A stretch of DNA of 64,000 bases, from assembly GCA_951812785.1 (NCBI GenBank), contig OX638335.1:1631653-1695652 (forward strand), in the 5' to 3' direction. The notes under the pieces were generated by a model, which was given only the letters and a program-made list of their open reading frames with translations, was not told the DNA's origin and ran no database searches. Positions 1 through 64,000 of this stretch are shown one piece after another. Positions within the stretch are counted from its first letter, which is position 1, and every line of letters starts with the position of its first letter. The position numbers and the translations under genes were made by a program. This stretch comes from an uncultured Gammaproteobacteria bacterium (GTDB taxonomy: Bacteria; Pseudomonadota; Gammaproteobacteria; UBA4575).

Positions 1-1123
1 TAAAGGTATCTTTATATGAACCTTCTATGGCATCAATAATCTGTGCATCACGGCCTGTGCCAAGTGTAGTCACCACTAACGCTTGAGTTTCTCCACGAGT
101 AAATAATGCTGATCCATGGGTACGAGGTAACACTCCAGTACGCACGTAAATGGGTCTGACTGTTTTGGTATCTCTTCCGTCGATTCGTGGCTCACCAGCG
201 ATAATTTTCCCACGAACAAGTCGCTTTTCTAACTTGCCAAATTCACCACTAACATCAGCTGCAGAAGGACCGTCGTCTGAACTAATCTCTTCAACGGCTT
301 TTGCTCTCAACTCACCAACGGCTTCTTGGCGAGAAAGCTTCTCTGAAATTTTATAAGCATCACTTAAAGGTTGTTCAAATGCAGCTGCCACTTTGTCTGC
401 TAAAGGTTTATCTTCTTCTTTTGCAATCCATTCCCAACGCGGCTTACCCACTTCACTGGAAAGTTCTTGAATTGCATTAATCACTACTTGCATCTCTTTA
501 TGCCCATGCATAACTGCACCTAACATAATGTCTTCTGACAAAATGTTTGCTTCTGACTCAACCATCAATACAGCACCATCAGTACCGGCGACGACTAATT
601 CAAGATCAGATTCTTTTAGCTGACTAATAGTAGGATTTAATACATATTGACCATTGATATAACCCACTTTGGCAGCACCGATAGGACCATCAAATGGAAT
701 ACCTGAAATAGATAACGCTGCTGAGGTTCCAATTAATGCAGGAATATCAGAGTCAACATCAGTATTCATCGATACTACTGTGGCAATCACTTGTACTTCG
801 TTCTTAAACCCTTTTGGGAATAAAGGGCGAATAGGACGATCAATGAGGCGGCAGGTTAGTGTTTCTTTTTCTGAAGGGCGGCCTTCACGTTTGAAGAATC
901 CACCAGGAATTTTACCTGCAGCATAAGTTTTTTCTTGATAGTTAACCGTGAGCGGAAAGAAATCTTGCCCTTCTCTAGCCTGCCTTACACCAACAGCGGT
1001 AACCAGAACTGACGTATCGCCCATACTAACTAAAACAGCACCGTCTGCCTGACGAGCAATTTCGCTAGTCTCAATGGTGACTTCATGTGCTCCGAATTGG
1101 AATGATTTCTTTATGCTTTTCAC
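1..1123 (-). CDS. pnp: Polyribonucleotide nucleotidyltransferase (PNPase), 5' part only
   Basis: Phosphorolytic 3'-5' exoribonuclease of the RNA degradosome. The frame stays open for 374 codons and runs off the left edge, so only the first RNase PH domain, the linker helices and the start of the second RNase PH domain are visible; the KH and S1 domains lie outside. The translation matches PNPase throughout, for example residues [10 protein letters not shown] near the start and DGRDTK-type residues before the second core. I chose a GTG start at 1123 because AGGA sits about 8 nt upstream and the first in-frame ATG would remove conserved N-terminal residues. It follows rpsO on the same strand, the usual rpsO-pnp order. 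Confidence 0.95.
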
Positions 1124-1260
1124 TCAAGATTTCCTGTATGAATTGAACGTTTAATTTTGAATACGAGAATACGGCACCGTGCGGACTTGCATAGTGTTAA
1201 TCAAAGATTTTCCTAAACTATAAGGCATGGCTGCGCAGTGTTTGCTGAGCCACAAAAATA

Positions 1261-1530
1261 TTATCGACGCAGACCTAATGATGAAATCAGCTGCTGATAG
1301 CGTGGCTGATCTTTGCGTTTAATATAATCAAGCAACTTACGTCGCTGAGTGACCATCTTTAACAAGCCATGACGAGAATGGTGATCATGTTTGTGGCTTG
1401 AAAAATGGTCACCCAGGTACTTTATTCGAGCAGATAGTAGTGCCACCTGAACCTCTGGTGATCCAGTGTCATTTGCTGACTGTTGATATTGCTTGACGAT
1501 GCCCGACTTATCTTCCGCTGTTAGTGCCAT
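1261..1530 (-). CDS. rpsO: 30S ribosomal protein S15
   Basis: Small-subunit protein that binds 16S rRNA at the three-way junction of helices 20-22 and organises the platform. It is 89 residues, the usual length, and carries the family core ([13 protein letters not shown], then the [12 protein letters not shown] segment and a basic C-terminal helix). It lies between truB and pnp on the minus strand. In relatives S15 represses its own mRNA through a leader structure; I could not define that structure here. Confidence 0.98.
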
Positions 1531-1625
1531 TTTTATAAACTTTCTAGTAGTATTTTACTGGGTGGTGTTCTTAAGAGCGCGCGATTCTACCATGTGTCCG
1601 CAAAGGCACAATACCTTAAATTGCT

Positions 1626-2543
1626 TTAAGACATGTAAAACTTACTAAAATGTACAAATCCATCGTTTTTCTGCTCTCCTAAGCCCCGAAAAACACGGTT
1701 GGTATCATAAATACGGACATACTGGCTATTCAAATCGGCAGGAAATCTAATTTTGCGCCCTTGCTCTAAAGACAAAACCAGTCCATTTTTCATTTCATAC
1801 TGCGGATAATCATAATAGGCTGCTTCTGCGGGCAGAATTGTTCTCTCCAGTGCTAACGCTCCATCCGCGCTCAATTGCTCCAATTGTTCGTAGGTATACA
1901 TATTGTGGGTCAAGCCAAACGTGCCTACCGATAATCTGCGCAACTCATCAACGTGCGCCAGACATCCTAACTTTGCGCCAAGATCTTCGACCAATGTGCG
2001 AATATACGTGCCTTTCGAACAATGTACTGTCATGGCGACTTTGTCACTTTGAATATTATCGATAGTAATTGAGTAGATATGTACCTGGCGTGATGCACGC
2101 TCTACTTGTTTACCTTCTCTGGCTAACTTATACATAGGCACACCATCTTTTTTGATTGCAGAATACATTGGCGGTATCTGATCAATATCGCCTTCAAAAG
2201 ATTTAACCGCTGCCGCTAATCCATCAAAGTGCTGCTGATTGACATTGGCAGTTGCAACCACTTGCCCTTCTTTATCTCCAGTGTCTGTTTGCTCTCCAAG
2301 TTTAGCCACAACGTAGTAAGATTTCTTGGAACTCATCACGTGATCTGCAATTTTAGTCGCGCGACCAAAACATAATACCAACGCACCTGTGGCTAGGGGA
2401 TCTAATGTTCCTGTGTGCCCAGCTTTTTTAGCATTAAACAAGTGCTTTACGCGCTGCAAAGCATGATTTGAACTGAGACCAAGAGATTTATCAAGAACCA
2501 GTAAACCGTGAATATCACGGCCAAATTTATTTTTCTTTGACAA
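1626..2543 (-). CDS. truB: tRNA pseudouridine(55) synthase
   Basis: Makes pseudouridine 55 in the T-loop of tRNAs. It is 305 residues; motif II GTLDPLATG holds the catalytic Asp at residue 48. The C-terminal part resembles the TruB PUA-like extension. The start is a TTG at 2543 giving MSKKNKFGRD; no ATG lies upstream in frame and the Shine-Dalgarno is weak, so translation may depend on coupling to rbfA 66 nt upstream. Part of the rimP-nusA-infB-rbfA-truB-rpsO-pnp cluster. Confidence 0.96.
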   Translation of the reverse strand: MSKKNKFGRDIHGLLVLDKSLGLSSNHALQRVKHLFNAKKAGHTGTLDPLATGALVLCFGRATKIADHVMSSKKSYYVVAKLGEQTDTGDKEGQVVATANVNQQHFDGLAAAVKSFEGDIDQIPPMYSAIKKDGVPMYKLAREGKQVERASRQVHIYSITIDNIQSDKVAMTVHCSKGTYIRTLVEDLGAKLGCLAHVDELRRLSVGTFGLTHNMYTYEQLEQLSADGALALERTILPAEAAYYDYPQYEMKNGLVLSLEQGRKIRFPADLNSQYVRIYDTNRVFRGLGEQKNDGFVHFSKFYMS

Positions 2544-2609
2544 GGGCTGTATTGATACGAAAATTAATTCAAGGAAGTTTATAGCCGATAAATTAGGACT
2601 ATTTTAAAA

Positions 2610-2960
2610 TTAATCCAGCTTTTCTTTAGCTAATATGTCATTCAAGCGAGCGGATCGCTCCAAGGTGTCATCGTAGTGGAACGATAGTGTCGGAATAATA
2701 CGCAAGCGCATTAACTTCCCGAGTTCTTTGCGCAAATATGCAGAGCAACTATTTAAGCCAACCTGCAATTCTTTAATATCTTTGTTTTGCTTGTAAGGAG
2801 AGAAATAAATTTTTGCAGCAGAAAGATCTTTAGTCACCACCACTTCTGAAATAGAAAAATCCTTCACTCTTGGATCATTCACTGAATCTCTTATCAGTAC
2901 AACCAATTCTCTTCGGATTTGTTCTGCAACACGTAATGCACGAGGAAAGTCTTTAGGCAT
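2610..2960 (-). CDS. rbfA: 30S ribosome-binding factor A
   Basis: Late-acting 30S maturation factor with a KH-like fold that binds near helix 1 of 16S rRNA; needed for cold growth in E. coli. It is 116 residues, close to the usual size, and shows the family segments RVAEQIRREL and the C-terminal IPTLSFHYDDTLE. Its ATG lies only 2 nt after the infB stop codon, so the two are surely co-transcribed and probably translationally coupled. Confidence 0.96.
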   Translation of the reverse strand: MPKDFPRALRVAEQIRRELVVLIRDSVNDPRVKDFSISEVVVTKDLSAAKIYFSPYKQNKDIKELQVGLNSCSAYLRKELGKLMRLRIIPTLSFHYDDTLERSARLNDILAKEKLD

Positions 2961-2962
2961 GC

Positions 2963-5461
2963 TTATGCAATGGTACGTGCCACTTCAGTTCGCTCAAAAA
3001 CTTCAATGCTGTCACCAGACTTCACATCATTATAGTTTTTAACCGCGATACCACACTCTGTGCCAGCACGAACTTCAGACACGTTGTCTTTATGTCGACG
3101 CAACGACTCTAGTTCACCTTCGTAAATAACAACGTTATCGCGTAACACGCGAATTGGATTACCTTTCTTGACTACCCCATCAACCACCTGGCAACCAGCT
3201 ACCGCACCAAGAATAGAAGACTTAAACACATCTTTGACTTCAGCAATACCAACAATCTCTTCACGCAATTCTGGAGATAACAGTCCATTCATTGCATCTT
3301 TAACATCATCTATTGCGTCATAAATGATGCTGTAATAACGCAAATCAACACCGGTTTCTTCTAATGCTCTGCGCGCACTAGCATCCGCTCGAACGTTGAA
3401 ACCAGTCACTATCGCGTTGGAAGCGGCAGCTAAATTTATGTCTGACTCAGTAATTCCCCCTACTCCAGAACTTACAATTGTGACTTTCACTTCATCAGTT
3501 GATAGATCTGTTAAGGAATCACGTAATGCTTCTGCACTACCTTGCACATCAGCCTTAATCAAAATATTAACTACTTCAGTTTCACCTTCTTGCATTTGAT
3601 TAAAGATATTTTCAAGCTTCGCTGATTGTTGTGCCGCGAGCTTTGATTCTCTTGTTTTACCTTTGCGTACTTCGGCTACTTCACGCGCTTTACGATCATT
3701 CTCAACCACGATGGCTTCTTCACCTGCCCGAACTGTGCCGGACAAACCAAGCACAACAACCGGTAATGAAGGACCGGCAGATTCAACCTGATTGCCTTGC
3801 TCATCAAACATGGCACGAACACGCCCGTATTCTTCACCACATAAGAGAATATCTCCACGGGATAATTCACCTTCCTGAACCAAGATTGTGCTGACAGGAC
3901 CACGCCCTTTATCCAAAGTAGATTCAATAACAATACCTGTCGCAGGGCCCTCAGGCACACCGACTAATTCCATCACTTCTGCCTGTAGGCTTAACGCACT
4001 AAGAAGTTCATCAATGCCTTGACCCGTCTTGGCAGAGACATTAATAAATTGCACGTCGCCACCCCATTCTTCAGGAATAACATCTAATCCTGATAAATCA
4101 GTACGCACTCGGTCTGGATCAGCATCTTCTTTGTCCATTTTATTAACCGCTACAACCATTGGCACACCGGCCGCTTTTGAATGCTTCACAGCCTCTGCTG
4201 TTTGCGGCATAACACCATCATCTGCAGATACAACCAATATAACAATATCTGTCGCTTGAGCTCCTCGTGCACGCATAGCAGTAAATGCAGCGTGTCCCGG
4301 CGTATCCAAGAAGGTAATTACTCCGTTAGCAGTTTCCACATGGTATGCACCAATATGCTGCGTAATACCACCGGCCTCCCCTGCTGCAACTCGCGAATGG
4401 CGGATGTAGTCTAGTAATGAAGTTTTTCCATGATCAACATGACCCATGACTGTCACAACTGGAGGCCGTGTTACCGATGCTTTTGAGTCATAGACATGCT
4501 TAACAAGCTTAGACTCAATATCATTTTCTACAAATGGTTTAGCAGTATGCCCAAGCTCTTCTACCACTAGAATCGCTGTATCTTGATCAATCACTTGGTT
4601 GATGGTGGCCATCGCCCCCATATTCATCATGACTTTAATCACTTCAGCCGCTTTAATTGCCATTTTTTGCGCAAGGTCTGATACAGAAATGCTTTCCGGA
4701 ACCAATACTTCTTTCACCACAGGAGCGACAGGGCGCTCAAAACCATGCTTGCCTGATGCTTCTACTCTCTGTGTACGTGATCTAGTTTTTGGCTTACGAC
4801 GCCCACGCTTATCGCTGGCAACATGCAATTCTTTTCGCTTAGCATGACCATCATTTTTACCTTTCTTACGATTGACTTTTTTGTCTTTTGCGGGTGCTTC
4901 TTTACCCGGTGTCGCAGGTGCTGGCGCAACACTTGATATCTGCTTCTCTTGTGCAGCAGCTTCTGCTGCAATGCGTTGTTGTTCTGCTTCTTTAGCTACG
5001 ATCTCTTCTTGTGCTTTACGTTCTTCATCAGCAATTCGCGCAGCTTCTGCGTCTTTTAAGTCTTGCTCTTTTTTCTCTGCAGCAAGTCTATGCTGCTCAG
5101 TCTCTTCCTCTTCTCTACGCTCTTGCTCTTCGATTAATTCACTACGCTGTACGTAAGTTTTCTTTCTACGCACTTCAACGTTAACAGTCTTCGTAGTTGC
5201 GGTACGACCTTGTCCTCCACCACTGACTTTCAGCTGCGAGGTGCTCTTACGCCGTAAAGTAATTTTTTTACCTTCAGCGGAACCACCTAACTTTGAGCTT
5301 TTGCTTTGTCGCAAATGCTCTAGTAACTGTAGCTTCTCACTATCTGAGATTTCCTGATCAGGCGCAGAAAAACTTAATCCAGCATCTTTAAGCTGCTCCA
5401 GTAATTTATCAACTGGAGTCCCAACGACTTCTGCTAATTGTTGTACAGTGACTTGTGCCAT
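2963..5461 (-). CDS. infB: Translation initiation factor IF-2
   Basis: GTPase that delivers initiator tRNA to the 30S P site and promotes subunit joining. It is 832 residues. An N-terminal IF2_N domain (about 1-50) is followed by a long charged Glu/Ala/Lys/Arg-rich linker (about 100-235), a second IF2_N-like domain (about 255-305), and the G domain with G1 GHVDHGKT at residues 340-347, DTPGH and NKMD. Domains II, III and the C-terminal initiator-tRNA-binding domain follow. It lies 12 nt after nusA. Confidence 0.98.
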
Positions 5462-5473
5462 GCGCCCTCTATT

Positions 5474-6973
5474 TTATTTTGTTTCTTCTGCTGCAAACCA
5501 TGGTGCGCGCGCTTCCATAATCAGCTCGCCCGCTTTTTCTTCTGTCAGCCCATCAATATCAGAGATATCATCAACCGCTTGTTCAGCCAAATCTTCCATA
5601 GTGGTGACACCTCTAGCTGCTAACTCAAAAACTATATCGCGTGCCATCCCGGCCATTTCTAATAAGTCTTCAGCAGGCTCTGCGGAATCTTCGCCACCGC
5701 CAGAAATTGCATGAGTTAATAATGCATCACGTGCACGGCCTCTTAGCTCGTCGACCATTTGCTCATCAAATTCTTCGACTTCCAACAATTCTTTAGGTGG
5801 TACGTAGGCAATTTCATCAACCGTTGAAAATCCTTCCTGGACTAAAATTGCGGCCACTTCTTCATCCACGGCTAAATTATCCATGAACAGCTTCTGAAGA
5901 ACTTTCATTTCACCTTCATTCTTCTCTTCCGCCTGACCTTCAGTCATCACATTTAGCTCCCAACCAGTCAATTCACTGGCAAGCTTCACATTCTGCCCGC
6001 CACGACCAATGGCTTGAGATAATTTTTCTTCTTCGACCGCGATATCCATGCTGTTAGATTCTTCATCAACAACAATTGATAAGGTCACTGCTGGAGACAT
6101 TGCATTGATAACAAATTGTGCAGGGTTTTCATCCCACAAAATTATATCGATACGTTCACCCGCCAGCTCATTGGAAACAGACTGGACACGTGACCCACGC
6201 ATGCCTACACAGGCACCTACGGGATCAAGTCTCGGATCAAGAGAACGCACCGCTATCTTGGCGCGCAAACCTGGATCACGCGCTGCTCCCAGTACATCAA
6301 TCAAATTTTGTCCCACTTCTGGAACTTCAAGTTTAAATAACTCAATCAAGAATTCTGGTACTGTTCTGGTAAGAAACAACTGCGGGCCTCGTACTTCTGA
6401 GCGCACATCTTTTAAGTAGGCACGAATACGATCACCTGGACGAACTGATTCACGGGGAACTAGATCTTCCCTAGAAATGAAGCCTTCTGCGTTACCGCCC
6501 AAATCGATGTATACGCCACTGTGCTCTGAACGTTTAACCACGCCCATTACCAACTCACCAATACGATTAGCATATGCATCAAAAATTTGCGCACGCTCTG
6601 CTTCTCGCACTTTCTGCACAATTACTTGCTTTGCGGTATGTGCTGCAATCCGGCCAAAGGCAACAGATTCAATGCTTTCTTCTACGTACGCACCAATTTG
6701 AATATCAGGGTGATTTTGTATCGCGTAGCTATATAAAATTTGCTTATCTGGAGATTCAAATTCAGGATCTTCATCATCCATCACCAACCAGCGGCGGAAT
6801 GTATCGTAGTCACCTGACTCACGATCAATCCCCACACGCACATCAATATCTTTGGTATAGCGCTTACGTGTCGCTGTTGCTAATGCAGCTTCTATGGCCT
6901 GAAAGATAATATCTTTCTCAACACCTTTCTCGTTAGAAACAGTATCTGCAACCATTAAAATTTCTTTATTCAT
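5474..6973 (-). CDS. nusA: Transcription termination/antitermination protein NusA
   Basis: RNA polymerase-associated factor that modulates pausing, termination and antitermination. It is 499 residues, the usual gammaproteobacterial length. Visible parts are the N-terminal RNAP-binding domain (MNKEILMVADTVSNEKGV), an S1 domain (GVVKRSEHSGVYIDLGGNAEG), two KH domains (including EEEKLSQAIGRGGQNVKLAS) and two C-terminal acidic helix-hairpin repeats. It sits 23 nt after rimP and 12 nt before infB in the classic cluster. Confidence 0.98.
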   Translation of the reverse strand: MNKEILMVADTVSNEKGVEKDIIFQAIEAALATATRKRYTKDIDVRVGIDRESGDYDTFRRWLVMDDEDPEFESPDKQILYSYAIQNHPDIQIGAYVEESIESVAFGRIAAHTAKQVIVQKVREAERAQIFDAYANRIGELVMGVVKRSEHSGVYIDLGGNAEGFISREDLVPRESVRPGDRIRAYLKDVRSEVRGPQLFLTRTVPEFLIELFKLEVPEVGQNLIDVLGAARDPGLRAKIAVRSLDPRLDPVGACVGMRGSRVQSVSNELAGERIDIILWDENPAQFVINAMSPAVTLSIVVDEESNSMDIAVEEEKLSQAIGRGGQNVKLASELTGWELNVMTEGQAEEKNEGEMKVLQKLFMDNLAVDEEVAAILVQEGFSTVDEIAYVPPKELLEVEEFDEQMVDELRGRARDALLTHAISGGGEDSAEPAEDLLEMAGMARDIVFELAARGVTTMEDLAEQAVDDISDIDGLTEEKAGELIMEARAPWFAAEETK

Positions 6974-6996
6974 AACCCATGCATTCCTAAAGTGCC

Positions 6997-7458
6997 CTAT
7001 TTTAACTCGCTATAAATTAAATTTGCTCGTTTCACCGCATTCAACGGAAATTCAACCAGCTCACCATCGACTGTCATAGTGACGTTTTCTTCATCTAGCT
7101 TAGTAAGAATCCCTAAAAAATTTCTTCTCTCTTGTACCGTCCAACCCAACCTTACTTTAATTTCTTTTCCCAGATACTTTTCGAAGTGTGCACGCTTCAT
7201 CAGCGGCCGATCTAATCCTGGAGAGGACACTTCTAGCGTATATGCCACACTAATAGGATCTTCTACATCCAATATTCCACTGATTTGGTGGCTCACATCT
7301 GAGCAGTTATCTACCGTGATGCCGTCATCATGATCGATAAATATCTTCACATGAGCATGGTTCTCTGAGTTCTTAAGCTGAACACCCCAGAGATCAAAGC
7401 CCAATCCTTTTACAATTGGCGCAAATAACGCTTCAAGACCATCCGAATCTAGCTTCAC
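6997..7458 (-). CDS. rimP: Ribosome maturation factor RimP
   Basis: Assembly factor for the 30S subunit. It is 153 residues with the family features GFDLWGVQL near the N-terminus and TLEVSSPGLDRPL in the middle. The start is a GTG at 7458, with AGGAAGG about 7 nt upstream, which fits the family N-terminus. It is the first protein gene after tRNA-fMet, and a factor-independent terminator-like hairpin lies about 43 nt upstream in its leader. Confidence 0.96.
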   Translation of the reverse strand: MKLDSDGLEALFAPIVKGLGFDLWGVQLKNSENHAHVKIFIDHDDGITVDNCSDVSHQISGILDVEDPISVAYTLEVSSPGLDRPLMKRAHFEKYLGKEIKVRLGWTVQERRNFLGILTKLDEENVTMTVDGELVEFPLNAVKRANLIYSELK

Positions 7459-7496
7459 GTCCGCCTTCCTAATATCGCCAAATTTTCATTCGGCCA

Positions 7497-7524
7497 ACAA
7501 AAAAGCCCCAAACGGGGCCTCTAA
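7497..7524 (-). terminator. Terminator-like hairpin in the rimP leader
   Basis: On the minus strand a GCCCC stem, TTTG-rich loop and GGGGC are followed directly by six T. This is a factor-independent terminator located between tRNA-fMet and rimP. It could end tRNA-fMet transcripts, or act as an attenuator that NusA and antitermination regulate, as upstream terminators do in the E. coli metY-nusA operon. The second role is inference. Confidence 0.75.
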
Positions 7525-8007
7525 CTAACATCCTGTGTCCACCACAACTACGACTAACACGCGGAGTATATTTTACAGTGCTCAATTCAGCAACAACAAT
7601 TACACCTATCTCATCACTTAAATTACTCTATTTTTAGGATCTGATCATTCTCAATATTTCATTGAACTCTGACACTTCTGCTTCAAACTCAATTTGAGAA
7701 GCTCTTGAACTTAAAAGTGTGACGAAACTCAACCAGCTCTTGTTTGGTCGCCAAATTAAACAACTATTTTGATTTAATTCTCAAAATTAATTTGTGAAAT
7801 CCCTCCTAACCTTCTGTAACAAAGACACTCGACATTCATATTCTTTATAATAACTACCCATAACTTCTCTGATGACTTAAGGCTTTATTCTATAATTTTG
7901 AAGATGGCTTTGGTGAAAAGCTAATTAACGCCCAATATGCGGGTAATGGAAGCTTGAGATAGCTACTTCCCCATATTAAAAATTAGACAAGAAATTTAAG
8001 ATTTCAG
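7525..8007. other. Non-coding spacer between rimP leader and tRNA-fMet
   Basis: About 480 nt of A+T-rich sequence with stops in all frames at short intervals. I see no convincing gene. It may hold a second promoter for rimP-nusA-infB downstream of the tRNA, but I could not pick one out with confidence. Confidence 0.6.
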
Positions 8008-8084
<77 letters not shown>

Positions 8085-8224
8085 TCAATAAAGGCATGTT
8101 CACTTACGTGAATTCTACGAGTATTTACAAACACTTGGCGTGTTCATCTCGCGTCAATCTGAGCGAGGGAGTGTACGCAGCTCACGCTTATATATCAAGG
8201 TGGTTTAAAGTGAATTTTTCTTGA

Positions 8225-9652
8225 TCAACCAATGACCTGTTTACACATTTCCAGCAGCATTTGAGGGAATAGGAATAAGCCCACGACGAGCAATGCATGG
8301 ATACTCAGCACAGAGATATGTCCGGCTGGCATGGGTTGAGATCCTTGAGTGTCACTTTCTTCAAAGTACATCAGCTTGATCACGCGTAGATAGTAAAATG
8401 CGCCAATCACAGATGCCACCACTGCGAAAACTGCCAACTCAATCCATCCGCTAGTCACTAATGCTTGCAGAATATTTAGCTTGGCATAGAAGCCTACCGT
8501 CATTGGGATACCTGCCATAGAAAACATCAGTAGCAATAACAAGAACGCCAACCACGGGTAGATTTTACCTAGCCCTTGTAAGTCAACCAAGTTTTCCAAA
8601 GGGTGATTCATACGTTCCGCGCAAAGCAATACACCAAATACTGCCGAGCTCATCAAGGCGTATATCAATGTATAAAATAATGCTGCCGAATAACCATCTT
8701 GGTTACCCACTAATAGTCCTAACAATATGTAGCCAACATGACCGATGGTAGAGTAACCCAACATACGTCTTAAATTAGTTTGCGCAATAGCAACAATATT
8801 GCCCATCGCCAACGATAGCAGTGCTAAGACAACCAACGATTGTTGCCAGTATTCATGCATAAATTGCAAACCATCCATGAGCAATCTCAAGGCTAATAAC
8901 AATCCAGCGATTTTAGGCACACTGGCAACAAGCAAAGTGACTGGTAACGGCGCGCCTTGATACACATCAGGTAACCACATATGGAAAGGAACCGCGCCAA
9001 GCTTGAAAGCCAATCCAATAACAATGAATATGACAGCCGCAATAATTCCCAAGCCTATTTCATTTTCAACACTGAGTTCAGACAAGAATAATGTGCCTGT
9101 TAAACCATAAATTAGTGAGATTCCATAAAGCAAAAATCCCGAGGCAATTGCACCTAGCACAAAATATTTAATCGCCGCTTCCGAGCTAACAGAATCATCT
9201 CGATTCATCGCTACTAACGCGTACATGGAGAGTGAAAGCAATTCCAGCCCTAAGTAAATCATTAACAAATGATTGGCAGAACTGATCAACATCATTCCTA
9301 ACAAAGAAAATAATGCTAACGAGTAATACTCGCCACGCGGGTAGTTATATTTATTTATAAATCCACGTGAATATAGTATGACTACCATCATAAACGCACT
9401 CATAGAAGATTTAGCCAATACTGACAAATCATCATCTATGTAAAAATCATTAAACAACTCTATCGCTTGACCTGTAAATGGGCGCGCACATAAATACAGT
9501 GTGGCCAACAATACTGCCTGAGTTAAAACAAACGTCCAGTGACTTTGTGCCGACACAAATGGCCCTGTTAACAATACAAGACACGCGCCCAGCAGCAATA
9601 CGATCTCTGGCACTGCAAGAATATACTCGATTATCATGGTTTCTATTTGCAT
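8225..9652 (-). CDS. nuoN: NADH-quinone oxidoreductase subunit N
   Basis: Antiporter-like proton-pumping membrane subunit of complex I. It is 475 residues and hydrophobic almost throughout, consistent with about 14 transmembrane helices. Family segments include LGLELLSLSMYALVAMNR (with the Glu of the antiporter-like core) and FKLGAVPFHMWLPDVYQGAP. It is the last gene of the nuo operon, 1 nt after nuoM. Confidence 0.97.
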   Translation of the reverse strand: MQIETMIIEYILAVPEIVLLLGACLVLLTGPFVSAQSHWTFVLTQAVLLATLYLCARPFTGQAIELFNDFYIDDDLSVLAKSSMSAFMMVVILYSRGFINKYNYPRGEYYSLALFSLLGMMLISSANHLLMIYLGLELLSLSMYALVAMNRDDSVSSEAAIKYFVLGAIASGFLLYGISLIYGLTGTLFLSELSVENEIGLGIIAAVIFIVIGLAFKLGAVPFHMWLPDVYQGAPLPVTLLVASVPKIAGLLLALRLLMDGLQFMHEYWQQSLVVLALLSLAMGNIVAIAQTNLRRMLGYSTIGHVGYILLGLLVGNQDGYSAALFYTLIYALMSSAVFGVLLCAERMNHPLENLVDLQGLGKIYPWLAFLLLLLMFSMAGIPMTVGFYAKLNILQALVTSGWIELAVFAVVASVIGAFYYLRVIKLMYFEESDTQGSQPMPAGHISVLSIHALLVVGLFLFPQMLLEMCKQVIG

Positions 9653-9653
9653 A

Positions 9654-11162
9654 TCATGAAATCTTAGTCATCAACGCTAGATTTAACACTCTCTCTAGAG
9701 AAGGTTGTAGATATTCAACTAAAGGCGCAGGCCAAACACCTAACGCAATCACCATTAATGCTAGCGTCATTAAAATTAAAAATTCGCGCGCATTAACATC
9801 TTGCAATGCCGCGACTGATTCATTTAACACGTCACCAAAAATAACACGCTTAACCAACCACAAAGAATAAGCAGCACCAACAATCAAAGTAATCGCTGCT
9901 AATGCGGAATACCATAAGTTCGCATCAAAACTAGCCACAATTACCATGAATTCACCAACAAACCCAGAAGTACCTGGCAAGCCAGAATTAGCCATTGCAA
10001 ACAACACCATGAATGCAGCAAATACAGGCATGCTATTCACTACACCTCGATAGTCGTCTATATTGCGCGAATGCATGCGATCATAAAGAACGCCGACACA
10101 TAAGAATAACGCACCCGAGATAAATCCATGCGATATCATTTGAATCATACCGCCCTGTAACGCCAGCATTTGGAAGTCTGTATTGGCTGCTGTCATTTGA
10201 TGAATAACAAAGAAACCTAACGTCACAAAACCCATATGTGCAATTGAAGAATATGCGATGAGTTTTTTCATGTCTTTTTGTGCCAAGGCGACAAAACCAA
10301 TATAGACAATTGCAATTAACGACATTGCAATTAACAACCAATCTAATTCACGACTTGCATCCGGTGTAATTGGCAGATTGAAACGCAAGAATCCATAGCC
10401 ACCAATTTTCAGCATAATCGCCGCAAGTATGACTGACCCACCTGTTGGCGCTTCTACGTGTGCATCCGGCAACCACGTATGTACTGGCCACATTGGCACT
10501 TTAACGGCAAAGGCAATTAAGAAGGCTAAAAATATAAATATTTGTACATTCAGCGGAATGGCAGCATTGGATAACTGTGAAATTTCAAATGTGTTTGTTG
10601 TTGAATATAAATACAACAGCGCAATCAACATAAACACCGAACCGAAGAACGTGTACAAAAAGAACTTAATCGTCGCGTAAACGCGTCTTGGGCCACCCCA
10701 CATTCCTATAATAAGAAACATAGGAATCAGCATGGCTTCAAAGAATACATAGAACAACATAGCATCTAAGGCACAGAACACTCCCACCATTAGTCCTTCA
10801 AGTAACAAGAAGGCAGCCAAGTAATTATGCATTTGATGCTTTACATTCGTCCAACTGGCGATCACTACTAACAATGTTATAAACACTGTTAGCACAATTA
10901 AGGTAATCGAAATAGCATCGGCACCTAAGGCATAATAAATATCGAATGATTCAATCCAACGATGCTTTTCAACAAACTGCATGTCTGCAGACATATGAGA
11001 ATTAGTAATCAACAATACACCTAAAATCATTTCCACCATTGAAACAATCAAGGCAAACCATTTCACCCCTTCGCCAACTCCTCGACCCATCACCATAATG
11101 AGGATCGCCGCAAGAATCGGTATCCAGATTAATATACTGAGAATAGGCATATCCATGTGCAT
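9654..11162 (-). CDS. nuoM: NADH-quinone oxidoreductase subunit M
   Basis: Second antiporter-like proton-channel subunit of complex I, 502 residues, polytopic. The segment FFEAMLIPMFLIIGMWGG carries the conserved TM5 Glu, and KVPMWPVHTWLPDAHVEAPT and AYSSIAHMGFV are family hallmarks. The annotated start (MHMDMPILS) has two nearby alternative ATGs at codons 3 and 5. It abuts nuoL with no spacer. Confidence 0.97.
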   Translation of the reverse strand: MHMDMPILSILIWIPILAAILIMVMGRGVGEGVKWFALIVSMVEMILGVLLITNSHMSADMQFVEKHRWIESFDIYYALGADAISITLIVLTVFITLLVVIASWTNVKHQMHNYLAAFLLLEGLMVGVFCALDAMLFYVFFEAMLIPMFLIIGMWGGPRRVYATIKFFLYTFFGSVFMLIALLYLYSTTNTFEISQLSNAAIPLNVQIFIFLAFLIAFAVKVPMWPVHTWLPDAHVEAPTGGSVILAAIMLKIGGYGFLRFNLPITPDASRELDWLLIAMSLIAIVYIGFVALAQKDMKKLIAYSSIAHMGFVTLGFFVIHQMTAANTDFQMLALQGGMIQMISHGFISGALFLCVGVLYDRMHSRNIDDYRGVVNSMPVFAAFMVLFAMANSGLPGTSGFVGEFMVIVASFDANLWYSALAAITLIVGAAYSLWLVKRVIFGDVLNESVAALQDVNAREFLILMTLALMVIALGVWPAPLVEYLQPSLERVLNLALMTKIS

Positions 11163-13121
11163 CTAAGTCTGATAATAAAAGTATGTTAATAACTCAAGCA
11201 AACCAATAATCATGGCAAAGGCATATTGATATAAATAACCACTTTGAATTTTACGCAACTGCATGGAGACACCACGCACCATACTGGCGGTTCCGTTCAC
11301 CATTAATCCATCAATCAATATGCGGTCGCCCAGTGCCGACGCTACTTTACCGACTCCCACGCCTAGGCGAGCAAAGCCTTTTATATATAACCAATCACAA
11401 CCGTATTTCCTAGCGAGAATAAAACTAGGGATAGCAAGTACTGGTGCTAATAATTTCGGAATGCTTGGCACTAACGAATAACACAACCAAGCCAATAAAA
11501 CACCGCCCAACAACAAGTAAAATGCCGTGGCCACAAAACCATGAGTAATCATTGCTTGCACACCATGGAAGTGTTCTGCCATTTTCGTCATAACGCCATG
11601 TTGCTCACCAACGCGAATTGAAGCTGCAAAAAAGTCGCCATAAATCATCGGCTCTATTGCATATCCTGCAAACACACTACATATCGCCAAAACTATCAGC
11701 GGCACTGTAACTACTTTTGGTGTTTCATTAACATGCGAATAATTTTCATCACTCATACGCGGCTTGCCATGGAACACCAAAATAAACAATCGTAATGAAT
11801 AAAATGCGGTAATGAATACTCCAGACAACACCATCAAATACACGTAATGCGCACCTGGCAGTTCAGATAAATGCACTGCCTCAATAATAGATTCCTTAGA
11901 GAAAAATCCTGAGAATGCCGGAAATCCAATCAAAGCCAATGTGCCGATTAAAGATGTTACATAGGTAATTGGCATGCGTTTCCATAAACCACCCATCTTG
12001 CGAATGTTTTGCTCATGATGCATAGCAATAATCACTGAACCCGCAGCCAAAAATAATAACGCTTTAAAAAACGCATGCGTATAAAGATGAAAGATAGCCA
12101 ATGAGTAAGCCGACACACCTAACGCCACTGTCATGTAACCCAACTGAGACAACGTGGAGTATGCAACAACTTTTTTAATGTCATCCTGTACCATCGCTAC
12201 CAATCCCATAAAGAAAGCAGTAATCGCTCCAACAAACATAATAAACAATAGTGCTGTTTCACTTAATTCAAATAATGGCGACATACGCGCCACCATAAAT
12301 ATTCCCGCTGTGACCATGGTCGCTGCATGTATTAACGCTGAAATAGGCGTTGGGCCTTCCATAGAATCAGGCAGCCATACATGTAATGGTACTTGTGCTG
12401 ATTTACCCATTGCACCCACAAACAAAGCGATGCATATAAAAGTTAATAGTGGTACTTGAAAAGAGTTTGTGATTGTTAGCTGCGATTCCGTCAGACTAGG
12501 CGCGGCTGCAAACACTTGAGCGTAATCCAAGCTCGACGTTGAAACAGCGATTGCAGCAATGCCTAGCAAGAATCCAAAATCTCCGACTCTATTAACTAAA
12601 AACGCTTTGATGTTGGCCAAAATTGCTGAAGGTCGCGTATACCAAAAACCAATCAGTAAATATGACACTAATCCAACCGCTTCCCAGCCAAAGAATAACT
12701 GTAAAAAGTTATTCGACATCACCAACATTAACATTGAAAACGTAAACAAGGAGATGTAACTAAAGAAGCGCTTATAACCTGGATCATCGTGCATATAACC
12801 GATCGTATATATATGCACCATTAGTGACACAGAAGTTACCACCAGCATCATAATGACGGTTAACGAATCAATTAAGAAACCAACCCCTAAAGAAAAGCCC
12901 CCTATTTTTGCCCATTCATACACTGAGAAATTTTGTGGCGCATATTCAGTCTGAAATAGTTCGTAAAAAACTAACCCTGAAGCGATTAATGCAATGCCAA
13001 CACCAGCAATAGTAATTAAGTGCGCATGTGACTTAGATAACCACTTACCAAACAATCCAACTACAATCGAGCCAAACAATGGCGCGAGTACTGTGGTTAG
13101 ACATAACTGAACAAAAGACAT
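11163..13121 (-). CDS. nuoL: NADH-quinone oxidoreductase subunit L
   Basis: Largest antiporter-like subunit of complex I, 652 residues, with the core antiporter fold and the C-terminal extension that forms the long lateral helix. Conserved parts visible are FFGWEAVGLVSYLLIGFW (key Glu), KSAQVPLHVWLPDSMEGPTP and YSTLSQLGYM. It lies 3 nt after nuoK. Confidence 0.98.
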   Translation of the reverse strand: MSFVQLCLTTVLAPLFGSIVVGLFGKWLSKSHAHLITIAGVGIALIASGLVFYELFQTEYAPQNFSVYEWAKIGGFSLGVGFLIDSLTVIMMLVVTSVSLMVHIYTIGYMHDDPGYKRFFSYISLFTFSMLMLVMSNNFLQLFFGWEAVGLVSYLLIGFWYTRPSAILANIKAFLVNRVGDFGFLLGIAAIAVSTSSLDYAQVFAAAPSLTESQLTITNSFQVPLLTFICIALFVGAMGKSAQVPLHVWLPDSMEGPTPISALIHAATMVTAGIFMVARMSPLFELSETALLFIMFVGAITAFFMGLVAMVQDDIKKVVAYSTLSQLGYMTVALGVSAYSLAIFHLYTHAFFKALLFLAAGSVIIAMHHEQNIRKMGGLWKRMPITYVTSLIGTLALIGFPAFSGFFSKESIIEAVHLSELPGAHYVYLMVLSGVFITAFYSLRLFILVFHGKPRMSDENYSHVNETPKVVTVPLIVLAICSVFAGYAIEPMIYGDFFAASIRVGEQHGVMTKMAEHFHGVQAMITHGFVATAFYLLLGGVLLAWLCYSLVPSIPKLLAPVLAIPSFILARKYGCDWLYIKGFARLGVGVGKVASALGDRILIDGLMVNGTASMVRGVSMQLRKIQSGYLYQYAFAMIIGLLELLTYFYYQT

Positions 13122-13124
13122 GCG

Positions 13125-13430
13125 CTAGCCTTTCATCTCATCAAGGTCTTGCACATTAATGGTCCCGCAATTACGGAACACCACGACAAGAATCGCTAAA
13201 CCAATCGCTGCTTCAGCAGCAGCCACGGTGAGAATAAAAAATACAAATACCTGACCCGTCAAGTCATTTAGATAATATGAGAAGGCGACAAAATTTATAT
13301 TGACTGCTAACAACATCAGCTCTATCGACATTAACAAGACAATTAAATTTTTGCGATTCATAAATATGCCCGTCACAGCCAATGAAAATAGAATCGCTCC
13401 GAGCACTAAAAAATGTGTGATTGTAATCAT
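13125..13430 (-). CDS. nuoK: NADH-quinone oxidoreductase subunit K
   Basis: Small membrane subunit (101 residues, three transmembrane helices) related to MrpC and located next to the E-channel of complex I. The second helix holds the conserved buried Glu ([10 protein letters not shown]) and the third another ([11 protein letters not shown]). Between nuoJ and nuoL in the operon. Confidence 0.97.
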
Positions 13431-13441
13431 CTCTACGTCAC

Positions 13442-14044
13442 CTAATACTCTTTTTTGTCTTCGCTAGGCAATGAAACAATTCGCACACGATCTTTAGCCT
13501 TGACTTTAATTTGCTCACCAGGATTCTGGGTTCGCGTTTCAACACGCTGTCGCAATGTCAAAACAATCGCTGCAACAATCGCCACCAACAAAATGACAGC
13601 GGCAGTTTCAAACGGTAACAAGTAGTCGGTGTATAGAATTTCGCCTAAGGCGTGCGTATTACCCGATTCAAAAACAAAATTTGATTCGCGTTCAAGCTCG
13701 AACTCTTTAGAAATTACCACAAGCACTAACTCAGCAATCATAATCAGCGAGACAACAATGGCGACAGGCATAAACTTTACAAACCCTTCTCGAATTTGTG
13801 CAGTATTGATATTTAGCATCATCACCACAAACAAAAACAACACCATGACCGCACCCACATATACCAGCACAAGTGTTATCGCTAAGAACTCTGCTTCAAG
13901 TAACAACCATATTGCTGATGAGGTAAAAAACACTAACACCAAACTCAATATTGAATGCACAGGATTTTTAGCAGTAATCATGCGCAACGCAGCAGTCACC
14001 ATGATGGCTGAGAAAAGGTAAAATATGATTAATTCGAATGACAT
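13442..14044 (-). CDS. nuoJ: NADH-quinone oxidoreductase subunit J
   Basis: Membrane subunit of complex I, 200 residues with five predicted transmembrane helices (e.g. [14 protein letters not shown] and [20 protein letters not shown], the latter resembling the helix that carries the pi-bulge in TM3). The C-terminal tail is hydrophilic and basic, typical of the family. It starts 17 nt after nuoI. Confidence 0.96.
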
Positions 14045-14061
14045 ATTAATTAACCAAACTA

Positions 14062-14541
14062 TTAACGATACATCGCGTCAGTTTCGCGATCTTGTGCAAT
14101 TTGTTCTTCATATTTAGCACCAATCTCTAGCAAGTCTTGTTTCTTCATTACTTGCTCGCCTCGATTTTCAAAGTGATATTCAAAATTTCTTGTTTCAACA
14201 ATGGCATCCACTGGGCACGCTTCTTCACAAAATCCGCAGAAAATGCATTTAAACAAATCAATATCGTATCGAGTGGTTCTTCGAGTACCATCATCTCGCT
14301 CATCTGTATCAATAGTGATTGCCAGCGCAGGACATACTGCTTCACACAACTTACATCCAATACATCGCTCTTCACCACTTGGATAACGCCTCAAAGCATG
14401 CAGTCCTCGAAAACGAGGAGATTGAGGTGTTTTGTCCTCGGGGTACTGAATCGTGATTTTTTTTGCAACGAGTTTCTTACGCGTGACAGAAAGACCTTTC
14501 AGCAATTCCCACAAAGAAAAACTTTTAAGAAAATGTATCAT
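14062..14541 (-). CDS. nuoI: NADH-quinone oxidoreductase subunit I
   Basis: Peripheral-arm subunit carrying two [4Fe-4S] clusters (N6a/N6b) that pass electrons toward NuoB. It is 159 residues, with two ferredoxin motifs: Cys60, 63, 66, 70 and Cys99, 102, 105, 109. An amphipathic N-terminal helix ([16 protein letters not shown]) fits membrane association. It is separated from nuoH by 120 nt that contain a perfect hairpin. Confidence 0.98.
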
Positions 14542-14582
14542 TTAAAATACTTCCCATTAGAAATTGCAATTAATCGAACCAC

Positions 14583-14609
14583 ACTCGCGAGCAGGTATTG
14601 CTCGCGAGT
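14583..14609. repeat. Perfect 11-bp inverted repeat between nuoH and nuoI
   Basis: The arms 14583-14593 and 14599-14609 are exactly complementary, with a 5-nt loop; each arm contains the self-palindromic TCGCGA. No T-run follows on either strand, so it is not a standard terminator. In the nuo mRNA it would form a very stable hairpin between the nuoH stop and nuoI start, and may act as a processing or stability element; function is inference. Confidence 0.85.
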
Positions 14610-14660
14610 AAATACATATCGAAGCCATACAAAACTTATTATGCCTATCAATAAACTCAT

Positions 14661-15770
14661 TCAATCAAACCAAGGCCCTACTTGCATTGCAATAGCGACA
14701 CCTTCAACAAATATCCAAACCAAAGTCACTGGTATTAATACCTTCCAACCTAATCGCATAATTTGATCGTAACGATAGCGCGGGAAAGTCGCACGGAACC
14801 ATAAGAAACAGAAGATAATGAATGATGTTTTTATAAAGAACCAGTGCGGACCTGCACCTAACAGCACATCTACAAACGGAATCTTCAATATCAATGAAAA
14901 GAATTCAAATAAGTGTACGCCCACATAAGGAATTGAGAGCAACGCGGCATAGCCTTCAAACGGACTCAACCAGCCGCCCATAAACAACAATGCAGTTAAT
15001 GCAGAAATTAAAATGATATTGGCATACTCAGCCAAGAAAAATACGGCAAAGCCCATTCCGGAGTATTCCACATGGAACCCAGCAACAATTTCTGACTCAC
15101 CTTCTGCAACATCAAATGGCGCACGATTAGTTTCTGCAACACCTGAAATTAAATACACCATAAACAAAGGCAGTAATGGCAACCAGTACCAATGCGTTAT
15201 TCCGCCTGCCTGCGCATTAACTATATCAGTCAGGTTCAAACTACCACTCGCTATTAGTACGCCTACCAATGCAAAGCCCATTGCAATTTCATAGGAAACT
15301 ATTTGTGCTGCTGAACGCAATGCACCTAACAGCGCATACTTTGAGTTAGACGCCCACCCGGCAACAATCACGCCGTAGACACCCATGGATGTCAGTGCAA
15401 GCACATATAAAAGGCCAGCGTTAATATTTGAGAATTGAACACCTTCAGTGAGAGGAATGACCGCCCAAGCACCTAACGCAGGCACTATGGATAAAACTGG
15501 CGCAATACGAAATAAGAAATGACTAGATTTACTAGGAAGAATCATCTCTTTAGTTAACAACTTCAGCGCATCAGCAATTGGTTGCAACCACCCTCTAGGA
15601 CCAACACGATTTGGCCCAATACGAACTTGCATGTAACCTATTATTTTTCGCTCAGCAAAGGTGACATAAGCGACCGCGCCCATTAACGCTAATAGAAAAA
15701 TTACTATCAGTACTGAGGTAACAAACAAATCTCTATACAGCTCAGGGATGGCATACCAATAAGACATCAT
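14661..15770 (-). CDS. nuoH: NADH-quinone oxidoreductase subunit H
   Basis: Membrane subunit that forms most of the quinone-binding channel with NuoB and NuoD. It is 369 residues and polytopic. Family signatures are [21 protein letters not shown] and the acidic loop [23 protein letters not shown]. An overlapping GTG (15773) and ATGs at 15770 and 15767 compete for the start; I chose the first ATG. The nuoG stop overlaps the GTG, so coupling to nuoG is likely. Confidence 0.97.
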
Positions 15771-15772
15771 CA

Positions 15773-18181
15773 CTAAGCCACCGACAAGTTTTTAAGTTGC
15801 ACAGGAGCGTATACTCCACCCAGTTTTTCGCTGCGCGGCAAACCTCTAGGAATATACACTGTGCCTGGCTCAATTTTATTGTTAATCACACACTTGAAAA
15901 TACTACTGTCTTCATCTTGTGAAACCTTTACCCATTTGCCTTCTATCAATCCATGTTTCTCAACATCAATGCTATTAATCATCATGACTGATTCATCAAG
16001 ATCCTGAGCTTGTTTTAATGAACTTGCATTTCTCACAATCGAATCGATAGAGTAAATGGGTATAGCGCCAGTACTAAATACAATACCTTCATCCCAATTT
16101 TTTATCTCTATTTTAGGCAATGAAGGTAATTCATTACTGAATCCAAATGAATTATCTAGACTTTGAGAAATTTCCTGACGCACATCATCAATGTCAACAT
16201 AATCGAATCCATCAAGCTCTAATTCGGCACCAAGCATACGCAGAATTTTCCAACCATCTTTTATTTCATCATCAGAATCAACAACTTTGAAGTAAGATTG
16301 CCATCGTCCTTCCATGTTAATTTTAGTCCCTTCTGCTTCTGCGTAGCATTTGATTGGTAACATCCAATCACAATACTCACGCATACCTTCAGTAGTGAAT
16401 GAGTTTATCGCTATGACCACCTCTGCTTGCTGAAGCGCTTTCAGCGTTTGAGTTGGCAGCACACAATCCCATTCTGGTTCAAGCCCTAACAATACAAATA
16501 CTTTCCTGGGCGATTGAATCATCTGCTGATAATTCATGCCAGGCTCATCGATCGTCTTAGACATTACCGTTCTATGCGGTAAAGCTCCTAGCAATGATGC
16601 GCCGGCACTATTTGATGCTGTCGACACATAACCAAACGAAGATTCGGTTAATTGCGAGAGCCAATATGAAATTGCTCTTAAGCTTGAGTATTCATAATGA
16701 AGTTGCATTAAGTTACCGATTAGCACACTGCTATGCTCAACATTTAGTAATGTTTTTGCGATGCCTGCCATATCACTATCCACCTTTCCAGTTGATAGCA
16801 GCATATTTAAATCACTTGGAACATTATGCTTAGAACTATTATTCAGCTCTGCCAATAAACCAACTATCTTAGCCAACCATTCCTGCGGTTTTACAACGAC
16901 ATGCCCCGATAACGGCATATGAAATTTGCAGTAATGCGGATTCACCACAAATACTTTTGCACCACGCGCATTGGCCTGACGTACTTTATGTGCAAGCATG
17001 GGTTGCTCGCTACGCAAATCAGAACCGATAATTAATATCGCATCTTGTTTTCCTACATCAGCAATACTTTGTCCTAACCAGGGAAATGCAGGGTCAGCAT
17101 GCTGTTGCTCAAAATCAATTTGGTTAACCCGATGATCAATGTTTTTAATCTCTAAAGCACGCGCTAGTTTTTGCGTCAAATAAATTTCTTCATTGCTTTG
17201 ATTTGGACTCACCAAGAATCCAATCTCTTCAGCATCGTATTGCTTCAACGTCTGTGCAATTGAATGAAGTGCGTCAGACCAATATGACGGCTGCCACTCA
17301 CCATCATTTTTTTGCATCACCTGAGTTAGTCGATTATCGCTATACATGCCTTCGTAACTGAAACGATCTCGATCCGATATCCAAGTTTCATTCACTTCAG
17401 CATTTTCTTCTGGCACGACACGAATCACTTCATTACGCAGTGTATGCATTATCAAGTTAGAACCAAACGAATCATGCGCACTGATATTACTTTGCTCAAC
17501 CATTTCCCAAGCACGCGCTTTCATGCGTGACGGCTTGGCATTGAGCGCACCGACCGGACAAAGATCGATAACGTTGCCCGATAACTCTGAAGATAAAGAC
17601 TTCTCCACATACGTCCCGATTTCCATAAACTCACCGCGACCCGTCGCACCAAGCTCACTTACTCCCGCAATTTCTGAACCAAAGCGGACGCAGCGCGTGC
17701 AGTGAATACAACGCGTCATATCGGTAGACACCAGTGGCCCAATATTTTTATCGCGTACTACTCGTTTTCTCTCATTGAAACGACTGACATCACCGCCATA
17801 ACCCATGGCGACATCTTGCAACTCGCACTCACCACCTTGATCGCATACAGGACAATCTAAAGGATGATTTATCAACAAGAATTCCATCGTGCCTTTTTGC
17901 GCATCTAGTGCCAGCTCAGAATGCGTATATACCTTCATACCTTCACTAACAGGTGTGGCACATGCGGGTAAAGGCTTCGGCGCCTTTTCAACTTCAACCA
18001 TGCACATACGACAGTTAGCTGCGACCGACAGGTGTTTGTGATAACAAAATCTTGGAATACTCACGCCTGCTTGATCCGCCACTTCAATCAACATGGTATT
18101 ACGAGGCGCTTTCACTTCAACACCATCGATAGTCAACGTCACTAAATCTTGTTGGCTTTCGTCATTCACAATATCAGTCAT
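15773..18181 (-). CDS. nuoG: NADH-quinone oxidoreductase subunit G
   Basis: Large peripheral-arm subunit, 802 residues. The N-terminal ferredoxin-like part binds a [2Fe-2S] cluster (Cys46, 57, 60, 74). Next come the His-ligated [4Fe-4S] cluster (His106, Cys110, 113, 119) and another [4Fe-4S] site (Cys158, 161, 164, 208). The rest is a molybdopterin-oxidoreductase-like domain without evident cofactor, as in other NuoG proteins. Located between nuoF and nuoH. Confidence 0.98.
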
Positions 18182-18186
18182 AACTA

Positions 18187-19473
18187 TTAAGCCGCGTCTT
18201 CTTGTTTAGTGATCATGCTGCAGCCATGTTTCACATAATGCACAAATTCTTCGCGATAATGCTGAATAAAGCTTTGAACAGGCATAGCTGCGGCGTCACC
18301 TAATGCGCAGATCGTTCTGCCTTTGATTTTTCCTGCCACGTCATCAAGCGTATCAATATCTGACAACTTACCTTCGCCGTTAACAATTCTTGTTAACATT
18401 CGATAGAGCCAACCCGTGCCTTCTCGACACGGCGTACATTGACCACATGATTCAGAAAAATAAAAGCGAGAGATACGACGCAACACTTGAACCATGTCTG
18501 TCGTGTCATCCATCACCACCATGGCACCGGAACCAAGAAAAGAACCAATCGCACCAATGGAATCGTAATCCATATTGGTTTCCATCATGACATCCCCCGG
18601 CACAACCGGCACTGATGACCCTCCTGGTATCACTGCTTTAAGTCTTCTATTCTGCCAAACACCACCGGCCATTTTTAATAACTCACTAAACGGCGTGCCG
18701 AGTGGAACTTCAAAGTTGCCCGGATTTGTCACATGTCCCGAAACAGAAAAACATTTCACACCACCATTATTAGGAATACCTAATTCAGCAAACCATTCTG
18801 AACCTTTGTGTATTATTGATGGCACCGAGGCTAAACTTTCAGTATTGTTAATCGTCGTTGGGCAACCGTACAAACCAAATGCTGCAGGGAACGGTGGCTT
18901 AAATCTTGGTTGACCTTTTTTCCCTTCTAATGACTCCAGCAATGCTGTTTCTTCTCCACAAATATAGGCGCCCGCTCCTAACGCGTCATAGAGTTCATAA
19001 TTGAACCCGGAATTTAAAATATCTTTACCCAGATATCCTTGCTCATAGGCCTCTTTCAATGCTTGCTTGAAACGCTTGTATGGCTCATCCATAAATTCGC
19101 CACGCATGTAGTTATAGCCTGCTGTCGCACCTATGGCATAACCCGCGATAATCATTCCTTCAACCAAGGCATGCGGATTAAAACGAAGAATATCTTTGTC
19201 TTTACATGTGCCTGGTTCAGACTCATCTGAATTACACACCAAATAAGTTGGTTTCCCAGTATTTCGAGGCATGAAGCTCCACTTCAATCCAGTAGGAAAA
19301 CCTGCACCACCTCGACCACGCAAGCCAGAAGACTTCACTAATTCGACAACATCTTCGGGTGAGATTTTTTCACGCAATACTTTTTCTAACGCCTGATACC
19401 CCCCTACTTGACGATAGGTCTCCAATGACCATGGATCAGTTAAGTTTCGAGTTTGATATACGACGTCATCCAT
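18187..19473 (-). CDS. nuoF: NADH-quinone oxidoreductase subunit F (NADH/FMN site)
   Basis: Entry point of electrons in complex I: oxidises NADH with FMN and passes electrons to cluster N3. It is 428 residues. The Gly-rich nucleotide-binding motif [10 protein letters not shown] is at residues 53-62, and the N3 [4Fe-4S] ligands are Cys343, 346, 349 and 389 (SCGQCTPC ... [10 protein letters not shown]). It starts 3 nt after nuoE. Confidence 0.98.
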
Positions 19474-19476
19474 TAC

Positions 19477-19971
19477 TTAATCCAATACATCCAAAATCTC
19501 ATCGACCTTGGCTTCTGTTAAATTCTCATAATAAACATGATTGACTTGCATCATCGGCGCACCACAACAACCTGCCAAACATTCTTCTTCGTTCTTCAAA
19601 TAATATTTTCCATCCGCAGTGCTTTGTCCGCACTTGATATTTAATTTAGATTCAATGTAATTCAATACGTCTTCGCCACCGCGCAAAATGCATGATAAAT
19701 TTGTGCATACTGCAATTGTGTGTTTCCCAACAGGTTCTAACTCAAACATAGAATAGAAAGATGCGACTTCATAGACAGCGATGGCTGGCATCTCCAACCT
19801 TTCTGCTAACGCATCCATTTGCACGACGGGCAAATAACCATGTTCGTGTTGAATGGCATGCAAACTACCCAATACCGCTGACTGTTTTTGATCATCAGGG
19901 AAGCGTTTCAACCAATCAACAACATGCTCTTGCACTTCTGCTGATAACTCTTTTGGGATTATTTTACTCAT
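19477..19971 (-). CDS. nuoE: NADH-quinone oxidoreductase subunit E
   Basis: Thioredoxin-fold subunit holding the off-path [2Fe-2S] cluster N1a. It is 164 residues with the expected ligands Cys89, Cys94, Cys131 and Cys135. It forms the NADH dehydrogenase module together with NuoF and NuoG, which follow at once in the operon. Confidence 0.97.
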   Translation of the reverse strand: MSKIIPKELSAEVQEHVVDWLKRFPDDQKQSAVLGSLHAIQHEHGYLPVVQMDALAERLEMPAIAVYEVASFYSMFELEPVGKHTIAVCTNLSCILRGGEDVLNYIESKLNIKCGQSTADGKYYLKNEEECLAGCCGAPMMQVNHVYYENLTEAKVDEILDVLD

Positions 19972-19975
19972 AGCG

Positions 19976-21229
19976 TTATCTATCTATCTCACCGAACACT
20001 ATATCTTGGGTACCAATCACTGCAACGACATCTGCAATCATGTGGCCTTTAACCATTTCATCTAGTCCGGCGAGATGCGCAAAACCTGGCGCTCTAATCT
20101 TTAAGCGATATGGTTTATTTGCACCATCAGATACCAAGTAGACACCAAACTCACCTTTAGGATGTTCGATGGCGGTATACACTTCACTTGGTGGCAAACA
20201 ATACCCTTCAGTAAATAATTTGAAGTGATGAATTAAAGCTTCCATATCATCTTTCATATCCGCGCGCGGTGGCGGTGTCACCTTGTGATCATCTAACATC
20301 ACAGGACCCTTATTATTTCTTAGCCACTCAGAACATTGTTTTATTATTTCATTGGACTGACGCATTTCTTCTATACGTACTAAATAACGATCGTAACAGT
20401 CTCCGTTAACGCCGACTGGAATAAAGAAATCCATCTTGTCATAAACTTCATAGGGCTGTTTACGGCGCAAATCCCATTCCACGCCTGAGCCTCTCAACAT
20501 AGGCCCTGTAAAGCCAAGTTGTAACGCTCGCTCGGGAGACACAACACCAATATTCACAGTGCGTTGCTTCCAGATTCTGTTGTCGGTTAGCAACGTTTCA
20601 TATTCATCCACACAAGAAGGGAATCGATCCACGAATGAATCAATAAAGTCCAACAACGAACCGGACCTTTCTTCGTTCAATTTATTAACTTCTTTATCAT
20701 TTCGCCATTTAGACGTTTCATATTGAGGCATGGTGTCGGGCAAATCTCTGTAGACACCACCCGGACGATAATATGTCGCATGCATGCGCGCACCCGATAC
20801 TGCCTCATAGCAATCCATTAAATCTTCACGTTCTCTAAATGCATACAAAAACATTGACATCGCACCGACATCAAGCGCATGCGCACCTAGCCATAAAAGA
20901 TGATTTAAAATCCTGGTGATTTCATCAAACATGACACGAATGTATTGCGCCCGTTCCGGTGCTTCCACACCGAGCAGTTTCTCGATTGCCAGCACGTAAC
21001 CATGCTCGTTACACATCATCGACACATAATCGAGTCTATCCATGTAACCAATACTTTGATTATAGGGCTTACTTTCAGCTAATTTTTCTGTGCCTCGATG
21101 CAATAAACCCACATGAGGGTCTGCACGTTCAATCACTTCACCATCTAATTCTAGAATCAAACGCAGCACACCATGCGCCGCAGGATGCTGCGGACCAAAA
21201 TTCATTGTGTAATTACGTATTTCGGCCAT
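19976..21229 (-). CDS. nuoD: NADH-quinone oxidoreductase subunit D
   Basis: 49-kDa-type subunit related to the large subunit of NiFe hydrogenases; it builds the quinone site with NuoB and NuoH. It is 417 residues, with family segments [16 protein letters not shown] at the N-terminus and [10 protein letters not shown] following, which include the His of the quinone pocket. It is a separate gene from nuoC, unlike the fused nuoCD of enterobacteria. Confidence 0.98.
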
Positions 21230-21232
21230 AAC

Positions 21233-21952
21233 TTAAGACTCTTCTGCCTTTGGTTCTACAGCATCATCAAAACGATTGTCTTCACGAATCACTTTGGGCA
21301 CGAGTACACGAGGCTCAATAGAGACTGGCTCATATATGACTCTTTGTTTCGACGGGTCATAGCGCACTTCAACATGACCCACCAAAGGAAAATCTTTTCG
21401 TAGTGGATAGCCAACAAAACCATAGTCGGTTAATAAGCGGCGCATATCAGGATGCCCATCAAACACGATGCCATACATATCAAACGCTTCACGCTCATAC
21501 CAGTTAGCACAACTCCATAGCGAACACACAGAATTCACCATAGGCATTTCATTATTCTCGCAAAACAATTTAACCCGTAGGCGATGGTTATTAGCTACAG
21601 ACTGCAAGTGATAAACAACCGCAAAACGCGGCGTTTGCATCTCATTATCAATAGGATTGTTATCAAACGTAAATCGGCCAAAAGTGTTTTTACTCACTCC
21701 ACGACTAAAGCCAGAGCCTGTTGCTTGTTTTGTTTTCCACTCTGTCTTACCGTGCTCCAGATAATCAATGCCGGCCACATCCATTAGCTGATCAAATTGA
21801 AAGGCTGGTTTGTCTCGCAAAATCTCAAAAACCGATAATGCCTGAGTAGCATTGATGGTTAACGTAAATTCATTTCTATCCAGCTCAAGCTGACATTGCT
21901 CACTATCGGCAAGCTCACGCAAATTGGATTCAAAAATATCTTTTTGACTCAT
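21233..21952 (-). CDS. nuoC: NADH-quinone oxidoreductase subunit C
   Basis: 30-kDa-type connecting subunit of complex I, 239 residues. The conserved C-terminal signature ANWYEREAFDMYGI...HPDMRRLLTDYGF is present, along with HPLRKDFPL-like residues (GYPLRKDFPL). An insertion-like basic loop (around WKTKQATGSGFSRG) is not typical of all relatives. It lies 3 nt before nuoD. Confidence 0.97.
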   Translation of the reverse strand: MSQKDIFESNLRELADSEQCQLELDRNEFTLTINATQALSVFEILRDKPAFQFDQLMDVAGIDYLEHGKTEWKTKQATGSGFSRGVSKNTFGRFTFDNNPIDNEMQTPRFAVVYHLQSVANNHRLRVKLFCENNEMPMVNSVCSLWSCANWYEREAFDMYGIVFDGHPDMRRLLTDYGFVGYPLRKDFPLVGHVEVRYDPSKQRVIYEPVSIEPRVLVPKVIREDNRFDDAVEPKAEES

Positions 21953-21964
21953 GGAAATTATTGC

Positions 21965-22441
21965 TTAACGAGAAATGGAATTACTTCGACGTATTTTGTT
22001 TTGCAATTGCAATACTCCATAAATTAATGCTTCTGCAGTCGGAGGACAGCCAGGCACATAAATATCGACAGGCACAATACGATCACAACCACGCACCACA
22101 GAATAGGAATAATGATAATAACCGCCTCCGTTAGCACACGACCCCATAGAGATTACCCATTTTGGTTCTGGCATTTGGTCATAGACTTTGCGCAAAGCAG
22201 GTGCCATTTTATTAACCAATGTTCCTGCCACAATCATCACATCTGATTGTCTTGGACTTGGGCGAAATACAACACCAAAACGATCCAGATCGTAACGTGA
22301 CGCACCTGCATGCATCATTTCTACTGCACAGCATGCAAGCCCAAACGTCATCGGCCACATTGAGCCTGCGCGCGCCCAATTAACTAACTCATCAAGTTTT
22401 CCCACAGCAAAACCCTGCTGCATTATTTGCTCAGTATCCAT
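21965..22441 (-). CDS. nuoB: NADH-quinone oxidoreductase subunit B
   Basis: Holds the terminal [4Fe-4S] cluster N2, which reduces quinone. The Cys-Cys pair in [10 protein letters not shown] and the later MGSCANGGG and VPGCPP cysteines are the N2 ligands. I chose the ATG at 22441 (158 residues, [11 protein letters not shown]) because GGAG lies about 6 nt upstream; an in-frame TTG seven codons earlier is less likely. Confidence 0.97.
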
Positions 22442-22462
22442 ATTTCTCCAAGAGTGCCCCAA

Positions 22463-22819
22463 TTAATCCCAATTTAGCGCACCTTTTTTCCACTCATAAA
22501 TGAAACCAATAGTGAGAATAGTCAGGAAGAATGCCATGGCTAATAAGCCAGGAATTCCTATATCGCGTAGCGCGACAGCCCATGGAAATAGAAATGCGAT
22601 TTCCAAATCAAAAATAATAAATAGAATTGCCACTAGATAATAACGAACATCAAAACGCCCGCGTGAATCTTCAAACGCTTCAAATCCACACTCATAAGGT
22701 GAGTCTTTTGCCACCTCAGGCACGCGCTTACTCAGTAACATACCGGCGATCAGTGGCACAACACCTATGACTAAGGCAATTGCCAGAAATATGAGAATTG
22801 GAACGTAGTTCTGAAGCAT
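22463..22819 (-). CDS. nuoA: NADH-quinone oxidoreductase subunit A
   Basis: First gene of the nuo operon; small membrane subunit with three transmembrane helices that borders the quinone tunnel. It is 118 residues from the ATG at 22819 ([11 protein letters not shown]). The signature [20 protein letters not shown], with the conserved Cys of the TM1-2 loop, is present. The frame is open further upstream, but those residues are not family-like. No clear Shine-Dalgarno is seen at the ATG. Confidence 0.95.
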
Positions 22820-22993
22820 ATCTATATAGTTTTTATAGTTGTCGATTATGCCGCGATCTGTGCACAGCAATGGGCCGCACACAGATATTAGGCTCCCATT
22901 AAAGGGAACACAAATTGATGAATTGTATGGGACGATAAATTCTCCAGAATTGGGTAATTTATGTTCAAACTCTGATTTCCATTAGATTTTTTC

Positions 22994-23279
22994 TTTTTCC
23001 CAATTAGAAAAAGTAATTCCAACCATTATGGAATTTGTGGATATTGCGGGTCTAGTTGCTGGGGCATCCATGGGTGAAGGCTTGGGTAATCAATTCTTGG
23101 CAAATATCTGTGAAACAGATGCAATTGCCCAAGTGGTTCGTTGCTTTGAAAATGATGATATCCTGCACGTGGATGGGAAAGTTGGTCCATTAAGTGACGT
23201 CGAAACCATTAATACTGAATTAGTGCTGCAGATTTTGAAACCTTAGAAAAAGTAGTTACGCGTCTAAAAAAATGCAAAG
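22994..23279 (+). pseudogene. ychF: Internal fragment of ychF (ribosome-binding ATPase)
   Basis: A stretch of about 95 codons matches the YchF/OLA1 G domain: [19 protein letters not shown], then [27 protein letters not shown] and TINTELVL. Both ends of the gene are missing, so no Walker A and no TGS domain. After LVL a one-base frameshift occurs near 23232-23238; the next frame continues as [15 protein letters not shown], also YchF-like. The fragment is dead and out of context; the working copy should be elsewhere in the genome. Confidence 0.88.
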
Positions 23280-23290
23280 TCTGGTAATTA

Positions 23291-23596
23291 ATGAAAAATA
23301 TATCAGCAGTAGTTATTTCAATCCTAATTTTATGTCATCTTATGACAGCAGCTAAGGCAGACCCTATGGAGGCCGTTAAGTGCTACAGCATAGCTTGGGA
23401 GCATCCTAACAATGAAGGCTTAGGTTTAAATAGAGGACAAGCACGGCGACTTTGTAAGGGTACTAAGAATGCTGAAAAGACTATAGCTTGTTTTGACGTA
23501 GCGTGGGGACACCCTGACAATGGCGGCATGGGTTTAACTAAAGGCGGCGCTATAGAATTATGTCAAGCTTGCGCCTCTGATTCTCAAGGGGGATGA
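23291..23596 (+). CDS. Small secreted protein with two 36-residue Cys repeats
   Basis: 101 residues with a clear signal peptide (hydrophobic 5-18, likely cut after AKA at 23), so periplasmic or secreted. The mature part is two tandem repeats of exactly 36 residues. Each has a Cys pair 24 residues apart (31/55 and 67/91), AW (35-36, 71-72), HP (38-39, 74-75), G-x-G-L, and A-x-x-LC. One extra Cys is at 94. I do not recognise the family or function. It sits alone between the ychF fragment and an insertion sequence. Confidence 0.75.
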   Translation: MKNISAVVISILILCHLMTAAKADPMEAVKCYSIAWEHPNNEGLGLNRGQARRLCKGTKNAEKTIACFDVAWGHPDNGGMGLTKGGAIELCQACASDSQGG

Positions 23597-23633
23597 TCTA
23601 AGAAAAAATTATCATTACTTTACTACTTAATAA

Positions 23634-23765
23634 ATGGAAGTAGCTAGTAGTGGGGCTCTTACTAATTTACTACTTGTAGTTCTCATTTGTGTAGTTGTTA
23701 TAGGCTGTAGTAGCTCAGACCTGATCGTACCGTTACCGGTTATTGATAGGAGTCTGTCAGTTTAG
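23634..23765 (+). pseudogene. Lipoprotein signal peptide truncated by the IS481-family element
   Basis: A 43-codon frame starts MEVASSGALTNLL and continues into a hydrophobic run ending VVIGC, a good lipobox. The insertion-sequence left end (TGTAGTAG) begins at 23706, exactly at the TGT codon for the lipobox Cys; everything after it is read from the element, ending in a stop at 23763. The original gene body is gone. Whether the Cys was native or supplied by the element cannot be told from here. Confidence 0.5.
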
Positions 23766-24871
23766 ATGTGAGCTAAATTCTTTTCAGCCCAAATCAATTT
23801 ACCATCCATTAACCTGTCCATAGGTGTGCTACCACCGCCCATGTTGCCTTGATGAGTGCGTTCATTGTGATCAGTTTCTATCCAGTTGTCTTGATCTTTT
23901 GGTCAATCCTCCCTGGTTGAGTACCGTTTTTTCCTGAAGGTAATTTGATAAAACTCATTCAGAATGGTTTTATCAAAGCGCTCACAGATGCCATGGGTGT
24001 TGCGGTGATCAATGTCGTTAATGGGCAGGTATCACGGATCGTCATGATGCTCCACGCGCCCACAATATTCTGTGCCTCTGTCGGTTAAACTACGTAGCAT
24101 CGGCAAGGCATGCTTTTCAAAAAACGGTAGCACCTCATCAAAGAGTAGGTCTGCGGCGGTAATCGGCGTCTTAGTCGTGTAGAGTGCCGCAAAGGCGATC
24201 TTGCTGTAGGTGTCTACGAACGTTTGCGGGTATAGCCGACCAACACCTTTGAGGTGGCCTAGGTAACCAGGATGTGCCGTGTCAATCTCACCACAGGCCT
24301 CGTCATCCTGTTTCTCAAGGGCGGCGATCTGTGCATCGCTTAAGATAATGCCATCCTTGGCAATTTCTTCTTCGAGTGCTTTGAGTCATTTCTTGAAGTG
24401 CTCTAGAGTATGGCGCAGCCAAACGGAACGCACACCGCTACCAGCGATAAACACACCTCTCTTACGTAGTTCATTGCTGCTTCGATGTCGCCCAACCGCG
24501 GGCTGTTCAATCGCTGACGTAACCCCTGCATGTGCTGTGGGTTCATCCACACGGTTTTTAACATCGGCTGTTCTACGACTCTTGTCAATCCGTGAGTCAA
24601 TGCCACCTTCTTCAACCCGCTGTTGATAACGATAGAATGTGTCTCGCGACACCCCCATGACTTGACAGGCGCTAGATACGTTGCCCAGTTCTTCTGCTAA
24701 GTTGGGCAAGCCCGCCTTGTGTTTAATGATTGGATTGTTAGTATGAATCATGAGAGTTACCTGCAATTTTGGTTTGATTTAAAGATTTCAACACCTTTAT
24801 CAAAACGGGTAACTCTCGCTTTTGCAACTCTTGTGGATTGCTAATTGTCAGATCGGGTCTGAACTATTACG
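23706..24871 (-). mobile_element. IS481-family insertion sequence, decayed copy 1
   Basis: About 1.17 kb bounded by imperfect inverted ends (TGTAGTAGCTCAGACCTGATC on the left; the reverse complement of the right end reads GTAATAGTTCAGACCCGATC). The single transposase gene is read on the minus strand. A near-identical second copy lies at 45932-47039. The right terminal base is G here and A in copy 2, which fits the TGT...ACA ends of the family. I found no target-site duplication. Confidence 0.85.
23762..24751 (-). pseudogene. IS481-family transposase, broken (copy 1)
   Basis: Starts MIHTNNPIIKHKAGL with an N-terminal helix-turn-helix (GNVSSACQVMGVSRDTFYRYQ). It is broken by TGA at about 24390, where copy 2 has CGA (Arg in HFKKRLKAL). 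The later part keeps DTYSKIAFAALYTTKTPITA, missing from copy 2, and LTDRGTEYCG. A stop then follows HHDD, and another lies near the C-terminus. The DDE core around the second Asp appears to be deleted relative to intact family members. Inactive. Confidence 0.85.
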
Positions 24872-24963
24872 GATTATCTCTCCGCAGTGTTGCACTATGT
24901 GGTTGTACCTCCGCTTGCGCCCGCCAACCCGTCCGCCTCGAAGGAGCTCCCCGGTGGTTTCGT

Positions 24964-26184
24964 TTAGACGCTTTGGTTAATCGCTACGATCTCCGCGCCA
25001 GCTTTCAGTGTATCGAGGTAATCCGCCCATTTCTGTATCATATTTTTTCTTTCTATTAGATGAGCAGTGCGGTTATAGGCACGTCCATTAGGATCTCTCA
25101 CAGCATGAGCCAACTGATGCTCAATGAAATCAGGGCGAAAACCAAGAACTTCATCAAGGATAGTTCTGACCATAGCTCGGAATCCGTGGCCTGTCATTTC
25201 GTTTTTCTCGATACCTATGCGTCGCATGGCGGCCAGGACGGCATTGTCACTCATGGAACGCTTGGTTGAACGTCCGCTCGGAAATATGTATCGACCTTTA
25301 ACAACCAGTCACAGGCTTTATTTCTTTCAAGATTTCCATCGCCTGATTCACCAGTGGAGCAATGTGGGAGTATTTGTCTTGGTAATGGTGAATCGCCATT
25401 CAGCATTGTCAAAATCAATATCTTTCCATTCAGCTTTTCGGAGTTCTCCGGGGCGGACAAACACAAGTGACGCCAACCGCATGGCGCAGCTCACTACTAT
25501 GGAGTCTTCGTAGCTGTCGATTGCACGAAGCAAGGCACCAACTTTAACTGGGTTGGTAATTGCAGCTCGGTGCTTTACTTTTTCAGGTGGCAGAGCGCCG
25601 CGTAAATCTCGGCATGGGTCAGCTTCAGCTTTACCCGTGGCAATGGCATAGCGAAATGCCTGACTACAGGCCGTTAAGGTGCGATGAGCGGTATGGAGCT
25701 TTCCTTCCTTTTCCAGCCGTCGTAGAGTCGCCAAAATATCTTTTGCCGTGATTTCAGCGATCGGTTTATTGCCTAATCTTGGAAAAAGATAGAGTTCCAA
25801 CCGCTTCAAGACATAGTGGGCATGCCGTTCCGTCCAAGTATGGGTCTGCTTTTGATGCCATTCCCGTGCAATAGCTTCAAAGGTGTTTTCAGCCTTTTCC
25901 AGTTCTGTAGCTTTTTTCTCTTTCTTGCGTGCTCCCGGATCGATGTCATCGGCAAGCAGTCTCCTAGCCTCATCCCGCCGGTCTCTGGCCATTTTCAGGC
26001 TGGCATCTGGATAAACACCGTGGGACAGCTTCTTTTCCTTACCATGATAACGATATTTCTGCTACCAGTACTTGGCGCCTGAGGACATCAATCACGTTTA
26101 GGTAGAGGCCACCACACCGTCAGACATCCTGTACGGCTTGTCAGCGGCCTTTGCGTTGCGAATTGCGGTATCGGTGAGTTTCAT
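24964..26184 (-). pseudogene. P4-type tyrosine integrase, decayed
   Basis: Site-specific recombinase of the kind that inserts islands at tRNA 3' ends. It starts MKLTDTAIRNAKAADKPYRM at 26184. A frameshift and an in-frame TAG (W-stop-Q) follow near 26060-26120. A long intact middle (25348-25992) holds the core-binding domain and the catalytic Arg in VRPGELR. After two more frameshifts (about 25300-25360) comes the C-terminal HGFR, HQLAH and the Tyr of AYNRT. It lies next to tRNA-Leu and points away from it, the usual arrangement. Confidence 0.9.
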
Positions 26185-26337
26185 ATGGGGGCTACTCAAT
26201 CTTAACGATATTGAACATGCCCCCATGAGCCTCCAGATGTCAATAACTTTCGATGGACGCTTCTGGACAATAACTGCTCCAAAATGCTTATTTTATGGTG
26301 TTTATAGGACTTCTCTGGATTTTATTGGAAGAAAAAT

Positions 26338-26422
26338 TGGTGCCGATGGCCGGAGTCGAACCGGCACAGCTTTCGCCACTGCCCCCTCAAGACAGCGTGT
26401 CTACCAATTCCACCACATCGGC
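26338..26422 (-). tRNA. tRNA-Leu (GAG)
   Basis: 85-nt class II tRNA with a long variable arm and encoded CCA. The anticodon loop is CTTGAGG, giving anticodon GAG. It lies directly downstream of secG on the same strand, as leuU does in E. coli. A decayed P4-type integrase starts about 150 nt from its 3' end; I found no second copy of the tRNA 3' end in the window. Confidence 0.97.
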
Positions 26423-26461
26423 TGTATTTTTAGGAAGTTACAGAAAACAACCTATTAAATA

Positions 26462-26938
26462 TTACTGAGGCACATCAGACGGCATTGCCTGCTCAGCTTT
26501 ATCCATGGTATCACCAGCCACTTCAGGTATATCCGAAGCTTGATCTGATTGCCTTTGAATTTCTTCTTTAGCTATATCAAGCATCTCTTCTACTGATGCA
26601 CCTTCTGGAAGATTAATTACATTAGGAACATCAGAAGATGTCTCTGGTATATCAACCTGTTGTTCTTGCGTCACTGATTGCATAACACTCTCAGCCACAT
26701 CGCGATTACTGGCAAGATATGCGAGAACAATACTGTTAATAAAGAATGCCGCAGCAAGAATTGCTGTTGCACGCGTCATGAATGACGAAGAACCTTTTGC
26801 ACCGAATACTGTACCAGACCCGCCGCCACCGCCAAATGCTGCACCTGCTGCTGCACCCGCACCTTTTTGTAGTAATACTAAGCCAATCAGCCCTGCGGCA
26901 ATAAGTACATCCACTGAAACTAAAATACTATATAACAT
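26462..26938 (-). CDS. secG: Preprotein translocase subunit SecG
   Basis: Small membrane subunit of SecYEG that helps SecA-driven export. It is 158 residues, longer than E. coli SecG (110) because of an acidic Gln/Asp-rich C-terminal tail. Two transmembrane helices flank the conserved GGGGSGTVFGAKGSSSFMTR segment. Between tpiA and tRNA-Leu. Confidence 0.96.
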   Translation of the reverse strand: MLYSILVSVDVLIAAGLIGLVLLQKGAGAAAGAAFGGGGGSGTVFGAKGSSSFMTRATAILAAAFFINSIVLAYLASNRDVAESVMQSVTQEQQVDIPETSSDVPNVINLPEGASVEEMLDIAKEEIQRQSDQASDIPEVAGDTMDKAEQAMPSDVPQ

Positions 26939-26968
26939 TCGTAACTACCGTATTTGTAATAAATCTAT

Positions 26969-27724
26969 TTATAAAGAACCTGCAGCCACAATTGCGTTAA
27001 ATTGTTCTGCATCCAAAGAGGCGCCGCCTATAAGGCCTCCATCAATATCCGGCTGTGAAAATAGTTCAACCGCATTATTTGCTTTCACACTACCGCCATA
27101 AAGAATTCTCAAACCTTCTGCAATATCTGTAGATTGCTTAGCTATTTCTGATCTGATAATTTCATGCACTTCTTGAGCCTGCTCTGGTGAGGCAGTTTCG
27201 CCTGTTCCAATCGCCCAAATTGGCTCATACGCCAACACTGCATTTTGCATATTGGATATATTTGCTTCTGCCGCCACTGCATTTACTTGTCGCACAATAG
27301 TGTCTTGCATAACTCCTTGCTCACGCTGGTCTAAACTTTCACCCACACACAATATAGGTATTAGCCCCGCCGCTTGAATACGTGAAAACTTAGCGGCCAC
27401 GATAGCATCTGTCTCGCCATAATACTCACGTCTTTCTGAGTGCCCCACAATGGCGTATCGACAACCGACTTCAGCAACCATTTCTGCAGATACCTCGCCG
27501 GTATATGCTCCACTTTCGTATTCAGCAATTGATTGAGCGCCTAAGTGCACATTACTTGCAGACATCAAGCCACCAACATAGCTTAAATATGGGAATGGAG
27601 GGCAGATGACTGTATCCACACCTTCCAGGCCATTGCTATGCGCATCAATGACCGTGACCAACGATTTAGCCATTTCAAGATTGCCGTTTAGCTTCCAATT
27701 TGCCGCAACGATGGATCGACGCAT
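26969..27724 (-). CDS. tpiA: Triose-phosphate isomerase
   Basis: Interconverts glyceraldehyde 3-phosphate and dihydroxyacetone phosphate. It is 251 residues from the ATG at 27724 (MRRSIVAANWKLNG), with Asn9 and Lys11, the catalytic His in IVGHSERR, Glu in AYEPIWAIGTG, and the phosphate loop LYGGSVKANN. An upstream TTG in frame adds four unlikely residues. It lies between glmM and secG, the usual order. Confidence 0.97.
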   Translation of the reverse strand: MRRSIVAANWKLNGNLEMAKSLVTVIDAHSNGLEGVDTVICPPFPYLSYVGGLMSASNVHLGAQSIAEYESGAYTGEVSAEMVAEVGCRYAIVGHSERREYYGETDAIVAAKFSRIQAAGLIPILCVGESLDQREQGVMQDTIVRQVNAVAAEANISNMQNAVLAYEPIWAIGTGETASPEQAQEVHEIIRSEIAKQSTDIAEGLRILYGGSVKANNAVELFSQPDIDGGLIGGASLDAEQFNAIVAAGSL

Positions 27725-27835
27725 AAATATAATCAACTAGAAATTAGGATAGAGTGCGCAAGCTTACCTAGCGTACATGAGAAATTCAATCAAGGATTGG
27801 TAAATGATACGGCTATTTTAACCTTAGACATCCCG

Positions 27836-29176
27836 CTATGCAGCGCACTCTTCAGAAACTGCAGACGCAATCTGCTCTGCCAGTGTTCGCACTTGAGGTG
27901 CATCAGCCCCTTCAACCATGACACGAATTAATGGCTCGGTACCAGAAGGCCTGAGCAGCACTCTACCAGTATCGGCTAATTGCGATTCAGCATCGCTGAC
28001 GGCCTCTTGAATACCTTTAGATTTAGAAATATCGATCTTCTGCGTAACAGACACATTAACTAACGTTTGCGGATATTTGTTCATACCATGCTTGGCTTCA
28101 TGCAAGTTAATGCCTTCGTCAACTAACACTTCAAGCACTTGCAAGGCTGCCACAATGGCATCTCCCGTTGAAGTTCTATCTAAACAAATAATATGACCAG
28201 AAGATTCCCCGCCCAACTCCCAAGCCTGTTGCTGAAGCATTTCAAGCACATGTCTGTCACCTACTGCCGCACGCATGAATTCGATATTTTGGCGTTTTAG
28301 CGCATGCTCCAGACCCAGATTGGACATTAATGTACCCACAACGCCGCCTCTCAATTGGTTCTTGCGCTGTCGCGCAGCACCGATGACATAAAGCAATTCA
28401 TCACCATCAACCACTTCACCATCCTCATCCACCATGATAAGACGGTCGCCATCACCATCTATGGCAATACCTAAATCGGCATGATGTTCAATAACAGCCA
28501 TGCGCAATTGCTTAGGATCAGTGGCACCGCACAAATGGTTAATATTAAATCCATTTGGTTCGGTGCCAATAGTAACTACTTCAGCACCTAATTCACGAAA
28601 TACGTTCGGTGCCACGTGATAAGTCGCACCATGAGCGCAATCAATCACTAATTTAAGGCCATTTAATCGTACTTTTGTGTTGATAGTGCTTTTACAAAAT
28701 TCGATGTAGCGACCTGATGCATCGCGAATTCGCTCAACCTTACCCAGCTGGTCAGAGCTGACGGTAGTCAGCGGCTTTTCCATTTCCGCTTCAATACGCA
28801 GCTCAATATCATCAGGAAGCTTACTGCCTTCAGAAGTGAAGAATTTCACACCATTATCATAATATGGGTTATGAGAAGCACTAATGACAATCCCTGCGGA
28901 AGCTCTCAGTGTTCTTGTTAGATAAGCAATGGCCGGCGTAGGCATCGGACCAAGCAGGCGACTATTAACGCCTGCTGCAGATAAACCAGCTTCAAGCACT
29001 GACTCAAGCATATAGCCAGAAATACGAGTGTCTTTTCCAATCAGCACCAAGTTATTACATTCTTGGTATAAAACCTTTCCAGCAGCCCAGCCAAGCTTTA
29101 ATACAAACTCTGGTGTCATGACACCATCGCCAACTCGACCACGAATTCCGTCGGTTCCAAAAAATTTTCTTTCCAT
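27836..29176 (-). CDS. glmM: Phosphoglucosamine mutase
   Basis: Converts glucosamine-6-phosphate to glucosamine-1-phosphate for UDP-GlcNAc, peptidoglycan and LPS. It is 446 residues from the ATG at 29176 ([13 protein letters not shown]), the normal length. The phosphoserine loop [12 protein letters not shown] places the active Ser at 101; the metal loop DGDGDR and the phosphate-binding [12 protein letters not shown] are present. In many relatives folP lies between ftsH and glmM; it is absent here. Confidence 0.97.
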
Positions 29177-29257
29177 GCCTGATTCCAGGTTTATTTGAAT
29201 AACCACCTAACTTTACCCAGCTACCGTACTGTTTTCTACACTGCTCGTCAGTAACTC

Positions 29258-29318
29258 AGTCAGCACAAATAAAAACGGCCCGCATATGTTTAGTGGGCCG
29301 TTTTTATTTGTGCTGACT
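29258..29318. terminator. Bidirectional terminator with perfect 24-bp stem, overlapping ftsH end
   Basis: The arms 29258-29281 and 29295-29318 are exactly complementary over 24 bp, with a 13-nt loop. A GC core (CGGCCC/GGGCCG) is flanked by A5 and T5, so it works as a factor-independent terminator in both directions. The right arm contains the last codons and the TAA stop of ftsH. It should separate ftsH from glmM, which then needs its own promoter. Confidence 0.92.
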
Positions 29319-31223
29319 AGCTGGGCCTCCTATGGGACCTGGTTCATCTACTTTTGCGGGTGTTACACTACCATCTTGATCAGATTCATCATCTTCCCAA
29401 TCCTTTGGTGCTCTAGGCGTTTTACCTTCCATAATGTCATCAATTTGGTCTGAATCAATTGTCTCATATTTAATCAACGCTTTCGCCATCGCATGAAGCT
29501 TGTCCAAGTTATCCATCAAGATAGTTTTGGCACGATCATAGTTAGAGTCAATAATCTTTCTCACTTCACCATCAATAGTATGGGCAGTTTCATCAGAAAC
29601 TGTCTTACGCTGCGCAACCGAATGACCCAAAAACACTTCACCTTCTTCTTCACTGTAGGCAAGTGGACCCATTTTTTCTGACAAGCCCCATTTAGTCACC
29701 ATGCCTCGGGCAATATCAGTTGCACGTTCAATATCATTCGACGCACCAGTGGTCACTGCTTCTGCACCGAAGATAATTTCTTCAGCGAGACGCCCACCAA
29801 ACAACGTAGAAATTTGGCATTCTAAACGTAGCTTACTGTGGCTGTATCGATCTTCTTCAGGTAAGAACATTGTCACACCTAAAGCACGACCACGAGGAAT
29901 AATAGTTACCTTATAGACAGGGTCATGCTCAGGCATAAGTCGCCCAACAATAGCGTGGCCGGCTTCATGATAAGCAGTTAATTTCTTTTCATCATCACTC
30001 ATCAACATGGACTTGCGTTCAGCGCCCATAATGATTTTATCTTTAGCACGCTCAAACTCATTCATTTCTACGCTACGTTTATTGGCGCGTGCGGCAAATA
30101 GTGCTGCCTCATTAACAAGGTTAGCTAAATCTGCACCAGAAAATCCTGGCGTCCCACGAGCAATTAAATCAGCACGTACATCTTTACCTAATGGTACCTT
30201 GCGCATATGTACTTTTAAGATTTGCTCACGACCTCGTAAGTCAGGTAGCGGCACGGTGACTTGTCGATCGAATCGACCTGGTCTTAATAGGGCTGGGTCC
30301 AATACGTCTGGGCGGTTGGTTGCTGCAATCACAATCACACCTTCATTGCCTTCAAAACCGTCCATTTCAACAAGTAATTGGTTCAGTGTTTGTTCACGCT
30401 CATCATGACCGCCACCTAAGCCAGCACCACGATGGCGACCGACAGCATCAATTTCATCAATGAAGATAATACAAGGCGCATGCTTTTTAGCTTGTGTAAA
30501 CATATCGCGTACGCGAGATGCACCAACACCGACAAACATTTCTACAAAGTCAGAACCTGAAATTGTGAAGAATGGCACTTTAGCTTCACCAGCGATTGCT
30601 TTCGCCAATAATGTTTTACCAGTACCAGGAGAACCCACCATAAGAACACCACGTGGAATCTTTCCACCTAGCTTCTGGAATTTACTTGGGTCGCGTAAAA
30701 ACTCAACTAGCTCTGACACTTCTTCTTTTGCTTCTTCAACGCCGGCAACATCAGCAAAGGTAACTTTAATCTGATCTTCACCCATTAGACGCGCTTTACT
30801 CTTACCGAATGACATCGCGCCACGAGAACCGCCACTGCCTTGCATCTGACGCATTAGGAATATCCACACACCAATTAGCAATAACATTGGGAACCAGCTA
30901 ATGAAGATATCCACTAATATTGAACGCGACTGCCCAGGGTTAGTTTGAATAACGACGTTATGTTCGAGTAACTCATCAACTAACTTAGCGTCATTAGGAT
31001 TAAACGCGGTGAATTTTTCACCCGACGTTTTGTAACCTTGAATTGTTCTATTGTCCGCTTCGATAGTCACTTCTCTAATTTGACCAGAACGAACTTCTTG
31101 CACGAATTGTGAATATGACAACTGAGCAGATTGCTTAGTTGTTTTCGTAAAATTATTAAAGACGGACATAAGTACAACGACTATGACTGCCCATAGAACT
31201 AGATTTTTGACCATATCATTCAT
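29304..31223 (-). CDS. ftsH: ATP-dependent zinc metalloprotease FtsH
   Basis: Membrane-anchored AAA+ protease for misfolded membrane proteins and regulators. It is 639 residues: N-terminal TM helix, periplasmic domain, second TM (about 105-125), the AAA domain with Walker A GSPGTGKT and Walker [15 protein letters not shown], and the zinc site HEAGH. The Walker A has Ser where most FtsH have Pro (GPPGTGKT). The stop codon lies inside the bidirectional terminator. Follows rlmE, 45 nt away. Confidence 0.98.
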
Positions 31224-31268
31224 TTAACACCTCAATGAGCACACTTTATCCTTGTGAAACTTTCCTTA

Positions 31269-31884
31269 CTATAACCCAAATTCTCGGGCGACCGTATACA
31301 TCTCTCTACTTTCTCTTCGAGACGCCTGCGGTTTGAAAGTCGTTACACGTTTAAAACTAGACCGTAGTTCTTGGATATATTGTGCATATCCTTCACCTTG
31401 AAATAACTTAACGGCAAAAACACCGCCGTTTGTAAGGTGTTGTCTAGCAAAGTCTAGCGCGAGTTCAGCTAGATACATTGATTTAGGCTGATCGACGGCC
31501 TTGTTACCAGATATATTGGGGGCAATGTCTGATAATACAAGGTCTACTGGATGATTATTGAGCGAACTCACTAATTGTTCTAGTGTTTCGTCTTCCGTAA
31601 AGTCACCTTGTATAACACACACACCTTCAACTGGCTCCACCCTAATATATTGAGGCCAATGATTTTTCCTGAGGTGCCAGCCACATTTCTCACGACATAT
31701 TGGCACCATGCACCGCACCTAGATCGACGATAAATTGATTAGGTTGGAATATCTGATATTTGTTATCAATTTCTTGCAGTTTGTACACCGCACGCGAGCG
31801 ATAACCTTCAGTTTTTGCCTTAGCGACATAATGATCACTCATTTGTCGACTGATCCAGCGGGAGCTGCTTTTGCTACGTGCCAC
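31269..31884 (-). pseudogene. rlmE: 23S rRNA (U2552) 2'-O-methyltransferase RlmE, two frameshifts
   Basis: RlmE/FtsJ methylates U2552 of 23S rRNA in the 50S subunit. The N-terminus ([20 protein letters not shown]) is normal up to VDLGA. There a deletion, apparently of 7 nt near 31715, removes the Ala-Pro of SAM motif I (DLGAAPGG) and shifts the frame. The next frame reads [20 protein letters not shown]; a second shift near 31640 restores VEPVEGVCVIQGDF. The rest (SDIAPNISG, VKLFQGEGY, REMYTVA) is intact. As read, it cannot make active enzyme. Confidence 0.88.
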
Positions 31885-31929
31885 TAAGTTATATTATTTT
31901 AAGCGTTGTTATTCAGACCAAGTGTGGCG

Positions 31930-32406
31930 TTAGATAAATTGCACATCTAATATTTCGTATTCTTTTTCACCACCCGGCGCGATCACCGTAGCAATATCGC
32001 CAACACTTTTACCAATCAACGCACGTGCAATGGGCGAAGTCACTGAGATTAACTTTTGTTTAATATCAGCTTCATCTTCACCAACAATTTGGTATGTCAC
32101 TTCATCACCCGTTTCTTCATCAGACAAATGGACTGTTGCACCGAATACAATACGCCCGCCTGTATCCAATTTAGCGACATCAATTATTTCTGCGTTAGAA
32201 ATAATTCCATCGATATGTTGAATACGCCCTTCAATAAAACTTTGTTGCTCACGCGCTGCATGATATTCAGCATTTTCTTTTAAATCACCATGTTCACGCG
32301 CCGTCGCAATGGCTTCAATCATGCGTGGACGATCAACCGATTTAAGCTGCTTTAATTCATCTCGCAAATTCTGTGCGCCACGAGAGGTAATTGGAACTTT
32401 ATTCAT
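31930..32406 (-). CDS. greA: Transcription elongation factor GreA
   Basis: Rescues backtracked RNA polymerase by stimulating transcript cleavage. It is 158 residues with an N-terminal coiled coil whose tip holds the acidic residues ([14 protein letters not shown]) and a C-terminal FKBP-like domain ([14 protein letters not shown]). It lies 23 nt after carB, the conserved carAB-greA order. Confidence 0.97.
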
Positions 32407-32429
32407 AACTATTTTTCAATTAAATTCTT

Positions 32430-35400
32430 TTAGTGTACTAACCGAGCATGAAGATCTTGCAAAGGATAAACATCATTTGATGAACCTTGCTTTATCGCTT
32501 CAATTAATGCCCATGCCCCTGTAATTGTCGTCGTATAACAGACTTTGTTCTGTAATGCTTTACGTCGAATTGCGTAAGAATCAGAAATAGCCTGCTTACC
32601 CTCTGTCGTATTCACAATTAAATCAATTTTATGATCAATAATCATGTCGACAATATGTGGTCGACCCTGTCTCACTTTGTTCACATGTTGGCATGCGATA
32701 TTTTGTGAATCAAGAAAGTTAGCCGTACCATCAGTCGCGACAATCCCAAAGCCAAGTTGAGTTAACTCTTTCGCCACTTTGGCTGTTTGTTCTTTATCCG
32801 CATCACGTACGCTGACAAATACTTTCCCGGACAATGGCAAGTCTACGCCTGCCGCAAGCTGTGATTTAGCAAAAGCTTCTCCAAATGTTTTACCGACACC
32901 CATCACTTCGCCAGTCGATTTCATCTCAGGACCAAGAATTGGATCAACCCCCACAAATTTCATGAATGGGAATACAGCTTCTTTCACTGAGTAGTGTTCA
33001 GGAATAATTTCTGCATTGATATTCTGTTCTGCTAACGACATACCCGCCATACAACGAGCAGCAATTTTCGCTAAAGGCAAACCAATGGATTTAGAAACAA
33101 AAGGCACAGTGCGTGAAGCACGTGGATTCACTTCTAGCAAATAAACATCTTGGCCTTTCACTGCATATTGAATATTCATCAAGCCAACAACATTCAAACC
33201 AAATGCTAATTTACGTGTGATTTCTTTTAGCGCGACTTGCAATTCCGTTGATAAAGTATGCGGCGGCAAAGAACATGCTGAATCACCTGAGTGTATTCCT
33301 GCTTGCTCAATGTGTTCCATTACACCCGCAACGAATACATCTTTGCCATCACAAATTGCATCGACATCGATCTCAATCGCATCTGACAAGAAACGGTCTA
33401 ACAATACCGGCGAATCATTGGAAACAGACACGGCTGTTGTCATATAATGCATTAAGTCATCATCATTATGGACAATCTCCATGGCGCGACCACCCAGTAC
33501 ATACGAAGGTCTCACCACGAGCGGATAACCAATTTCATTAGCTAACGGCACGGCCTCTTCTGCGCTGCGAGCAGTTGCGTTTGGTGGTTGCAATAGCTCT
33601 AATTTGGTGACTAATTCCTGGAAGCGTTCTCTATCTTCTGCCAAGTCAATTGAATCTGGCGTCGTACCAATGATGGGTACACCGGCTGCTTCTAGATCGC
33701 GCGCTAACTTCAGCGGTGTTTGCCCACCAAATTGAACAATCACACCGACTGGCTTTTCAATTTTACAAATCTCCAACACATCTTCCAACGTGAGCGGATC
33801 AAAATACAATCGGTCAGAAGTATCATAGTCAGTAGATACAGTTTCAGGATTACAGTTCACCATAATGGTTTCATAACTATCTTCGCGCATCGCCAGCGCG
33901 GCATGAACACAACAGTAATCAAATTCAATCCCTTGACCAATTCGGTTAGGACCACCACCCAATACCATAATTTTTTTCTTGTCGGTAACCTGTGCTTCAC
34001 ACTCAATTTCATAAGTAGAATACATATAGGCCGTGCTCGTCGAAAACTCTGCAGCACAGGTATCAACACGTTTATACACAGGCTGAATAGAATGTTTCCA
34101 ACGATACTCTCGCACGCTAGCCTCTGTCTCACCATCAATTAATTGCGCGATACGACGATCAGAAAAACCTTTTTGCTTAATTTCAAATAACTCTTCTGCG
34201 GTGATTTGATTTAGTGTTTTTGATTGAATTTGTTGCTCCCAATCAATTAACTGCTTCATTTGCGCTAAAAACCAATGATCGACTGCTGTCATTACATAAA
34301 GTTTTTCAATGCTATAGCCATGACGCATGGCATCAGCAATAAACCAAACACGACTTGGGCCTGTTTCTAACAATCGCTCGTCTAACTCATGCTCCCAATC
34401 CGCATTAGATTTGTCGAGAACAGGATTCAATCCATCCATGCCTGTTTCCAACCCACGCAATGCTTTCTGGAACGACTCTTGGAAAGTGCGGCCAATAGCC
34501 ATGACTTCTCCGACAGATTTCATTTGAGTGCCTAAAATCGCAGGGGCTTGCGGGAACTTTTCAAAGGCAAACCGTGGAATTTTCGTCACAACATAATCAA
34601 TCGTCGGCTCAAATGATGCTGGTGTAGCACCGCCGGTAATTTCATTATCTAGCTCGTCAAGCGTGTAGCCCACTGCAAGTTTTGCAGCTACCTTAGCAAT
34701 GGGAAAACCCGTTGCTTTTGAAGCTAATGCGGATGAACGTGAAACACGCGGATTCATTTCAATCACAATTAAACGTCCGTCTTGAGGATTCACCGAGAAC
34801 TGAACATTAGAACCCCCTGTATCAACACCAATTTTACGCAACACAGCTACCGAGGCATTACGCATGATCTGGTATTCTTTATCTGTTAACGTTTGCGCGG
34901 GCGCAACAGTGATTGAGTCACCAGTATGCACACCCATAGGATCGAAATTTTCGATTGAGCAAATGATAATGCAATTATCTGCATGATCACGCACCACTTC
35001 CATTTCATATTCTTTCCAGCCCAACAAAGATTCTTCCAACAATACTTCTGTGGTGGGTGAAAGATCTAAACCTCGTGCAACAATGGCTTCAAACTCTTCC
35101 ATGTTGTAGGCAATACCACCACCACTTCCACCCAACGTGAAAGAAGGACGAATAATAGTTGGAAAACCCACTTGAGGTTGAATTTGCAATGCTTCTTTGA
35201 TGCTATGGGCAACAGCAGATTTTGCTGACTCTAAGCCAATCTCATCCATTGCCACTTTAAACTTCTGGCGATCTTCTGCCATATTAATGGCTTCTTTAGA
35301 CGCCCCGATCATTTCCACATTGAATTTTTCTAACACACCTTCACGATCAAGATCTAATGCACAATTCAATGCAGTTTGTCCCCCCATCGTGGGAAGCAAT

Positions 35401-35654
35401 GCATCGGGTTTTTCTTTTTCGATAATTTTTGCTACGGTCTGCCATGTGATTGGCTCAATGTAAATCACATCTGCCGTGTCCGGATCGGTCATTATGGTGG
35501 CCGGATTAGAATTCACTAGAATGACTTTATAACCTTCTTCACGCAACGCTTTACATGCCTGCACACCTGAATAGTCAAACTCACATGCTTGCCCAATAAT
35601 AATGGGGCCTGCACCAATCAGTAGAATCGATTTTATATCTGTACGTTTTGCCAT
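32430..35654 (-). CDS. carB: Carbamoyl-phosphate synthase, large subunit
   Basis: Makes carbamoyl phosphate from ammonia, bicarbonate and two ATP for arginine and pyrimidines. It is 1074 residues with two homologous ATP-grasp halves; each half begins with a Gly-rich segment ([20 protein letters not shown] and [19 protein letters not shown]). The C-terminal allosteric domain (from about 935) ends the protein. It lies 5 nt after carA. Confidence 0.98.
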
Positions 35655-35659
35655 AACTA

Positions 35660-36790
35660 TTATGCTTCGCGTCTTGAGCGCATCGCTTCTATAAATGGTT
35701 GAAATAATCCGCGCACGTCATGCGGACCAGGACTTGCTTCTGGATGACCTTGGAAACTATACGCGGGAACATCACGATGGCGCACACCTTGAAGACTGCC
35801 ATCAAACAAAGAACGATGTGTTGGAATCAATGTATCAGGCCATGAAGCTTCATCAACGGCGAAGCCATGGTTCTGGCTACTGATCATTACTTTGCCTGTG
35901 TCTAAATCTTTTACCGGATGATTCGCACCGTGATGACCGAACTTCATTTTTACTGTACTTGCACCGCAAGCCAAACCAAATAACTGGTGTCCCAAACAAA
36001 TACCAAAGCTAGGAATGCTGGCACCAATCATTTGCTTAATCATGCTAATCGCATAATCACATGGCTCTGGGTCACCAGGCCCATTGGAAAGGAAAACGCC
36101 ATCTGGATTTAAAGCAGACACCTCTGCAAATGAAGTTTGCGCAGGCAGCACTTCAACTTCACATCCCATATCTGTCAGAATTCTTAAAATATTATGTTTG
36201 ACACCATAATCAAGTGCGGCCACTTTATATTTGGCATCACTACTTGCCGCATAGCCTTCTTTAAGCGACCAAACACTTTCACGCCAAGCGTAAGATTTTT
36301 CTGTAGTCACTTCTTTTGCTAAGTCCATACCTTTCAATCCAGCAAATGACTTTGCTTGCTTAAGCACTTCACCAATATCAACTTCGCCGGTGGCAATCAC
36401 TCCATTAAGTGAACCTTTTTCTCTGAGACGACGCGTTAAGTGACGAGTATCAATATTCGCAATAGCGACAACATTATGGCTAATCAAATAATCTTGTAGC
36501 GATTGTTCACTGCGCCAGTTTGAAGTGGTAACAAGCAAATCACGAATCACCAAACCAGCAGAATATAATTTTTTCGATTCCCAATCTTCTTGGTTAGTCC
36601 CCACATTTCCTATATGAGGATAGGTCAAAGTAACAATTTGTTTGCAATAAGAGGGGTCTGTGAGAATTTCTTGATAGCCCGTCATTGACGTATTAAAAAC
36701 CACTTCGCCTTCGGTGGCACCTTCTGCACCAATTGAAATACCTTGGAAGATAGTTCCGTCTTCAAGTACTAAATAGGCCGGTGTACTCAA
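35660..36790 (-). CDS. carA: Carbamoyl-phosphate synthase, small (glutaminase) subunit
   Basis: Provides ammonia from glutamine to CarB. The class I glutamine amidotransferase triad is visible: Cys in [11 protein letters not shown], and His and Glu in [12 protein letters not shown] chose the TTG at 36790 (376 residues, [11 protein letters not shown] after the initiator) because a perfect AGGAGG sits 5 nt upstream. An ATG six codons earlier would place that Shine-Dalgarno inside the coding sequence. A terminator-like hairpin lies in the leader. Confidence 0.96.
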
Positions 36791-36814
36791 ACGCTTCCTC
36801 CTGAACATGCATGT

Positions 36815-36841
36815 AAAAAACGGGACATCAAAGATGCCCCG
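36815..36841 (-). terminator. Terminator/attenuator hairpin between dapB and carA
   Basis: On the minus strand a 9-bp stem (CGGGGCATC with GATGTCCCG, one G-U pair, loop TTT) is followed by six T, ending 24 nt before the carA start. It can end dapB transcripts or act as an attenuator in the carAB leader. A TACAAT-like -10 at 36889-36894 (minus) would start a transcript that passes through it; no good -35 accompanies it. Confidence 0.8.
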
Positions 36842-36951
36842 CTATGAATTTTGTATTTTGTCTTGAGAGGCCGTGACCTCGGCTGCTGATTGTACTGCAA
36901 CTCGCCCAGTGCCGGTAGAGCTATAATTCAAATAAATTACTAATTAGAGAA

Positions 36952-37758
36952 TCAAGATAAGCCGAGTACATCCTGCATATCGTAAACCCCGGCAGATTGG
37001 CCTGCTAACCAAGTCGCTGCTCGTACAGCACCACGCGCAAAAGTTAACCGACTGGTTGCACGATGGGCAATTTCAACGCGTTCACCAATCCCAGCAAAGA
37101 TCACGGTGTGCTCACCAACGATATCGCCTGCACGAATTGTTTGAAATCCGATCGCCCCAGACTTGCGCGCTCCAATATTGCCATGACGCGTATATTCGGC
37201 TTTTTCATCTAGGTCCACACCGATCGATTCGGCAATGACTTCACCCATGCGCAAAGCAGTACCGGAAGGTGCATCGACTTTATTCTTATGATGAGCTTCG
37301 ACAATCTCAATATCGTAATCTTCACCTAGCGTTTTCGCTGCCGTTTGCAAAACACTTAAACACAGATTAACACCAACACTCATATTAGGCGCAAAAACGA
37401 TAGGAATAGTGTTCCCTGCTTTTGTAATTGCTTGCTTCTGCTCTTCACTTAATCCGGTGGTACCAATCACCATAGGAATATTTTTTGCCACGCAGTAATT
37501 TAGAGCATCCATCAAGCCTTCCGGCAAAGTGAAATCAATCCACACATTGACACCACTAGGCAACTGATTGCGATCACTTTGCATTGACACATTCGCAGGC
37601 GCAATACCTGCCACCGTGCCGGCATCTAACCCTTCAAATTCTGAACCCGAGCGCACCAATGCTGCTGCTAACTGAGTTGTGTCATTTTCCACGCAGGCTT
37701 GAACCAGCGCGCGCCCCATGCGGCCACTGGCACCATTGATTGTAATTGCTGTTTTCAT
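36952..37758 (-). CDS. dapB: 4-hydroxy-tetrahydrodipicolinate reductase
   Basis: NAD(P)H-dependent step of the lysine/diaminopimelate pathway. It is 268 residues with N-terminal nucleotide-binding GASGRMGRALV and the catalytic EAHHKNKVDAPSGTA segment. It begins 10 nt after dnaJ, so it probably shares the heat-shock transcript; a terminator-like hairpin follows about 110 nt downstream, before carA. Confidence 0.97.
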   Translation of the reverse strand: MKTAITINGASGRMGRALVQACVENDTTQLAAALVRSGSEFEGLDAGTVAGIAPANVSMQSDRNQLPSGVNVWIDFTLPEGLMDALNYCVAKNIPMVIGTTGLSEEQKQAITKAGNTIPIVFAPNMSVGVNLCLSVLQTAAKTLGEDYDIEIVEAHHKNKVDAPSGTALRMGEVIAESIGVDLDEKAEYTRHGNIGARKSGAIGFQTIRAGDIVGEHTVIFAGIGERVEIAHRATSRLTFARGAVRAATWLAGQSAGVYDMQDVLGLS

Positions 37759-37768
37759 GACTTCATGA

Positions 37769-38893
37769 CTAATCCGACCAAAATTTTAGATCTTCAAAAA
37801 AGCTTTTTACCCCATCTCCCCAGCCTTGGGATTTAGGACTATGTTTTTTACCACTTGCAAGTAAAGAAGTATTTAGCTCTTGTAGCAATTCTTTTTGTTG
37901 CTTAGTCAAACTAACTGGGGTTTCCGTGAGCACATGCACAAACATATCACCCTGCGCACCACCTCTCACTGGCTTAACGCCTTTGTCCCTCATGCGAAAC
38001 TGTTTGCCTGTTTGCGTCTCTGCAGGAATTTTTAAATTGATTTTCCCATCCAGTGTTGGGATTTCAACTTCACCACCCAGTGCTGCAGTAACAAAGCCAA
38101 TAGGAATCTCACAATGCAGATGTGCACCATCTCGCTTAAAAATAGGGTGCTGCTTAACGCTCACTTGTACATACAAATCACCTGCCGGACCACCATTCTC
38201 TCCGGCTTCACCTTCATTAGCTAACCGAATTCTATCACCAGTATCAACCCCACCAGGTACTTTTACTGATAGTGTTCTAGGTTTCTCTACAGTACCCGCC
38301 CCACGACAGTGTCCACATGGATTGGTAATGACTTTCCCTCTACCACGACATTTTGGGCATGGCTGCTGTATAGAGAAAAACCCCTGTTGCATTCTTACCT
38401 GGCCGACGCCACCGCAAGTTTCACAGTTCTCCATAGAGGTGCCTGGTTCAGCACCGCTACCAGAACAGGTTTCGCATGACTGTCTTGAAGAAATATCTAT
38501 TTTAGCATCTGTGCCAAAAACGGCTTCTTCTAGACTAAGTTCCAAATTGTATTGAAGGTCAGCCCCTCGGTAAGCACGGTTTTGTCCTCCGTGACTACCG
38601 CTGCCAAATATGTCGCCGAACACATCCCCAAAATCACCATTACCTTGCGATGAGAATCCACCTTGTTGCTCTATGCCCGCGTGACCGTATTGATCATAAA
38701 TCTGGCGTTTTTGGCTATCCGAAAGCACATCGTATGCTTCTTTTGCTTCCTTGAATTTAACTTCGGCATCTGCGTTATTTTCATTTCTATCAGGGTGATA
38801 CTTCATCGCCAAGCGTCGATACGCTTTTTTAAATTCCGCATCGCTACTATCGCGTGAAACCCCTAATACTTCGTAATAATCCCTTTTGGCCAT
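37769..38893 (-). CDS. dnaJ: Chaperone protein DnaJ
   Basis: Hsp40 co-chaperone that delivers substrates to DnaK and stimulates its ATPase. It is 374 residues: J domain with HPD (KYHPDRNE), a Gly/Phe-rich linker, the zinc-binding region with four motifs ([32 protein letters not shown]), and the C-terminal substrate domains. It follows dnaK after 129 nt that contain a long imperfect hairpin. Confidence 0.98.
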
Positions 38894-38947
38894 TTGTAAC
38901 TACACTAATTTATTTAACTAAGATTTATTTTCTTGTAGATAAAGCAA

Positions 38948-38998
38948 AGTCCAAAGTCAGACTCCGCAGTGTGATTGCGAAGCCTGATATTTTGGACT
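38948..38998 (-). other. Imperfect stem-loop between dnaK and dnaJ
   Basis: Outer arms 38948-38955 and 38991-38998 pair perfectly (AGTCCAAA/TTTGGACT); inner segments pair with a few mismatches and bulges to give a hairpin of about 51 nt. No T-run follows, so it is more likely an RNA stability or processing element that sets the dnaK:dnaJ ratio than a strong terminator. That role is inference. Confidence 0.55.
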
Positions 38999-39022
38999 AG
39001 TAATACAGCTTTAGTTAACTGA

Positions 39023-40948
39023 CTAAGATTTATTTTCTTTTACTTCTTCAAACTCGGCATCTACTACGTCATCACCGCTAGGCTTATCAGCATCAGCTGT
39101 TGCCGGCTCACTCTCTGCACCAGCCGCACCTGCATCTGCATACATTTGCTCAGCTAATTTTTGTGACACTTCAGTTAACGCTTGCGTTTTAGATTCAATT
39201 GCATCTTTGTCATCTTTGTCTAACACTTCACGTAAATCAGTGATCGCAGCTTCGATGCGAGACTTTTCATCAGCATCAACCTTATCGCCCATGTCAGTTA
39301 ATGTCTTTTCAGTCGCGTGAATCATTCCGTCAGCGGTATTACGCGCAGTCACAAGCTCTTGGAACTTACGATCTTCTTCTGCATGCGCTTCAGCATCTTG
39401 AACCATCTTATTGACTTCGTCGTCTGATAAACCACTAGACGCTTTAATCACAATCGATTGTTCTTTATTAGTCGCCTTATCTTTAGCAGACACATTCAAA
39501 ATACCGTTAGCATCAATATCAAAGCTGACTTCAATTTGCGGGACACCACGTTGCGCAGGAGGAATATCACTTAAATCGAATCGACCCAGTGATTTATTTC
39601 CAGCCGCTTGCTCACGCTCACCTTGAAGCACATGAACTGTCACTGCCGTTTGATTATCTTCAGCCGTTGAGAACACCTGAGATGCAGTGGTAGGAATAGT
39701 TGTGTTTTTGTCGATCAGCTTAGTCATCACGCCGCCCATGGTCTCAATACCAAGCGATAGTGGCGTCACATCAAGCAGTAGCACGTCTTTAACATCACCA
39801 CCTAATACACCTGCTTGAATCGCTGCACCCATGGCAACCGCCTCATCAGGATTGACATCTTTACGTGGCTCTTTACCAAAGAAGTCTTGTACCGCTTCCT
39901 GAACCTTAGGCATACGAATCTGACCACCGACTAAAATGATGTCATCAATGTCTGACGCACTAAGCCCTGCATCTTTTAATGCCATCTTACATGGAGCAAT
40001 GGTACACTGAACCAAATCGTCAACTAAAGACTCAAGCTTGGCACGCGACACTTTAATATTAAGGTGCTTAGGGCCATTTTGATCCGCAGTAATATAAGGC
40101 AGATTAATTTCTGTTTGCTGTGAAGATGAAAGCTCAATCTTGGCTTTTTCTGCCGCTTCTTTAAGGCGCTGTAATGCCATTGGGTCATTTTGCAAATCAA
40201 AACCCTGCTCTTTTTTAAATTCATCAGCAAGGTAATCAATCAAACGCATATCAAAATCTTCGCCGCCTAAGAAGGTGTCACCATTAGTGGATAGCACTTC
40301 AAATTGGTGTTCGCCATCAATCTCAGCAATTTCAATCACGGATACATCAAACGTACCACCACCAAGATCATAAACCACAATCTTACGGTCACCGCGTTGC
40401 TTATCCATGCCGTAGGCAAGTGCCGCAGCGGTTGGCTCGTTAATAATTCGTTTTACGTCTAGGCCAGCAATTTTTCCTGCATCTTTAGTCGCTTGACGTT
40501 GCGAATCATTGAAATAAGCAGGCACAGTAATCACTGCTTCACTAATTTCTTCACCTAAATATTCTTCTGCTGTCTTCTTCATTTTCATCAAAACGCGCGC
40601 AGAAATTTCTGGTGGCGCCATTTTCTTGCCATGTGACTCTAACCACGCATCACCATTGCCCGCTTTAATAATTTTATAAGGGACCAATTTAATGTCTTTC
40701 TGCACCGCATCTTCTTCAAAACGTCGTCCAATCAGACGCTTCACTGCGTAGAATGTATTTTCTGGGTTAGTGACCGCTTGGCGTTTAGCGGATTGCCCTA
40801 CTAACACTTCGTCTTCTTCACTAAAAGCAATGATAGACGGGGTAGTACGATCACCCTCAGCATTCTCAATCACCTTGGCAACACCACCATCCATGATGGC
40901 AACACATGAGTTGGTAGTACCCAAGTCAATCCCAATAATTTTTCCCAT
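39023..40948 (-). CDS. dnaK: Chaperone protein DnaK (Hsp70)
   Basis: ATP-dependent chaperone. It is 641 residues with the nucleotide-binding domain ([14 protein letters not shown], phosphate-2 [10 protein letters not shown]), linker [19 protein letters not shown], substrate-binding domain, helical lid and the acidic C-terminal tail ([11 protein letters not shown]). One small oddity is GGQIRMP where Thr is usual (GGQTRMP). Follows grpE in the hrcA-grpE-dnaK-dnaJ operon. Confidence 0.99.
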
Positions 40949-41090
40949 TTCTGCTACTCCAAAAAAATAAATATATTCAAGTTGTTAATCTATGCACTCA
41001 TATATGAGGTCAAGCTTACTAATTTCAAGGATTTAATTTGATTTTTTCAGCAAAAGGCTTTCAAATACCTAAAGATCCTCAAAAATAGCG

Positions 41091-41678
41091 CTAAGCTGGA
41101 GCTTTTGACACCATCACCATGGCCGGGCGCAGCAAGCGGTCATTCAATAAATACCCTTTTTGCATCACTGCTATGACTGTGTTTGGCTTGTGTTCAGAAG
41201 ACTCTTGCATACTCATGGCTTGATGAAGGTTTGGGTCAAATGCCTCACCCACCGGGTTTACTTCCATAATGCTAAATTTCTCTAGCGCCTGAGTCAGCAT
41301 CTTCAAAGTTAACTCAGTGCCTTCTTTGAGCTTGGCTGCATCGGCATCTTCAACACTCAAACCCAGCTCTAAGCTGTCTTTCACTGCCAGCAATTCCATG
41401 CCAAATTTCTCTAAACCAAATTTATGAGCATTTTCAACATTTTTATCTGAGCGTCGTTTAATATTTTCCATCTCTGCTTGAGCACGCATATACAACTGCC
41501 AATTGTCCTCGGCTTTTTGCTGTGCGTCTGCCAGTGCCTGCTCGATATTTACTTCTTCTAAATTTTCATCTTCTGGCGCTTGCTCACCTGAGTCTTGCTG
41601 CGCGTCTTCTTCCATTGCCGCATCAATCTCTTTTTGATCAGATTGCGACTCATGTTGTGATTCTGAATGATCTGGCAT
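41091..41678 (-). CDS. grpE: Nucleotide exchange factor GrpE
   Basis: Releases ADP from DnaK. It is 195 residues: acidic, Gln/Glu-rich N-terminus, long coiled coil (YMRAQAEMENIKRRSDKNV) and the C-terminal beta domain with NPVGEAFDPNLHQAM and VMQKGYLLNDRLLRPAMV. Lies between hrcA and dnaK. Confidence 0.97.
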   Translation of the reverse strand: MPDHSESQHESQSDQKEIDAAMEEDAQQDSGEQAPEDENLEEVNIEQALADAQQKAEDNWQLYMRAQAEMENIKRRSDKNVENAHKFGLEKFGMELLAVKDSLELGLSVEDADAAKLKEGTELTLKMLTQALEKFSIMEVNPVGEAFDPNLHQAMSMQESSEHKPNTVIAVMQKGYLLNDRLLRPAMVMVSKAPA

Positions 41679-41739
41679 TCCGTACTCCTACACAAAAAAA
41701 TTAATTGCTATATCAATGGATAGATTAGGTGGGGACAAC

Positions 41740-42783
41740 TTACTCTGAGTTCAAGGCTTCACTGAGTAATTTTGCAGTCACATCAACAATCGGGATCACG
41801 CGATCATAAGCCATCCGCGTAGGGCCAACGACAGCCAACACACCCTTAACATCCTGGTTAATACTGTAAGGCGCGGATACTACGCTACAATCATCAAAAA
41901 CGTCATATCCCGATTCGCTGCCTATAAATATTTGTACACCTTCAGCACAGATACAGCGGTCCAGCAGATGCAGAATCTCTTTTTTCTGATTAAACGCATC
42001 AAATAACCCACGTAATTTACTCACATTCGACAGTTCTTCAAATTCCATCAAATTTGTCTGTCCATCGACAATATAGTTTTGCGCAGAAGACGATTCTTCT
42101 TCGTCAAATATTTTACCGCCCAATGTAATCGCGGTGCGCATTAAGTCATCCATATTTTGGCGCACTGAATCTAATTCTTTAAGCAATATCTTACGAACTT
42201 CTTGCAAGTTCCTTCCCGCTAAAACGTCATTCAAGTAATTGGCTGCTTCACGCAACTCACTGGGCGAATAGTCTCTATCTAGATGAATAATGCGGTTATG
42301 AACATCTTTCTGATCAACCACGAGAATCGCGAGTATTCTCCGATCCGAGAGACTTAAAAACTCTATTTGCCTAAATGCCGCTTTATTATGCTGCGGCATA
42401 GTCACCACCCCTGCCATTTGAGTCAACGATGACAATAAGCTGGAAGCCGTTTCTACAACACTTTTATGATCAACGCTGGGATCAATCAGTCTCGATTTCA
42501 ATCCAGTCACTACCGAAGAATTTAATGGTTTAACCTCTATTAGCGTATCAACAAACAGTCGGTACCCTTGAGCAGTAGGTACGCGCCCTGCCGAAGTATG
42601 AGGGGAATGCAAATAACCAAGCACTTCCAGATCTGACATTACATTGCGCACAGTGGCTGGGCTAACATCTAAATCAGAAACGCGTGCAAGAGTACGCGAA
42701 CCCACTGGCTGCCCATCATTAATATAGTTTTGTACGAGAACACGAAATAAGTGCTGCGTACGCGCATCAAGTTGATTATCCAT
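41740..42783 (-). CDS. hrcA: Heat-inducible transcription repressor HrcA
   Basis: Represses heat-shock genes by binding CIRCE. It is 347 residues with an N-terminal winged helix (QPVGSRTLAR, SPATVRNVMSDLE) followed by the family core (SPHTSAGRVPTAQGYR) and the C-terminal ligand-like domain. First gene of hrcA-grpE-dnaK-dnaJ; a CIRCE element lies 61 nt upstream of its start, so the operon is autoregulated. Confidence 0.98.
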   Translation of the reverse strand: MDNQLDARTQHLFRVLVQNYINDGQPVGSRTLARVSDLDVSPATVRNVMSDLEVLGYLHSPHTSAGRVPTAQGYRLFVDTLIEVKPLNSSVVTGLKSRLIDPSVDHKSVVETASSLLSSLTQMAGVVTMPQHNKAAFRQIEFLSLSDRRILAILVVDQKDVHNRIIHLDRDYSPSELREAANYLNDVLAGRNLQEVRKILLKELDSVRQNMDDLMRTAITLGGKIFDEEESSSAQNYIVDGQTNLMEFEELSNVSKLRGLFDAFNQKKEILHLLDRCICAEGVQIFIGSESGYDVFDDCSVVSAPYSINQDVKGVLAVVGPTRMAYDRVIPIVDVTAKLLSEALNSE

Positions 42784-42843
42784 TTAATCGACCAAATCTA
42801 ATTTCTGCATTAATATCGCGCTAGGAATATTCAGTTTAATAAC

Positions 42844-42870
42844 TTGGCACTCTGAATCCTAGAGTGCCAA
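42844..42870 (-). promoter_or_regulatory. CIRCE operator
   Basis: Inverted repeat TTGGCACTC-N9-GAGTGCCAA, with perfect 9-bp arms. It matches the CIRCE consensus TTAGCACTC-N9-GAGTGCTAA apart from one symmetric change per arm. It lies just after the predicted -10 of the hrcA promoter. It may also influence divergent nadK, which starts 109 nt to the right. Confidence 0.95.
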
Positions 42871-42898
42871 TATACACCATCCTAAAATTCTAAGGCAA
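42869..42898 (-). promoter_or_regulatory. Predicted sigma-70-type promoter of hrcA-grpE-dnaK-dnaJ
   Basis: On the minus strand, -35 TTGCCT (42898-42893) and -10 TATATT (42874-42869) are separated by 18 nt. The -10 abuts CIRCE, so HrcA binding would block initiation. Assigned by eye. Confidence 0.6.
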
Positions 42899-42978
42899 AA
42901 TTGGACTCATACCAGTTTAACGGTAAGCTATATATTATTTGCAATTATTTCCACAAAAATCTGGATACTATTTGACCT

Positions 42979-43857
42979 GTGACTAACAAATTCAAATCCG
43001 TCGGCATTATTGCTAAGCAAGATGACAAGTTGGCATTCGAGACTGTACGTAGCTTACATGACTTTTTGCAGTCAAATGACATCCAGATCTGCATCGATGA
43101 AAATGCACAGCACTGCTTAGAGAGCACAACTGCTAGTTGCGTTGATGTAAAAGAAATGTATAAAAACATCGATTTAGCGATTGTCGTTGGAGGTGATGGC
43201 ACCCTACTCTCTGCGGCCCAGTCCATGGTTAACAACGACATTCCAATTATCGGCATTAACCGAGGAAGACTTGGCTTCCTCACTAATATACTGCCGGAAA
43301 ACATGCATCAAGATTTGAAACAAATCTTTAACGGTGAATTTCAAGAAGAAGCGCGTACAGTAATGACGGCGAAACATATGCGTGGGGAAAAACAGTTAGC
43401 TAACTGCCTTGCAATTAATGATGTGGTAGTGCATGCGCGTTATGTAGTTCGCATGATTGAATTGGAAACTCGCATAGATGATGAATACTTAAATACTGTC
43501 AGAGCTGATGGACTGATTGTGGCAACCCCCACAGGCTCCACTGCCTATGCCTTATCAGGTGGTGGCCCTATTGTACATCCAAGTGTAGCCACCATTTTAT
43601 TAGTCCCTATTTGTCCGCATACATTGAGTAATCGGCCGATTGCAGTAGATGAAAATAGTCGTATTGAAATTGTTTATTCAAATCATAATGAATTAAACGG
43701 AATTGCATCAATAGATGGTCAAATGGAAACTGAAGTAATTCCCGGCGATCGAATCATTATGCAGCGATCTTCCAGGCCACTGACACTAATACAGCCAAAC
43801 AGTTATTCATTCTTCAAGGTGCTACGTCAGAAATTAAATTGGAGCCAACAACCTTAG
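42979..43857 (+). CDS. nadK: NAD kinase
   Basis: Phosphorylates NAD to NADP. It is 292 residues; GGDGTLLSAA and NRGRLGFLTN mark the ATP/NAD-binding core and the C-terminal Gly-rich domain includes TPTGSTAYALSGGGPIVHP. The start is a GTG (MTNKFKSVGII). It is divergent from hrcA and lies 4 nt before recN, so nadK-recN-bamE probably form a plus-strand unit. Confidence 0.97.
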   Translation: MTNKFKSVGIIAKQDDKLAFETVRSLHDFLQSNDIQICIDENAQHCLESTTASCVDVKEMYKNIDLAIVVGGDGTLLSAAQSMVNNDIPIIGINRGRLGFLTNILPENMHQDLKQIFNGEFQEEARTVMTAKHMRGEKQLANCLAINDVVVHARYVVRMIELETRIDDEYLNTVRADGLIVATPTGSTAYALSGGGPIVHPSVATILLVPICPHTLSNRPIAVDENSRIEIVYSNHNELNGIASIDGQMETEVIPGDRIIMQRSSRPLTLIQPNSYSFFKVLRQKLNWSQQP

Positions 43858-43861
43858 CATT

Positions 43862-45535
43862 ATGCTGAAGTCACTATACATTCAAAATTTTGCCATTATT
43901 GAAGAACTAGAGTTAGATTTTTTCTCTGGCATGAGTGCACTCACAGGTGAAACCGGCGCAGGCAAATCAATTATTATTGATGCAATTGGTTCAGTGCTTG
44001 GCGACCGCGCAGACAACAATTTGATTCGCGCTGGTAAAGATGCCGCAGAAATTATTCTCGTGATTGAAATTGAAGCTAAATCAAAAAGCGAACATTGGTT
44101 GAGAGAAAATGATTTTGAACTGGAGTCAGAATGTATTCTGCGCCGGGTGGTACGTAAAGACGGCAAATCAAAAGCCTATATTAACGGTGTTCCGGTACCA
44201 CTAAAAACACTCAAAGAATTAGGCGAGTGCGTTATCAATATTTATGGACAGCACGCGCACCAATCGTTAATGAATGTGGCGACCCAACGCGACTTGATTG
44301 ATCAGTTTGCTGGGCAAAAAGAAAATTTACACGCATTAGAACAATTATTCACAGACTGGCATGAGCAGAAACAACGTTTCGACCAAATCAACAAAAACTC
44401 CAGTGAAATTCAGGCCACTATTGAACTGCTTCGCTATCAAGTCGAAGAGTTAGACCAACTTGGATTGGAAGCTAACGAAACAAGTACACTTGAGCAAAAG
44501 CATAAGCGTCTAGCCAATGCTGAAGAACTTAAAAAATCGACCATACAAGCAAGTTGCCGCTTAAAGAACGACGAAAACTCAGACGTTTACACCACTCTCA
44601 ATCAAATTTGTGCTCAAGTCAGCGCACTGCTAGAAAATGACCAAAGCCTGCTTTCAACCAATCAGTCACTTGAAGAAGCGTTCACTATAATCAGTGAATG
44701 CGCAGATGATTTACGCAATTACGCTGACGGTATCGAAATAGATCCTGAAGAGTTATTTCAAACTGAAGAACGATTAGCCAACATAGACCAGATTTCGCGA
44801 AAACATAAAGTCACTCCTGGCGAGTTAATAGTGGTACATGAAAAAATTAGCAAGGAGCTTGACGCACTGACGCAACCGGAATGCGATATAGATGCACTTC
44901 AAGCAATGTTAGAAAAAACAGAAGGCGCTTATAGAGAACTAGCTAAAAAAATCAGCAAGAAAAGAACTTCCGTTGCTACAAAACTCAGCACCGATATTAC
45001 CAAAGCACTAGCCAAACTTGGCATGAAAAAAGCGCGAGTAGAAATCGTAGTAAATTATGATGACACATCATCACCAACCACATATGGTTTTGACTCAATA
45101 GCATTTAACGTACAGACCAACCCTGGACAAAAGATGTTGCCACTTTCTCAAGTCGCGTCTGGAGGCGAGTTATCACGTATCAGTCTAGCCATTCAGATGA
45201 TTGCATCAGATAAAATGGACGTACCCGTGCTGATATTTGATGAAGTTGATTCAGGTGTTGGCGGCGCTGTAGCAGAAGTAGTGGGCAGAGAACTTCGTTA
45301 TATTGGCGAACATCAACAAGTCATGTGTATTACTCATTTAGCACAGGTTGCAGCGAATGCACATCATCATTACCGAGTTAACAAACATTCTGAACAATCA
45401 GATACGGTATCAGCAATTGAATATTTAAACCAAGCCGATAGAATTACAGAAATTGCGCGTATGATAGGTGGTGTGACCTTAACCGAAAATACATTCTTGC
45501 ATGCCCAAGAAATGCTAGAAGCTGGCATTCAATAA
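43862..45535 (+). CDS. recN: DNA repair protein RecN
   Basis: SMC-like ATPase in double-strand-break repair. It is 557 residues: Walker A GETGAGKSIIIDA near the N-terminus, central coiled-coil arms, ABC signature ASGGELSRISLAI and Walker B VLIFDEVDSGVGG in the C-terminal half. Overall length is usual. Confidence 0.98.
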   Translation: MLKSLYIQNFAIIEELELDFFSGMSALTGETGAGKSIIIDAIGSVLGDRADNNLIRAGKDAAEIILVIEIEAKSKSEHWLRENDFELESECILRRVVRKDGKSKAYINGVPVPLKTLKELGECVINIYGQHAHQSLMNVATQRDLIDQFAGQKENLHALEQLFTDWHEQKQRFDQINKNSSEIQATIELLRYQVEELDQLGLEANETSTLEQKHKRLANAEELKKSTIQASCRLKNDENSDVYTTLNQICAQVSALLENDQSLLSTNQSLEEAFTIISECADDLRNYADGIEIDPEELFQTEERLANIDQISRKHKVTPGELIVVHEKISKELDALTQPECDIDALQAMLEKTEGAYRELAKKISKKRTSVATKLSTDITKALAKLGMKKARVEIVVNYDDTSSPTTYGFDSIAFNVQTNPGQKMLPLSQVASGGELSRISLAIQMIASDKMDVPVLIFDEVDSGVGGAVAEVVGRELRYIGEHQQVMCITHLAQVAANAHHHYRVNKHSEQSDTVSAIEYLNQADRITEIARMIGGVTLTENTFLHAQEMLEAGIQ

Positions 45536-45576
45536 CTATCATATCAATATTAATTCCAACAAAAGACAACCATCTC

Positions 45577-45930
45577 ATGACCAAAGCATTGTTTAAATTC
45601 ACCATGCTATTACTCTTTATCAGTTTAATAGGATGCAACGGACGTCTTTTCACCGTTCACAAAATTGACGTTCAACAAGGCAATGCTGTGGACCCAGAAA
45701 AGGTTGGGCAGTTACAGATCGGCATGAATAAAGAGCAAGTAAGATTCCTAATGGGCACACCGCTAATTAATGATTCATTTCACCCTGACCGCTGGGATTA
45801 TATCTATCACTTAATACCCGATTACGGCGACACTGAAAGACGTCATGTTGCAGTAACTTTCGAAGGAGATAAGGTTGCTGCTATTGAAAAAAGCGACATC
45901 CCATTAGAGAAGAAAACCGAAGATAATTAG
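45577..45930 (+). CDS. bamE: Outer membrane protein assembly factor BamE (SmpA)
   Basis: Lipoprotein of the BAM complex that supports beta-barrel insertion. It is 117 residues with a lipoprotein signal peptide (lipobox LIGC, Cys20) and the BamE fold motif (VGQLQIGMNKEQVRFLMGTP, RWDYIYHL). The stop codon is followed after one base by the left end of IS481 copy 2, so the gene is intact but its native 3' flank is lost. Confidence 0.96.
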   Translation: MTKALFKFTMLLLFISLIGCNGRLFTVHKIDVQQGNAVDPEKVGQLQIGMNKEQVRFLMGTPLINDSFHPDRWDYIYHLIPDYGDTERRHVAVTFEGDKVAAIEKSDIPLEKKTEDN

Positions 45931-45931
45931 G

Positions 45932-47039
45932 TGTAGTAGCTCAGACCTGATCGTACCGTTACCGGTTATTGATAGGAGTCTGTCAGTTTAGATGTGAGCT
46001 AAATTCTTTTCAGCCCAAATCAATTTACCATCCATTAACCTGTCCATGGGTGTGCTACCACCGCCCATGTTGCCTTGATGAGTGCGTTCATTGTGATCAG
46101 TTTCTATCCAGTTGTCTCGATCTTGTTGTCAATCCTCCATGGTTGAGTACCGTTTTTTCCTGAAGGTAATTTGATAAAACTCATTCAGAATGGTTTTATC
46201 AAAGCGCTCACAGATGCCATGGGTGTTGCGGTGATCAATGTCGTTAATGGCCAGGTATCACCGATCGTCATGATGCTCCACGCGCCCACAATATTCTGTG
46301 CCTCTGTCGGTTAAACTACGTAGCATCGGCAAGGCATGCTTTTCAAAAAACGGTAGCACCTCATCAAAGAGTAGGTCTGCGAAGGCGATCTTGCTGTAGG
46401 TGTCTACGAACGTTTGCGGGTATAGCCGACCAACACCTTTGAGGTGGCCTAGGTCACCAGGATGTGCCGTGTCAATCTCACCACAGGCCTCGTCATCCTG
46501 TTTCTCAAGGGCGGCGATCTGTGCATCGCTTAAGATAATGCCCTCCTTGGCAATTTCTTCTTCGAGTGCTTTGAGTCGTTTCTTGAAGTGCTCTAGAGTA
46601 TGGCGCAGCCAAACGCAACGCACACCGCTACCAGCGATCAACACACCAGTTCATTGCTGCTTCGATGTTGCCCAACCGCGGGCTGTTCAATCGCTGACGT
46701 AACCCCTGCATGTGCTGTGGCTTCATCCACACGGTTTTTAACATCGGCTGTTCTACGACTCTTGTCAATGCCACCTTCTTCAACCCGCTGTTGATAACGA
46801 TAGAATGTGTCTCGCGACACCCCCATGACTTGACAGGCGCTAGATACGTTGCCCAGTTCTTCTGCTAAGTTGGGCAAGCCCGCCTTGTGTTTAAGGATTG
46901 GATTGTTAGTATCAAGCATGAGAGTTACCTGCCTTTTTGGTTTGATTTAAAGATTTCAACACCTTTATCAAAACGGGTAACTCTCGCTTTTGCAACTCTT
47001 GCGGATTGCTAATTGTCAGATCGGGTCTGAACTATTACA
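45932..47039 (-). mobile_element. IS481-family insertion sequence, decayed copy 2
   Basis: About 1.11 kb, nearly identical to the copy at 23706-24871 and in the same orientation, with the same imperfect inverted ends. It differs by several deletions, among them the segment coding YTTKTPITA and part of the region near KRGVF. It has inserted 1 nt after the bamE stop, and its right end cuts off the start of the PLD-helicase gene. No clear target duplication is seen. Confidence 0.85.
45988..46919 (-). pseudogene. IS481-family transposase, broken (copy 2)
   Basis: Starts MLDTNNPILKHKAGL with the same helix-turn-helix as copy 1. A frame break near 46640-46650 (loss of the RKRG segment) separates the N-terminus from a frame with SGVRCVWLRHTLEHFKKRLKAL through LTDRGTEYCGRVEHHDD. 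A further frame break or stop and a missing DDE stretch follow. It keeps Arg where copy 1 has TGA, so the copies decayed independently. Confidence 0.85.
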
Positions 47040-47040
47040 G

Positions 47041-49623
47041 TTAATTAAAGACACTGAATTTTTAATGCTCTCGTCGGTTATTTTTACACCAGCGGTTTCC
47101 ACGCACTCTACAAATCGCTGGAAAAAACGAAGAAAATTAGAATCCTCATCGGTATCAGCACCAGCAGGCAAACCCTCGACTTTATAAAGCAAGCGCAACA
47201 GCAGAGGCTTCAATTTTCCCATGCGGAAACCAAAGCGCATTTTTCCAACATGCTCGTCGGCGAAATGGCGCACAGGCTGAAGACAGCAAAAAAGTTGAGG
47301 ATGGTGTAACACAATTTCTTGAATGGCTACAATGTGGCAAGTTAGAAATTAAGGCGTACCCCACAGAAAACATCCACGCCAAGCGCTATATCATGTCTTT
47401 TCTTGAAAGCGACCGCGATGTTGGTCGCGTCATCACTGGCTCAAGTAATTTCACACAGTCTGGTTTGGTCGATAATCTGGAATTCAACATCGAACTCAAG
47501 TCAAGGACCGATTACGAATTTGCCAAGCAAAAATTTGAAGGCCTCTGGGAAGAGGCAGTGGATATAAGAGATACATACGTTCAAACCATTCAGAAAAAAA
47601 CATGGCTCAATAACACCATCACGCCCTATCAGCTATATCTCAAATTCCTCTACGAATACTTCAAAGATGATCTCCGCCAAACCGATGAAGTATTTTTCAA
47701 ATATGCCCCGTCCGAGTTTAAGCAGTTGGAATATCAGGAACAGGCCGTTTTGAATGCCAAAAAGATTTTGGAAGAATACGGTGGTGTTTTCATCTCTGAT
47801 GTCGTGGGGCTTGGTAAAACCTATGTATCGGCGATGCTTGCAAGCCAACTTGACGGGCGAACACTCGTTTTGGCTCCACCCGTGTTACTGGAGAAAGCCA
47901 ACCCTGGGTCTTGGGTCAATGTATTTTCAGATTTCCGTGTGCCTGCTGACCATGAATCGCTCGGAAAATTAGAACAGCTTATAAAACGTGGTACGGAAAA
48001 ATACAAAAATGTTTTTATAGACGAGGCGCACCGAATCAAATGTTATCTACGAAAAACTGGCACAGATTTGTCGCGGCAAGCGGGTCGTGCTGGTAACAGC
48101 AACCCCGCTCAACAACACACCGAAGGATATTTTGAGCCAAATCAAATTATTCCAAACCGCAAAAGAAAATGCAGGGAAAATTCGTGAATCCGTTTTGAAG
48201 TACCTCATGGTACGGCGTACCAGAAAAGAAATTGAAAGTTATTTTGCCGACGATCTCAAAAACCAAAAGCTCAAGTTTCCCAAAGTGGAAAATCCAGAGG
48301 CTGCTTTCTATCAGCTCAACGAGAAAGAAAGCGACGTATTCAACAAAACTATCAAACTTATTACCCAAGAATTTCACTACGCCCGTTATACGCCTCTACT
48401 CTACTACAAAGGCGAGAACGAGCCGGAGCAGTTTGAGATACAGTCGCAGAAAAACCTGGGTCGTTTTATGAAAATTTTGCTCATCAAGCGACTGGAAAGC
48501 AGTTTTTACGCCTTCCGCAACACCGTTGAACGTTTCATCTTGAATTATGAACTATTCCTCAATGAACTGAATGAAGGCAATGTCTATGTCAGCAAAAAGT
48601 ACGCCAATAAAATCTTTGAGTTTCTGGACAATGATGATGAGAATGCAATCCAAACACTGTTAGAAACCGACAAAGCACGGAAGTATCCGGCAAACGATTT
48701 CACTGACGAACTGAAAAAAGACTTGGAAAACGACCTTAAAATACTCTAAGGACATTCAACGACTTTGGCGTGGCTTAAAGCGTGACCCGAAACTGCTTTC
48801 TTTTATCAAACTACTCTCAACCCGTTCCGTTTTGAAGAAGAACAAGCTCATCGTCTTTACCGAATCCAAAGAGACCGCCGAATATCTCACCGAGGAACTT
48901 AAAAATAAACTCACGAATGACCAGTCCGCTACAGTCTCGCCGCAGGCAGGAGTAATCGCCTTCACTGGTGCTTCAAGCATAGCTACGCGGGAAAAAGTGA
49001 TTGAAAATTTTGATGCCCGTGTACGCCTTCCTAAGGATGATTACAGAATCCTTATCACAACAGAAGTGCTGTCTGAGGGTGTAAACCTGCACCGCTCCAA
49101 TGTAGTCATCAACTATGATATTCCGTGGAACCCAACACGGCTCATACAGCGCGTTGGGCGCATTAACCGGGTGGACACCTCGTTTGACACAATTTACAGT
49201 TTTAACTTCTTTCCAACCGAGAAATCCAACGATCAAATCAAACTCAAAGAGGCCTTTGCCTTTGCCACGACAGAAGAAGCGGAACTCAAAAATCCGCGCG
49301 GCGGTCAGGATGCTAGCATACAGGTCCTAAAAATACTCAAAGCAATACGTGATTTCCGACAATACACTGACGATCATGAGGCATACCTCAAACGGGTAAT
49401 GAACCGCCTTGAAGAGGGTGCTCTGCCCAAACAGACAGCAAAAACCGTACTCACAGCACTCAATCAGGAGATCAACTCCAGCCCACCGCGCCCGCTCAAA
49501 ATTCTGGACATTTTGCAAAACAACATTCCGAAAGAATTTCTGGAGAGCCACATTGCCGAAAGCGACGCCCGCACCTCTGGGCCACGAGAAGTTATCTTAT
49601 CTGCATACTTGATTAGCAAATAA
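47041..49623 (+). pseudogene. PLD-nuclease/SF2 helicase protein, 5'-truncated and frameshifted
   Basis: Defence-type protein joining a phospholipase D-like nuclease to a DEAH helicase. The IS element removes the N-terminus. Readable parts: LIKDTEFL, then VGYFYTSGFHALYKSLE, NIHAK and GSSNFTQSG (PLD HKD-like), GLGKT (Walker A), FIDEAHR, VLVTATPLNN, and QRVGRINRVD (motif VI). Frame breaks lie near 47060, 47275, 48035 and 48749, and an in-frame internal deletion near 48165 has removed about 40-50 residues after the TATPLNN motif. The stop overlaps the methylase ATG (TAATG). Confidence 0.85.
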
Positions 49624-52600
49624 TGGAAAAATCAGCGCCCAAAAACTGGTAAAGGAGACACTTGAATATTCTTTCGACAAAGAACGCTGTGTTGATTCAC
49701 TAAGAAACATACTCAATCACTTTGAGAAAGATTACAAAAAACCCTACGCAGGGAACTATATTTTCGCCGATTATCGAGATTCAATTCAGAGTCTTGATCG
49801 CGTGGGCAAATACCAAAGCCCCAATGAAAAACTCGTTGTTATTCTCATTGTTTATCTCAAGGGAGATACCTCACTTGACCGTGCCCGAGCCAAACAGAGA
49901 AACTTCGTCGCCAAGTATCTAAAAGGTAGCCGCGGCGATGTGCTCAAAGACGCCGCACTGGTTGCTTTTGTCGCTCCCAACAACGAGGATTGGCGCTTTT
50001 CCCTCGTCAAAATGGAATACAAATTCAACGAGAAGGGCAAAGTAGAAGAAGAATTCACGCCTGCACATCGCTGTTCTTTTCTCGGCGGCGAAAACGAAAA
50101 GAGCCACACTGCGCAAAGCCGCCTCCTGCCGTTGCTACTCAACGACCAGATCAACCTCACGCTAAAAGAACTGGACGATGCCTTCAGCGTCGAGTGCGCT
50201 ACCAAAGCGTTTTTTGAGAAGTAACGCGACCTCTTCTTGCGAATTAAAGCGTCGCTCGATGGCATCGTTAACAAAGACACCAAAATCCGTGCCGACTTCA
50301 AAGAGAAAAACATTGATACGGTTGATTTTGCCAAAAAACTCTTGGGCCAGATTGTCTTTCTCTAATTTTTCTGCAAAAAAAGGGGTGGTTTAGCGTTGCC
50401 CACGACAAAGTGTGGGGCGAAGGTAATAGGCAATTTTTGCGCTGCCTTTTTGAGAGCGCGCAAGATGAAAAGAAAAATTATTTTAATGATTATTTAGAGC
50501 CGCTTTTTTATCGGGCACTGAGACACGATAGATCTATAGATGATGATTATTTCAGTCAGTTTGATTGCAAAATACCATTTTTGAATGGTGGGTTGTTTGG
50601 CCCAATGAATAATTTATGACTGGATAGATAAGGACATCGTGTTGCCGGATGATATTTTCGCCAATAACCGAAAGACTAAAGCAGGTGACATTGGCGACGG
50701 CGTTCTGGATATCTTTGACCGCTACAACTTCACAGTTAAAGAAGACGAGCCGCTGGAAAAAGAAGTCGCCGTTGACCCAGAAATGCTGGGGCGGGTATTT
50801 GAAAATCTCTTGACAGTCAAAGGCCGCAAATCTAAAGGCACCTATTATACTCCGCGCGAAATTGTTCATTATATGTGTCAAGAGAGCTTGATAAATTATT
50901 TAGCGACCGAGACAGCAGGAGACATAAGCAGAGAAAGATATTGCAACCTTAATTAAGCACGGCGAGACCGTCAAGCTGCCCCAGTGCGTGCGCAAGCCAA
51001 GTGCATTGATGAGAAACTCGCCGCAATCCGCGTCTGCGATCCGGCCGTCGGCTTCGGTGCCTTTCCCGTAGGCATGATGAACGAGATTGTAAGAACAAGA
51101 AACACACTTACCACCTACATCGGCAAGCACAGGGAGCGAACCTCCTACCACTTCAAACGCCAAGCCATTCAAGACTGCCTCTACGGCGTAGACATTGACC
51201 CGGGCGCGGTGGAGATTGCCTAAGCTACGACTCTGGCTTTCACTGGTGGTAGACGAGGAGGAGCGAGCGACAATTCAGCCCCTACCGAACTTGGACTACA
51301 AAATCATACAGGGTAATGCGCTTTTGAGTGTGGCGAGGGATCTTCTTAACGATGACTTATTTAAAAAACTGGAAAAACTTAAACCGCGCTATTTCAATGA
51401 AACCAACGCTACTAAAAAACAGGAACAGAAAAAGGAGATTGATGATCTCATCAGCCAAATCACCGACGGCCACACAGCGTTTGATTTTGAGGTGTATTTC
51501 TCGGAGGTATTCCATGAAAAGAAAGGGGGCGATGTGGTGATCGCCAATCCGCCTTATGTAGGCGAAAAAGGGAACAAAGAAGTTTTTCAAGAGATAAAAA
51601 AGGACGATTAGGTACGTTTTACCAAGGCAAAATGGATATATTTTATTTCTTTTTTTATCTTTCTCTTAATCTAAGCCATACTCTTTCGAGCATCGCTTTT
51701 ATCACAACTAATTACTACATAACGGCATCTGGTGCTACGAAGTTACGTAAAGATTTTAAGGAACGAGCAATAGTTCAAAGATTAGTAAATTTTAACGAAC
51801 TTAGATTATTTGAATCCGCGCTTGGACAACACAATATGATCACCGTTTTGCAACGAGGTCAAGATGAGCAAACCCTATCTAAAACCGCCATGACTCGACG
51901 TACAAAAGATGCCATGCCAGAAATACTACAAAAAATCTTAAACTGGGCAGATAAAGATACCGATTACTCTGAAATAGCACAAAGCCAACTGTATGAATCT
52001 GATAAGAATTATATAAGATTTTCCAAATCATCCAAGATTTGGAAAATACTTGATCGAATAAAATCACAAGGTTTAGTGCTTGGTTCTATTTGTAACGTGA
52101 ATCAAGGAATTGTGTCTGGTGCAGATAAAGTTTCAAAAAAACACGAGAAGTACAAATTTGATGCGGAGCTTGGTGATGGGATTTTCATTCTTTCAGAAGA
52201 AGAAATAGATAGGCTAAATCTTTCAGTAGAGGATAAGGAACATACTGAGGTCGTGGTTTAAGAACTCGGATATCGAACCATATTTGACACGGAGACAAAC
52301 TAATAAAAGAGTTATTTATTTAGATGGCACTTTCACCCCACCGAGAAACTCGAAAATAATAAGACACTTAGAGAGGTTCAAAGCTAATCTCGTAGAGAGG
52401 CGGGAGGTTCATAACGGGAGGAGAAACTGGTATGAGTTGTGGCAGTCTCGGAATAAGGCCATCTTCGAAAAACCAAAGATTGTGGCACCGCAACGAAGTT
52501 ATCGTAATAATTTTGCCTACAATCAAATATCTTGGTATGCGAGTGCCGATGTTTATTTCATTACCGAGAAAGAGAAGGTTTTCCCCTTGAAGTATACCTT

Positions 52601-52901
52601 AGCCCTTCTTAATTCTAGCCTATACTATCTATGGCTGTATCATCGCGGCAAAAGGAAGGGTGAGATGTTAGAATTATACCAAATACCTCTTTCGGAAATC
52701 CCAATTAAGAGAATTTCAGAAAAGCAACAACCGATCATAGCGCTCGTCAACAAAATCCTTGCCAGCATCAAAGCGGATGACTATTTAGAAAATACTACCA
52801 AACAAGCCAAACTCCGTGAGTATGAAAGGCAGATTGACCAGCGTGTCTATAAGCTATATGGCCTCACAAAAAACGAAATCAAAATCGTTGAAGGTAAATA
52901 A
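49623..52901 (+). pseudogene. Eco57I-type N6-adenine methylase, multiple lesions
   Basis: Partner of the helicase; probably the modification (and possibly cleavage) subunit of a restriction-like system. It opens ATGGAAAAA, with a one-base loss in the A-run, then SAQKLVKETLEYS. Lesions: TAC to TAA at 50222-50224 (EK-stop-RDLF) and frame breaks near 50365, 50617, 50940, 50980, 51222, 51610 and 52260. SAM motif I reads DPAVGFGAF (51038-51064) with Phe where Ser is usual; motif IV NPPY (51546-51557) is kept. The C-terminus resembles a target-recognition domain. Confidence 0.85.
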
Positions 52902-52989
52902 ACTTTACACAGAATGGAAAATTATGAAACTTAAATAAAGTGTATACTTCGAATTTGAAAAAATTAAAAATTAACCCCCAACTAATTTA

Positions 52990-53136
52990 ATGAATAAAAA
53001 AGAACAAGAACGGTTAGGGCGATTTATCAAACAAGCGACCTCATCGGGAGCTAGTAAGCAAAAAATGCCTGCTAACCCGCCACCAAAGCGTGAATTAGCA
53101 AGACGTTACAAGTGGGTGGATTTATCAAAAATGTAG
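52990..53136 (+). CDS. Small basic 48-residue ORF
   Basis: Frame MNKKEQERLGRFIKQATSSG to VDLSKM, rich in Lys, Arg and Gln, with a Pro-rich NPPPKRELARRYKW middle. The ATG follows an A/T-rich leader with no strong Shine-Dalgarno. It starts 88 nt after the methylase remnant and is undamaged, unlike its neighbours. I recognise no family; it could be a real small protein linked to the defence module or chance. Confidence 0.4.
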   Translation: MNKKEQERLGRFIKQATSSGASKQKMPANPPPKRELARRYKWVDLSKM

Positions 53137-53254
53137 CCAATCTGTTGATTCTGGGGTCAATAAGTATTTAATTCCCTAAAAAATTACTACTCATCCTTAG
53201 ACGTTATCTTTTATAATCTCGTCACCTAAATTAACTCCAACTTAAAAATATTTC

Positions 53255-54598
53255 ATGAAAGTTACTATCTATGGCTTAGGTTATGTAGGGCTAGTGACCG
53301 CAGCATGCCTGGCTCAGGTCGGCAATCAAGTCCTATGTGTTGATATCGACCCTAACAAGATCAATCAGTTAAAAAAGGGCAATTTCCCCATTTACGGGCC
53401 AAGCCTGGATGAAATGATTCAAAAGAACCTAGAAGCAGGTCGTATCGAATTCACCCAAGATTCACAACAAGGGGTTGAGCATGGTTTATTCCAGTTTATT
53501 GTCGTGGGCACACCTCCCGACGAAGATGGGTCGGGAGATTTGAGTCATGTCGTTGCCGTTGCCAATACTATTGCTTCACATTTAGACGAATATCGCGTGG
53601 TGGTGACGAAATCTACTGTGCCTGTTGGAACAGCAGATATTGTCAGAAAAGAGATCAATCACACATTGGAACAAACCGGTTCACCGAATGAATTTGATGT
53701 CGTTTCAAATCCAGAATTCTTAAAAGAAGGTGCCGTCATTGAAGATTTCATGAAACCGGACCGCGTGGTTGTCGGGACTGATAGCCAACGTGCTAGTGAC
53801 CTTATGAAAACCCTCTATGCACCGTTTAATCGCAATCATGATCGCGTTAAGATTATGGATATTCGTTCAGCAGAACTCACCAAGTATGCTGCCAACGCCA
53901 TGCTCGCCACTAAAATTAGTTTTATTAACGAACTGGCCAATTTGGCAGAGAAAGTTGGCGCGGATATTGAACAAGTGAGACTGGGCATAGGCGCTGACCC
54001 ACGTATTGGCTACCATTTTATTTATCCTGGCTGCGGCTATGGAGGTTCTTGTTTTCCTAAAGACGTACAAGCACTTCGGCAGATTGGCGCAAAAGCGAAT
54101 TTTGAAACTACATTGATTTCTGCAGTCGATCAGGTCAACCAAAAACAGAAGCAAGTATTATTCGACAAAATCAAACATCGCTTTGGTGGTAATTTACAGG
54201 GCAAAACATTTGCGCTATGGGGGCTCGCATTCAAACCTAATACAGACGATATGCGTGAAGCATCTAGCCGCACATTGATGGAACAGTTATGGAAATCAGG
54301 CGCAACCATTCGTGCTTATGACCCTGTCGCTATGGAAGAATGTGAACATATTTATGGTCAACGAGACGACTTGGTTTTGTGTGCTGATGCCAATGAAGCC
54401 TTAGAAAACTCAGATGCCCTTATTATTGTCACTGAATGGACAGAGTTTCGCAGCCCTGACTATGATCATATAAAATCGACGCTTGCGTACTCCGTTATTT
54501 TTGATGGCCGCAACTTGTATGATCCAAGTTACTTGAAAAACCAAGGCATTGAATATTTTGCTATTGGACGTGGCGACTCTATCAAGACATACAATTAA
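53255..54598 (+). CDS. ugd: UDP-glucose 6-dehydrogenase
   Basis: Oxidises UDP-glucose to UDP-glucuronate with two NAD. It is 447 residues: N-terminal NAD-binding [15 protein letters not shown], central helical domain with [13 protein letters not shown], the catalytic Cys in [11 protein letters not shown], and a C-terminal UDP-binding domain ([17 protein letters not shown]). The product feeds capsule, exopolysaccharide or LPS sugars; no other sugar genes are nearby. It overlaps the next gene (TAATG). Confidence 0.96.
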
Positions 54599-54903
54599 TG
54601 CTTAATCAGCGTATCGATATATTGGAAGCTAAGCCCCCGTTGTTATTTACTACTTCAAGTGGCGCTTGGCATTTAGTGACTGACATCAAAAAGATTGACG
54701 AAGAAAAATACTATTGCACCTGTATTAAACAGCAGAACAATACCCTTCAACAATACGCTCAAGAAATTAAAGAAACCCCTTTTCACGTAGGTAATAATAT
54801 TTGGGAACTCAGTTACGGCTCAGAGCTAATGACACTCCTGGACAGCAGCTTGAATGATCATCCTGCAACAATGTTGTGGAAGCGATGGTGCAAAAACAAT
54901 TAA
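54598..54903 (+). CDS. Hypothetical protein, coupled to ugd
   Basis: 101 residues, soluble, no signal peptide or transmembrane helix; Trp- and Cys-containing (CTCIKQ, WKRWCKNN). Its ATG shares the last A of the ugd TAA stop, so translation is probably coupled to ugd. I do not recognise the family. The context suggests a sugar-nucleotide or surface role, but that is only by association. Confidence 0.7.
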   Translation: MLNQRIDILEAKPPLLFTTSSGAWHLVTDIKKIDEEKYYCTCIKQQNNTLQQYAQEIKETPFHVGNNIWELSYGSELMTLLDSSLNDHPATMLWKRWCKNN

Positions 54904-54919
54904 AGCGCCTGAACTTAAT

Positions 54920-54940
54920 TTAAACCTCTTGGTTTTTTAA
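54920..54940 (+). terminator. Weak terminator between convergent genes
   Basis: Short stem AAACC/GGTTT with a TCTT loop, followed by further T and flanked by TTAA on both sides. It lies between the convergent ends of the ugd unit and the lipoprotein gene and could serve both, but the stem is short. Confidence 0.35.
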
Positions 54941-54944
54941 CTTC

Positions 54945-55688
54945 TTATTTTTTCTCTGGCCTGCTCTCAAAGTCATAATGAAAACCATAAGACTTATTCC
55001 CCACATCAACACGAAAATAAACTAACCCTTTATTATCGATATAACCCAATCCTTCATATTCACCATTCACCGAGTCACAATTGCTAACCTCAAGCAACAC
55101 ATCATATGCGTTGTATTGAGGGTTAATTAACGAAACGTTTCCTGTGTAGTGACAGCCATCAGAATCATTTCCACTCACAATCCCGCCGGCTATCAATAAA
55201 TCAAATTTCAAACCATCTCTATCAGTGTACCCCCAGCGACCTTCTAAACGCCCCAGGGAAGAAGGCTGATCGTACAAATCACTATAAGTAAGTTGCATTT
55301 TACCAGTATCACCACCATTCAATGTTGTGAAGTGCGAATGAATCTGACCCTCTTTGATCTCTCCTGTGAGACGCGCATAATCAAACGGCGGGCCGTCTAA
55401 TGCGTAAAGATTATATTTTGCATAATAATAATCCTCATTCTGCTTCACCTGCCCCATACACACTGCCTTAGCTCTATGACTGACCGCAGTTGATCGCTCA
55501 CCAACATGGATAGCATAAAAATCATATGGGCCACGCCCTCGAATATCGAAACTTCCCACCCAAATTCCATCTAATTGTGCTTTCTGCACAGCAACTTGTT
55601 TGGTTTCGCTTGTAACTTCACGCGCAACTTGGGGTGAACAAGCACTCATAAGCACTACAAATATCAACACACTGAGAAACCTAATCAT
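54945..55688 (-). CDS. Putative lipoprotein, unknown function
   Basis: 247 residues from the ATG at 55688 (MIRFLSVLIF), with a lipoprotein signal peptide ending LMSAC. The frame opens 27 nt further upstream, but those codons would spoil the signal. The mature part (LDGIWVGSFDIRG, LTGEIKEGQ, GRLEGRWGYTDRDG, YTGNVSLI) has the repeated short strands of a beta-rich, lipocalin-like fold; that is inference. I do not recognise the family. Divergent from the next gene. Confidence 0.8.
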   Translation of the reverse strand: MIRFLSVLIFVVLMSACSPQVAREVTSETKQVAVQKAQLDGIWVGSFDIRGRGPYDFYAIHVGERSTAVSHRAKAVCMGQVKQNEDYYYAKYNLYALDGPPFDYARLTGEIKEGQIHSHFTTLNGGDTGKMQLTYSDLYDQPSSLGRLEGRWGYTDRDGLKFDLLIAGGIVSGNDSDGCHYTGNVSLINPQYNAYDVLLEVSNCDSVNGEYEGLGYIDNKGLVYFRVDVGNKSYGFHYDFESRPEKK

Positions 55689-55963
55689 CAACTTAATCCA
55701 TATAACAAAATTCAATGTAGATCAAATCACAATCCAATACTCCACACAAGCAAACAAACCACGTCAAACACGCCGCAGATATATGACTTTAGACAATAAA
55801 CTTAGATCCTAAAGCACTACCTTAAGAAAAAGCTATATACTTAAGTATAATGATATTAATTTTAAGCTGTCTTAGTTGATTAATAACATTCTTAAGCAGA
55901 ATGTCGCAACAAAGACGCATTGATAAATCAGATAATTAAAGAAACACAAATAAGCGTATCCAA

Positions 55964-56383
55964 ATGAAATTCATACTGGTTTTTTTACTACTATTTTCAT
56001 CCACTATCAGTGCTGAAAATTCACTCCATGAGAATTCAACCGCTATAGAGGATAAAACCTATCTATGTTCAACCGAGGAGTCTAGCGGCTATGATTATAA
56101 AAATGGCCGATGGATACGTGAAAGATTCACCCCCGATGCCACCTACCTAGTAAAGCTTAAAGATACTAAATGGTCAGTGTATGAGTATGAGGTTGAATAT
56201 GAACATGAGTCATGTGAACCACTTTCAGATGATGGCATTCTTACATGTAAAACAAGTGGCGATTTTATTGTGAACATAAAAACTATGAAATTCTCAGTCA
56301 CGAATACTGCACCTTATATGCACAGCACAAGAAAAAACAGAGACTCTGTCGTGCTGATACTTGGCTCATGTGTCTCAATGTAA
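55964..56383 (+). CDS. Small periplasmic protein, unknown
   Basis: 139 residues with a signal peptide (hydrophobic 3-12, likely cleavage after ISA at 17). The mature part has four Cys (35, 84, 95, 136), enough for two disulfides, and many Tyr and acidic residues (SVYEYEVEYEHESC). No family recognised. It lies just outside the tRNA-Thr 3' repeat that marks the island edge. Confidence 0.65.
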   Translation: MKFILVFLLLFSSTISAENSLHENSTAIEDKTYLCSTEESSGYDYKNGRWIRERFTPDATYLVKLKDTKWSVYEYEVEYEHESCEPLSDDGILTCKTSGDFIVNIKTMKFSVTNTAPYMHSTRKNRDSVVLILGSCVSM

Positions 56384-56510
56384 AGACACCTCACCCACTA
56401 CGGTAATTAAGCACATGACATGGTTTACCTGAAGCCTCAGCATAGATAGAAAGCAACAAAAGAAAAGTCGATGAGTTCAAGCAAGAAGACGACTAAGCTA
56501 CTAATGGTTA

Positions 56511-56553
56511 TGGAACCGGCGACATGAATCGAACGCCCGAGCTACTGATTACA
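56511..56553 (-). repeat. Duplicated 3' half of tRNA-Thr (attachment-site-like)
   Basis: 43 nt align without gaps to the 3' part of tRNA-Thr (62233-62275) with 39 identities, including the CCA end, acceptor strand, T arm and the 3' anticodon side. Same orientation as the tRNA, hence a direct repeat 5.7 kb away on its 3' side. This is the geometry left by tyrosine-recombinase integration into a tRNA gene. Confidence 0.75.
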
Positions 56554-56665
56554 GGACTACACCTCATCCCAATACTTTCAGTTACTTAACTACAAAACGT
56601 CTAATAAAGCCCTGCCCTGTAAGCAATTGAATTTACTTAACAGTAATTAAGTTTTTAGACAATCC

Positions 56666-56698
56666 AATGTCTGCTTCCGGCTCAATAGCGGTCATTCG
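56666..56698. repeat. Dispersed palindromic repeat, copy a
   Basis: Imperfect inverted repeat (AATGTCTGCT...AGCGGTCATT) just downstream of the acr3 stop. It shares a 19-bp identical block (CGGCTCAATAGCGGTCATT) with copy b at 58184-58202. Confidence 0.7.
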
Positions 56699-56710
56699 CT
56701 AAAGAAGGAT

Positions 56711-57752
56711 TTAGACAAAATGAGCACGTGTACGATTAGCGAAGGAAACTAATGACAGCATCACTGGCACTTCAACCAGTACGCCGACCACAGTAGCTAA
56801 TGCAGCGCCCGAATTTAGCCCAAATAAACTTATTGCTACCGCTACAGCAAATTCAAAAAAGTTTGATGTTCCGATCAATGCAGCTGGTGCAGCAGTATTA
56901 AACGGCACCTTCCACAAATATGCCCAAGCATAGGCAATGACAAAAATACCATAGCTTTGGATTATTAATGGGATTGCGATCAAGGCAATGACTAAGGGCT
57001 TGTCGATAATCGTTTGCGCCTGAAAGCCAAACAATAAAACAACGGTGGCCAGAAGCCCTATCACTGAAAATGGTTTAACCTTAGCAGTAAATACATTTAT
57101 GCGCTCATGATTACTAGAACCATCTAGAATTTTACGTGTAATGTAACCTGCCACTAATGGGATAACGACATAGAGCACCACCGATAACAGTAACGTTTCC
57201 CAAGGCACCACCACATCGGTCACGCCAAGCAGAAATGCTGCAATCGGTGCAAAGGCAAATACCATAATAATGTCATTAATAGAAACCTGCACCAACGTGT
57301 AATTGGCATCACCACGAACAAGCTGACTCCATACGAATACCATCGCAGTACAGGGCGCCACGCCAAGCAATATCATTCCAGCGATGTACTCTTTAGCCGA
57401 CTGTGGATCAACTATTCCAGCAAAAACATACTCAAAAAATAAAATACCTAACACAGCCATAGTGAACGGTTTGACCAGCCAATTCACTACCAGTGTGATA
57501 CACAAGCCCTTGGGCTTTTTACCCACATCCTTATAAAGAGGCAAAATCTACGTTGACCATCATTGGATAAATCATTATCCAAATGAAGATGGCAACCACT
57601 AGATTGACGTTGGCATACTCTATGGCTGCAATGATCGCAAACAAGTTTGGCATGGTACTTCCCAAACCAACGCCTACAACAATACAAAGAGCAATCCAGA
57701 AAGATAAATATCGTTCAAATATTCCCAAGGGTGACTCAGTAACACTACTCAT
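56711..57752 (-). pseudogene. acr3: ACR3-type arsenite efflux permease, one frameshift
   Basis: Ten-helix arsenite exporter. The N-terminus (57752 down: SPLGIFERYLSFWIALCIVVG) is in one frame to [10 protein letters not shown]; a stop follows. A one-base insertion near 57540 separates it from [19 protein letters not shown] and the remaining 270 residues, which keep the catalytic Cys region [13 protein letters not shown] and the conserved [13 protein letters not shown]. Removing one T would restore a full-length protein. Its ATG overlaps the original arsC stop (ATGA). Confidence 0.9.
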
Positions 57753-58159
57753 AACAGCTCATCCTCTATTCGCTGCTTGAGGATTTGAAATACCTCATCA
57801 AATACAACATTAATTTATTCTTCTGTCTCTTCGCTTTTGGCCGGGTTAAGTGTGCTCCAATGCAATTTCTTATAATCACCAAATATTATAGGGCAATTTT
57901 CATTGGCTGCTTGATCGCAGACAGTAATGACGAGATCAAAATTCTGATCAGTAAACTCATGCCACGATTGACTACGAGGTTTGCCTGGGTCTATTCCATG
58001 ACGTTTCAATACATCGACGGACTGGGGATGAACATAGCCCGCAGGGTTGCTACCAGCGCTCACAGCATTGTAACGCCCTTTACCCAATTGATTAATGAGT
58101 GCTTCGGCGATGACAGATCGACAAGAATTGCCAGTGCAAAGAACAAGAACGTTCTTCAT
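57749..58159 (-). pseudogene. arsC: Thioredoxin-type arsenate reductase ArsC, premature stop
   Basis: Low-molecular-weight phosphatase-fold arsenate reductase; the P-loop CTGNSCRS (Cys8 to Arg14) is intact and the thioredoxin-type second Cys region (ITVCDQAANENCP) is present. A TAA at 57815-57817 ends translation after 114 residues. The same frame continues as INVVFDEVFQILKQRIEDELL to a TGA that overlaps the acr3 ATG. The lost helix is a normal part of the family, so this is a one-codon nonsense allele. Confidence 0.85.
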
Positions 58160-58183
58160 TGACTACAGCATCCCGTCGTCTTT

Positions 58184-58202
58184 CGGCTCAATAGCGGTCA
58201 TT
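58184..58202. repeat. Dispersed palindromic repeat, copy b (half)
   Basis: 19-bp block identical to copy a; only the right half of the palindrome is recognisable. It lies between arsC and the 68-residue ORF, overlapping the latter's stop codon. Copies a and b flank the arsenic operon as direct repeats. Confidence 0.65.
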
Positions 58203-58404
58203 TAATAATTTCAGAATCTTTCCAATGCCAGCCATGAGGTTGATTTTCTGTGACATATAGGTAGATATGATCTTTAATACTCAGAATTTTATAAATCTCG
58301 TCATCAACCAGACCCCATGTAGCACGATGAGGTGTCCAATCTTTAGAATTTTTTGAAGGTTTAAACCATACTGTGTCACCTATATTGTATGGGCATTTAT
58401 CCAT
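58198..58404 (-). CDS. Small hypothetical protein
   Basis: 68 residues, MDKCPYNIGDTVWFKPSKNS onward; Trp-rich with alternating short strands (IYKILSIKDHIYLYVTE, GWHWKDSEIIK), suggesting a small SH3-like barrel. No signal or membrane segment. Undamaged, but its stop codon lies in repeat copy b. No family assigned. Confidence 0.55.
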   Translation of the reverse strand: MDKCPYNIGDTVWFKPSKNSKDWTPHRATWGLVDDEIYKILSIKDHIYLYVTENQPHGWHWKDSEIIK

Positions 58405-58451
58405 TTTCTAAAAAAAGAAAATTATATTGTCTACTTTCAGTTTAAAAGCAG

Positions 58452-58909
58452 TCACTTCTCAAAAGGAAGCATTAGCCAAAGTAGTCCGTCTCGCTTAATA
58501 AATTGATGGTAAATAGCTGCTCCGATGTGAACAAGCAAAAGTGCAAGTAATACATCAGCTGAAAAACCATGTACCGAGTTCATAAATTTCGCTATCGATT
58601 CGTTATCTTGTAGCCAATCTGATATTTCGAACAGCCCAAAAATGTTCACTGGATAGGATACACGCCCTGCCAAGCGGAGGCTACGCCATGTGTTTTTCTC
58701 CAATACCAACGCAGTGCGGCTAGAAAAATAATCAGCAGACCCAATCCGGAGTGAAGTTTGATACTGCTAATCATAACTTCATCAGCAAGATCTTCAAAGT
58801 GACTGAAAAAAATTAGATAAACAAGAATGAGAGCCATAGACCAATGTAGTAGCTGTGCAACGATGTCATATCGCTTCGGTGAATATTCTTGGTTGCCGGA
58901 GTATTTCAT
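58452..58909 (-). pseudogene. Cytochrome b561, internally deleted and frameshifted
   Basis: Di-heme membrane electron-transfer protein. The N-terminal part (KRYDIVAQLLHWSMALILVYL, LHSGLGLLIIFLAALRWYW) holds two helices with heme His ligands. It stops near 58646. A different frame resumes with VNIFGLFEISDW and VHGFSADVLLALLLVHIGAAIYHQFIKRDG, holding the last helix and His ligands. The third helix region is missing, so the gene has lost sequence as well as frame. Confidence 0.85.
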
Positions 58910-58990
58910 AAGTAATTTACTCTAAATCTTCATTTGAGAAGTACCCGAATAATCTCAAGTCATTATTACAGAAATATTTTATTTCAAACT

Positions 58991-59033
58991 TAAATGTCCG
59001 CTAAGGGGTTGCGCTCTCAATAGCGGACATTTA
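58991..59033. repeat. Dispersed palindromic repeat, copy c (complete)
   Basis: Perfect 13-bp inverted repeat (58991-59003 and 59021-59033; TAAATGTCCGCTA and its complement) with a 17-nt loop. Its left 23 bp are identical to copy d. It lies between the cytochrome b561 remnant and the methyltransferase gene. Confidence 0.85.
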
Positions 59034-59042
59034 AAAATACAG

Positions 59043-59855
59043 CTACAAGAGATTTTTTGATTTTAAGAACTCACTGGGTACATCAGCATTTTTTCTACCG
59101 GCGATTGCAAAATAAAACAACGGTTCACCCTCTATAGAGTTGCGATGTCTATAGCGCTCGATATGATAGATATCCAAATATTCTGAAAATATTAATTCTC
59201 TAATCATGCGTGAAAACCCAGAATCATCAGAGGTATCTAAAAATGTTTCTTTGATATTAAACGCAATCCATCCCTCACTTTTAATAATATTAAACGCTTC
59301 GATGAATGCCTTGGCTGGGATATCCCCAAATCCAAGTGCCGCCACTGTCACCATACAATCAAGATGCCATTGTTGTATTTCTTCTTTAATTTCAGTGTCT
59401 ATATCGCAAAAATCTTCAATATAATAGGCATCATAAAGGCCAGGGCGATCACGGAGTGTTGCTTCATAAGCTTCTGGAATTATGTCAACACCAATTAATC
59501 TAGCAACACCATGCTTTTTAAGTTCCTCTCTCATCATTCCATTGCCTGCACCCAAATCAAGGACACGCAATTCTGAAAAGTTTTCTACAGTTTGATTAAC
59601 CGTTGAATAAAGTATTGAGCTGACTTTGCTCGGTGACACGCATTTCAAGCGGTCATAGAAGACCTGCTCGTATAGTCCAGGAATATTGTAAATTTTATCG
59701 TAGTCGTGGAAACGGATTTTTTCTTTATTATCATTTTCTTGTAAAAAGAAAAATGCTTCGTCTTGGTTTAAGTTATTTGCTTCTTGACGTGGAAACTGAA
59801 TGCGTTTGCGTGGTTTGATAAATCCCCCTCTAAGATAGTCATAGATATCAATACC
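59043..59855 (-). CDS. SAM-dependent methyltransferase, start uncertain
   Basis: Class I methyltransferase: SAM motif I LDLGAGNGMMREELKKHG, acidic loop VDIIPEAYE, and MVTVAALGFGDIP, followed by FNIIKSEGWIAFNIKETF. The frame is open from a TAA at 59856 to 59043 and looks coding throughout (KPRKRIQFPRQEANN, FHDYDKIYNIPGLYEQVF). Yet it contains no ATG or GTG before a TTG at 59648, which would cut into the protein. Either ATT at 59852 is the start, or the original start is lost. Substrate unknown. Confidence 0.6.
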   Translation of the reverse strand, partial: GIDIYDYLRGGFIKPRKRIQFPRQEANNLNQDEAFFFLQENDNKEKIRFHDYDKIYNIPGLYEQVFYDRLKCVSPSKVSSILYSTVNQTVENFSELRVLDLGAGNGMMREELKKHGVARLIGVDIIPEAYEATLRDRPGLYDAYYIEDFCDIDTEIKEEIQQWHLDCMVTVAALGFGDIPAKAFIEAFNIIKSEGWIAFNIKETFLDTSDDSGFSRMIRELIFSEYLDIYHIERYRHRNSIEGEPLFYFAIAGRKNADVPSEFLKSKNLL

Positions 59856-59951
59856 TTAACATAATGCTCAAATCAGTTCATTTAGGCAGCACTCGAATAG
59901 GTTATTAATTTTGGAAAATTATTGATTTATTAGTATCAGATGACGAGTAAC

Positions 59952-59974
59952 TAAATGTCCGCTAAGGGGTTGCG
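59952..59974. repeat. Dispersed palindromic repeat, copy d (half)
   Basis: 23-bp block identical to the left half of copy c; the right half is not recognisable. It lies between the methyltransferase and the phage integrase remnant. Confidence 0.75.
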
Positions 59975-60017
59975 TTCACCAATTGAGGGTGTGTCTTCAA
60001 AAAAGTAAATTCAATAA

Positions 60018-60247
60018 ATGTTCTTAACGAAAACACAATTGGCAGAGTTAACTGGATACAAAAGACCATCTTCGATCTGTGTCTGGTTAGCTGAACATGG
60101 CTGGGTGTTTGTCGTCGGTGCAGATGGCACCCCAGAGTAGATCGGCGCTACTACGATCAACGCATGATAGATGGTTGTGCGAGCTTTAGTTCTGCACCTG
60201 ACTACGGTGCTATGGAGTACATCAATGGGTCGAAAAAGACGCACTAA
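60018..60247 (+). pseudogene. DUF4224-like phage protein, one frameshift
   Basis: Short phage protein usually encoded beside tyrosine integrases. MFLTKTQLAELTGYKRPSSI and WLAEHGWVFVVGADGTP, then a one-base deletion near 60131; the next frame continues RVDRRYYDQRM. The end overlaps the integrase ATG, as in phage integration modules. Role not established; an excisionase-like one is possible. Confidence 0.65.
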
Positions 60248-60485
60248 TAAGGGTCTACCTTCACGCGTGTATCTTAAGCATGGGGCTTTCTACTTTGTCA
60301 CTACGGGCTCGAAGTGGATTCGTCTTGGCCAAACCCAGTCTGAAATGTATAGAAGGTTATCTGAGCTTTCAATTGAGCATTCCGCTGATAACACCATGAA
60401 TGCTGTCTTTAAATGCTATAAAGATGAAGTGCTGCCTTCGCCTCGCAGTCGTTCTGAAACAATTCGGATCTTTATCTTCGGCTGA
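60225..60485 (+). pseudogene. Phage-type tyrosine integrase, N-terminal remnant
   Basis: 86 codons match the arm-binding N-terminus of lambdoid/P22-like integrases: MGRKRRTNKGLPSRVYLKHG, then AFYFVTTGSKWIRLGQT. The frame ends after EVLPSPRSRSET; the core and catalytic domains (R-H-R-Y) are missing and the next 200 nt show no integrase sequence. Together with the DUF4224-like gene it marks a former mobile element inside the tRNA-Thr island. Confidence 0.7.
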
Positions 60486-60733
60486 ATATTTCTTACAAGT
60501 GCGCCTGTGAATATCGCGTATTGGCTGTTCTACACTTCTTTTTATTTGTCATCATCGTTTCCTTTTCGGTTAAACGATGAACTAAAACTGTCTGTTAGGC
60601 AATCAGGTTAATTGGTCCAATTAGGGCCGGCGGGGTACAACGCGAAACTAACCGACTATTCGTTCTTGTGTATCACCCTTCAACCAACCTCAACACATAA
60701 AATATGCCGATTAATTTGAGTTTTTCGATATTT

Positions 60734-61879
60734 ATGAATATAAATGATTATAAATCTGGTACTTATGTCCAACAATACCAATATAAAAGCTTTTTACCTG
60801 AGCTAATCAATCATCAGTGGTCATTTTCTGACCCAGAAATCCAGCAGCTGCTTAGTGAAGCTGACAGAGTCCTTGGAGAATTAAATGCATTTTCACAATT
60901 AATTCCTGATGTTGATTTTTTCATAAAGATGCATATTGCCAAGGAAGCAACACAGTCGAGCCGAATTGAAGGAACTCACACTAATATGGAAGAAGCATTG
61001 ATGGATGAACAAGATATTGATCCAGAAAAGCGAGATGATTGGGAAGAAGTGCAAAATTATGTTGGGGCAATCAATTATGCAATTGAGCAGTTGCAAACCA
61101 TCCCTCTATCAAATCGCCTGCTTAAGGAAACACATAAGACTTTAATGCAAGGCGTAAGAGGCGAGACCAAGCAACTAGGTGAGTTTCGCTCCAGTCAAAA
61201 TTGGATAGGCGTTAGCTTAAGAAACGCAGTATTTATCCCTCCTCATCAAGATAAAGTCATTGAGCTGATGAGCGACTTAGAGCATTTTATGTATAACGAG
61301 GAACTGAAAGTACCCCATTTGATAAAAATAGCGATTATTCATTATCAATTTGAAACGATACACCCATTTTTAGATGGAAATGGCAGATTAGGAAGACTGT
61401 TGATAGCCCTCTATCTAGCCAACTTTAACTTGCTTAAAAAACTAGCACTGTATCTTTCAGATTTTTTTGAAAGGAATAAAACAAAATATGTCGATGATCT
61501 CATGGCCGTTCGCGAGGCAAATAACATGAAACAGTGGATTGTCTTTTTCTTATCAGGCGTAGTAGAGACTGCTAATAGTTCTATTCAAGTTTTTAGAGAT
61601 TTAATCGACCTTAAGTCTAAGCTTGAGCAAGAAGTCTTACCTCATTTCGGAACACGAAGACAAAACAATGCCCAAAAATTGATTCAACACCTCTATCAAA
61701 ATCCACTAATCAATATCAAAGGAGTGGCAGCTTTATTGGATATTAAACACAATACTGCTTCAGCTCTAGTAAACGATTTTGTTAAATATGGAGTACTAAA
61801 TAAATTAGTAGGCAAACAACGTAATCAATTATTTTGGTTTCAAGACTACATGCTGATATTTAGCAGGCAATTCAGCTAA
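60734..61879 (+). CDS. Fic-domain protein (AMPylase type, class II)
   Basis: Fic enzymes transfer AMP to hydroxyl side chains of target proteins. The catalytic motif HPFLDGNGRLGR is canonical (active His). The N-terminal inhibitory motif SSRIEG (S-x-x-x-E-G) places it in the self-inhibited class II, like Shewanella SoFic. A C-terminal winged-helix (LLDIKHNTASALVNDFVKYG) follows. I prefer the ATG at 60734 (381 residues, MNINDYKSGTY); an upstream ATG at 60704 adds ten residues. No antitoxin gene is adjacent. The gene appears intact. Confidence 0.9.
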   Translation: MNINDYKSGTYVQQYQYKSFLPELINHQWSFSDPEIQQLLSEADRVLGELNAFSQLIPDVDFFIKMHIAKEATQSSRIEGTHTNMEEALMDEQDIDPEKRDDWEEVQNYVGAINYAIEQLQTIPLSNRLLKETHKTLMQGVRGETKQLGEFRSSQNWIGVSLRNAVFIPPHQDKVIELMSDLEHFMYNEELKVPHLIKIAIIHYQFETIHPFLDGNGRLGRLLIALYLANFNLLKKLALYLSDFFERNKTKYVDDLMAVREANNMKQWIVFFLSGVVETANSSIQVFRDLIDLKSKLEQEVLPHFGTRRQNNAQKLIQHLYQNPLINIKGVAALLDIKHNTASALVNDFVKYGVLNKLVGKQRNQLFWFQDYMLIFSRQFS

Positions 61880-62232
61880 AATTTTAGATACCCTTTGAAC
61901 ACTAGAGCTTTAAAATCTAAATTTATTTCCAGCGAATAAACCCAGCACTGAAACGGATCTAAGACACTCATAAGAAACACTATGAAAAATTAAGCGTGTG
62001 GAGGCGGGGTTTGGAGGGTAACGTATAAAAACATATGTAGATTTAAGAGCACCCAGCAATCTTAGAAAAGGTATTTCAATACTTGCTAAACAATGAATTT
62101 CAGTATGGAATGGCACGACCCATTTAGCGAATAAGCAACCAATAGAATTCTAGATTTGTATCCGATACGTAGTACATTTGAATTCAAGAGAGTAGTCACT
62201 AAGGACGCGAGCTGCGTAATATATTGATTTAT
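61880..62232. other. Non-coding spacer between fic and tRNA-Thr
   Basis: About 350 nt, A+T-rich. Short frames occur on both strands but none looks coding. I see no terminator or repeat. It is the tRNA-proximal end of the island. Confidence 0.6.
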
Positions 62233-62308
<76 letters not shown>

Positions 62309-62389
62309 TAACCTTTCTCGACACATGGAGAAGACCATGAATATCGCAGGACATGCAGTCTAGTTAAATCTGCAGTGTCAATCAATGCT

Positions 62390-63082
62390 TTATAAGCACT
62401 TTGTCTCTAATATCAACATACGATCATTTTTTCTTAGCATTTCTTCTATGACTTTAGGCTGATAATCCTCGTGATAGTGATTAAAATCCACCCAATATTC
62501 AGAAAATTCATCAACCCTCACGTCCATTTTCGGCTCCAAATCCAATTTCTTTATTTCTGCCATCTTTTCTCTGGCCGTACTCAGCTTCTTAAACAAACCT
62601 AACGAGACAGCATTTTTCTGAGGATCTTCTAGCCAGATATAGCACTCATTAATTTTGTTTTTCTTAAGAAAAACCACCACTTTTTGCGCTTCTGCTTGAG
62701 ATTTATACGCAGGCAAATATACCCAATAGCTTTTTGGCTGGCGCTGATTAACTGTTCTTTGTTTTGCTTGGATACCGGCAACAAATAATGAGTCATAAAT
62801 CTTGTCAGATTGTTGACCGGTTTCAAAGGGGCCCAGTGAGAAGCATTTCTGGACTTTTACTTTCTCTTTTGCTTGAGACTCAAGCGTTACTTGTTGGCTT
62901 TTTGCTGAAAACTTATTAGTCAGTTGGGCAGTTTCTTTTTCTAATTCCTAGAGCAATTTAATAGGCTTATATCCAAAAACTTCTTTTGGAGTTTCTAACA
63001 CCACCTCCTTAGAATCAAATTCACTTGCCCAGTAAAAAAAGGCTAAATTCAAAAATATTAGGAATAAAACAATCGCTCTCAT
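62390..63082 (-). pseudogene. SPOR-domain protein with one amber codon
   Basis: In many gammaproteobacteria a SPOR (peptidoglycan-binding) protein follows coaX. A frame of 231 codons starts at ATG 63082 with an N-terminal transmembrane segment (AIVLFLIFLNLAFFYW). It carries TAG at codon 45 (62950-62948), then continues without further stops through CFSLGPFETGQQSDKI and the SPOR repeat (YWVYLPAYKSQAEAQKV) to 62390. A single base change inactivates it, unless TAG is misread or suppressed, or a restart occurs downstream. Confidence 0.75.
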
Positions 63083-63086
63083 GTCA

Positions 63087-63827
63087 TTAACCTTGCATGA
63101 TCAGCAAGCCTTCCAAGACCAAGTTTGGGCAATTCACATATCCACTGTCTGTGAGACCAATAATTTTGCTTTCACCTCCAGTGACAAAGACTGTGAGATC
63201 TTGATTAATATTACTTACTATCTCTTCAACAATCCCGCGCACACCATAGCTAAGTGCCATCACACTGCCAGAATAAACTGCATCAGCTGTATTACCATTA
63301 AATAACTGCGTTGAATTTATTTGTTTAGTCATTGAAATGCCAGGTGCCTTTTCCACCAATGCAGAACACATAAGTTCTACGCCAGGAATAATTAATCCAC
63401 CCAAATGCTTTCCGCCTGTGGTGATTACATCTAAAGTTGTCGCAGTCCCGCAATCAACGATAATCTTTGCACCAGGCATTTTATGGTGCGCAGCAACCAG
63501 TGCCGCATATCTATCTGGCCCATAACTTAATGGATCAGCGTAAGCCAATGTCACACCAAAATTATTTGGCTGAGATATATAGAATTTTGTTTCTATACCA
63601 TACAACTTTTTGATTTTCGCAAAAAACTCTTTTTCAAACACATCTCCAAGCACACTCACTGCGTGAATCTCCCGAACCAAATCGAAAGTGATTTTCTCAA
63701 TGATTTCATCCACACGCTTAATGGAATCTTCACACTTATAAGACTGAACATTAGTTTTCTGCAGATCTTGATTATCTAGGCGCGCCCATTTGCAACGACT
63801 ATTGCCAAAATCGATTAATAACTTCAT
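63087..63827 (-). CDS. coaX: Type III pantothenate kinase
   Basis: First step of coenzyme A synthesis. It is 246 residues of the ASKHA fold: phosphate loop IDFGNSRCKW, second motif YGPDRYAALVAA, and IVDCGTATTLDVI with the catalytic Asp, then GLIIPGVELMCSAL. Its ATG overlaps the birA stop (ATGA), so the two are translationally coupled; the SPOR gene follows after 4 nt. Confidence 0.96.
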   Translation of the reverse strand: MKLLIDFGNSRCKWARLDNQDLQKTNVQSYKCEDSIKRVDEIIEKITFDLVREIHAVSVLGDVFEKEFFAKIKKLYGIETKFYISQPNNFGVTLAYADPLSYGPDRYAALVAAHHKMPGAKIIVDCGTATTLDVITTGGKHLGGLIIPGVELMCSALVEKAPGISMTKQINSTQLFNGNTADAVYSGSVMALSYGVRGIVEEIVSNINQDLTVFVTGGESKIIGLTDSGYVNCPNLVLEGLLIMQG

Positions 63828-64000
63828 ACCCTTGCTCGCAAGCTAATATCTCCCACAGAAATTTTTTCCACTCCTTTTGATGTCTCTAACAATAAACATC
63901 CATCGCTATCTATTCCACGAGCTACGCCTGCTTGAACAAATTGTCCAGAATGTAATTCTACATGCTTATCTTTCATAAGGTCCCACTGCGACCAAATCTC
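63824..64000 (-). CDS. birA: Biotin ligase/repressor BirA, 3' end only
   Basis: The last 58 codons of a frame that enters from the right edge. They match the C-terminal SH3-like domain of bifunctional BirA (VARGIDSDGCLLLETSKGVE, ISVGDISLR). The stop overlaps the coaX ATG. Catalytic and DNA-binding parts lie outside the window. Confidence 0.85.
   Translation of the reverse strand, partial: EIWSQWDLMKDKHVELHSGQFVQAGVARGIDSDGCLLLETSKGVEKISVGDISLRARV

Follow-up and report, generated by a model that had tools for sequence, protein, structure and literature searches.

The open reading frame P0001 lies at positions 23291–23596 (+ strand) of the window, which is the whole 64,000-nucleotide stretch of an uncultured gammaproteobacterium analysed here. 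Our reading, to which a probability of about 0.6 is assigned, is that this laterally acquired gene encodes an exported binding protein made of alpha-hairpins stapled by disulfides. In the proposed arrangement, a Sec signal peptide would be followed by two alpha-helical hairpins, each of them probably closed by a disulfide that runs from the first helix (C-F/Y-x-x-A-W) to the second (G-Q-A-x-x-L-C). The hairpins would be joined by a tight G-T/A turn, leading to the stacking of the units as a mini-solenoid, and the product would most likely act outside the cytoplasm as a rigid, non-enzymatic module that binds a protein of the envelope or a secreted one. The gene would be a passenger of lateral transfer, as suggested by an attC-bounded array around one relative, attC-like neighbours of two others, a phage-like contig carrying a fourth, and the integrase-bearing tRNA-Leu insert that carries the window copy.

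Exported alpha-hairpin repeats and mobile small genes are known kinds, and the family itself is absent from the libraries searched. It is a small family, recognisable in sequence by a defined motif, left unnamed by those libraries and tied to lateral transfer by several different carriers. The strict 36-residue period with one cysteine pair per unit could make it a simple natural stapled-hairpin scaffold, and such a scaffold would be easily expressed and tested for binding.

Repeat architecture and putative export signal

P0001 extends from ATG to TGA and encodes 101 amino acids with a net charge of -1; the antisense of the same interval contains stops. The first unit spans C31 to C55 (23381–23455, +) and the second C67 to C91 (23489–23563, +), both delimited by the repeat alignment, and they are separated by an 11-residue link beginning K-G-T-K-N-A (23456–23488, +), which is defined by the cysteine spacing. 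Both units have a cysteine spacing of 24, and unit 2 repeats unit 1 at an offset of exactly 36 residues. When the protein from residue 24 onward is aligned with itself at this offset, 13 of 42 positions are identical and the BLOSUM62 score is 80, compared with -10 for the next-best offset in the range of 10 to 59. None of 5000 shuffles reached the real score, the highest of them being 27. The exact 36-residue period of the original prediction is therefore upheld, together with its alignment of the A-W, H-P, G-x-G-L, A and L-C positions, to which N11 and G19 of the unit can be added as common residues. The likeness of the units is maintained at the protein level, since between unit 1 and unit 2 the synonymous difference (pS 0.67) greatly exceeds the replacement difference (pN 0.31). 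Two cysteines lie beyond the unit pairs: residue 15, within the signal-peptide-like part, and residue 94, C-terminal to unit 2.

The N-terminal 23 residues (23291–23359, +) resemble a signal peptide, with A-K-A before D24 as a cleavage site placed by eye. Judged in the same way, such a start is retained in most relatives, the exception being L062, in which no clear export signal is visible and the start of the gene is uncertain. This recurrence supports the earlier claim of a secreted protein, and P0001 is presumably exported by a Sec-type signal peptide, as far as the sequence indicates.

Relatives and their conservation

No usable match to P0001 was obtained in Pfam, NCBIfam, PHROGs, PADLOC or the PDB sequences, and literature searches returned no account of this C-x23-C family, so that the pattern which could not be named at the outset is named by none of these libraries. 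Direct protein searches gave no second copy in the own genome and no kin in 94 genomes of relatives (own included), none that could be confirmed among 20 stretches of named genome contigs, and none in plasmids, phages and viral contigs. Taken alone, these empty searches would make P0001 resemble an orphan. The candidates rejected on the way were a second match in the own genome (34% identical, with a stop), taken as chance, L003, with two internal stops, and L004, which reads as an ORF of thioredoxin-reductase type.

Relatives were found by a degenerate DNA pattern for the core G-[LMIVF]-G-[LF]-x-x-G-Q-A-x-x-L-C, which was expected to be shared. The pattern matched once in the window and in none of 100 shuffles; elsewhere it matched 81 stretches of bacterial genome contigs and five viral stretches. 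By reading frame and cysteine pattern, judged by eye, eight of the 81 bacterial stretches and one of the five viral ones are relatives, and the remaining 73 bacterial stretches, comprising ABC-transporter LSGGQ motifs and other frames, were dropped. The relatives come from Rhodoferax (L019), Psychrosphaera (L020), Gallionellaceae (L049), Oceanospirillaceae (L055), Comamonadaceae (L059), Chromatiales (L062), Sideroxydans (L063), Methylophilus (L072) and a viral contig (L093). Two copies of the pattern stand exactly 108 nt apart in six of the eight bacterial relatives. The viral member (11014–11331) has a shortened unit 1, with a cysteine spacing of 20. The Oceanospirillaceae copy (2701–3009, -) carries an in-frame stop ahead of unit 1, explained either by a broken gene or by an error of the assembly, and it was omitted from the alignments.

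The alignment of nine proteins contains 18 invariant columns, and all nine have at least two C-to-C units and the C-x11-C link. Cysteines occur at both ends of every unit, in two-unit and three-unit forms alike. In 11 proteins, all 14 gaps between units have a cysteine spacing of 12, whereas within units this spacing varies from 18 to 27; thus, the link rather than the unit is the fixed part. The 24-residue spacing described in the original prediction applies to both units of P0001 but does not extend to the wider family, where it may be 18, 20, 24, 26 or 27. Substitutions among the relatives are of the coding type, synonymous changes exceeding replacements: pN/pS is 0.31–0.44 in 14 of 36 pairs, these being the pairs with pN below 0.35, and the three near-identical units of L049 differ by pS 0.40–0.57 and pN 0.08–0.12. 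Homologues have thus been found and their substitutions look coding, the opposite of the outcome (no homologue together with non-coding substitutions) that would have spoken against a real protein.

L049 is a three-unit form, and its first unit has G-L-G-L-N-R-G-Q-A in common with the first unit of P0001, just as the last units of both proteins have G-G-A-I-E-L-C. Because the terminal units resemble each other in this way, the number of units seems, on sequence grounds, to change through gain or loss in the middle.

The family is rare, as it is contained in none of 18 other genomes examined. A search of 273 genomes of the class with a two-unit profile, a check proposed from the start, recovered the own gene; besides it only L006 and L007 appeared, weakly, and both were taken as chance. 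The family profile matched in five of 369 class genomes: the own gene, L096, L097, and L098 and L099, the last two of which were judged by eye to be chance. A broader profile found the own gene only among 398 genomes of the phylum, the family profile gave only two already-known matches among 399 genomes of the Methylophilus order, and later scans of plasmids, phages and viral contigs with the relatives as queries added nothing new, re-finding the phage-like contig once. A weak match among the 18 genomes (L100) was also set down to chance. The matches of L049 to phrog_37687 (2.2e-06) and phrog_10980 (8.8e-05) were treated as summed repeats in which no single stretch passes, and likewise the below-cut-off match to Get5_C (7.9e-04).

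L096 (genome G265) and L097 (genome G342) are distant kin, with hhalign E-values of 2.2e-08 and 2.6e-07. They have in common with the family the link L-C-x-G-T/A ... C-F with its invariant 12-residue spacing, but differ from it in their unit lengths (27, 26 and 18), in being W-rich instead of having G-L-G-L, and, in the case of L097, in a long extra C-terminal part. The L097 ORF (1312–2658) encodes 449 residues, with the repeats at the N-terminus and two look-alike segments downstream, and has no Pfam match.

Predicted fold and cysteine pairing

An AlphaFold model of P0001, based on the nine-member alignment, places helices at residues 25–35, 48–55, 61–72 and 84–97 with a mean pLDDT of 81.7, and a model of the three-unit L049 has the same alternation of helices (mean pLDDT 80.2); both were fed by nine sequences with a Neff of 2.2, which makes the fold provisional. 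The first two of these helices would be assigned to unit 1, the third to the link and the fourth to unit 2. In the predicted unit, the loop H-P-x-N-G-G-L-G-L connects two helices. The loop and the G-L-G-L core are present in almost all units, and a structural role for them is more likely than a catalytic one.

Such a model accommodates the hairpin units suggested earlier, and two pairings of the cysteines come into consideration. One disulfide per unit (C31-C55 and C67-C91) is favoured, owing to the parity of the cysteines and the predicted positions of the helices. C67 stands five residues before the end of its own helix and C91 seven past the start of the next one, which would enable them to face each other. 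As each unit starts and ends with a cysteine, pairing within units leaves no unit cysteine over; it does leave Cys 94 of P0001 free, which counts against this reading. Alternatively, the disulfides could bridge neighbouring units, from LC to CF (C55-C67), with the terminal cysteines free or paired with each other. Such is the arrangement of the Helicobacter Hcp proteins, which PMC3851747 describes as an exported, disulfide-stabilised solenoid of 36-residue helix-turn-helix units. The invariance of the LC-CF spacing, set against the variable spacing within units, speaks for this pairing; it is nevertheless doubtful, since it would leave the first and last unit cysteines unpaired in all two-unit and three-unit forms, and since C55, at a helix end, and C67, seven residues inside its helix, are not level by rough helix geometry on the predicted helices.

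The nearest known 36-residue repeat is Sel1. The Sel1-like Hcp proteins and the P0001 family are alike in their 36-residue helix-turn-helix units, in export and in a disulfide-stabilised solenoid, which for P0001 are predicted or deduced features; they are unlike in the placement of the cysteines and in the absence of a Sel1 sequence match. The Sel1 consensus contains a G-x-G-[LV] motif. Taking P0001 as a strongly diverged repeat protein of the Sel1/TPR type would account for the equal unit length (the Sel1 model has 36 positions), for the predicted helix-turn-helix form and for the similar placement of this motif, yet the likelihood of such an origin is very slight: Sel1 (PF08238) did not match P0001 at E up to 10, neither Sel1 nor TPR matched the nine members at E up to 1, and hhalign of the family against a Sel1 protein encoded in the window's own genome gave an E of 0.77. 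The match to a well-described repeat family that would have contradicted the original prediction was thus not obtained with the nearest candidate.

Structure look-ups, read by title, gave no Sel1 or TPR chain and no convincing fold. Foldseek found no significant match, the best E being 4.3 for P0001 and 1.9 for L049. With VIA-align, TAL-effector or BurrH chains (by title) made up most of the best 26 rows for the L049 model, the best having a Z of 6.7 (rmsd 5.2, 111 aligned), which is below the level set by the tool for helical repeats. The P0001 model gave MTERF4 with a Z of 4.5 (rmsd 2.4, 60 aligned) and a TALE with a Z of 4.2 (rmsd 2.8, 63 aligned). The repeats of the TALE/BurrH type have 34 residues (PMC12444791). 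The predicted geometry of P0001 and L049 may resemble that of the TALE/BurrH and MTERF repeats, but the scores remain below the level of kinship for helical repeats and the Foldseek E-values are 1.9 or worse. The family also departs from TALEs in its putative export and cysteine pairing, in the net charge of P0001 and in sequence: the family profile was compared with the PDB sequences, TALEs included, and matched none of the TALEs at E up to 10, and Pfam gave no TAL match for P0001 or the nine members. According to the tool's own guidance, the scores may reflect just the common arrangement of helical repeats.

The tRNA-Leu insert and the carriers of the relatives

The window copy lies in an inserted patch of about 3.37 kb (22970–26337) between the nuoA side and a tRNA-Leu gene. 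The spacer is common to the window, G003 and G002 up to 22968–22969, after which G003, of the same genus, has 214 bp and G002 has 992 bases of other sequence. The patch begins with a GTPase fragment (23028–23246, +; MMR_HSR1, below cut-off), which we take to be of the YchF type. This fragment is 80% identical to the full-length copy of its own genome and 86–87% identical to those of G005, G003 and G002, and is therefore a foreign piece. Downstream of P0001 there is a multicopy insertion sequence (23706–24870) with a transposase-type HTH, followed by a tyrosine integrase in pieces (24964–25992, -). Its part at 25348–25992 matches Phage_int_M (3.2e-36) and Phage_integrase (5.2e-07), and 24964–25254, with no Pfam match, reads by eye as the C-terminal part. 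The tRNA-Leu (gag; 26338–26422, -) is the likely insertion target. The same tRNA-Leu is found on the nuoA side in L137, L138, L140 and L141, and the spacer may be a recurrent insertion spot, since it differs in G002 too. P0001 is thus an intact gene within a broken patch, as had been noticed at the outset, and it most likely arrived laterally. The 2.16-Mb genome carries a heavy load of the insertion sequence itself, which recurs at 31 further sites with matches longer than 1 kb.

Judging from the sequence, P0001 may or may not be expressed in its present host. It could be a silent passenger that has not yet decayed, which is compatible with the main reading and has a probability only somewhat short of even. 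Within 22970–23710 no promoter scores above chance and nothing resembles a terminator, no clear ribosome site is seen by eye, the neighbours are broken and the gene is present in only one of 19 genomes; against silence, the frame is intact, all four unit cysteines are kept and the family shows coding-type substitutions elsewhere.

Different carriers are observed for the relatives. The Methylophilus gene (3536–3871) is one of a series of short ORFs on the same strand and is flanked on both sides by attC-like sites (3469–3526 and 3897–3956), recognised by the attC core, as expected of a cassette. A covariance model (R1), narrow in that it was built from six sites of this single array, was run over 84 sources. 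It recovered its six source sites, two more in the same locus and, in L019, a weak palindrome; neither the window nor any of 72 non-family loci gave a match at E up to 1. Near the window copy (22800–26500) the model gave no attC-like site, the best score of this one-array model being 9.4 bits (E 0.26) inside the gene. Weak, suggestive attC-like sites lie 28 bases upstream of the Sideroxydans gene (L063, 4654–4716) and 11 bases downstream of the Chromatiales gene (L062, 7812–7868); they emerged only when the filters were switched off, with E-values of 0.077, 0.1 and 0.67. A stretch in L059 was rejected, as its folding is no better than chance. In Xanthomonas, signal peptides are present in 11.6% of integron cassette proteins (PMC12444791); the attC-bounded Methylophilus copy is of this kind, unlike the window copy, which has no attC-like site. 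Next to the viral member lie genes with matches to families of phage DNA polymerases and exonucleases, which marks its contig as phage-like.

The small size, cysteines, apparent export and lateral movement of P0001 would also suit the precursor of a secreted antibacterial or signalling peptide rather than a binding scaffold. This is improbable: no immunity-type neighbour recurs, no partner gene being common to the family loci by eye, and three members have no match in PADLOC. The lack of a common partner gene, the rarity of the family and the missing promoter also count against the preferred reading. For the binding protein preferred here, a wider significance can be proposed, although it is quite unlikely to hold in full. 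The family would then constitute a new class of exported repeat proteins, namely solenoids of disulfide-stapled alpha-hairpins packed in a TALE/MTERF-like manner. They would serve as evolvable extracellular binding scaffolds with a variable number of units (two for P0001 and three for L049), and integrons, islands and phages would shuffle them among Gammaproteobacteria.

Of nine genomes searched, only the two of L063 and L020 contain integron integrases above the family cut-off, and the remaining matches are partial and of background type. The Methylophilus locus holds an array of eight attC-like sites (1313–6774), and its genome has no integron integrase that exceeds the cut-off; the array has perhaps lost its integrase.
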